Origin: Candidatus Atribacteria bacterium
GTDB lineage: Bacteria; Atribacterota; Phoenicimicrobiia; Phoenicimicrobiales; Stramentimicrobiaceae
Reading direction: 5' to 3'
NCBI GenBank assembly: GCA_029556475.1
Contig: JAKQEP010000114.1
Coordinates: forward strand, 1-37,598
Length of the DNA stretch: 37,598 bases
Positions 1-37,598 of the stretch are shown here, one piece after another. How positions within the stretch are numbered: the stretch's first letter is position 1; the number at the start of each line of letters is the position of its first letter. The position numbers and the translations under genes were made by a program. The notes below the pieces were generated by a model that had not been told where the DNA came from, did no database searches, and was given only the letters and a program-made list of their open reading frames with translations.

Positions 1-1693
1 CCCCAATTATTTTTTTAATTTCTCCCACCTTAAGGTACTTGCGGCTCAGATCCACGCCCATCTTTTTTGTAATAGCTTCTGTGATCTCATCTTTGTAATC
101 AAAGACATACCAATTTTTCTCAAAGTAGCTTCCTGAGGCCCTGTTCAGGCTCTCTTTGATCTTAGTAATCAAATATTTGTTCGCCAGGTTAAACTCCAAT
201 AAGCGGGCAATGACAAGTGCTACAAAACAAATCAGGAAGTGAGCTCGAATATGATCATCCCTGGAGAGAAAAACCGGGCGGGTCTCAAGGTCGCTCTTGG
301 TTACCTTAAAAGCATCTTCAATACGCCAGAGCCCGCGGTAAATATCGATGATCTCCTTATCGGATTTTTCCCATTCGCTTGTAACAATGGCGTAGTAACC
401 GTCTAACTTTTCTTCCTCCTGTAATTTTTCCTCATCAAAGACGGGTTTTTGTTTTGTAGTCATGATCTCACCGGTCTTGGGATCAAAGACCAGGTTTCTA
501 ACATACCTGGCCGCACCATAGGAGATGGCCTTGTTGTACCTAGATGGGTTTTTAACCAAATCCCGTGCTTTCAAAAGCGCCGGCTCACGATCTGCTTTTG
601 CTCTACGATCATAGTCGGGGCTGTAAAACACCACCTGCTTTTCATCAATACGTATCTTCGTTCGACCACCTTTGGCATTGCTGACTGCAATTTCACGGGG
701 ATACAATCTGGACTTAATTTTGTAACCGTTGCCGAGGAGCTGGTAGCCGGAGGGATCTAAAACAAAGGCCTTTAATTCCTTGTTCCCACCACGAACTGTC
801 TGCGAATAGACGTATCCATCTCCCTTAGCCAGACAGAAAGCAATGTTGTCTGCGGTGTTAATCCCCCTGTCTGCGACGACTATGATTTTGCCGATCTCAT
901 AGTTTTTCTTTACCTGATCCAAAATTGGCATTAAGGTCAGGCAATCATTGGTGTTGCCCGGGAAAAGATCATACATGATCGGGATGCCCCTGGTGTCCAT
1001 CAATAGGCCCATCTGAACGAGAGGATCCGGGCGATGTTCTTTGCCCACACCCTTTTTCCTCAATTCATCTTCTTTGTCAATCTCAAAGTAGTAATTGGTG
1101 ACATCGTAGTAGACCAACTCAGTAGTTCTTCCATACTTATCCCTTATATGCTGGTGAAGATTCGTTTGGAGCCTGTCTTTAAAAGTAATCACCTGTGTCA
1201 GGCAGCGGTAGATATCATCTAGCGAAAAGTCGTTGTTCTCAAAGTAACGGTCTTTTTGCTCATATGTTTTCCTCTTGGATGCGGGGGCAAGAATCCGGGA
1301 GTAGATGAGCAGCTTCATGATGTTGTTTGTATTGAATTTAGATTTAAATGGTCTGGAGTTATTGCTAAAAAATGTATGAAGCCCCAGCTCGTGATAGAGC
1401 TTGCTCAGTGCAGCATAACCGATATTTTTTCTGTTGGCCTGAGAGCCAATCAAAGCCTCATTTGGATTGAAGATGACTTCTACCGGCTGGTTTTCCAGGG
1501 CTTGCACCTCATTCATCTCCACAATAACGGCCTTGAAATGGGCAACAGGATCTGGATAAATTATCTTAAGATCATCGAGATATCCAAGTGATTTAACAGT
1601 TTTATGCCTTACTTTTTTGGTTACCGGATCTCTGTATCCTTGAACAATTGATAGGTAAGCACGGCCATTACTTATACCTTTTCGCAGATTCAT
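1..1693 (-). CDS. IS1634-family DDE transposase, C-terminal end cut by window edge
   Basis: The reverse strand reads as one uninterrupted frame of 564 codons from ATG at 1693-1691. An ACCTCC block at 1700-1705 is its GGAGGT ribosome site, six bases upstream. The protein begins MNLRKGISNGRAYLSIVQ, as IS1634 transposases do. It has an Asp in the YYDVTNYYF segment, a second Asp in VVADRGINT, and a late Glu in YRGLWRIEDAFKVTK, which fits a DDE catalytic triad with an IS4-superfamily YREK-like block. The family transposes by cut-and-paste. No frameshift or stop is seen in the part present, so the gene may be intact. No stop codon is reached before base 1; family members are about 550-600 residues, so little is missing. 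Confidence 0.88.
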   Translation of the reverse strand, partial: MNLRKGISNGRAYLSIVQGYRDPVTKKVRHKTVKSLGYLDDLKIIYPDPVAHFKAVIVEMNEVQALENQPVEVIFNPNEALIGSQANRKNIGYAALSKLYHELGLHTFFSNNSRPFKSKFNTNNIMKLLIYSRILAPASKRKTYEQKDRYFENNDFSLDDIYRCLTQVITFKDRLQTNLHQHIRDKYGRTTELVYYDVTNYYFEIDKEDELRKKGVGKEHRPDPLVQMGLLMDTRGIPIMYDLFPGNTNDCLTLMPILDQVKKNYEIGKIIVVADRGINTADNIAFCLAKGDGYVYSQTVRGGNKELKAFVLDPSGYQLLGNGYKIKSRLYPREIAVSNAKGGRTKIRIDEKQVVFYSPDYDRRAKADREPALLKARDLVKNPSRYNKAISYGAARYVRNLVFDPKTGEIMTTKQKPVFDEEKLQEEEKLDGYYAIVTSEWEKSDKEIIDIYRGLWRIEDAFKVTKSDLETRPVFLSRDDHIRAHFLICFVALVIARLLEFNLANKYLITKIKESLNRASGSYFEKNWYVFDYKDEITEAITKKMGVDLSRKYLKVGEIKKIIG

Positions 1694-1850
1694 CGCAACA
1701 CCTCCATTTATGTTATAGTATATTATACCATAATCACTTACAATCACCAACTTCTTATCTCTAAATATTTGACAAAAAAATTAGCTTCTAACGCCTCATT
1801 TGAAGGGCTTTATTGGAAATCGGAACGACTAGGCTGCTGCAAAACTGGGG
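1..1850 (-). mobile_element. IS1634-family insertion sequence, one end only (cut by the window edge)
   Basis: A transposase gene fills 1-1693 on the - strand. The element continues past the left edge, so its far end and target duplication cannot be seen. The promoter-side end should lie between the transposase start and the promoter of the next gene at 1875. A GC-richer motif at 1832-1850 (GGCTGCTGCAAAACTGGGG) looks like a terminal inverted repeat, but this is inferred without the partner end. The element is visibly less AT-rich than its neighbours, which suggests acquisition from elsewhere. Confidence 0.6.
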
Positions 1851-1874
1851 GATTGTGATTATTCAAGAATTTGC

Positions 1875-1903
1875 TTGACACCAGTAAATATTGTTCCTAA
1901 TAT
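1875..1903 (+). promoter_or_regulatory. Sigma-70-type promoter for the C69 dipeptidase gene
   Basis: A perfect -35 box TTGACA (1875-1880) is followed after 17 bases by TAATAT (1898-1903), which matches four of six -10 positions. It lies about 80 bases upstream of the TTG start at 1983, and a GGAGG site at 1970-1974 serves that start. It begins just after the likely end of the insertion sequence, so the element may have landed close to this promoter or may supply part of it. Confidence 0.5.
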
Positions 1904-1982
1904 GGTGATTAATAAAAGAGAAAGGAGGCTATAGATAGCAGTTCTTATTATTCAAAAATATAGAATAAAGGAGGAGAATGAA

Positions 1983-3563
1983 TTGGATAATAGAATTAAA
2001 TTAAACTCAATATTTCGGATTTTAGTGATTGTAGTAGTATTAAGTTTTGTTACTTCCTTAACTGGCCTGGCAGATTGTACCACTGTATCGGTGGGAAAAT
2101 ATGCGTCTGCAAATGGTACCACCATTATTTCTTATAATTGTGATTGTGGAGGTTGTCCATTTGATGCCAGAATAGTTCCTGCTAAAGATTGGAAAGAAGG
2201 TGAGAAGGTCCAATTTACAGACTGGGGCGGAGAAATCCTGGGAGAAATTCCGCAGGTTCCCCATACTTTGCAATATCTTCAGGGATTGATGGCTGTAATT
2301 AATGAGAAAGGTGTTGCCGTGGGGGAGACAACCTGTCCCATTGATACCAGCACAGAATATGGAAAAGAAGTTGAAGAAGTAATGTTTAGCAGTGAAGGGT
2401 TTATTGATTATGGCACCTGCTTAACTGTTGTTTTAGAAAGAGCTTCAACAGCTAGAGAGGCAGTTGAGATATATGGAGATTTGATTGAAACCTATAAATG
2501 GGCACCGATAGAGGCGGAAACCATTAATTTTGCCGATGGTAATGAAGTCTGGATTTTTGAAGTTTATGGTCATGACCTCTGGTGTGCATTCAGGCTGGCA
2601 GATGATGAGGTCTTTGTATCAGCCAATGCTGCCAGAATAAGAGATATAGATTTTGATGATAAGGAAAACGTATTACATTCACCTAATATTATCTCTTTTG
2701 CAGTTGAAAAGGGATGGTATGATCCCAATTCAGGAAAGCCATTTCGCCCGGCAGATATCTATGCACCCAATAATAAGGTCTATTCTAATCGTAGAGTTTG
2801 GAGAGCTCTGGATTTAGTCGCACCCTCTTTAGGGTTAGGTCCACATGAAATTGAATATCCCCAAACAGTTGTACCTGATAAAAAATTAACAGTTCATGAC
2901 GTGTATAAGATTATGGGCGATTATTATCAGGGTACAGATTATGATTTAACACAAGGTCCGGCAGCCGGTCCCTGGGGAAATCCATTGCGGTATACTAATA
3001 AAGGCAATGGAGATTGGGAAAGAAGTATAAATATGCACCGAACCGCTTCTTTCCATATTACTGAAATAAATGAAAATTTACCTGACCCAATAAAAGGAGT
3101 TGCCTGGTTTGGCATTGGTGCCCCGGATAGCTCATATATAGTACCTCTTAGTGGCAGCATGTTCTCGTTGCCGGCGTGTTATCAGATTGGAGCAAAAGGT
3201 CAGCCTTTCAATAGAGAGTCACAGGGATGGGTGAGCCTGTATGTCCAGGAGATGACCACCTTACGTTACAATGAAGCAATACAGGACTTATACGCTTTTC
3301 GTGACCCTAAACTGGAAATGCTTTACCAGGTCGTTCCTTTAGTACAGGAAAAAGCAGCTGAATTATACGAATCAGAACCAGATGCCGCTTTAGCATTATT
3401 GCATAACTTCTATTACCAAAATGCCTTAGGTTTCTTTGAATCCTGGAGAGAATTAGGGGATATGTTATTAGGTAAATATGCTATGGGTTACCGATTTTTC
3501 CGGGATGCTCCTTATCCGGAGTGGTGGAATGAATTTATAGGCTTTGGCCCTGTAGTAAGATAA
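1983..3563 (+). CDS. Secreted C69-family dipeptidase (Ntn hydrolase)
   Basis: This 526-residue protein matches peptidase family C69, whose members are dipeptidases of the N-terminal-nucleophile fold. Residues 1-10 are polar and basic, about 11-29 form a hydrophobic signal segment, and Cys32 in LADCTTVSVG is the expected nucleophile, exposed when the leader is removed. The start is TTG at 1983, eight bases after GGAGG (1970-1974); the ATG at 1978 is in another frame. Just after the nucleophile is a cysteine-rich stretch (NCDCGGCPFDARIVPA) where the family usually has an Asn-Asp-Asp-type sequence, which is unusual. The C-terminal half (WFGIGAPDSSYIVPL) is typical of the family. It probably cleaves peptides outside the cytoplasm for amino-acid scavenging. 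Substrate is not predictable. Confidence 0.85.
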   Translation: MDNRIKLNSIFRILVIVVVLSFVTSLTGLADCTTVSVGKYASANGTTIISYNCDCGGCPFDARIVPAKDWKEGEKVQFTDWGGEILGEIPQVPHTLQYLQGLMAVINEKGVAVGETTCPIDTSTEYGKEVEEVMFSSEGFIDYGTCLTVVLERASTAREAVEIYGDLIETYKWAPIEAETINFADGNEVWIFEVYGHDLWCAFRLADDEVFVSANAARIRDIDFDDKENVLHSPNIISFAVEKGWYDPNSGKPFRPADIYAPNNKVYSNRRVWRALDLVAPSLGLGPHEIEYPQTVVPDKKLTVHDVYKIMGDYYQGTDYDLTQGPAAGPWGNPLRYTNKGNGDWERSINMHRTASFHITEINENLPDPIKGVAWFGIGAPDSSYIVPLSGSMFSLPACYQIGAKGQPFNRESQGWVSLYVQEMTTLRYNEAIQDLYAFRDPKLEMLYQVVPLVQEKAAELYESEPDAALALLHNFYYQNALGFFESWRELGDMLLGKYAMGYRFFRDAPYPEWWNEFIGFGPVVR

Positions 3564-3596
3564 AATAAAATAGTTGATATATTAACTGATGAACGG

Positions 3597-3641
3597 AGAA
3601 TTGGGGTTCGCCTATCAAGGTTTGACCCCAATTCTATAATT
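3597..3641 (+). terminator. Hairpin after the dipeptidase gene, probable terminator
   Basis: AGAATTGGGGT (3597-3607) is exactly complementary to ACCCCAATTCT (3625-3635), giving an 11-bp stem with a 17-base loop, followed by TATAATTT. The stem is strong but the T tract is weak, so it could also be a bidirectional hairpin or an RNA-stabilising structure. Confidence 0.5.
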
Positions 3642-3675
3642 TAAATTATAATATATTTAAAAAGGTAGGATAGAA

Positions 3676-4125
3676 ATGGATATCAGATATACACATACTA
3701 ATTTGGTGGCAAAAGATTGGAAAAAATTGGCAAAGTTCTATATCGATGTCTTTAATTGCAAACCGAAGCCTCCCGAAAGAGATTTATCCGGAGAATGGTT
3801 AGATCGGCTAACCGGAATTAATTCAGCACACATAAGAGGTATACATCTCTTGTTGCCTGGCTTTGAAAATGGGGGTCCTACACTGGAAATATTCCAGTAC
3901 AATGTTTCTATTTCTGATATTGGCAGGAAGATTAACAGAGAAGGATTTGCCCATATTGCCTTTGCAGTCGACGATGTGGAGGAATGTCTGGCTAAATTGA
4001 AAGAAAATGGTGGAACAACAGTTGGGGAAGCGGTTACCGGGCATATGGATGGGGGAAAGACCATACATGTAGTATATGGTAAAGACCCTGAAGGCAATAT
4101 AATTGAAATACAAAAATGGAGTTAA
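3676..4125 (+). CDS. VOC (glyoxalase/bleomycin-resistance) family protein
   Basis: The 149-residue product has the paired beta-alpha-beta-beta-beta layout of the vicinal oxygen chelate superfamily. It starts MDIRYTHTNLVAKDWKKLAKFY, with a conserved His for metal binding near residue 7. It continues through THE LEIFQYN segment with a Glu, a second module (HIAFAVDDVEECLAKLKENG), and ends DPEGNIIEIQKW, whose Glu is the usual last metal ligand. A GGTAGG ribosome site precedes the ATG. Family members include glyoxalases, dioxygenases, epimerases and resistance proteins; nothing nearby selects between them. It probably forms its own short transcript after the hairpin at 3597-3635. Confidence 0.8.
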   Translation: MDIRYTHTNLVAKDWKKLAKFYIDVFNCKPKPPERDLSGEWLDRLTGINSAHIRGIHLLLPGFENGGPTLEIFQYNVSISDIGRKINREGFAHIAFAVDDVEECLAKLKENGGTTVGEAVTGHMDGGKTIHVVYGKDPEGNIIEIQKWS

Positions 4126-4209
4126 ATTTGTAATTATATTCCTGCTTCAGGTATAGCATCCTGATACCAAATCCACAATGAAATATAGGTAGAAAAAACA
4201 GGTGAAGCT

Positions 4210-5367
4210 TTGTTAGAAAAACGGAAGACAAATATATTTTTAGGGGCAAGGGCTATAAAGACTGGTATAGCGGTTACTTTGTCCCTTTTTTTATCACAGT
4301 ATGTACCATACTCTTTGCCGCTTCTGGCTGGAGTAGCTGCCATTATCTGTATTCAGCCTAGTATTACGGTGGGAATTCAAAAGGGATTGATCAGAATCAA
4401 AGCAACTATTTTAGGTGGTCTATTCGGTTTAATGTTTCATTATATTTTTGGCAATAACTTATTTGCCATTGGTGCTGGAGTAAGTGTAACTCTTTGGATT
4501 TGCCATCATTTAAAGTGGGAAGAGGGATTATCATTAGCTTCCTTAATTGTGATGGCTGTTATGATGAGGATTTCCGGGGAAGCTTTGCCTTATGCTGCAG
4601 GGCGGGTTATTAGCACTTTGATTGGAATTATTATCGCTACTTTAACTAATATTGTAATTGTGCCACCACGGCATCGAATAACTTTTAGAGAAGAGATGCA
4701 TTCCTTAACAGAAAGCTTCCCCAATCTTTATCTAAAGACAGTTGAAGCCTATACCCAAAATAGACCAGATCTTGCCAAAGAAGTTGGAGCAGAATTAAAA
4801 GATATTCAAACAGGAATAACAAGTTTGCGTCAGAAACTTAAACATTTACAGGTTGGAATACAGACACCACTGGGCAATCTATTAGAGGGCATAGAATTAG
4901 AAGAATATCTTTTGTTTGATCGTGGTGTGCATTCTTTGGTAGATATAGTTGCCAAACTTGAGGATTTAGTTATTGTTACTCAAAGATGTTATGAAAGAAG
5001 TAGAGAACTGAAAAAGCAAGAAATAATTAGTGATTCATATTATTTGTCAAAAGAATTTACTGACCTGAGATCCGTTCTGAAGGATTTAGCCCAGACATTA
5101 GGTCATTTGCATGTCTGTATATTTAATGCTATAGGAGAGCAGAGAGGAGTTTTAATAACACAGATATGTCAGTATACTGATAATGTAAATAAACTGAAAG
5201 AATTATCGCGTCAATGTCTTAAATATTGGGGAATTGAATATATAGAGAAAATGGATATCTATTATTTTATGTCAACATATAGGATTATCTTTGATTTGGA
5301 AGAGATAGCCACTGCCCTTACTGACCTGGCTCAGGCTATAGTTGGGAATATTGAGTCTGATAATTAA
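4210..5367 (+). CDS. Aromatic acid exporter family (FUSC/DUF939-like) membrane protein
   Basis: The 385-residue protein has an N-terminal membrane half of about residues 10-155 with five or six hydrophobic segments, and a C-terminal cytoplasmic half of about 230 residues rich in charged helices. This is the layout of the ArAE_1/FUSC-like group, related to AaeB and YhfK-type proteins. Typical features are GARAIKTGIAVTLSLFL at the N-terminus, the repeated IQPSITVGIQKG segment, and the RVISTLIGIIIA helix. Start is TTG at 4210 with AGGTGA just upstream. These proteins are thought to export aromatic acids or similar weak acids, but few are characterised and the substrate here is unknown. Confidence 0.75.
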   Translation: MLEKRKTNIFLGARAIKTGIAVTLSLFLSQYVPYSLPLLAGVAAIICIQPSITVGIQKGLIRIKATILGGLFGLMFHYIFGNNLFAIGAGVSVTLWICHHLKWEEGLSLASLIVMAVMMRISGEALPYAAGRVISTLIGIIIATLTNIVIVPPRHRITFREEMHSLTESFPNLYLKTVEAYTQNRPDLAKEVGAELKDIQTGITSLRQKLKHLQVGIQTPLGNLLEGIELEEYLLFDRGVHSLVDIVAKLEDLVIVTQRCYERSRELKKQEIISDSYYLSKEFTDLRSVLKDLAQTLGHLHVCIFNAIGEQRGVLITQICQYTDNVNKLKELSRQCLKYWGIEYIEKMDIYYFMSTYRIIFDLEEIATALTDLAQAIVGNIESDN

Positions 5368-5703
5368 AAAATATTTTTGCCATTGTTATATTTCTGGCTA
5401 TTTCAAAGTACTCCATGATTGTTAAAGAAGCAGGGATAATGATTTCTGCTTTGAACTCACTTTGCTATTTTTTCCCCATTTTAATCATAACTTGTGACAA
5501 TGACAAGAATCAGCTAAAGATAAGAAGTAAGAGGCAAAGAACATTCAATTGAAAGAATGAGATAAAAATATTCCAGCGATTGTCAAATGAGAGATTGTAT
5601 ACCACAAAATCCAAAGTTTTTAATAATGAATAGCTTTTTGGTATAATTATAGAACATAAAATATTCAGATAGATCGCTATCAATAAAGAAGGATGTAATA
5701 AAA
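5368..5703 (+). promoter_or_regulatory. 336-base intergenic gap with a -10-like box near its end
   Basis: No convincing coding frame is seen in this AT-rich gap. TATAAT at 5642-5647 lies about 57 bases before the methyltransferase ATG and is the best promoter candidate, although the -35 position (TTTAAT at 5619-5624) is poor. GAAGGA at about 5688-5693 is the ribosome site of the next gene. Confidence 0.35.
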
Positions 5704-6459
5704 ATGAAATGGAAAGCCTACAATGAACTTGCCTGGACTGATAAAATCTTAGCTCCCCCTGATAACTACCGGGAAGAGACATCATTTTATATCAAGATTT
5801 TGAATAAAATATTGTCAAAAGAAATGAGCAAACAACCTAGTACAATGCTCCATTTGGGTTGCGGTGCAGGAGCGCATGACTATCATTTTAAAAGATACTT
5901 TCAAATAACCGGAGTAGATATCAGTGAGGGAATGCTCACAATAGCCAGAGAGAGGAATCCTCAAGTAAAATACATCAAAGGAGATATGCGAGCGGTTAAT
6001 CTCAACCGGAAATATGATATAGTCATTATCCCGGATTCTATTATGTACATGGTAACACTTACTGACTTAAGAGAAGCTATCAGTAATGCAGTCTGTCATT
6101 TAAAAACCGATGGTGCCCTTCTAGTAACCGCTCATACTAAAGAAGATTTTCAGAACAATAATTTTGTCTATTCTGGTGAAAAGGGCGATATTCATGTTAC
6201 GGTATTTGAAAATAATTATATTGTGTCAGAAACAATCTATGAGGCAGCAATGACTTACCTGATTCGTCAGAATGGTAAACTGAAAATTTACAACGAGGTC
6301 CATACCCTTGGACTGTATCCTTATAACACCTGGCAGAATATTTTTAAAGAAAATAACTTGAAGATAAGCCAGGTAGATATGAATCATCTTTATGACCAAT
6401 ATCTGTTAGAAGATGGTCAGTATAAATTGAAAATATTTTCCGGCATTCTGAAGAAGTAA
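5704..6459 (+). CDS. Class I SAM-dependent methyltransferase
   Basis: The 251-residue protein carries a Rossmann methyltransferase core. Motif I is LHLGCGAGAHD (about residues 48-58). It is followed by the acidic ribose-binding residue in ITGVDISEGML, then a KGDMRAV segment for adenine binding, and VIIPDSIMYM as the motif IV region. After the core, the C-terminal third (about 160-251) is beta-rich and resembles methyltransferases with a small substrate-capping domain. The target molecule cannot be inferred. The next gene, 68 bases downstream, encodes a toroid repeat protein, and the two may share a transcript. Confidence 0.8.
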   Translation: MKWKAYNELAWTDKILAPPDNYREETSFYIKILNKILSKEMSKQPSTMLHLGCGAGAHDYHFKRYFQITGVDISEGMLTIARERNPQVKYIKGDMRAVNLNRKYDIVIIPDSIMYMVTLTDLREAISNAVCHLKTDGALLVTAHTKEDFQNNNFVYSGEKGDIHVTVFENNYIVSETIYEAAMTYLIRQNGKLKIYNEVHTLGLYPYNTWQNIFKENNLKISQVDMNHLYDQYLLEDGQYKLKIFSGILKK

Positions 6460-6527
6460 ATTAGAGTCAATAAAACACTCATCAAGAAATAATATTGAAA
6501 ATGTTCTAATTTATTGAAGGATTAATT

Positions 6528-7499
6528 ATGATTAACTGGAAATCTTATTTAAAGGCAAATATAATTTCCTGGCTTTTAGAAGAAGATAATCCATCAGTAC
6601 GGTATTTTACTTTGATAGATTTATTGGAAAAGCCTAAATATAATCTTGAGCTGATTCAAACAAGAAAAGACATACTACAAAGAGGTATAGTTCCTGTTAT
6701 TTTTTCTAGACAACAAGAAGAAGGATATTGGGGAGAAGAAGAAAAATACTATACCAATAAATACAGGGGAACAGTTTGGCAATTATTGATTCTGGCAGAG
6801 TCAGGAATAGAAAAAGAAGATGATGCTAGGGTGGAAAAAGCCTGCAAGTTTATCCTGGAACATGCTCAGGATAAAAAGCGTTATGGATTTTCAGTCTATC
6901 ATAGTGCTAAAGCCGGAGGAGGCAGATCCAATAGTGTGATACCATGCCTTACCGGTAATATGGTTTTTAGCCTTATTAGGTTAGGTTTTTATGCTGATGA
7001 AAGAGTTCAAAAAGCAATTCAGTGGATAATAACCTATCAACGCTTTGATGATGGAAATTACCGGTTACCGGATGATTGGCCTTATGATAAGTCAGATCTG
7101 GGCTGCTGGGGAAAACATTCTTGTCATATGGGAGTCGTGAAGACATTGAAAGCTTTGGCAGAAATTCCTATTAATTTAAAGAATGAGGAAATAAATAGAA
7201 CAATTGAAATAGCAGTAGATTATTTACTTAAACACCATATTTACAAGAAAAGCCACGATTTGAAGAAAATAGCAAAACCAGGGTGGCTTCGCCTGGGATT
7301 TCCCCTAATGTATCAGACTGATATTCTTGAGATTTTAGAAATATTAACTAAATTAGGTTATCGAGATAACAGAATGCAGGATGCCATAGATATCCTGATT
7401 TCCAAACAGGATAACCAGGGAAAGTGGATAATGGAAAATACCTTTAACGACCGCTTTCTGGTAAATATTGAAAAAAAAGAAAGCCTAGTAAATGGTTGA
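6528..7499 (+). CDS. Prenyltransferase/squalene-oxidase-like alpha-toroid repeat protein
   Basis: The 323-residue protein is almost all alpha-helical and contains repeats with the QW-like pattern of the terpenoid cyclase/prenyltransferase toroid fold, such as GIVPVIFSRQQEEGYWGEEE, AIQWIITYQRFDDGNYRLP and AIDILISKQDNQGKWIM. It opens with a conserved family start, ISWLLEEDNPSVRYFTLIDLLEK. Homologues are often mislabelled as nitrogen-fixation protein NifH, but there is no P-loop or iron-sulfur cysteine pair here. A catalytic DXDD motif of squalene cyclases is not evident, so it may be a binding or scaffold protein rather than a cyclase. The ATG at 6528 follows GAAGG (6516-6520). Confidence 0.7.
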   Translation: MINWKSYLKANIISWLLEEDNPSVRYFTLIDLLEKPKYNLELIQTRKDILQRGIVPVIFSRQQEEGYWGEEEKYYTNKYRGTVWQLLILAESGIEKEDDARVEKACKFILEHAQDKKRYGFSVYHSAKAGGGRSNSVIPCLTGNMVFSLIRLGFYADERVQKAIQWIITYQRFDDGNYRLPDDWPYDKSDLGCWGKHSCHMGVVKTLKALAEIPINLKNEEINRTIEIAVDYLLKHHIYKKSHDLKKIAKPGWLRLGFPLMYQTDILEILEILTKLGYRDNRMQDAIDILISKQDNQGKWIMENTFNDRFLVNIEKKESLVNG

Positions 7500-7555
7500 C
7501 CTTAAAGGCTTTGACAGTGTTGAAAAGATATTTTATGTGAGTATTAAGGAATTAT

Positions 7556-8023
7556 ATGCGGGATAATAAATTTATTACAGTTGATCGAGGAGGGATGCTT
7601 ACTGAAGAACAGCATCGAAAAATAATTAAATGGGCTAGCATATGTTCGAAACATGTATTATCACTTGTTAAAGGAAATATTGATCAGAGACTGACATTGG
7701 CTTTATTTGTTGCCAAAGAATGGGAAGAAGGTAAAATAGCAACAGGTGAGGCTAGAAAAGCTTCCGTAAATGCGCATACCATAGCTCGGGAATCTTCTGA
7801 TCCGGTTGCAAGAGCAGTGGCCCGTTCTGTCGGACATGCAGTGGCAACTGCACATATGGCTGACCATTCAATAGGGGCAGCATTATATGCTAGAAGAGCT
7901 ATAAAATTCACAGGCAAATCAGAAGATACTGAGCGCCAATGGCAAATTGAACAAATACCAAGGGAAATAAAAAGTATTATTATTACAATGATGGAAGAAA
8001 AAGAGAAGCATTTTAAAACATGA
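7556..8023 (+). CDS. Putative immunity protein, Imm5-like family
   Basis: This 155-residue helical protein resembles the Imm5-like family. The recognisable core is WASICSKHVLSLV near the start, then a long Ala-rich helical stretch with RLTLALFVAKEWEEGK, REARK-like and HAVATAHMADHSIGAALYARRAI elements. The family name comes from proteins found next to polymorphic toxins, but many members are solitary, and no toxin gene is seen within this window. A role in protection is therefore only a family-based guess. No strong GGAGG lies upstream; AAGGAATT at about 7547-7554 is the closest match before the ATG at 7556. Confidence 0.6.
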   Translation: MRDNKFITVDRGGMLTEEQHRKIIKWASICSKHVLSLVKGNIDQRLTLALFVAKEWEEGKIATGEARKASVNAHTIARESSDPVARAVARSVGHAVATAHMADHSIGAALYARRAIKFTGKSEDTERQWQIEQIPREIKSIIITMMEEKEKHFKT

Positions 8024-8047
8024 ATAATCTTCAGAAATTAAATTGAA

Positions 8048-8310
8048 ATGTTAAGAAAATATATCATAGATGTCGATAATATTCTATCATTAGATTTATA
8101 AAAAAATACTCATCACAGATTGTATTTATTGATTCTGTATTACAACCTTCCAAACAAATATCAAATATAACTCTATTATTTAGCTCAAAAGATGAAGAAA
8201 AAAATAATGCAACGGTTTTGAAAAAATATTTAGAAACATTAGAGTATGATAATTAACCAGAGATTAGTGATTTAAAGATATTAATTAAATTGGAACAAGA
8301 TACTCTTTAA
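8048..8310 (+). pseudogene. Decayed coding sequence (frameshift plus stop), function unknown
   Basis: ATG at 8048 opens a 17-codon frame (MLRKYIIDVDNILSLDL). A single-base shift near 8090 would join it to a second frame starting around 8092 and running to TAA at 8254. That frame reads FIKKYSSQIVFIDSV...SNITLLFSSKDEEKNN...LKKYLETLEYDN. The same frame continues past that stop as PEISDLKILIKLEQDTL to TAA at 8308. The composition looks protein-like and there is no sign of a rearrangement, so this reads as a small gene eroded by a frameshift and a nonsense change. No family was recognised. It occupies most of the 412-base gap between the Imm5-like gene and the lipoprotein gene. Confidence 0.35.
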
Positions 8311-8435
8311 GTAATTACTCGATTATATTCAATAAATAAGAGTACATTAATGTTAAAAATTGTCATCTAAAGAAAATATGTATATATATTCAAGAAAATA
8401 AAAATAATTTTAGTTAAAACAAAGGATTCAAAAAT

Positions 8436-8831
8436 ATGAAGAGAATGTTTGTGTTATCAGTATTATTAATTATTTTTTTTGTTTCAGGGTGTGCTAATAA
8501 CATACCATTACTAACACTTTCTAATGTCGAATGGTACACTACTACTGAAACTATTGGCAAATTGACCTTTGGGTATGTTCACCTTAGCTTGAGTGGAGCT
8601 ACAGATGGAGAAAGAGTTACTGTAATGACCTATGGAGATGGATTAATATCAGAGGAAGAGTTAATATTAACTGATGATAAAAAATTTAATCAGGATATTA
8701 TTATTAAGTTTACTCACTCAGCTGATAGTGAACCCAGGGTTTATAGCACTGTAGTCACTGCTTATAATGGTACTATTCAGAAAAAGATTGACCTTGTAAG
8801 TCAAAAATTATCATTTATTATTGAAGAATAA
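8436..8831 (+). CDS. Small predicted lipoprotein, unknown function
   Basis: The 131-residue product begins with two basic residues (KR), a hydrophobic stretch and a lipobox, FVSGC, with Cys19 as the lipidated residue. This predicts an envelope-anchored lipoprotein. The mature part (about 110 residues) is rich in Thr, Ser and beta-forming residues and looks like one beta-sandwich domain, but no family is recognised. AAAGGA at about 8421-8426 precedes the ATG. It stands alone, with the decayed gene upstream and a radical SAM gene downstream. Confidence 0.7.
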   Translation: MKRMFVLSVLLIIFFVSGCANNIPLLTLSNVEWYTTTETIGKLTFGYVHLSLSGATDGERVTVMTYGDGLISEEELILTDDKKFNQDIIIKFTHSADSEPRVYSTVVTAYNGTIQKKIDLVSQKLSFIIEE

Positions 8832-8948
8832 GATCTGTATTAAAAAAAAAGAATAGAGTGTGCAACAGCTAGAGTATAGAAGATTTTTTTAAATGCAGCA
8901 GTATTTAAAGACCTTTTCTAAAGAGTAGTTGAATTAAAAGGATTCTTA

Positions 8949-9818
8949 ATGAAAGAAAAAGAAGTTATCGAATTGCATTGTGAAACTGCGCTAAATCGTC
9001 TGAAACGAAGATTTCCTTATCAATGGGATTTAAATATTTATAGAGGCTGCCACCATGGTTGTATATATTGTTATGCTATTTATTCTCATGACTATCTTGG
9101 TTCTGATAATTACTATAAAGACATTTATGTTAAAACAAATATCATTGAAAAATTAGAAAAGCAGTTAAGCCACCCTGATTGGAAAAGGGAAATCATTAAC
9201 ATAGGTGGAGTATCAGATAGTTATCAGCCTGTAGAAAAAGAATACAAGCTAATGCCAGAAGTGCTTAAATTGTTAATAAAGTACAAAACCCCTGCTATTA
9301 TTTCTACTAAATCAAACCTGATTATAAGAGATTATGAGTTGATTGATGAATTATCCAGGATTACTTGTATCAATATTGCCTCAACTATTACCACAACAAA
9401 TGAAGGGTTAAGGAGAATAATTGAATCTGGTTCAAGTAGTTCAGAAGAAAGATTTGCCATGTTAAAATTATTTAGAAATACCAATGCTTCGGTAGGTTTG
9501 CATGTTATGCCAATTATCCCTTATCTGACAGATGATTATGATGATTTAAACTCACTTTTTTCAATGGCAAAAGACAGTGATGTACATTATGTTCTTACGG
9601 GTACTCTCTATTTAAGGGGAAAAACAAGAAAACAATTTCTAAACTTCATTGAAAACAAATATCCTTGTCTTTCTAAGTGCTATGAGAGCCTTTACAAAAC
9701 CGGTGGGGCTAACAAATTGTACAAAGATTCATTATATAAAATTGTAAATGAATTGAGAGCCAGATACTCTCTTTCAAGTAATTACTCATCTATAATTAAT
9801 CAAAAACTGAAACGTTGA
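8949..9818 (+). CDS. SPL-family radical SAM protein
   Basis: The 289-residue protein has the radical SAM motif CX3CX2C as CHHGCIYC (Cys34, Cys38, Cys41), set in the NIYRGCxHGCIYCYA context of the spore photoproduct lyase/Rv2578c-like group. It binds a 4Fe-4S cluster and generates a 5'-deoxyadenosyl radical. After it come the GGVSDSYQPVEKEYKLMPEVL segment and a TKSNLIIRD strand, both typical of this group. It is a group relative rather than a proven photoproduct lyase, and substrates of most members are unknown. No sporulation gene is nearby to support a spore-repair role. It lies 55 bases before the DMT transporter gene. Confidence 0.8.
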   Translation: MKEKEVIELHCETALNRLKRRFPYQWDLNIYRGCHHGCIYCYAIYSHDYLGSDNYYKDIYVKTNIIEKLEKQLSHPDWKREIINIGGVSDSYQPVEKEYKLMPEVLKLLIKYKTPAIISTKSNLIIRDYELIDELSRITCINIASTITTTNEGLRRIIESGSSSSEERFAMLKLFRNTNASVGLHVMPIIPYLTDDYDDLNSLFSMAKDSDVHYVLTGTLYLRGKTRKQFLNFIENKYPCLSKCYESLYKTGGANKLYKDSLYKIVNELRARYSLSSNYSSIINQKLKR

Positions 9819-9873
9819 TGTAAAAATTTATTGTCATCTAAAATATATAATAAGCCAGGAAGAAGGAATAGTA

Positions 9874-10776
9874 ATGGAGAACAAATTACAAAAACATGAA
9901 GAAGAGAAGATAAATTTTCGAGTATTGTGGGCGGTAGCTGTCACTTTAATTTTTTGGGCTTCTGCTTTTGCTGGGATTAAAGTAGGATTGAGAGAATACA
10001 GTCCGGGGCATTTAGTACTTTTACGTTTTTTAACTGCCTCAGCCGTATTGTTTATCTATGCAGTTCTAACTAAAATGCCATTACCAGAAAAAAAAGATAT
10101 TATAAAAATACTTGTTCTTGGCTTTATAGGAATTACTATTTATCACATTGCACTTACCTATGGTGAATTGAGGGTGACAGCGGGTTCAGCCGGTCTTATA
10201 ATCGCCTCTGCTCCAATATTTACGGCTATTTTAGCTATATTTTTTCTGAAAGAACATATGAAAATATGGGGATGGCTTGGTGTTTTCTTAAGTTTTTTTG
10301 GTATTATCTTGGTGGTTATGGGAGAAGGAGAAGATGTTAGTTTTGAACCAGCAGCCCTTTTAGTCCTATTGTCTGCTATTAGTACCAGTATATTTTTTGT
10401 TTTTCAAAAACCTTTATTGAAGAAATATTCCCCTTTAGCTTTTACTTCTTATGCAATATGGAGTGGTACTCTATTTCAATTGGTATTTTTACCAGGGCTA
10501 TTTCAAAGTATAAGAGAAGCCTCATTAGAATCAACAATTGCTATTGTATATATGGGTATTTTCCCTGCTGCTTTAGCTTATGTTACCTGGGCTTATGTTT
10601 TGTCACATATTCCCGCCTCTGTTGCAGGAAGCTATATGTATATTTCTCCAGTGCTGGTAATCCTGATAGCATGGGTATGGGTAAACGAGATTCCAACATT
10701 TTTATCTATAGTAGGAGGTTTTCTTGCTTTAATGGGTGTTATTATTGTAAATATCTGGGGTAAAGAAAGCAAATAA
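9874..10776 (+). CDS. EamA/DMT-family transporter
   Basis: The 300-residue protein has about ten hydrophobic segments arranged as two EamA repeats (about residues 15-145 and 155-290). The repeats contain the usual landmarks: FWASAFAGIKVGLREYSPGHLVLLRFL in the first, the internal LTYGELRVTAGSAGLIIASAPIFTAIL helix, and AYVTWAYVLSHIPAS...YISPVLVILIAW in the second. The superfamily exports amino acids or other metabolites. The specific cargo cannot be told. GGAAGAAGGA lies just before the ATG. Confidence 0.85.
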   Translation: MENKLQKHEEEKINFRVLWAVAVTLIFWASAFAGIKVGLREYSPGHLVLLRFLTASAVLFIYAVLTKMPLPEKKDIIKILVLGFIGITIYHIALTYGELRVTAGSAGLIIASAPIFTAILAIFFLKEHMKIWGWLGVFLSFFGIILVVMGEGEDVSFEPAALLVLLSAISTSIFFVFQKPLLKKYSPLAFTSYAIWSGTLFQLVFLPGLFQSIREASLESTIAIVYMGIFPAALAYVTWAYVLSHIPASVAGSYMYISPVLVILIAWVWVNEIPTFLSIVGGFLALMGVIIVNIWGKESK

Positions 10777-10899
10777 CAAAACGATTATCAACCAATTTTT
10801 ACTTTTTTAAAACTTACATGTTCTATAAAATAATGAAGTGATGATATTTGTAATTCATTCAGCATATCTAACTTAAGGAATATATTTTGGTGAATGAGA

Positions 10900-12168
10900 A
10901 TGAGTAATTTACAAAAAGAAAAAGCTATATTAATAGGTGTTAACATTAATAAATGGCATAATTTTAATGCATCCATGGATGAACTAAAAAATTTAGCTAT
11001 TTCCTGTGATTATGAAGTAATTGGCCAGTTAGAACAAAACTTAAAAGAGGCCAATAGGTCTTTTTATATCGGTTCCGGTAAAATAGATGAAATTAAAGCA
11101 CTTGCTGATAGGGCAGATGCTGATTTAATAATTTTTAATAATGAGCTGACTCCATCACAGCTTAGCAATTTAGTAAAGGCTTTAAAATACAGGGTTCTTG
11201 ATAGAACCTCCCTTATTTTAGAAATATTTGTGAAAAGAGCAAAAACAAAAGAAGCTAAACTTCAAGTTGAGATGGCGAAACTGCAATACATGCTTCCGAG
11301 GCTTATTGGAATAAATGAATCACTGGCTCAACAAAAAGGTGGTGTCGGTTCTAAGACCAGAGGTTCTGGGGAGAAAGCTTTAGAATTAGATAGAAGACGG
11401 TTAGAAAGAAAATTGTATGAACTGAATAAAGAACTTAATATATTGAGTAACAGGCGTACCATTCAACGAAAAAAAAGGAGCAAAGGGGAGCTTCCCATCG
11501 TCGCTTTAGTAGGTTATACCAATTCAGGTAAATCTACATTGATGAACACTCTTCTGGATATTTCTGGAAAACCTGAGCATAAAAAAGTTGTTGAAAAAGA
11601 TATGCTGTTTGCAACACTAGATACCTCTGTAAGAAAGATTGAAAAAACCGGTTATCCAGCCTTTCTTTTAGCTGACACAGTTGGTTTTATTGATAACCTT
11701 CCCCATGATCTAGTGAAGGCTTTTCGTTCAACTCTTGAAGAAGTAAGAATGGCTGATCTGTTATTACATATTATTGATATTTCTAATCCCGACTATGAAG
11801 GGCAGATAAAAATAACGGAAAATACTCTACAAGAAATTGGTGCAGGCAACATCTCAGTAATTTATGTATTTAATAAAATTGATACAGAATCAGAATTTCA
11901 GGCAAAAGCGGTAAATAATAAAGTGTTTATTTCTGCCAGAAAGAGGATTGGATTAGAATTGTTATTAAATCTTATTTACGAAGAACTTTTTAACAAATAT
12001 ATTGAATGCCTTATGTTTGTTCCCTACAATCAAGGGAAATTATTATCTTATTTAAATAGCAACGCGTACATAAAGACATTTTCACATGAAGAGAAAGGTG
12101 TCTTATTAGACTTGAGATGTCTTAAAAGTGATTACAAAAAATTTTATGAGTTTGTCTATAATAAATAA
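10900..12168 (+). CDS. hflX: GTPase HflX
   Basis: This is HflX, a ribosome-associated GTPase that splits stalled or heat-damaged ribosomes. An N-terminal HflX domain (about 1-195) includes the glycine-rich FYIGSGKIDEI segment and the coiled-coil region before the GTPase domain. Counting from the ATG at 10894, G1 is GYTNSGKST (207-215), G3 is DTVGF (261-265) and G4 is NKID (327-330). Two in-frame ATGs are possible. GGTGA at 10889-10893 directly abuts the ATG at 10894 but is six bases from the ATG at 10900, so 10900 is preferred. Typical length and all GTPase motifs suggest a working protein. Confidence 0.92.
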   Translation: MSNLQKEKAILIGVNINKWHNFNASMDELKNLAISCDYEVIGQLEQNLKEANRSFYIGSGKIDEIKALADRADADLIIFNNELTPSQLSNLVKALKYRVLDRTSLILEIFVKRAKTKEAKLQVEMAKLQYMLPRLIGINESLAQQKGGVGSKTRGSGEKALELDRRRLERKLYELNKELNILSNRRTIQRKKRSKGELPIVALVGYTNSGKSTLMNTLLDISGKPEHKKVVEKDMLFATLDTSVRKIEKTGYPAFLLADTVGFIDNLPHDLVKAFRSTLEEVRMADLLLHIIDISNPDYEGQIKITENTLQEIGAGNISVIYVFNKIDTESEFQAKAVNNKVFISARKRIGLELLLNLIYEELFNKYIECLMFVPYNQGKLLSYLNSNAYIKTFSHEEKGVLLDLRCLKSDYKKFYEFVYNK

Positions 12169-12309
12169 TTGATAATAAAATTGAAAACAATATTTTTTAC
12201 AGATAGTTGACCACTTCAGACAACTTACTATTAAAACCATATTTCAACCCTTATTTCTTTTAGAAAGTGTAATAATATTATTTTTTAAGTATATTGGAGG
12301 AATGCGACT

Positions 12310-13134
12310 ATGATAGAGATTCCTGAAAGCATAAATATAGCAAATCAGATAAATGAGAAATTATTTGGTAAGACTATTTTTAATGTAGTTGCTAACTACT
12401 CACCACATAAGTTTGCTTTTTATCATGGCGATCCTAAAACTTATGGTGAACTTCTTTCGGGGCAGAAAATTGGTGAAAGTAAGGGGCTTGGGTCAATGGT
12501 TGAGATATCTGCTGAAGACAGGCGTATTGTTCTTAGTGAGGGGGCAAATATACGTTTTTTTAAAAATAATGCTAATATTCCATTAAAGCACCAGTTTCTG
12601 CTTGAATTTGATGATGGAAGTGTACTGGTAGTGTCTATACAGATGTATGGTGCTATACAGGTATTCATGAAAGGTTACAATGAAAATAGGTATTATCTGA
12701 TTGCTAGAGAAAAACCTTCTCCACTTCATAATGAATTTGATCTAGTATATTTTAATGGTTTAAGAAGTGAAGAAACAAACGCTCTTTCCGCAAAAGCATT
12801 TCTTGCTACACAACAGCGTATTCCTGGGTTGGGTAATGGAGTTGTACAGGATATATTATTTAATTCCGGCATTCATCCAAAACGGAAGATGAACACTATT
12901 GATGAGAAAGAATATATTAAATTGTTTTACTCTGTCAAATGTACTCTTGGTGAAATGGTATCACTCGGAGGGCGTGATACAGAAAAGGATTTATTCGGCA
13001 GGAAAGGCGGATACAAGACACTGCTCAGTAAAAAAACTGTGGGAAAACCATGCATTCTCTGTGGTACCGTTATTGAAAAAACTTCCTATTTGGGTGGTGT
13101 AATTTACTGGTGTCCCAAATGTCAGCCATTTTAA
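12310..13134 (+). CDS. Fpg/Nei-family DNA glycosylase-like protein lacking the N-terminal catalytic proline
   Basis: The 274-residue protein has the layout of formamidopyrimidine/endonuclease VIII glycosylases: an N-terminal beta-sandwich, a helix-two-turns-helix region (LATQQRIPGLGNGVVQDILF) and a C-terminal zinc finger with Cys248, Cys251, Cys268 and Cys271. Canonical members begin Met-Pro-Glu, with Pro as the Schiff-base nucleophile. This one begins MIEIPE, so Ile replaces that Pro, while the following Glu is kept. A subgroup sharing this change exists among Firmicutes and related bacteria and is usually annotated endonuclease VIII. Whether it is catalytic is uncertain. A GGAGG site (12297-12301) precedes the ATG. 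The gene ends overlapping the convergent phosphate transporter gene by four bases. Confidence 0.8.
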   Translation: MIEIPESINIANQINEKLFGKTIFNVVANYSPHKFAFYHGDPKTYGELLSGQKIGESKGLGSMVEISAEDRRIVLSEGANIRFFKNNANIPLKHQFLLEFDDGSVLVVSIQMYGAIQVFMKGYNENRYYLIAREKPSPLHNEFDLVYFNGLRSEETNALSAKAFLATQQRIPGLGNGVVQDILFNSGIHPKRKMNTIDEKEYIKLFYSVKCTLGEMVSLGGRDTEKDLFGRKGGYKTLLSKKTVGKPCILCGTVIEKTSYLGGVIYWCPKCQPF

Positions 13135-14732
13135 AAACCCATTATTACCCCTCTGGCTATGTTTTCAGCATGGTTGGTAACTCTTCCCAGGTTCATTATG
13201 ATTTCAAGGTACATGGGTCCAGCTTCAGGGCTACAGATGCCTTTTTTTAATCGCTCGTAGTGATTATTCTTTAGATTTTCTTCCATTATATCGCTTTCTG
13301 CCTCAAGCTGGATGGCTTTTTGAGCTATATCATGGTCGTTTTTGTCCAGGGCTTCCATTGAATAAGAGAAAGCATCAATCGCTTTTTTAAATAATTGATT
13401 TAATTCATTTTCAGCCTGGCTGGAAAACACAATATTTTTTTGAGCCTTAAATTCGAATATTTCTATTAAATTATTGGCATGGTCAGCCACTCTCTCAATA
13501 TCAGTAACACTGTGAATTAGAATAGCAAGTTTCTGAGAATCCTCTTTAGAGAACGCCTGTGAAGAAATTCTGGTCAAATAGTCATCGAGAATATGGTGTA
13601 ATTCGTCAACACTCGATTCTTCTGTTTTAACTGTGTTAAAGAGCTCTCTGTCAACAGTAAACATTGCTTTGTTAGCTTTTTCCAACATCCCTTTAGTTAT
13701 ATTTGCCATATGCAAAACCTCCTTTTGTGCCTGAAGAAGAGCTAAACTGGGAATACTTAGTATCTTATATTCCAGGAATTTTATTCCTCGCTCAACTTCT
13801 TCAACAGGCCCCGGTATTACTTTAATGGAAAAAGTACGTATTAAATCAATAAAAGGTATGGTGGCGAAAACAAGAATTATATTAAATAGAGTATGTGCAT
13901 TGGCAATCTGACGAGCTAAATCTGAACTTGTTAATGATATAAGGCGGCTAAAAGGTCCAATAAGAAAAGCAAAAATGGTAACCCCTAAAATATTTACTAA
14001 AAACTGGGACAAAACCAGACGCTTAGCTGATCTGCAAGAACCCAGAGAAGCAAAAAAACCGGTAATTGCAGTACCAATATTGGCTCCCATAGTGATGGCT
14101 ATCGCTGCTGGTAGAGTTAAGGCACCCTGCATAGCCAATGCAATACTGAGGGCAATAGTTACTGAACTGGCCTGAACTATTGCCGTTAATATAGCCCCGG
14201 TAATAATCCCCATGGTTATATTGTTGCTAAAATAATATAGGGCATTCTCAAAAAAAGGAATCTCCTGTATAACTTTGGCACCTTCAGACATAAAGTTCAT
14301 TCCTAAAAAAAGTATGCCAAATCCCAGAATAATTTGGCCAATATTTTGTATTCTTTTTTCTCTGAAAAGGAAAAATAGGAAGGAACCTATAATGATGAAA
14401 GGAAAAAAGTAAAATCCAATTTTAAAAGCAATTATCTGGGTAGTAATTGTTGTGCCAATTTTTGCTCCCAACATTACACCAATTGCTTGCTTTAGATTTA
14501 GCATGCTGGAGTTTAGAAGTCCTACCAGAGTGACTACGGTGATACTTGAACTTTGAATTACCGCGGTGATAAATGCACCAAAGCCAACCGTTTTTAGAGT
14601 ACTGCTGGTTACTTTCTTTAAAATATCTTTAAGGCCTTTGTAAAAAACTTGTTTTAATCCATCGCTTAAAACATACAGGCCATACAAAAAAAGAGCTAAA
14701 CCACCTAAAAGATTAAAAACTATGATACTCAT
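13131..14732 (-). CDS. Na/Pi cotransporter (NptA/YjbB-type) with C-terminal PhoU-like domain
   Basis: The 533-residue protein has two inverted membrane repeats in the first 310 residues, each with the signature of this family: AVIQSSSITVVTLVG and AIVQASSVTIALSIAL. These Gln-Ser-Ser-type motifs bind sodium and phosphate. From about residue 340 to the end there is a helical PhoU-like domain. Such proteins couple phosphate movement to Na+ and can import or export it. The gene lies alone on the - strand, tail to tail with the glycosylase gene and with a four-base overlap. Its start region carries a 14-bp tandem duplication (14721-14755) that creates an upstream five-codon ORF ending at the start codon. 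Confidence 0.88.
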   Translation of the reverse strand: MSIIVFNLLGGLALFLYGLYVLSDGLKQVFYKGLKDILKKVTSSTLKTVGFGAFITAVIQSSSITVVTLVGLLNSSMLNLKQAIGVMLGAKIGTTITTQIIAFKIGFYFFPFIIIGSFLFFLFREKRIQNIGQIILGFGILFLGMNFMSEGAKVIQEIPFFENALYYFSNNITMGIITGAILTAIVQASSVTIALSIALAMQGALTLPAAIAITMGANIGTAITGFFASLGSCRSAKRLVLSQFLVNILGVTIFAFLIGPFSRLISLTSSDLARQIANAHTLFNIILVFATIPFIDLIRTFSIKVIPGPVEEVERGIKFLEYKILSIPSLALLQAQKEVLHMANITKGMLEKANKAMFTVDRELFNTVKTEESSVDELHHILDDYLTRISSQAFSKEDSQKLAILIHSVTDIERVADHANNLIEIFEFKAQKNIVFSSQAENELNQLFKKAIDAFSYSMEALDKNDHDIAQKAIQLEAESDIMEENLKNNHYERLKKGICSPEAGPMYLEIIMNLGRVTNHAENIARGVIMGF

Positions 14733-14755
14733 ACTATGATACTCATACTATGATA
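14721..14755 (-). repeat. 14-bp tandem repeat spanning the phosphate transporter start
   Basis: TATGATACTCATAC occurs twice in a row (14721-14734 and 14735-14748) and a third time in part (14749-14755). On the - strand each full copy carries ATG. The one at 14732 starts the transporter, and the one at 14746 reads ATG AGT ATC ATA GTA TGA. That short frame ends in a TGA overlapping the real start as ATGA. The AAGGAGA ribosome site lies just upstream of the extra ATG, so translation may be coupled through the five-codon ORF. Confidence 0.75.
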
Positions 14756-15390
14756 TATCTCCTTAATTTTGCTAGTAATTTTGAAACAAATAAAAATAAA
14801 ATATTTTAAAATAAATATTTTATTAATAGACTGACTACCAATACTTTGTCGAAGAAAGAAAAAGAACAGGATTATTTAAATAGTTAGGAAAATTCTAAAA
14901 TTCTCATACATATCCATACCTATACAAGTATTATATTATCACTTTCTTCAAAATCTGACAAAAAATATTAAAAAATCTTTATTAAAATTTTAAAAACCTG
15001 AAATAAATATAATATTTAAGAATATCCAGTATTTTTCACTTATTTTGTTAAATTATCGGACTGATTTTATAATACCTATTGAACTGTATCATTAAATCTG
15101 ATAATCATACTGTAGAGAAAGAGTGAATAAATGGAAGTAAAAATATGTTATTTAATTTATAACAGGATTAGTAGAAGCTACTTGATTTTTATTGATAGAT
15201 ATGTTTTGTTTTAGAAGAGTTTTATGAAATAATTAAAAAAAATAATGTTATATGCTAAAATGAAATGTATTGCGTTAAATTGAAATTTATAAAAAAATGA
15301 AAAATTATAGACCAGAATATTAAAATAGTATTTTGGGAGAGGGATCATTAAATCATTTGTTGACCTAAATAAATTTAAGGAGGCAGTAAA
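14756..15390. promoter_or_regulatory. 635-base AT-rich divergent intergenic region
   Basis: This gap separates two divergently transcribed genes, the phosphate transporter (-) and hypA (+). No credible gene was found; the best frame is a 27-codon ORF near 15132 with a poor ribosome site. One inverted repeat is visible, AAAATATTT (14798-14806) and AAATATTTT (14813-14821), with a six-base spacer. It is only A and T and so weak as evidence for an operator. AAGGAGG at 15378-15384 is the hypA ribosome site. Promoters for both neighbours must lie here but none was identified with confidence. Confidence 0.4.
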
Positions 15391-15798
15391 ATGCATGAGT
15401 GGTCTTTAGCTGAAGCTGTATTAAAATCTTCTATTAAAGAGGCAAAAAAAAGAAATTTAAAAAAATTATTAGAAGTTAAAATTGTTTTGGGAGAACTGCA
15501 GGCAATTGAAGAAGAGATTGTAAAATTCAGCTTGGATAGTTTAAAAAAAGGAACTATGGCAGAAGAGGCAACGTTTGTTTTTATAAACGAAAAAGCTACT
15601 TTTAAATGTCGAAATTGCCAGAATGAATGGACTTTAAAAGAAGCAAATATAAACGAAGAATCTATTAAAGAATCTATTCACTTTGTTCCGGAAGTTGTTC
15701 ATTCTTTTATAAGATGTACCAGGTGTGGTAGCCCTGATTTTGAGGTAGTCGAAGGAAGGGGTATTTATATTGATGAGATTACCGGTGAGGATTTATAA
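15391..15798 (+). CDS. hypA: Hydrogenase maturation nickel chaperone HypA
   Basis: HypA delivers nickel to [NiFe] hydrogenase precursors and in some bacteria to urease. The 135-residue protein starts MHEWSLAEAV, with the essential His2-Glu3 nickel-binding pair. It has a zinc site of four cysteines in two CXXC pairs (Cys73/Cys76 and Cys109/Cys112). The insert between the pairs is longer than in enteric HypA, as in thermophile and archaeal forms. AAGGAGG precedes the ATG. It is followed 52 bases later by an ATPase-type HypB, its expected partner. No hydrogenase structural gene lies in the window. Confidence 0.92.
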   Translation: MHEWSLAEAVLKSSIKEAKKRNLKKLLEVKIVLGELQAIEEEIVKFSLDSLKKGTMAEEATFVFINEKATFKCRNCQNEWTLKEANINEESIKESIHFVPEVVHSFIRCTRCGSPDFEVVEGRGIYIDEITGEDL

Positions 15799-15850
15799 AA
15801 AAATTTAAATTTAGAAATTCCTATAAAAATATTTTCAGCAGGAGGATATC

Positions 15851-16582
15851 ATGTTTGATCCGAGAGAAGTTGTATCAAGAGAAAAATTTGCCATTATGAA
15901 ATGTATCATCCCGGTTGTAAGCGGTAAAGGAGGAGTGGGGAAATCCGTAGTGTCTACAGCATTGAGTCTGGCTTTAGCAGAGAGACATAAGACTGGCTTG
16001 CTTGATTTGGATTTCTGGGGTGCCTCCGCCCATATTTTATTGAATGCCAGCGATCAGTTTCCTGAGGAAGAAAAAGGAATATTACCGGAAGAGATAAGAG
16101 GGGTAAAATTTATGTCTGTCTCTTATTATACTCAGGATAAGCCCTTACCCATAAGGGGAAAAGAATATAGCGATGCGTTTTTAGAGCTCATGGCTGTAAC
16201 CAGGTGGAATGACATTGAGTGTTTAGTTATAGATATGCCGCCAGGAATGGCTGACCCCTTCCTGGATTTACTTCAATATGTAAAAAATGGAAGTTTTTTG
16301 GTTATTACCACCTCATCCAGACTTTCTAGCAATATTGTCTCTAAAACCCTTAAAATATTAAAAGAACAGAATTTAAAAGTTCTTGGCTTGATTGAAAATA
16401 TGCGCTCAGTCGGAGATGATAGTGAAAGGATAAGAGACCTGGCCAATAGCTTTAATGTGAAACATCTGGGTTATATTCCTTATTATCATAATTTAGATAT
16501 TCATCTGGGTAACCTGCAGGATTTTATTTCCACTGATTTTTTTCAAAAGATTAAAGCAATTAGTATGGGGCTGGAAATCTAA
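15851..16582 (+). CDS. hypB: ATPase-type HypB (Mrp/MinD-like P-loop ATPase), nickel insertion partner of HypA
   Basis: The 243-residue P-loop ATPase has a deviant Walker A, VSGKGGVGKS (23-32), a LDLDFWGAS switch region and DMPPGMAD (128-135), which places it in the Mrp/Nbp35/MinD class. It lacks the CXXC pair that Mrp-type iron-sulfur carriers have after ENM (here ENMRSVGDD), so it is not a typical cluster scaffold. Its closest known match in layout is the Thermococcus ATPase-type HypB, including RGKEYSDAFLELMAVTRWND before the Walker B-like region. That protein forms a complex with HypA and drives nickel handover using ATP. The HypA gene directly upstream supports this. Some annotators would call it Mrp; the GTPase-type HypB is not seen in the window. 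Confidence 0.78.
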   Translation: MFDPREVVSREKFAIMKCIIPVVSGKGGVGKSVVSTALSLALAERHKTGLLDLDFWGASAHILLNASDQFPEEEKGILPEEIRGVKFMSVSYYTQDKPLPIRGKEYSDAFLELMAVTRWNDIECLVIDMPPGMADPFLDLLQYVKNGSFLVITTSSRLSSNIVSKTLKILKEQNLKVLGLIENMRSVGDDSERIRDLANSFNVKHLGYIPYYHNLDIHLGNLQDFISTDFFQKIKAISMGLEI

Positions 16583-16736
16583 TTGAATTTTATATTTCAA
16601 ACATCTATTAAAAGGGTTGAAATACCCTGGATATAGTCATAGGCTATAATTCAAAATTAAGATTTAACAGATTTTAAACCATTCGCTGTACAACAAAGAT
16701 ATAGATAGCTATGGTTATCAAACGAGGTTGGAATTG

Positions 16737-16910
16737 ATGGATATAATTATTCTAATCAATAGATTCAAAAACTTTTTTAAGCCATACAGGGAATTGTTTA
16801 TACTATTTGGAACTATTCTATTAGTTTGGGTTGTAGTTGCTATAATTATTAAGAAGTTTGTAAGAAAAGATGAAAGAAATGATAATTATCATATTAAAGA
16901 GGATGAATGA
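16737..16910 (+). CDS. Small single-pass membrane protein, unknown function
   Basis: This frame encodes 57 residues from ATG at 16737, nine bases after GAGG (16724-16727). A TTG at 16728 would add three residues but overlaps the ribosome site. One hydrophobic helix (about residues 20-40, LFILFGTILLVWVVVAIIIKK) is preceded by a Lys/Arg-rich amphipathic segment and followed by a charged tail rich in Lys, Asp and Glu. No family is recognised. It lies between hypB and the M20 peptidase gene, with no clear link to either. Confidence 0.5.
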   Translation: MDIIILINRFKNFFKPYRELFILFGTILLVWVVVAIIIKKFVRKDERNDNYHIKEDE

Positions 16911-17083
16911 AAAAATATTTAATGATATGAATTGACATAATAAATTAAGTCTATTATAATTTTTTCTAAATATCTAGTTTTAAGGTATTAATATTCTCAG
17001 AAGGGGGCATAAAAAAAAGAATAGGTTATAAGTAATTATTTTATACAAATAGAAAAAACTAAAAGAAAGATGAGGAAATGTTT

Positions 17084-18571
17084 ATGAAAATGAAAAGAGA
17101 ATTATGGTTAACAATAGGAATGGTAATAGTAAATATACTATTTATTAGTTTTTTCACCGTATTGGCAGTCGAGTCACCTCCACAGTTGATTCCCTTAGAA
17201 GAACTTCCAGAAGAAACACCGGAAATTATTGCTTTAAGAGAAAAGTTAGAGGCTTATATAGATGATTATACTTCTGATATGATTGAGATGAGTGAACACT
17301 TATATCATAATCCTGAACCTGGTTACTATGAGTATGAATCTTCTAAATATGTTGCTGCTGAGTTAGAAAAATATGGGTTCGAAGTGGAGTTCGGTGTTGA
17401 AGGTTTGGATGAGGAATATAATACGGTAATCGAAAAATTACACAATGCCAGAAATTTACCTGTTGCTTTTACTGCAAAATACAAAGGTAAGTCAGAGTAT
17501 CCGGTTATTGCTTTTACTACCGAAATGGATGCCTTAAGAGGTAATCCCCCATTCCATGGCTGTGCTCATAACCAGCAGCCGCCCGTAGCCCTTGGTGCTG
17601 CTATTGCCCTAACTAAAATTATGGATGAAAACAATATACCCGGTAGTATCTGGGTAATACATCTACCGGCAGAAGAAATCCCCCCTCCAGATCCAACAGC
17701 TATGTTTAATGCCGGATATTTTGATGAAGTGGATTTTGTTCTTCAAACTCACGGTGGTGTCAATTCTGGAGTCTTTAATAGACCTTTAGCTGGAACTGGA
17801 GCAGCTCAGCTGATTAATGCTAACATTTATGAATTTAGGGGCAAGACAGCTCATTCTGCTGGGGATCCCTGGAATGGAAGAGATGCTGGAGATGCGGTCA
17901 GAGCAATGTGGATGATGATAGATATGATAAGGGAACATTCCAGACCAGAATTCAGATTCCATGGAGCTATCGTTGAAACAGCTGTAGCACCAAATTCTAT
18001 AAATGACCGTGTTGTTTTTGATCATTGGGTCAGAGCAAACCCTGGCTTGAGTAAAGAAGATTTAAATCAAAAAGTTGAACAGATAAATACTATCGCTAAA
18101 GCGGCTGCAATGGGGACCTTTACTGATGTTGAAATAAGCCACTATGCTGATTACGGTAGTGGAGTAACTACTGCCTGGGCTAATGCCTTAGGGTGGTATT
18201 ATACTAAAATGTACAGTGATGAGGGGATGACCTCTGATGAACCAGGCAGGCAGGCCAGTGGCTGGGATGTAGGACAGTGGGCTTGCTGGAGTATTCCTGG
18301 GATTGGTTCGGAAAGAGGTGATTGGACCATAGCTATGGCTGATGTACCTCCAACTGCGGGTCATTCACAAGAGAAGGCAGATCTTACTATTACTCCTTTG
18401 GGGCATAGATCTTTACCGTTAATGGCAAAAAGGCAGGCTGCGGTAGCTTTGCGTTTAGTAACACAGCCAGAACTTTTAGTTAAAATAAATGAAGAGCTGG
18501 CACAATGGCGTGAATATGGACTAGAAAAAGGATATGTTACGGAAGATGTATTTAGGCTGAAAAATAAATAG
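17084..18571 (+). CDS. Exported M20-family metallopeptidase/amidohydrolase (AbgB-like)
   Basis: The protein (495 residues from the chosen start) has a basic N-terminus, a hydrophobic signal segment and then an AbgB-like M20 catalytic domain. Metal-site landmarks are TEMDALRG, FHGCAHNQQ and LPAEEIPPP, whose Glu-Glu pair supplies the general base and a metal ligand. A dimerisation domain sits in the middle (AHSAGDPWNGRDAG...). Late features ASGWDVGQWACWSIPG and TAGHSQEKA also match the group, which cleaves amide bonds of small acyl-amino acids such as p-aminobenzoyl-glutamate or dipeptides. Of three nearby ATGs, 17084 is seven bases from GAGGA (17072-17076), while 17078 is only one to two bases away, so 17084 is preferred. 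It may work with the exported C69 dipeptidase elsewhere in the window. Confidence 0.83.
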   Translation: MKMKRELWLTIGMVIVNILFISFFTVLAVESPPQLIPLEELPEETPEIIALREKLEAYIDDYTSDMIEMSEHLYHNPEPGYYEYESSKYVAAELEKYGFEVEFGVEGLDEEYNTVIEKLHNARNLPVAFTAKYKGKSEYPVIAFTTEMDALRGNPPFHGCAHNQQPPVALGAAIALTKIMDENNIPGSIWVIHLPAEEIPPPDPTAMFNAGYFDEVDFVLQTHGGVNSGVFNRPLAGTGAAQLINANIYEFRGKTAHSAGDPWNGRDAGDAVRAMWMMIDMIREHSRPEFRFHGAIVETAVAPNSINDRVVFDHWVRANPGLSKEDLNQKVEQINTIAKAAAMGTFTDVEISHYADYGSGVTTAWANALGWYYTKMYSDEGMTSDEPGRQASGWDVGQWACWSIPGIGSERGDWTIAMADVPPTAGHSQEKADLTITPLGHRSLPLMAKRQAAVALRLVTQPELLVKINEELAQWREYGLEKGYVTEDVFRLKNK

Positions 18572-18587
18572 AAGATTAAGCTAAAAA

Positions 18588-18640
18588 TGGATTGGATGAT
18601 GAATTTGAAATCATCATCCAATCCAATAATAATCATTCAA
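18588..18640 (+). terminator. Terminator after the M20 peptidase gene
   Basis: TGGATTGGATGATGA (18588-18602) pairs perfectly over 15 bases with TCATCATCCAATCCA (18611-18625) around an eight-base loop. An AT-rich stretch follows. The stem begins 17 bases after the stop codon, as expected for a terminator; the following T tract is interrupted. Confidence 0.65.
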
Positions 18641-18774
18641 ATTTCTTTTAAATATTCTTCTTATTTGCCTTCTTATTCCCACTTAAAAACCTAACCAATT
18701 ACGAAATAATTTGCAGCTTGTCATTTAATTTGCCTTTTGATATAGTAATATCGATTATATCAAGGGAGGATTAT

Positions 18775-19527
18775 ATGAAAGCTATTGGAATTGTTGGTTT
18801 TAAAAAAAGCGGGAAAACAACTTTAGCATTAAAAATAGCTCGAGCTTTAACAAATAAGAATTATCGAGTTGCAGTAATAAAGCATTCCAGTCAATCTGTT
18901 TGTAAAGAAGAGAGTGATACAAACAGATTTTTAAAAGAGGTTGAAAAAGTAGCACTTATGACTCCGAATAGTGCCGAGATATTGTTCAATTCCAAACAGG
19001 GTTTGAAAAAGATTATATCCCTACTATCTGCTGATTTTTTGGTAATAGAAGGATTTAAAAGCCTGAAACATTTTCCAAAAATTATCTGTTTAAGAGAGGA
19101 AAGTGAAAAAGAATTGCTTTCTGATGGACTGGAACTGTTTAGTGCCGGAATGGATGTTTCTTTAAAAGAAAAAAAGGTTATTGATTTTTTGATTACAGAT
19201 GAAAATGTTTTAAAAACAATGATAGAAGAGATAGAACAGAAAAGTTTTTTATTACCTGATGAGAATTGTGGGAAATGTGGGTATGGTGATTGTTATGGTT
19301 TAGCCCGAGCAATCGTTAAGGGACAGGAAACAAAAGAAAGTTGTTCCTATCTCCATGATTTCTTTTCTCTTAAGGTAAACGGCAAAGAAGTTTCCCTTAA
19401 CCAATTTATGTCAAAATTGTATCAGAGTTTGATATATGGCATGTTGGCTCCTTTAAAAGATATTGACCCTCTGGAAGAGTCGGAAATTGAAATAAAAGTC
19501 AACCTTTCGGGGTATAATAAAAAATAG
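18775..19527 (+). CDS. mobB: MobB-type GTPase fused to a four-cysteine iron-sulfur domain
   Basis: MobB is a P-loop GTPase that assists attachment of GMP to molybdopterin. Residues 1-155 form that domain, with Walker A GFKKSGKTT (8-16) and the paired strand IKHSSQ. From about 160 there is a second domain with four cysteines, Cys165, Cys168, Cys173 and Cys190, spaced as in the 4Fe-4S Fes domain (CGKCGYGDCYGLARAI). A 55-residue tail follows. This fusion occurs in methanogens and deep anaerobes. It starts at ATG 18775, four bases after AAGGGAGGA (18763-18771); an upstream in-frame extension lacks such a site. Its neighbour thioredoxin reductase lies 76 bases downstream. It suggests a molybdenum or tungsten enzyme elsewhere in the genome. 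Confidence 0.78.
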   Translation: MKAIGIVGFKKSGKTTLALKIARALTNKNYRVAVIKHSSQSVCKEESDTNRFLKEVEKVALMTPNSAEILFNSKQGLKKIISLLSADFLVIEGFKSLKHFPKIICLREESEKELLSDGLELFSAGMDVSLKEKKVIDFLITDENVLKTMIEEIEQKSFLLPDENCGKCGYGDCYGLARAIVKGQETKESCSYLHDFFSLKVNGKEVSLNQFMSKLYQSLIYGMLAPLKDIDPLEESEIEIKVNLSGYNKK

Positions 19528-19603
19528 AAGTTTTATTAGATGGAGCAAAAGGCATTAAAACGTCGTATTAAGTAATATTTGCAAACTAAGGAGATGAGTT
19601 AAA

Positions 19604-20560
19604 GTGGTTAAAGAACAAGAAAATCCACAAAAAAATATTGTTGATACCATTATTGTAGGAGGAGGTCCTGCAGGATTAACAGCTGGTCTTTATCTCAGCC
19701 GTTACCGTATTGAGACGATACTATTTGAAAAAGGAATTAGTGGGGGGCAGGTAAATTTATCTGAGGTAATAGAGAATTATCCTGGATTCCCGGAGGGAAT
19801 TATTGGACCGGATTTGATGCAAAGATTTGAGCAGCAGGCAATAAAATTTGGTTTAAAGATTATAAATAGTACAGTACTGACGGTATCTCCGGAAAAGTAT
19901 GAGAATAAAACAAACTTTAAAATCAGCACTGCTGATGGCATTTTTTATTCTAAAGCAGTCATTATAGCCTCTGGTGGTGAGCCAAATAAATTAGGGGTTC
20001 CGGGAGAACAGGAATTGACGGGAAGGGGTGTTTCCTATTGTGGTACTTGTGATGGAGCCTTTTTCCGCGAGAAAGAGATTGCCATAGTAGGAGGAGGGGA
20101 CACTGCCTTGGAAGAGGCTCTCTTTCTGACCAAGTTTGCCAGTAAAATAACTATTATTCATCGTAGAGATGAATTAAGAGGTTCTAAAATACTCCAGGAG
20201 CGTGTCTTTAACCATCCTAAAATAAAATTTAGCTGGAGCACTATTGTACTGGCTATAAACGGAGAAACACAGGTGAAGAGCTTACAGTTGAAAAATGTTC
20301 AGTCTGGTGAGATTAATACTTTCCCCTGTCAGGGAATCTTCATCTTTACCGGATACAGACCGGCCTATCCTTCTTTTGGAGAAATGCAGAAACAGTTAAT
20401 TAATGAGAATGGATATATTATTACTGATGGCAATATGAAGACTGCAATAGAAGGTATTTTTGCCTGCGGAGATGTACGAGCCAAAGGTTTGCGTCAGATT
20501 GTTACTGCTTGTGGCGAAGGAGCTACTGCTGCTTTTTTTGTAGAGGCATTGTTAAAGTAA
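19604..20560 (+). CDS. trxB: Thioredoxin-disulfide reductase
   Basis: The 318-residue flavoprotein moves electrons from NAD(P)H through FAD and a redox disulfide to thioredoxin. The FAD-binding GGGPAGL motif is near residue 20. The catalytic pair is CGTCDGAFF, where the family usually has CATCDG. The nucleotide-binding GGGDTALEEA motif follows, and then the C-terminal FAD motif (ACGDVRAKGLRQIVTACGEGA). GTG at 19604 follows AAGGAGATGA by about six bases. Length and all motifs fit the low-molecular-weight bacterial type. A relative using ferredoxin or another donor cannot be excluded from sequence alone. Confidence 0.9.
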   Translation: MVKEQENPQKNIVDTIIVGGGPAGLTAGLYLSRYRIETILFEKGISGGQVNLSEVIENYPGFPEGIIGPDLMQRFEQQAIKFGLKIINSTVLTVSPEKYENKTNFKISTADGIFYSKAVIIASGGEPNKLGVPGEQELTGRGVSYCGTCDGAFFREKEIAIVGGGDTALEEALFLTKFASKITIIHRRDELRGSKILQERVFNHPKIKFSWSTIVLAINGETQVKSLQLKNVQSGEINTFPCQGIFIFTGYRPAYPSFGEMQKQLINENGYIITDGNMKTAIEGIFACGDVRAKGLRQIVTACGEGATAAFFVEALLK

Positions 20561-20629
20561 ATAGCGGTAAATAAAAGAATGAGAAGTTAATCATACTTAC
20601 ATTTTGTATTTGTATTAAATGGAGAAAAG

Positions 20630-21460
20630 ATGAATATTGATTTTGGCATTTCTACCCTGGCTTATTATCAAAAGCCAATCGAGAAATTATTGCCCTGTTT
20701 AGTTAAAGAGAAGATTAATAATATTGAAATTAGACTGAAAGAAAACCATTTTCTTCCTCAAGAAATTAATGAACTCCTCAAATTAAAAAAGCTGTTAAAT
20801 CAGAAAAGAATAGTAGTTAAGGCTATCCATATGCCCATGAATGGCGTCGATATTTCCCATCCCAAAAATTATGAGAGAATAAAATCAGTCAGAGAGGTGG
20901 AAAAAGTGGTGCTGATGGCTTTCCATTTAGGAGCGGAACTGATAGTGGTTCACCCTGGAGCAATGGTGAATAATGCTGAAGATAAAAAGAATAGATTAAG
21001 GTTAAGTATGGAAAGCTTAAAAGAAATTATGGACTTTAACCAGAATTGGAATATTAAAATTGCACTGGAGAATATGCTTCCGGGAAGAGTGGGAGATAAG
21101 TGGGAAGATATTCAGCTGATTTTACAAAATGTATCCTCTAAAAATTTAGGAATTTGCTTTGATACCGGGCATTATCTACTCAATTTTCCAGAGATAGAGA
21201 AGGGGAAATTGAATTTAGATAAGATGGGGATTAACTGGCCGAACAGCTTGTTGCATATTCATCTTCATGATAATGATGGTAAGCGTGATCTACATCTTTT
21301 ACCACAAGAAGGACTCTTCCCATGGACTTCACTTATCTCTTTTTTAAAAACAATTAAGTATGAGGGGATTTTTATTTTTGAATCGAAAGAGCAAAATAAT
21401 ATAAATGATTATCTTAGCAGGGTTAATACTGTCTGGTATAATATCCGAAACCTGATTTAA
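20630..21460 (+). CDS. Sugar phosphate isomerase/epimerase-like TIM-barrel protein
   Basis: The 276-residue protein belongs to the xylose-isomerase-like/AP endonuclease 2 TIM-barrel superfamily. It shows alternating strands and helices with conserved metal-site residues: VVHPGA after a long helix, IALENMLPGRVGD with a Glu ligand, GICFDTGHYLL with Asp and His ligands, LLHIHLHDNDGKRDLH, and FIFESKEQNN with the last Glu. The pattern is intact, so it is likely an active metal-dependent isomerase, epimerase or nuclease, but the substrate is not predictable. The ATG at 20630 follows GGAGAAAAG. Confidence 0.75.
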   Translation: MNIDFGISTLAYYQKPIEKLLPCLVKEKINNIEIRLKENHFLPQEINELLKLKKLLNQKRIVVKAIHMPMNGVDISHPKNYERIKSVREVEKVVLMAFHLGAELIVVHPGAMVNNAEDKKNRLRLSMESLKEIMDFNQNWNIKIALENMLPGRVGDKWEDIQLILQNVSSKNLGICFDTGHYLLNFPEIEKGKLNLDKMGINWPNSLLHIHLHDNDGKRDLHLLPQEGLFPWTSLISFLKTIKYEGIFIFESKEQNNINDYLSRVNTVWYNIRNLI

Positions 21461-21568
21461 ATTTTTAAATTTAAAAGGATAGAAGATTTAATTATGACAA
21501 TTTTTGCTAAAAATAGTATTCTTTGATAGAATAATGACATTAATCTGATTTTCAAGGAGGAATCTTTG

Positions 21569-23671
21569 GTGACTAAAAATGATGTAGAAAAGGTGAGAAT
21601 ATTTGCCCTGGTCGGACATGGTGATTCCGGGAAAACCTCTCTAACTGAAGCTATGCTTTACGATTCCAATATGACCAATCGTTTAGGAAGAATTGAACAG
21701 GGTAATACCATTACAGATTATGATTCAAAGGAAATCAAAAGAGGCATTACAATAAATTCATCTTTAGCTTATTTGAATTGGAAGAATTCAACTTTTAATA
21801 TAATTGATACACCTGGTTATCTTGATTTTATTATTGATACTAAGTCAAGTTTGAGAGTTGTTGATTGTGCACTGATAGTGGTTTGCGGTGTATCAGGAGT
21901 AGAAGTTCAAACAGAAAAGGTATGGGATTATGCAGAAGAATTTCAGCTACCCAGAGTATTCTTTATCAATAAAATGGACAGAGAAAGGGCAGATTTCGAG
22001 CGTGTCAGTGAAAAAATTAAAGAAAACTTTGGGCAAAATGCTGTTCCGGTCCAGTTGCCAATAGGGGCTGAAGAAAACTTTGAAGGCGTGGTTGACCTAT
22101 TAAAAATGAAGGCATATTATTTTCAACCAGGCAAAGATGGCAAACCAGAGATGGAAGAAAAGGAGATACCCGAAAATTTAATGGGAAAAGCTGAAACGTA
22201 CCATCAAAAAATGGTTGAATCAGTTGCAGAATTTGATGATGAGATTCTTATGAAATATCTTGACGGGGAAAAGCTAACTGAGGAAGAAATACTTACCTGT
22301 TTAAAAGGCGCAATGATTGAAAGAAAAGTATTCCCGATTTTATGTGGCTCGGCAACTAAAAATATCGGTATTGAATTACTGCTTGATTTTATAGAGGGTT
22401 ATTTCCCCAACCCCATTGAATTACCAGATATTATGGTGAAAAGCCTTAAAGAGCAGAAAGATATTCCACTAAAACGTGCCGTAGATGGAGCACCCTTTGC
22501 TGCACTGGTATTTAAAACCATTGCTGATCCATACGTAGGGAACTTGACCTATTTTAGAGTCTTTTCTGGTGAATTACATTCTGATTCACAAATTTACAAT
22601 TCAACTCAGGATGTTGAAAATAAGGTTGGGAAAATATTTCGTATGCAGGGCAAGGAACAAAGTCCTGTTTCTAAAGTGTCTGCCGGGGAAATAGGGGCGA
22701 TTGCCAAATTGAAGAAAACTAATACCGGTGACACCTTGTGTGACAAAGAGTTCCCTGTTGAATTTGAGAAAATAGAGTATCCCGAACCTATTATGAGATT
22801 GGCAATTTTTCCAAAGAGTAAAGGGGACGAAGACAAACTGAGTATTGCCTTAAGCAGAATTCAGGAAGAAGAACCAACCATTCAGATTTTCAGAGATGAA
22901 GATACCGGGGAAACGATTATTGCCGGGATGGGAGAACCACATCTTGATGTGGTGATAGAAACAATGGAAAAAAAATTTGGGGTAGAAGTTGAAAAAAATA
23001 CTCCTAAAGTTGGCTACAAAGAGACTATTCGCAAAAAAGTACAGGCCGAAGGCAAATACAAAAAACAATCCGGTGGTCGTGGTCAATATGGACATTGTTT
23101 TGTTGAATTTGAACCACTGGAACGCGGAAAAGGTTTTGAATTCGTTGATAAAATTGTAGGTGGTGTTATTCCAAAACAGTATCGTCCAGCTGTAGAAAAA
23201 GGGATTGTTGAATCTATGAAAAAGGGTGTTGTAGCCGGTTATCCTACTATTGACATAAGGGCTACTTTGTATGATGGAAGTTATCATACTGTGGATTCCT
23301 CTGAAATGGCGTTCAAAGTAGCTGGTTCTCTTGCTTTTAAAAAAGGTGCCGCAATGGCTGACCCATTACTGTTAGAACCAATATGCAATCTGGAAGTTAT
23401 AGTTCCAAAAGATTATATGGGAGACATTATTGGAGATTTAAATAGTAAAAGGGGTAAAATAATGGGTATGGATGAGGGTGAAAAAGGTAGACAAATTATT
23501 AAAGCACTGGTACCCCAGGCTGAAATGTTCAGGTATTCTATTGATTTGCGCTCTATTACCCAGGGGAGAGGGACATTTTCTTTGAAATTTTCTCATTATG
23601 AAGAAGTTCCTCCACAGATTGCTCAGGAAATTATTGAAAAAGCAAAACAAGAAAGTGAATCCGAATCATAA
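21569..23671 (+). CDS. Elongation factor G-like GTPase (EF-G2 type)
   Basis: This roughly 700-residue translational GTPase has all five EF-G domains. G1 is GHGDSGKT, G3 is DTPGY and G4 is NKMD. Classic EF-G has an AHIDAGKTT P-loop, an RGITITSA segment and DTPGH. The GHGDSGKTSLTEAML, RGITINSS and DTPGYLDF forms match the second EF-G-like lineage known in Thermotoga, Thermus and Firmicutes, whose cellular role is unclear. Domain IV (QYGHCFVEFEPLERGKGF) and domain V are present. The start is probably GTG at 21569, eight bases from AGGAGG (21555-21560); TTG at 21566 is three bases earlier. A second, canonical EF-G gene is expected elsewhere in the genome. Confidence 0.85.
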   Translation: MTKNDVEKVRIFALVGHGDSGKTSLTEAMLYDSNMTNRLGRIEQGNTITDYDSKEIKRGITINSSLAYLNWKNSTFNIIDTPGYLDFIIDTKSSLRVVDCALIVVCGVSGVEVQTEKVWDYAEEFQLPRVFFINKMDRERADFERVSEKIKENFGQNAVPVQLPIGAEENFEGVVDLLKMKAYYFQPGKDGKPEMEEKEIPENLMGKAETYHQKMVESVAEFDDEILMKYLDGEKLTEEEILTCLKGAMIERKVFPILCGSATKNIGIELLLDFIEGYFPNPIELPDIMVKSLKEQKDIPLKRAVDGAPFAALVFKTIADPYVGNLTYFRVFSGELHSDSQIYNSTQDVENKVGKIFRMQGKEQSPVSKVSAGEIGAIAKLKKTNTGDTLCDKEFPVEFEKIEYPEPIMRLAIFPKSKGDEDKLSIALSRIQEEEPTIQIFRDEDTGETIIAGMGEPHLDVVIETMEKKFGVEVEKNTPKVGYKETIRKKVQAEGKYKKQSGGRGQYGHCFVEFEPLERGKGFEFVDKIVGGVIPKQYRPAVEKGIVESMKKGVVAGYPTIDIRATLYDGSYHTVDSSEMAFKVAGSLAFKKGAAMADPLLLEPICNLEVIVPKDYMGDIIGDLNSKRGKIMGMDEGEKGRQIIKALVPQAEMFRYSIDLRSITQGRGTFSLKFSHYEEVPPQIAQEIIEKAKQESESES

Positions 23672-23800
23672 TTATTAATAAAATTACATATATCCTAATT
23701 TTAGAAATATTTTAAACAAATACTTGTCTTCAAGGCACTTGGTAACTATAATAAGATAAGACTTATAAAAATTTATTAAATGAGGAGGAGGTGTAAGTAA

Positions 23801-23884
23801 ATGTTTGGAGATTTAGAATGGTACTGGATTGCGGCAATTATTGCGGCCATTGTCGGAGTAATTTGGTGGCTGGGCAAAGAATAA
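23801..23884 (+). CDS. 27-residue membrane microprotein, unknown function
   Basis: ATG at 23801 opens a 27-codon frame whose product is mostly hydrophobic with four tryptophans: MFGDLEWYWIAAIIA, then AIVGVIWW, then LGKE. A near-perfect ribosome site, GAGGAGGAGGTG (about 23782-23793), lies seven bases upstream, and a hairpin terminator follows at 23938. A ribosome site this strong and the terminator argue for expression. The product should be a single membrane helix with its N-terminus outside or a membrane-associated peptide. It resembles no family known to me; a hydrophobic toxin of a type I toxin-antitoxin pair or a regulator of a membrane complex are alternatives. Confidence 0.6.
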   Translation: MFGDLEWYWIAAIIAAIVGVIWWLGKE

Positions 23885-23937
23885 AATATTTTAGAAGGAT
23901 TCATAAAAAGTTTTTGTAGTAATCGTAATAATGCCAG

Positions 23938-23993
23938 AATAAGTGCAGGATTTTGCTATTTTTATTGATTATAACAACCTGCACTTATTTTTT
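23938..23993 (+). terminator. Rho-independent terminator after the microprotein gene
   Basis: AATAAGTGCAGG (23938-23949) is complementary to CCTGCACTTATT (23978-23989), a 12-bp stem with a 28-base loop, followed directly by a run of T. It separates the EF-G/microprotein transcript from the leuS leader. From 23994 to about 24200 only AT-rich sequence is visible. Confidence 0.75.
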
Positions 23994-24201
23994 GCAATTT
24001 GATCTGATTGAGTCGATTACTGAATTGTTTCATCGCTTGTTTTAATTGACTTTTAAATTTCATTTTATTATAATTAAAAAAATTTAAAATAATAAAAGAT
24101 TTAATTTTTCATAAAATTCGACTTGTTTATTAGTACAAATAATATATACTAAATTATTGTATAAGGATTTAATACTAAGCTAAAAATTCTTTAAGATATA
24201 T

Positions 24202-24207
24202 TATAAT
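24202..24207 (+). promoter_or_regulatory. Candidate -10 box for the leuS leader transcript
   Basis: A consensus TATAAT (24202-24207) lies about 20 bases before the predicted start of T-box stem I. No good -35 box is visible 17 bases upstream, so the assignment rests on position and the -10 match only. Confidence 0.4.
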
Positions 24208-24381
24208 TTTAAAAAAGACATTAAGAACAGGAAAATTATTGGAGTACCTATTTAAAGAGAGTCAGTGTCTGGTGTAAACTGATTAAGGTTCCCAAAAAAC
24301 TCACCTGAAAATTTCTTGAGTGAAAATAACAAATTGATAGCTCAAGACGATGTTCTGCGTTAAAGAAGAAGAAGGGTAGAT

Positions 24382-24457
24382 GGGGCTGTAGCTCAGACGG
24401 GAGAGTGCCTCCTTGGCGTGGAGGAAGTCGCGGGTTCGATTCCCGCCAGCTCCACCA
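24382..24457 (+). tRNA. tRNA-Ala (anticodon GGC)
   Basis: A complete 76-base cloverleaf. The acceptor GGGGCTG pairs with CAGCTCC and includes the G3:U70 pair that identifies tRNA-Ala. The anticodon loop TTGGCGT has GGC at 24415-24417, the T arm is GCGGG TTCGATT CCCGC, and a 3' CCA is encoded (24455-24457). It sits in the same orientation between stem II and the antiterminator of the leuS T-box leader, directly flanked by a six-bp stem. It lacks its own obvious promoter and is probably transcribed with the leader. Confidence 0.95.
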
Positions 24458-24496
24458 TTTTTTATCTACTAAAGAAGGGTGGTACCACGAGTAAAT

Positions 24497-24538
24497 CTCG
24501 TCCCTGGTAATTTTATTATTACAGGTGGCGGGGTTTTT
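24497..24538 (+). terminator. Regulated terminator of the leuS T-box leader
   Basis: CTCGTCCCTG...TAAT (from 24497) pairs with ATTACAGG-TGGCGGGG (ending 24533), with bulged bases, and is followed by TTTTT (24534-24538). The left arm also pairs with the T-box in the antiterminator (ACGAG with CTCGT, AGGG with CCCT), so the two structures are mutually exclusive. Confidence 0.8.
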
Positions 24539-24567
24539 CTATTTTAGGGGAGTGAGATGATAAGACT

Positions 24568-27063
24568 ATGAAAGAGAAATATGATTTTAAAGAAACTGAA
24601 CAAAAATGGCAAAAATTCTGGTATAGTCGGGAACTATTTGAAAATGATATGGTACAAGGTAAGAAAAAATACTATGTTCTGGAAATGTTTCCCTATCCTT
24701 CCGGAGAGCCCCATATGGGACATGTTAAGAATTATGTTATCGGTGATGTGGTAGCTCGATATAAACGCAGCAGAGGTTTTAATATATTACACCCCATGGG
24801 CTGGGATTCATTCGGTTTACCAGCTGAAAATGCTGCTATTAAAAATCAAATTCATCCAGCTATATGGACACAGAATAATATTCAGAAGATGAAAAATACC
24901 TTGATATCAATGGGAATTAGTTATGACTGGAGGCGTGAGGTTACTACCAGTAACCCTGATTACTATAAATGGACTCAATGGATGTTTCTACAACTTTATA
25001 AAAATGGATTGGCTTATAAGAAAAAGGCGGTAGTTAACTGGTGCCCTTCTTGTGCCACAGTATTAGCAAATGAGCAGGTTGTTAACGGGGGTTGTGAGAG
25101 ATGTGGAACCGAGGTTACCCAAAAAGAATTGTCCCAGTGGTTTTTTAAGATAACCGATTATGCCCAGCGGCTTTTAGATGATATGGATATTTTAGAAGAA
25201 TGGCCTGAACGGGTATTAACAATGCAGAGGAATTGGATTGGCAGAAGTGAGGGTACTCAGGTAAACTTTATCCTGGCGGGAACAGGCCAGACCTTCACTG
25301 TTTTTACTACCAGACCTGATACACTCTGCGGGGTAACCTTTTTTGTTCTTTCTCCTGAACATCCCATAGTAGACCAATTGGTTCGAGGTACCGATTATGA
25401 AGAAGAGGTAATGAAATTCAAAGAAGAATTCTTTAAAGAAAAAATTAATGAGAAGAATATTGATTTAACAGAAAAAAGAGGCTGTTTTACCGGTCGATAT
25501 ATTATAAACCCATTAAATCAAGAAAAAGTTCCAATCTGGCTGGCTAATTATGTGCTGATGGAATATGGTACCGGTATGGTTATGGGAGTGCCGGCACACG
25601 ACCAAAGGGATTTAGAATTTGCCCGAAAATATAATTTACCGGTAAGAATAGTTATTCAACCGGAAAATTTCCACCTGAAAGAAGACAACCTACAGGAGGC
25701 ATTTGATCTAGAAGGTATCATGGTTAATTCGGGAAGATTTAATGGGCTTCCCAGTGATAAAGGAAAAGAAATAATAATTGAATATCTAGAAAAAGAGGGT
25801 TTAGGCAAACGAGAAATTAACTATCGTTTAAGGGATTGGTTAATCTCCCGACAACGTTATTGGGGCGCCCCAATACCTATTGTTTATTGTCCTGAATGCG
25901 GAATGGTGCCCGTGCCGGAAAAAGATTTACCGGTTTATCTGCCACAAGATGTTGATTTTAAACCGACTGGCTTATCCCCTTTGCTTTACAGTAAAGAATT
26001 TTTATATACAACCTGTCCTAAATGTGGAGGAGAGGCTAAGAGAGACACCGATACTATGGATACTTTTGTCTGTTCTTCCTGGTATTACCTTCGTTTTTGC
26101 TCACCACATCTGAATAACAAACCCTTTGATGAAAATGAACTCCATTATTGGATGCCGGTAGATCAATACATAGGGGGAGTAGAACATGCTATCCTACACC
26201 TCTTGTATTCCCGATTTTTTGTTAAAGCTCTCTACGATATAGGTTATCTGAAATTTAAAGAACCTTTCAAACGCCTCTTCACCCAGGGTATGGTCTGTAA
26301 GGAAGGGGCTGTAATGTCTAAATCAAAAGGTAACGTGGTTACACCCGGCAATATTTTTAATCAGTATGGTGTAGATGCAACCAGATTAATGATTCTCTTT
26401 GCTGGCCCCCCTGAATTTGATATGGAATGGAGTGAGCGGGGTATTGAGGGTGCATCTCGTTTCTTAAACCGGGTATGGCGAATTGTTCGTCATTACCACA
26501 AATTATTTGCAGAAAAAGGATTAACTAAAAAGAACAATACTAAATCAAGCAGAAAAGAATTTATAAATTTAGAAAGAAAAGCACATCAGACCATAAAAAA
26601 AGTAACCGGGGATATTGAAGATAGATTTCATTTTAACACAGCAATAAGTGCTATCATGGAGTTAGTCAATGAACTATACGGTATCAAGACAAGAATAGCC
26701 GAAATAACTGAAACAGAAAGAGTAATCCTGAAAGAAACAATAGAAAACATTATTAAGCTGCTTGGCCCTATAGCACCTCATTTTTGCGAGGAATTGTGGC
26801 AAAATATTGGACATGAGCAGAGTATTCTTTTTGAAAATTGGCCTATGTATAACCCCGATTTAATTAAAGAAGAACAGATATTAATTGTGGTACAGATAAA
26901 TGGTAAGCTTCGTGATAAGATTGAAGTGCCAGCCGATAGTTCTGAAGAAATAATAAAAAAGATGGTAATAGATTTACCAAAAATAAAAAAGTGGATTAAA
27001 GGTAAAAGAATTGTTAAGATTGTTTATATACCCGGGAAGCTGGTAAATATTGTAGTACATTGA
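24568..27063 (+). CDS. leuS: Leucine-tRNA ligase
   Basis: Leucyl-tRNA synthetase attaches leucine to tRNA-Leu. The 831-residue class I enzyme has a HIGH-type motif HMGH (in [15 protein letters not shown]), an editing CP1 domain containing [21 protein letters not shown] and [16 protein letters not shown], and a KMSKS-type motif [10 protein letters not shown] zinc-site cysteine set (CPSCATV, CERCG) precedes the editing domain, and two further pairs lie later (CPECG, CPKCG). Length is normal for the bacterial type. Expression should be controlled by the T-box leader upstream. ssb follows after 125 bases. Confidence 0.95.
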
Positions 27064-27142
27064 AGAACATGAATTGTCCATATCTCTTTTTTCTGTTAAG
27101 ATAAGAAGGAATAATATAGAATTAAATAAAATTACAGTTTTT

Positions 27143-27181
27143 AAAAGGTGCCTTTATAGACCTTTTAGATCTAAAAGGAGG
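27143..27181 (+). promoter_or_regulatory. Palindrome overlapping the ssb ribosome site (possible switch)
   Basis: CCTTTTAGATCTAAAAGG (27161-27178) is a perfect 18-bp palindrome, and its right arm contains the AAAGGAGG ribosome site (27174-27181) of ssb. The left arm can instead pair upstream: AAAAGGT (27143-27149) with ACCTTTT (27160-27166). So two exclusive hairpins are possible, one covering and one exposing the ribosome site. As a DNA palindrome it could also be an operator. Confidence 0.45.
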
Positions 27182-27188
27182 AATTAAA

Positions 27189-27659
27189 ATGGCTTCTTTT
27201 GGTGATTTGAATTGCTTCGTAGGGATTGGTCGTTTAACAAGAGACCCCGAGTTGAGATACACACCCTCTGGAAGAGCAGTTTGTAGATTTGGTCTGGCTA
27301 TTAACCGCAGCTATAAAAATCAAGAAGGGAATAATGTTGAAGATACTCTGTTTATTAATGTCTCAGTATGGGGTAAACAGGCTGAATATAGTTCCCAATT
27401 TTTAAGAAAAGGAAGAAGAACTGCCCTTAATGGGGAATTAAGATCAAACAACTGGCAGGACCGCGAAGGGAATAAAAGAGTTTCCTTTGAGATTAATGCC
27501 AGGACTATTCAATTTTTAGATTATTTAAAAGACATTGATTCCTCAGCTGGTGATTATTCTAAAACAGAAGTATACAGTGAAGATGACTCAGGTGAAGAAG
27601 GTGGAAAAGAAAGCGGTTTTATGGAAGAAAATTCCAATGAAGAAGATATCCCTTTTTAA
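27189..27659 (+). CDS. ssb: Single-stranded DNA-binding protein
   Basis: SSB coats single-stranded DNA in replication and repair. The 156-residue protein has an OB-fold of about 115 residues, with the opening NCFVGIGRLTRDPELRYTPSG, the NVSVWGKQAEY strand and FLRKGRRTALNGELRSNNW. It has an acidic tail ending EEDIPF, the conserved tip that recruits partner proteins. The ATG follows AAGGAGG by seven bases, in a palindrome that may control translation. It lies after leuS and before the tRNA cluster, away from the rpsF-rpsR context common in Firmicutes. Confidence 0.93.
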   Translation: MASFGDLNCFVGIGRLTRDPELRYTPSGRAVCRFGLAINRSYKNQEGNNVEDTLFINVSVWGKQAEYSSQFLRKGRRTALNGELRSNNWQDREGNKRVSFEINARTIQFLDYLKDIDSSAGDYSKTEVYSEDDSGEEGGKESGFMEENSNEEDIPF

Positions 27660-27784
27660 TTTAAAGTTGTACATAATTAATAATAGGCCCTGTTGAAGCA
27701 AATAAATAATTTTTACCGGTATTTATAGACAAAGAAAAAAAGAGATGTTATAATTAACCTTGCAGTTTATAAAAGTTAATATGT

Positions 27785-27860
27785 GGGCGGATAGCTCAGT
27801 AGGGAGAGCACTGGCTTTACAAGCCAGGGGTCACAGGTTCAAGCCCTGTTCCGCCTACCA
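27785..27860 (+). tRNA. tRNA-Val (anticodon TAC)
   Basis: A 76-base cloverleaf with acceptor GGGCGGA/TCCGCCT (first pair G:U), anticodon stem CTGGC/GCCAG around TTTACAA giving anticodon TAC, discriminator A and encoded CCA. It is first in a cluster of six tRNA genes. Confidence 0.94.
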
Positions 27861-27872
27861 TTGTTTTAAAGT

Positions 27873-27951
27873 GGGGTCGTAGTGCAGTCCGGTCTAACAC
27901 GCCTGCCTGTCACGCAGGAGAACGCGGGTTCAAATCCCGTCGGCCCCGCCA
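27873..27951 (+). tRNA. tRNA-Asp (anticodon GTC)
   Basis: Acceptor GGGGTCG/CGGCCCC, anticodon stem CCTGC/GCAGG with loop CTGTCAC giving GTC, discriminator G as expected for Asp, and encoded CCA. The D loop is long, making the gene 79 bases. It lies 12 bases after tRNA-Val. Confidence 0.93.
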
Positions 27952-27986
27952 TTTTCTTTCAGTAAAGAAATGAACAAGTTTGTGTT

Positions 27987-28059
27987 GCCGAGATAGCTCA
28001 GTCGGTAGAGCAGTGGACTGAAAATCCACGTGTCCCCAGTTCAACTCTGGGTCTCGGCA
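27987..28059 (+). tRNA. tRNA-Phe (anticodon GAA), CCA not encoded
   Basis: Acceptor GCCGAGA/TCTCGGC, anticodon stem GTGGA/TCCAC around CTGAAAA giving GAA. After discriminator A the sequence reads CCT, so the CCA end is added after transcription. The five other genes of the cluster encode CCA; this one does not. Confidence 0.93.
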
Positions 28060-28074
28060 CCTGAAGAATATTTT

Positions 28075-28149
28075 GCGGAAATAGCTCAGCGGTAGAGCAT
28101 CGCCTTGCCAAGGCGAGGGTCGCGGGTTCAAATCCCGTTTTCCGCTCCA
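28075..28149 (+). tRNA. tRNA-Gly (anticodon GCC)
   Basis: Acceptor GCGGAAA/TTTCCGC, anticodon stem TCGCC/GGCGA with loop TTGCCAA giving GCC, discriminator T and encoded CCA; 75 bases. Confidence 0.94.
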
Positions 28150-28191
28150 TTGTTCCAATGTTTCATTTATGATTATTATATTTGAATCTGA

Positions 28192-28265
28192 GGCGGCATA
28201 GCCAAGCGGGAAGGCAGAGGACTGCAAATCCTTTATCCTCGGTTCAAATCCGAGTGCCGCCTCCA
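28192..28265 (+). tRNA. tRNA-Cys (anticodon GCA)
   Basis: Acceptor GGCGGCA/TGCCGCC, anticodon loop CTGCAAA giving GCA, discriminator T as is usual for tRNA-Cys, and encoded CCA; 74 bases. Confidence 0.94.
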
Positions 28266-28289
28266 ATTATAGAAGAAACCCAAAATGTA

Positions 28290-28364
28290 GGGCGGTTAGT
28301 TCAGTGGAAGAATGCTTCCTTGACGCGGAAGAGGTCACTGGTTCAATCCCAGTACCGCCCACCA
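28290..28364 (+). tRNA. tRNA-Val (anticodon GAC)
   Basis: Acceptor GGGCGGT/ACCGCCC, anticodon stem CTTCC/GGAAG around TTGACGC giving GAC, discriminator A and encoded CCA; 75 bases. With tRNA-Val(TAC) at the start of the cluster, this gives two valine isoacceptors side by side. Confidence 0.94.
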
Positions 28365-28440
28365 TCGTGTTCACTAATATCGGTTAATATTATAAGGGAA
28401 GGAAATAGTTTTTTTAAATTTGGTAAAAATGTGTATTAAT

Positions 28441-28474
28441 AAAAAACCTCATGTAAACTAACGTGAGTTTTTTT
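28441..28474 (+). terminator. Hairpin terminator between the tRNA cluster and thrS
   Basis: CTCATG (28448-28453) pairs with CGTGAG (28462-28467) around an eight-base loop. The stem is flanked by A6 and T7 runs that extend the pairing with one bulge. It ends eight bases before the thrS ribosome site, so it either ends tRNA transcription, with thrS having its own promoter, or acts as an attenuator. No T-box sequence is present. Confidence 0.65.
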
Positions 28475-28493
28475 GTTTTTAGAGGTGTATCCA

Positions 28494-30407
28494 ATGAGGG
28501 AAATTAATCTTATCTTATGGGACGGAAGAAAGGTTAAAGTTGATTCAGGGTTAACATTCTTTGATGTGATGAAACAATATAACCCAGAACTGGCTGAGGA
28601 GGCTTTAGCAGTAAAGGTTGGAAATATCAAAAAAGATCTTTTTGATAAACCTGAAAATGGCGATAGCCTGGAAATTATAACCTATCAGAGCAAAGAAGGG
28701 AAAGAGATATTCTTTCATAGTTCGTCACACATAATGGCAGAGGCTGTTCAAGAGCTTTATCCGGGAACCAAAATTGCCATCGGTCCTGCCATTGAAGAGG
28801 GATTTTATTATGATTTTGATTCTGAACATAGCTTTTCTCCTGAAGATTTAAAAATAATTGAAAAAAAGATGAAAGAGTTAGTAAGAAAGAATCTTCCCTT
28901 TCAGAAAAAGATTTTAAAAAAAGAAGAGGCGATTGAATTATTTAAAAAGAAGGGTGAAATATATAAAGTAGAATTATTAGAAGACATTCAAGAAGATCGA
29001 GTGACCATATACCAACAAGGAGAATTTATTGATTTATGTCGTGGTCCGCATATCCCTTCTACCGGTAAGATAAGAGCTTTTAAATTATTAAGTGTGGCTG
29101 GTGCTTACTGGCGTGGTGATGAAAAGAATAAAATGCTGCAAAGAATATATGGTATTGCTTTTGATTCCCAGGTTGCTTTAGATGATTATTTACATTTCTT
29201 GGAGGAAGCCAAGAGAAGAGACCATCGAAAAATAGGGAAAGAACTTGATTTATATAGTTTCCATGAGGAAGGTATCGGATTTCCCTTCTTCCATCCCAAG
29301 GGAATGGTTATTCGGAATTCGCTGGAAGAATATTGGCGGGAAGAGCATCGTAAAAGGGGATACCAGGAGATTAAAACTCCAATTATACTTAACAAATCAT
29401 TATGGATGCAGTCAGGTCACTGGGATCATTATAAGGAAAATATGTATTTTACTAAAATAGATGAACAGGATTTTGCTGTAAAACCGATGAATTGCCCCGG
29501 GGGTATATTGATATATAAAAGCAGGTTACATAGTTACAAAGAATTCCCTTTGCGGATAGCAGAGTTAGGATTGGTGCACCGTCATGAATTGTCAGGAGTA
29601 TTGCATGGTTTAATCAGAGTTCGTTCTTTTACTCAGGATGATGCCCATATCTATATGACTCCATTACAAATTAAAGAAGAAGTTCAGAATCTTATAGATT
29701 TTGAATGCCTCTTTTATCAGACTTTTGGTTTTGATTATAATATTGAGTTAAGTACCAAACCAGAAAATGCTATGGGCTCTGATGAAGTGTGGGATAGGGC
29801 TATAAATAATTTGAAAGGAGCTTTAGAGGAGAAGGGTATTTCCTATAAGATTAATGAGGGTGATGGTGCCTTTTATGGTCCTAAAATTGATTTTCACCTG
29901 AAAGACTGTTTGGGAAGAAGCTGGCAATGTGGTACTATTCAGCTTGATTTTCTTATGCCAGAAAAATTTGACCTGTACTATATTAATTCTCAGGGTGAAA
30001 AAGAACGACCGGTTATGTTGCATAGAACTATTATGGGAAGCCTGGAACGCTTTATAGGTATATTGGTAGAACAGTTTGCCGGAGCTTTGCCCACCTGGCT
30101 TGCTCCAGTTCAGGTAAAATTGCTTCCCATTGCCGATAGACATATTGAATATGGCCAGAAATTGGAGAAAGAGCTATTTGAACACAATATCCGGGTAGAG
30201 CTTGATGAAAATAATGAAAAAATTGGGGCAAAAATCAGGAAAGCAGAAGTTCAGAAAATCCCCTATATGTTAGTTTTTGGAGACCAGGAAGAAGCTAATA
30301 ATTCGGTAAAGATAAGAAAAAGGGGTAAAGGTGATTTAGGAGAAGCCTCACTGGAACAGTTTATCAGTCAAATTAAGAAAGAAATAGATGAAAAATCTTT
30401 TCAATAA
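28494..30407 (+). CDS. thrS: Threonine-tRNA ligase
   Basis: Threonyl-tRNA synthetase, 637 residues. An N-terminal TGS domain (about 1-62, MREINLILWDGRKVKVD) is followed by the editing domain containing HSSSHIMAEAV. The class II catalytic core has motif 2 around LGLVHRHELSGVLHGLIRVRSFTQDDAHIYM and motif 3 at MLHRTIMGSLERFIGIL, and there is a C-terminal anticodon-binding domain. The start ATG at 28494 is six bases after GAGGTG (28482-28487); a possible upstream in-frame start at 28473 lacks a ribosome site. A hairpin terminator just upstream separates it from the tRNAs. Confidence 0.95.
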   Translation: MREINLILWDGRKVKVDSGLTFFDVMKQYNPELAEEALAVKVGNIKKDLFDKPENGDSLEIITYQSKEGKEIFFHSSSHIMAEAVQELYPGTKIAIGPAIEEGFYYDFDSEHSFSPEDLKIIEKKMKELVRKNLPFQKKILKKEEAIELFKKKGEIYKVELLEDIQEDRVTIYQQGEFIDLCRGPHIPSTGKIRAFKLLSVAGAYWRGDEKNKMLQRIYGIAFDSQVALDDYLHFLEEAKRRDHRKIGKELDLYSFHEEGIGFPFFHPKGMVIRNSLEEYWREEHRKRGYQEIKTPIILNKSLWMQSGHWDHYKENMYFTKIDEQDFAVKPMNCPGGILIYKSRLHSYKEFPLRIAELGLVHRHELSGVLHGLIRVRSFTQDDAHIYMTPLQIKEEVQNLIDFECLFYQTFGFDYNIELSTKPENAMGSDEVWDRAINNLKGALEEKGISYKINEGDGAFYGPKIDFHLKDCLGRSWQCGTIQLDFLMPEKFDLYYINSQGEKERPVMLHRTIMGSLERFIGILVEQFAGALPTWLAPVQVKLLPIADRHIEYGQKLEKELFEHNIRVELDENNEKIGAKIRKAEVQKIPYMLVFGDQEEANNSVKIRKRGKGDLGEASLEQFISQIKKEIDEKSFQ

Positions 30408-30433
30408 AGATTAAATCGTCTTACAACACTATA

Positions 30434-30462
30434 TTGACTTGAAAAAAACTATATGCTATATT
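30434..30462 (+). promoter_or_regulatory. Promoter for the infC-rpmI-rplT operon
   Basis: TTGACT (30434-30439) and TATATT (30457-30462), separated by exactly 17 bases, form a good sigma-70 promoter about 70 bases before the infC start. Confidence 0.65.
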
Positions 30463-30532
30463 CATTTAACAAGATTCCTAATAATTAAGAATATAAAATT
30501 AACAGTAATGAGTGCAAAAGGAGGAATGTGAG

Positions 30533-31054
30533 ATAAAGTCAAAATCTACTTTTCGGGTGAATCATGAAATTAAGGTTCCCAAAGTCCGCTTAATTGGTCA
30601 TGATGGAAAACAACTGGGACTGGTTGATAGGGATGCTGCCTTAGAAGAAGCACAAAAAAACAATCTTGATTTAGTGGAGGTTTCCCCTGATGCTAACCCC
30701 CCGGTTTGTCGTATTATGGATTATGGTAAATATCGCTACATGATTGAAAAAAGGGTAAAATCGGGTAAAAAGAAACAAAAAGCTACTACTCTCAAAGAGG
30801 TCAAGATTCGCCCAAACATTGGAGAACATGATTATGAATTTAAGGTAAGACAAATTCATAAATTTTTACAGGAAGGTAATCGGGTTAAAGTTACCGTAAT
30901 GTTCAGGGGGAGAGAAATGAAATTTGTTGAATCGGGTAAAGAGATTTTAGACCGTGTTATGGCTGAAACAAATGAATTCTCTAAGGTAGAGAGAAAACCG
31001 AAATTAGAAGGGAGAAATATGACCCTAATTCTTATTTCTAATAAAAGTAGTTGA
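30533..31054 (+). CDS. infC: Translation initiation factor IF-3, likely non-canonical ATA start
   Basis: IF-3 keeps ribosomal subunits apart and checks start codons. The conserved part begins [24 protein letters not shown] and continues into the C-terminal domain ([14 protein letters not shown]). The ribosome site AAAGGAGG (30517-30524) lies in the same frame as the protein, so the start must be downstream of it. The only suitably placed codon is ATA at 30533, eight bases after GGAGG, giving IKSKSTF... and a normal 173 residues. A non-AUG infC start is known in other bacteria (AUU) and allows autoregulation by IF-3 itself. A GTG at 30512 would give a seven-residue longer product but lies upstream of the ribosome site. 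Confidence 0.9.
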
Positions 31055-31112
31055 ACAGAATGTTAATCAGGGTTATAATGCCTTTGACTTTATTTATGGA
31101 GGAATATTAATT

Positions 31113-31310
31113 ATGCCTAAGATGAAAACACATCGTGGTGCTGCAAAACGTTTTAAAATAACTGAATCCGGGAAAATTAAACGTGCTAAAGCTTATAAAA
31201 GTCATATATTAACTAAAAAATCTGCAAAAAGAAAAAGAGAATTAGCCCAGTTGACTTTAGTTGATAAAAGTGATAGTAAAAGAATAAGACGTTTATTACC
31301 CTATTTATAG
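31113..31310 (+). CDS. rpmI: Ribosomal protein bL35
   Basis: A 65-residue Lys/Arg-rich protein of the large ribosomal subunit. It has the usual opening [23 protein letters not shown], followed by [15 protein letters not shown] and a terminal [12 protein letters not shown] follows GGAGG, and the gene lies 58 bases after infC and 62 before rplT, the standard operon order. Confidence 0.95.
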
Positions 31311-31372
31311 AATCTGTCTTTATTAAAAAGTATTTTTAAAATGAATGATGAGCTGAATGAGGAGAGTTAGTC

Positions 31373-31729
31373 ATGCCAAGAGTTACCAGTAGCGTTGCTT
31401 CGAGAAATAGAAGAAAAAAGATACTAAAAGCTGCCAAAGGGTATCGTGGTGGCAAGAGTAAGCTATTACGTACTGCAAAAGATGCAGTGAGAAAATCTTT
31501 GTCTTACGCCTATCGTGATAGGAGAGCTAAAAAAAGAGATTTTCGTAGTCTTTGGATAACCCGTATTGGTATTGCTGCCAAAATTGAAGGGTTTTCCTAT
31601 AGCCAATTAATGGATGGACTCAAAAAAGCTAATATTTTAATAAATAGAAAAATGTTAGCCGAAATGGCGTTAAACCATAATGAGGGTTTTTCCGAGTTGG
31701 TTAAAATTGCTTTGGCAGAGAGCAAATAA
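31373..31729 (+). CDS. rplT: Ribosomal protein bL20
   Basis: A 118-residue protein of the large subunit, with the expected opening [25 protein letters not shown] and the [34 protein letters not shown] block. L20 often represses its own operon by binding leader RNA. No matching structure was recognised here, and the leader before infC is only about 70 bases. Confidence 0.95.
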
Positions 31730-31830
31730 ATATATTTTTTGCGACACTTATAACCCCAAATTTTTTGAAGAAATTTTTAGTTTTTTATAAAAAATATATA
31801 AATAAAAAGTATAAAAAAACTGAGAAATAC

Positions 31831-32060
31831 TAAAAGATAGTAGATAAAACTCGCATTATATTCAAGAAAAGAATAGCAGGTTTTATTGAATTTCACTTTT
31901 AATAAGCCGGCTGAAAATTATTAAATAGGCCAGGACGGATTATCCCGTTAGAGATAAAATAAGTTTGGACTTTAATAATAAGTCAAAAAGGGTGGTAACG
32001 CGGAGAAGTTTATAATTTTCGTCCCTTTATTTAAGGAGAAAATTATAGACTTCTTTTTTT
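31831..32060 (+). promoter_or_regulatory. T-box riboswitch of pheS-pheT with a short stem I
   Basis: The base of stem I is TAAAAG (31831-31836) with CTTTTA (31896-31901). Its specifier loop has AGTA (31839-31842) on the left. On the right are GAA (31888-31890), one T, and the specifier TTC (31892-31894), a Phe codon. Above it TAAAACTCGC (31845-31854) pairs with GCAGGTTTTA (31877-31886), closing in a small hairpin with loop AAGAAAA. The distal AG-bulge and GGNTG elements seen in the leuS leader are absent. The T-box AAGGGTGGTAACGCGG has UGGU at 31993-31996. Confidence 0.8.
32005..32060 (+). terminator. Regulated terminator of the pheS T-box leader
   Basis: GAAGTTTATAATTTTC (32005-32020) and GAAAATTATAGACTTC (32038-32053) form a 16-bp stem with one G:U pair, followed by seven T. 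It is the alternative to the antiterminator, in which the T-box region pairs with CGTCCCT. Confidence 0.85.
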
Positions 32061-32089
32061 ATAATATGATGAGATAGGGAGGGATTCTT

Positions 32090-33103
32090 TTGGATAAAGA
32101 GATGGAAAATTTAAGAGAGAAATTCTTTAAAAAGATGGCTTCTATCAAAAACAGGGAAGAATTACAAAGAATAAGAAATGAATATTTGGGACGTAAAGGA
32201 ATTGTAGCCCAAATGTTGAAGAAGATAACTTCGTTGTCGCCGGAAGAGAAGCCTAGAATTGGTGAATTACTTAATAAAATAAAAAGAGATTTTCAAAAAA
32301 CAATAGCCGAAAAGGATAATGACTTTTTAGCAGAAAATTCTGGAAAAGAAGAGCAGGTAGACATCTCTATTCCAGGTAGAAACTTTATGCTGGGGACCAC
32401 TCATCCTATTGAATTAATCTTGAAATATACTGAAGAAATATTTATGGGAATGGGGTTTTGTATTGTCGATGGGCCGGAAATTGAACTTGATTATTATAAT
32501 TTTGAAGCACTTAATATTCCCAAAGACCACCCGGTAAGAGATGATCAGGATTCTTTCTATATTACCCCGGATATTCTTTTAAGAACTCAGACATCTCCAA
32601 TGCAGGTCAGGACAATGGAGAGTCAGCCTCCCCCTGTGCGGATAATATCCGCTGGAAAATGTTATAGGCGGGATTCCATAGATAATACCCATACCCCCAT
32701 GTTTCATCAAATAGAAGGTCTGGCTGTGGATAAAGATATTTCACTGGCTGATTTAAAAGGTGTCATAACAGAATTTTGTAAACAAATTTTTGGGAAAGAT
32801 AGAATTACAAGATTTAGACCGGGGTATTTCCCCTTTGTAGAGCCAGGAGTTGAGGTTGATGTATCCTGTCAACTGTGTCAGGGCCTGGGATGTCAATCCT
32901 GTGGCTATAGTGGCTGGTTGGAGATTATGGGTGCTGGTATGGTACATCCCAATGTTTTAGAAATGGCTGGTTATAATGTCGAAAAATACACCGGTTTTGC
33001 CTTTGGTATGGGTGCTGAAAGGATTGCTATGTTAAAGTATGGCATTAACGATATCCGTTTATTTTTTGAAAATGATTTACGCTTTTTAAATCAATTCAAA
33101 TAG
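32090..33103 (+). CDS. pheS: Phenylalanine-tRNA ligase alpha subunit
   Basis: The alpha subunit holds the catalytic site of the alpha2-beta2 phenylalanyl-tRNA synthetase. The 337-residue protein has an N-terminal coiled coil (about 1-90), the GTTHPIELILKYTEEIFMGMGF core, motif 2 (SAGKCYRRDSIDNTHTPMFHQIEGL) and motif 3 (GFAFGMGAERIAML). Cysteine pairs (CQLCQGLGCQSC) lie before the AGMVHPNVL segment, as is usual for this enzyme. Start is TTG at 32090, after AGGGAGGG (32076-32083). pheT follows after 30 bases in the same transcript under the T-box. Confidence 0.95.
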   Translation: MDKEMENLREKFFKKMASIKNREELQRIRNEYLGRKGIVAQMLKKITSLSPEEKPRIGELLNKIKRDFQKTIAEKDNDFLAENSGKEEQVDISIPGRNFMLGTTHPIELILKYTEEIFMGMGFCIVDGPEIELDYYNFEALNIPKDHPVRDDQDSFYITPDILLRTQTSPMQVRTMESQPPPVRIISAGKCYRRDSIDNTHTPMFHQIEGLAVDKDISLADLKGVITEFCKQIFGKDRITRFRPGYFPFVEPGVEVDVSCQLCQGLGCQSCGYSGWLEIMGAGMVHPNVLEMAGYNVEKYTGFAFGMGAERIAMLKYGINDIRLFFENDLRFLNQFK

Positions 33104-33133
33104 AATGGTCATTGTGTAGGAGGAATTAATTTT

Positions 33134-35572
33134 ATGCAGCTTTCATACAATTTATTAAAAGAATATGTAGATATTGCTTTGCCACCTGAGGAATTAGCCG
33201 AACGGCTTTCTATGAATGGCATTGTAGCCGAGCGTATAAAACCTGTATTTGAAGAGGTTAAAGGGGCTGTAGTAGGAGAAATAACCGACATTCAAGCTGT
33301 CGGTAAAAGTGGCAATCTGTCCCTTTGCAGGGTAGATATAAAGAGTAAAAAATTAGAAGTAATTTGTGGTGCCAAAAATATAAGGGTAGGTAATTTTGTT
33401 CCGGTAGTAATCGAAGGTGGCAATTTACCCGGCCTGGGAAAAATTGAAGGGAAAGAAATTCAGGGAGTTTATTCTCAGGGTATGATCTGCTCGGCCTGGG
33501 AATTGGGATTGGAGAAGAGTAAATCCCCGGGTGTTTTAATTTTAGAAAACAATTTCCCTTTAGGAGAAAATATTAAAAATATAAAAGATATCGCTGACGA
33601 TGTAATCTTTGATTTTGAGATATTCTCCAATCGCCCTGATCTAATGAGTATAATTGGGATAGCCAGGGAAATTGCAGCCTTCTCTGGCAAACCTCTCCAT
33701 ATTCCTGAGCAAGAACTAATAGAGATAGAAGAGTTTATAACAGATTATATATCAGTGGAAGTAGAGGATGAATCCCTTTGTCCCCGCTATGCGGGAAGAA
33801 TTATTAAAGATTTGCAGGTTGAGGAATCGCCATTCTGGCTAAGATGGAAGCTCTATTTACTGGGTGTCAGACCAATTAACAATATAGTAGATGTTACTAA
33901 TTATGTGATGATGGAAACCGGTCAACCCCTTCATGCCTTTGATTTGAGTCTTATTAATGGTAAAAAAATAATAATTCGTAGAGCAAATCCCGGAGAAAAA
34001 TTCAGGACATTGGATGGAGTGGAAAGGGTACTAACTGTTGATAATCTTGTTATTGCAGATACCAAACGGGCTATAGCCTTAGCCGGGGTAATGGGTGGAG
34101 AAAATTCTGAAATTAAAGCCAATACTAAAGATGTTTTTCTTGAGTCAGCATATTTTGATCCTATTAACAACAGAAAAACCAGCAGCTATTTAGGCTTGAG
34201 AACTGATGCCTCTAATCGTTTTGAAAAAGGAATAGACCCCTATGGTCAGGTTTTCGCTTTAAATAGGTCTGCCTACCATATTATGAGACTTACTGAAGGT
34301 AAAGTTATCTCCGGAGTTATTGACCAATACAGTAAAGAATTGAGCAAGGGGAAGGCAATAAAATTAAATTTATGCAAAATTGATCAGGTATTAGGAATGA
34401 AAGTAGGTAAAACCAATAAAGAGAGGAAAGAAAGAGTAATAGATATTTTGTCTAAATTGAAATTCCAGATTAATTCTTTAGAAGAACATCTCTTAGAGGT
34501 TACTCCTCCCAGTTTTAGGAGTGATATAAAAATAGATGTAGATATTATCGAGGAGATTGCCAGAATATTTGGCTATGAAAATATTCCTTCTACACTATTT
34601 AAAGCAACTTTAGTTCAGGAAGGTAAAAGCAATAAACAAAAAGCAGTAGATAAAATCAGAAACACTCTGATTAGTTGTGGAATGCATCAGATAATTAGCT
34701 ACAGTATGATTAATCCAAAATATTTTGAATGGTTGAAATTGCCATCTTCCCACCATCTCTGTAAGGCAATAGAGTTGGCCAACCCTTTGATTCAGGAACA
34801 GACCATTATGAGGACTACTTTAATACCCGGTTTACTTAAGGCAATGCAGTGGAATGTCAATCATAGTATTGAACAAATAAAACTATTTGAAATAGGAAGG
34901 ACTTATTTCCCTCGGAACGGAGCTCAGGGGGGACCTCTTCCTGTTGAAAAATTGATGATAACCGGCGGAATTGCTAAAATTGGCAGGGGAGATATCTGGC
35001 AAAAATCGGAAAGCTGGGATATTTTTTATTTAAAAGGAATTCTGGAATCACTCTTTGATTCCCTGGGAATTCAGGATGTAGAATACTTACCTGGAGATTT
35101 GCCCTTTTTTCATCCTCTACATAATGGTATTATTACAAGTAAAGGGAAAAGAATTGCAGTTTTTGGTAGAGTAGGGGATGATATTATAAGTTATTTGGAT
35201 ATACCGGGGAATATATTACTGTTTGAATTGGATTATGAAGAACTATATCCATTTATAAAAAGAGAGATTATCTTCCAGCCATTACCTAAATACCCACATA
35301 TTCAAAGGGATATGGCTATAATAGTTGCCCAGGAAATCAGTTTCGCCCGGATTAAAAAAGAAGTTCTAAAGATTAGTCCCGGTATTAAGAAGAGAATAGA
35401 ACTATTCGATGAATTCAGGGGGAAGCAGATTAAAGAAGGTTTTAAAAGCATAGCTTTCTCCATATTTTTCCAATCAGATGAGAGAACCTTGACCGATACT
35501 GAAGTCGACAAAATAATGGAAAATGTTACAATAAGTTTGAAGAAACTTTTTCAGGCAGATTTGCGGCAATAA
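33134..35572 (+). CDS. pheT: Phenylalanine-tRNA ligase beta subunit
   Basis: The beta subunit contributes tRNA binding and editing of Tyr-tRNA-Phe. The 812-residue protein has an EMAP-like tRNA-binding domain (about 39-150, containing VICGAKNIRVGNFVPV), the B3/B4 editing domain around RYAGRIIKDLQVEESPFWLRWKL, the B5 domain, a pseudo-catalytic core, and a C-terminal ferredoxin-like anticodon-binding (FDX-ACB) domain ending RTLTDTEVDKIM. GTAGGAGG precedes the ATG. Length is typical. It shares the pheS T-box transcript. Confidence 0.95.
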   Translation: MQLSYNLLKEYVDIALPPEELAERLSMNGIVAERIKPVFEEVKGAVVGEITDIQAVGKSGNLSLCRVDIKSKKLEVICGAKNIRVGNFVPVVIEGGNLPGLGKIEGKEIQGVYSQGMICSAWELGLEKSKSPGVLILENNFPLGENIKNIKDIADDVIFDFEIFSNRPDLMSIIGIAREIAAFSGKPLHIPEQELIEIEEFITDYISVEVEDESLCPRYAGRIIKDLQVEESPFWLRWKLYLLGVRPINNIVDVTNYVMMETGQPLHAFDLSLINGKKIIIRRANPGEKFRTLDGVERVLTVDNLVIADTKRAIALAGVMGGENSEIKANTKDVFLESAYFDPINNRKTSSYLGLRTDASNRFEKGIDPYGQVFALNRSAYHIMRLTEGKVISGVIDQYSKELSKGKAIKLNLCKIDQVLGMKVGKTNKERKERVIDILSKLKFQINSLEEHLLEVTPPSFRSDIKIDVDIIEEIARIFGYENIPSTLFKATLVQEGKSNKQKAVDKIRNTLISCGMHQIISYSMINPKYFEWLKLPSSHHLCKAIELANPLIQEQTIMRTTLIPGLLKAMQWNVNHSIEQIKLFEIGRTYFPRNGAQGGPLPVEKLMITGGIAKIGRGDIWQKSESWDIFYLKGILESLFDSLGIQDVEYLPGDLPFFHPLHNGIITSKGKRIAVFGRVGDDIISYLDIPGNILLFELDYEELYPFIKREIIFQPLPKYPHIQRDMAIIVAQEISFARIKKEVLKISPGIKKRIELFDEFRGKQIKEGFKSIAFSIFFQSDERTLTDTEVDKIMENVTISLKKLFQADLRQ

Positions 35573-35606
35573 TTTTCTTAAAAAGAGGGGGCCTCAGGCA
35601 ATCGTT

Positions 35607-36149
35607 ATAAACTGGATTGACTTAGTAATTCTTATAATTATCTTATTTAATGTGTTTCTGGGCTTTAAAAGAGGTATTATTGCTGAATTATTAACACTGA
35701 TAGGTTTAGTAACTGCTATTTTCGTCTCTATATTCTGGTATCATAACTTGAGTGTTTTTCTTATCAGGCAATTCAAATGGAATGAAGCTTTATCAAACAT
35801 AATCAGCTTTATTATTATTTTTCTTCTGGTTATATTCTGTTTTAGAATACTGGAGGATTTATTACATCGAATTGTTGATCTACTATTTTTAAGCTGGATT
35901 AATAACTTAGGAGGTGCCTTATTCGGATTTATTAGAGGTGCTATTATTGTAAGCCTGCTCTTATCCCTGGTCAATTTTATACCCCTACCTTTGGAATTGA
36001 GAATTCAGTTATCAGATTCAGTTCTGGCAAAATATCTATTAGATAGTCTGATAATCATTTATAGTTCATTACGAGAATGGCTGCCCGAACATTTTCAATT
36101 TGAGATAGAATTTTTAAGAGAAAATTTATATAAGAATATAGGTGTTTAA
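35607..36149 (+). CDS. cvpA: CvpA family membrane protein, non-canonical start likely
   Basis: CvpA proteins have four or five membrane helices; the family takes its name from an E. coli protein needed for colicin V production. The first canonical start in frame is GTG at 35652 (VFLGFKRGII...), which would remove much of the first helix. Family proteins usually begin like MNWIDxVIL, and the same frame upstream reads INWIDLVILIIILFNV from ATA at 35607. ATC at 35601 is another option, nine bases after GAGGGGG. So translation probably begins at ATA or ATC, or there is a base change. Helices lie at about residues 3-20, 29-45, 65-85 and 105-125. mutS2 follows, as often seen. Confidence 0.75.
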   Translation: MNWIDLVILIIILFNVFLGFKRGIIAELLTLIGLVTAIFVSIFWYHNLSVFLIRQFKWNEALSNIISFIIIFLLVIFCFRILEDLLHRIVDLLFLSWINNLGGALFGFIRGAIIVSLLLSLVNFIPLPLELRIQLSDSVLAKYLLDSLIIIYSSLREWLPEHFQFEIEFLRENLYKNIGV

Positions 36150-36193
36150 AAAATTACAAGAAGGTCTTGAAGGAATTTACTTCCTGATGGTAT

Positions 36194-37598
36194 ATGACAA
36201 TGATGGATAAACATCTTTTGGAAATATTGGATTATTTTAAGATAAAAAAATTATTGGAAAGGGAACTTTTTACCTTTTCCGGGAAAGAACTGTTACAGGA
36301 ACTCCGACCATCCACAGATATTAGTATTGTGGAACAATGGCAAAAAAAGACCACAGAGATGAAAAATGTACTGGAAAGAACAGGACGTTTACCCCTTACA
36401 CCACTGGAAAAAGATATTAGCAGTGATATAAAACGAGCTCAGATACAGGATAGCGTACTGAATGCCAAAGACTTAGCATATATAGCCATAGTCCTGGAAT
36501 ACTCCCATCACATAAAAGAATTTTTGGAAAAACTACCAGAGACAGAATTCCCTTTACTTAAAGAGAATAGCTCTGCCATAAAATATTTTAGAGTAGTGGA
36601 GAGAACAATCAAAGATTGCATAAACGAAGAGGCCTTTATTGTGGATAACGCCAGTCCTGTGCTGAAAAAGATTAGACAAAAAATAGGAAGTATTGAAAAA
36701 AAAATTAGAGATAGGCTGGAAGGCATAATAAAGGACCCTCGCCACCGTCCCATTATTCAGGATGATATTATAACTATTCGACAAGGGAGGTTTGTTATAC
36801 CTGTCAAACAACAGGAAAAAGGTAAATTTCCCGGAGTGATACATGATAAATCTGAAAGTGGTCTTACAGTTTTTGTTGAGCCGCTGGTAGTGGTAGAATT
36901 GAATAATGAGCTACGGGAGTTGTTTCAGGAAGAAAAAAAGGAAGAATATAAAATACTGCAAAGATTAACTGCTTTAGTAGGCGCAAGCGGAGAGGACATA
37001 TTATCTAATTTTAAATATCTAGGTGAATTAGATCTTATAAATGCCAAGGCAGAGATAAGTAGAAAAATGAACGCTAACAGACCAAACATAAATATTAAGG
37101 GCATCATAAATCTAATTCAGGCCAGACATCCTCTTTTAAAAAACGAGGTTGTCCCTATAGATATTGAATTAGGTAAAAAATTTGATACCTTAATAATTAC
37201 CGGTCCTAATACCGGTGGAAAAACAGTAACCCTTAAAACGGTTGGCTTATTACACCTGATGGCTCAGTCCGGTTTGCATATTCCCGCTGCAATAGATAGT
37301 GAGATAGTTGTCTTTGGACAAATATTTGCCGATATTGGTGATGAGCAGAGTATTGAACAAAACTTAAGTACCTTTTCTTCTCATGTTAAAAACATCATAG
37401 ATATATTAGATGCTGCCGATGACTCTTCTTTGGTATTGCTCGATGAGTTAGGGGCTGGGACCGATCCCTCTGAGGGTTCGGCTTTAGCAATGGCTATCCT
37501 CGATTCATTAAAAGCCAGGGGAGCTAAAGTCCTGAGTACCACTCATCATGATAGTCTCAAGGCCTATGCCTATCTTGCTGATGGGGTAATGAATGCCA
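36194..37598 (+). CDS. mutS2: Endonuclease MutS2, C-terminus cut by window edge
   Basis: MutS2 is a MutS relative that acts on branched DNA and on collided ribosomes, rather than in mismatch repair. 468 codons are present, from ATG at 36194 (other in-frame ATGs at 36200 and 36203) to the window edge with no stop. The N-terminal core and coiled clamp region are followed by Walker A TGPNTGGKTVTLKT, an FADIGDEQSIEQNLSTFSSH segment, and Walker B LVLLDELGAGTDPSEG. The mismatch-recognition domain of MutS is absent. The C-terminal Smr nuclease domain should lie beyond the edge. Confidence 0.9.
   Translation, partial: MTMMDKHLLEILDYFKIKKLLERELFTFSGKELLQELRPSTDISIVEQWQKKTTEMKNVLERTGRLPLTPLEKDISSDIKRAQIQDSVLNAKDLAYIAIVLEYSHHIKEFLEKLPETEFPLLKENSSAIKYFRVVERTIKDCINEEAFIVDNASPVLKKIRQKIGSIEKKIRDRLEGIIKDPRHRPIIQDDIITIRQGRFVIPVKQQEKGKFPGVIHDKSESGLTVFVEPLVVVELNNELRELFQEEKKEEYKILQRLTALVGASGEDILSNFKYLGELDLINAKAEISRKMNANRPNINIKGIINLIQARHPLLKNEVVPIDIELGKKFDTLIITGPNTGGKTVTLKTVGLLHLMAQSGLHIPAAIDSEIVVFGQIFADIGDEQSIEQNLSTFSSHVKNIIDILDAADDSSLVLLDELGAGTDPSEGSALAMAILDSLKARGAKVLSTTHHDSLKAYAYLADGVMNA

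Follow-up and report, generated by a model that had tools for sequence, protein, structure and literature searches.

The leuS leader in the window (the whole stretch of DNA analysed here, 37,598 nucleotides) contains a complete tRNA-Ala(GGC) gene within its T-box, where the tRNA stands in for the loop of stem III. This confirms the central observation of the initial annotation. What is new relative to known T-boxes is the gene nested in the leader: the sensor RNA for one tRNA houses the gene of another tRNA, and the arrangement is kept across two phyla. With a probability of roughly 60%, we favour a composite leader, that is, a leuS T-box with tRNA-Ala(GGC) as its stem III loop, from which the tRNA would be made unconditionally and excised and in which leuS expression would depend on tRNA-Leu. 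Such a transcript would link tRNA biogenesis to synthetase control. The arrangement is also a natural test of linker tolerance in T-boxes, and it invites us to ask whether a riboswitch stays functional once it has been cut in two. The view that no tRNA gene had been described inside a T-box agrees with our literature searches, which covered open-access papers and found no such report. Within the parts reached by the terms searched, the TBDB paper (PMC7778990) is silent on nested tRNAs and the 2008 T-box survey (PMC2494555) makes no mention of them.

The leuS leader and its nested tRNA-Ala gene

The leader was matched by the Rfam covariance model RF00230, with insertions allowed, at positions 24214-24508 (+) and from end to end (model positions 1-219), with a score of 107.8 bits against a gathering score of 93. 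Compared with the model, the leader has a single large insertion, the complete tRNA-Ala(GGC) in the loop of stem III, as had been proposed. The element is thus real, but the start at 24227 given in the initial annotation lies too far downstream: stem I begins near 24220, and its base is cut off. In the RF00230 alignment, stem I with its AG bulge and distal loop motifs occupies 24220-24312 on the plus strand, as do all features below, and is followed by a further leader segment at 24314-24362. The specifier CTC (Leu, 24300-24302), placed by the alignment and the fold, is mostly unpaired in the predicted fold of the leader. It fits the downstream and putatively regulated gene leuS, encoding leucyl-tRNA synthetase (24568-27063), and the cognate tRNA-Leu(GAG) was found in the genome. 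As the initial annotation had claimed, one leader unites stem II and the T-box with a stem I specific for Leu.

The 5' strand of stem III, GGTAGAT (24375-24381), abuts the 5' side of the tRNA, and its 3' strand, ATCTACT (24464-24470), lies on the other side; both were placed by the alignment and the fold. The closure of the tRNA by GTAGAT/ATCTAC, as first described, thus corresponds to the strands of stem III directly around it. The flanks AGAAG before and AA after stem III agree with the RRRNG-stem III-AA motif of T-boxes, as given in a passage of the TBDB paper (PMC7778990). The antiterminator (24477-24506, alignment and fold) carries the T-box bulge TGGT at 24480-24483, which is of the UGGN type and complementary to the discriminator and CCA of a tRNA. 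As the alternative to the antiterminator, an intrinsic terminator hairpin with a T run is predicted at about 24489-24539, and the predicted fold of 24480-24545 has an energy of -20.8 kcal/mol. Since the 5' arm of the terminator overlaps the 3' arm of the antiterminator, the two are mutually exclusive according to structure prediction. A consensus terminator scan of the leader, which allowed loops of at most 8 bases, reported none. The leader shares with leuS-class transcriptional T-boxes (RF00230) a CUC stem I, stem II, IIA/B, a stem III with RRRNG...AA, a UGGU antiterminator and a terminator before leuS, but differs from them in that its stem III loop is a whole tRNA gene for another amino acid. 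On all sequence features tested, the leader is a T-box. The window holds a second T-box at 31825-32029, before an apparent pheS (TTG start at 32090); its specifier is TTC, its stem I is apparently shortened and its stem III is ordinary, without a tRNA.

Positions 24382-24457 were called tRNA-Ala(GGC) by both ARAGORN and RF00005, in agreement with the complete 76-base gene reported initially. The cloverleaf, the GGC anticodon, the encoded CCA and the alanine identity pair G3-U70 can be read from the sequence. No other GGC tRNA-Ala was found in the window's assembly, which is 84% complete. Among 22 genomes checked with a strict tRNA-Ala(GGC) pattern, 18 had a single copy, always at the leuS-linked place, and four, all Bacillota, gave no match to the pattern. 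For genome annotation this means that the checked genomes appear to encode tRNA-Ala(GGC) only inside a leader. Elsewhere in the window, a cluster of six tRNA genes lies at 27785-28364 between an ssb-like gene and thrS, and its tRNA order recurs downstream of leuS in two further loci (L070 and L166).

Distribution and decay of the arrangement

Related genomes were searched with a pattern consisting of the tRNA 3' half, CCA and a T-box core within 34 bases. Of 50 Atribacterota genomes, 17 had the pattern, and these all belong to one order. The closest relatives that carry a name are likewise Atribacterota. The whole leader was matched across the genus and family of the window, and its half from the tRNA to leuS across a second family of the same order. 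ARAGORN found tRNA-Ala(GGC) at every matched Atribacterota place, and RF00230 spans the tRNA in 16 further Atribacterota loci, the match being weak in L046 because part of its stem I is gone. The comparison of leuS leaders that the initial annotation had called for thus places the arrangement in related genomes, and the concern that the tRNA might appear only through assembly errors does not hold; with many independent genomes sharing the arrangement, an assembly error is ruled out.

The same pattern matched 76 of 399 sampled Bacillota genomes, which is the rate of the pattern in the sample and not of confirmed leaders; the reversed control gave 0 matches. These genomes are labelled Bacillota by way of two search centres, L074 (Bacillus sp.) and L098 (Clostridia), both of which yielded the same set. 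When 55 of the matches were fetched, 52 proved to be tRNA-Ala(GGC), two were cut by contig ends and one was false, being a tRNA-Leu without a T-box. RF00230 covers the full model in all 52 loci and exceeds the gathering score in 37, and leuS lies downstream in 46. Over the Atribacterota and Bacillota loci together, a pattern recognized the specifier CUC in 58 of 69, and visual inspection identified it in most of the others. Across the bacterial domain (386 genomes), the pattern appeared only in the same Atribacterota order, apart from a single match whose sequence does not resemble a T-box. Hence the trait is neither confined to Atribacterota, as the Bacillota matches demonstrate, nor common to all bacteria, as the domain sample demonstrates, and its conservation in two phyla rules out chance. 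In four Bacillota loci (L226, L227, L228 and L229), a nested tRNA-Ala with a Leu specifier precedes not leuS but an acyl-CoA synthetase-like (AMP-binding) gene, a family assigned by eye from the translation. Two loci, L203 and L214, have group II intron sequences just 3' of the T-box terminator, at the position expected for leuS.

Other Atribacterota have a simpler unit before leuS (e.g., L060-L068 and L168-L174). It resembles the window in having the same tRNA-Ala(GGC) before leuS with a short terminator between them, but it lacks stem I and the T-box core, and its promoter lies close before the tRNA. The terminators of these outgroup genomes are similar to the T-box terminator and often read CTCGTCC...GGACGGGC. 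Moreover, stem I is lost or partly lost in L054, L046 and L199, and the T-box core is lost in L057, with tRNA-Ala and the terminator being kept in all four. Judged by their sequences, these loci are natural stages of leader decay; L057 (genome G016), with its tRNA and a T-box-like terminator without a core, looks as if a T-box had decayed there. Such losses, together with outgroup terminators such as CTCGTCCC...GGGACGGGC, could be taken to mean that the T-box no longer works at all and that only the tRNA and the terminator matter. We consider this scarcely credible, as the leader of the window scores above the curated threshold and most relatives conserve the specifier, the AG bulge and the T-box core.

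In a LeuS tree, the Atribacterota formed one clade (support 0.986), and the order with the T-box was one of its two branches (0.975). The tree thus lends no support to the idea that this order recently acquired leuS from Bacillota. Both the outgroup terminators and the LeuS clade would be consistent with an ancient nested leader and its loss from some of the Atribacterota. It is also possible that the leader was gained around a pre-existing tRNA-leuS pair, or that the leader alone moved between the phyla. LeuS of L215, L216 and L217 does not group with that of the other Bacillota carriers, although their leaders do not differ in kind; the gene may have been replaced behind a retained leader.

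Promoter position and the closing helix of stem III

The window's best promoter is a sigma-70-type site, TTGACT-17-TATAAT (24046-24074, +), with 11 of 12 consensus matches. It lies 5' of the entire leader, approximately 145 bases upstream of stem I, a distance greater than in relatives. In 61 of the 69 loci, a strong promoter-like site preceded the T-box and was separated from the tRNA by more than 150 bases. Nearer promoter-like sites were few and confined to leaders that are short or without stem I, and no consensus promoter was detected between stem I and the tRNA in the 69 loci, save where stem I is lost. The initial annotation had considered that tRNA-Ala might be transcribed from its own promoter, but no internal promoter was found by this consensus search. 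We support, as a prediction, its suggestion that a single transcript would both give rise to a tRNA and control a synthetase.

The flanks of the tRNA were examined for pairing across loci. In Bacillota, flanks from the same locus paired with -8.89 kcal/mol and flanks from different loci with -6.22 kcal/mol, and 0 of 10000 permutations, in which kinship was ignored, were as good. As base composition may contribute to this result, the test was anchored at the hexamer before AA. In the anchored test, a perfect 6-bp helix was present in 31 of 50 Bacillota loci, compared with a permutation mean of 14.8 and a maximum of 24 (20000 permutations, kinship ignored). Among the 50 loci, 17 distinct helices occurred, with changes in both partners at five of the six pairs; 46 loci kept the AA that follows stem III in the motif. 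Therefore, we conclude that the closing helix covaries in Bacillota. In Atribacterota it is nearly invariant, and covariation is for this reason uninformative in the lineage of the window. Shuffling each locus's own 3' flank gave p ≤ 0.05 in 13 of 52 Bacillota loci and p = 0.33 in the window; this per-locus test is weak, so the argument for the closing helix rests on the matched and anchored tests.

The compensatory changes that keep the closing helix and the flanking AA in Bacillota bear on the reading in which stem III tolerates any insert and the tRNA merely borrows the promoter, with no mutual effect between tRNA and switch. Such a passive passenger would fit the other Atribacterota that have the same tRNA before leuS without any T-box, and the fact that the tRNA outlives decayed leaders. 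On the other hand, besides the covariation, the arrangement has persisted in two phyla and the tRNA is positioned before the terminator and not after it, and we regard this reading as unlikely.

The initial annotation had further proposed that the ACCA end of the nested tRNA competes in cis, pairing with the UGGU of the T-box bulge and thereby rivalling tRNA-Leu. The minimum-energy fold of the window leader indeed pairs ACCA and the U-rich trailer with the AAGAAGGGUGGU stretch, and a weak signal of covariation in this trailer extension was obtained for Bacillota (81 of 10000 permutations as good). In Atribacterota, however, no covariation was seen (6218 of 10000 permutations as good), and a match between ACCA and UGGU is inherent to any A73 tRNA. 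In addition, binding by a T-box needs a free acceptor 3' end (PMC4695836), which a precursor tRNA does not have, and the anticodon GGC does not match the specifier CUC. Among the active readings, competition in cis is thus the weakest, and we hold it to be highly improbable.

Proposed excision of the tRNA and control of leuS

According to the composite leader that we favour, a single upstream promoter would drive the tRNA, the switch and leuS. As the tRNA precedes the terminator, all transcripts would contain it; terminated and read-through transcripts alike would carry tRNA-Ala, which would thus be made unconditionally and, unlike leuS, independently of leucine. Uncharged tRNA-Leu(GAG) would bridge stem I and the antiterminator and thereby allow read-through into leuS. 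RNase P and 3' maturation would then remove the tRNA from stem III, and in read-through transcripts this cut would create a fresh 5' terminus for the leuS mRNA immediately upstream of the antiterminator. The closing helix would keep stem III formed around the 76-base insert and, being conserved, may hold the two halves of the leader together briefly after the cut. From the sequence we infer that the T-box is active, that the tRNA is processed, and at what point this happens with respect to termination.

Cleavage of a T-box leader has a precedent, as the thrS T-box leader of Bacillus subtilis is cut by an endonuclease, RNase J or Y (PMC3542257). The leader of the window would differ from it in that the cut is expected to be made by the enzymes of tRNA maturation, and what they remove would itself be a product. 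Similarly, RNase P parts tRNAs from other RNA in polycistronic tRNA transcripts (E. coli cases, PMC9433436), but in the window the tRNA interrupts a regulatory RNA domain instead of adjoining another gene.

The timing of the cut could itself matter. Excision that separates the sensor from leuS, as the initial annotation had suggested, seems plausible, for a complete RNase P substrate lies exactly between the sensor and the switch. If the cut were made co-transcriptionally, it would sever stem I from the antiterminator, and leuS expression would be set by a race of processing against transcription, and the supply of synthetase would be coupled to the capacity of RNase P. Without stem I, the antiterminator is believed not to bind the 3' end of the tRNA (PMC4919913), so that induction should be lost after an early cut if nothing holds the halves together. 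Pairing of the leader near the cut site slows RNase P (PMC9433436), and the closing helix could in this way set the timing; the paired leader bases here, however, face the trailer and not RCCA. The halves could also stay joined through the closing helix or the bridging tRNA-Leu; in another T-box, the bound full complex can last for more than 1 hour in vitro (PMC5951919). We think it doubtful that leuS is controlled by such a race.

A related reading, which we put forward tentatively and consider unlikely, keeps the early cut and dispenses with the loss of function. Here, the tRNA would be routinely cut out during transcription and the riboswitch would work in two pieces, joined by the stem III helix and tRNA-Leu. 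Were the switch to work in this manner, tRNA maturation would itself contribute to the control of the synthetase or feed into it.
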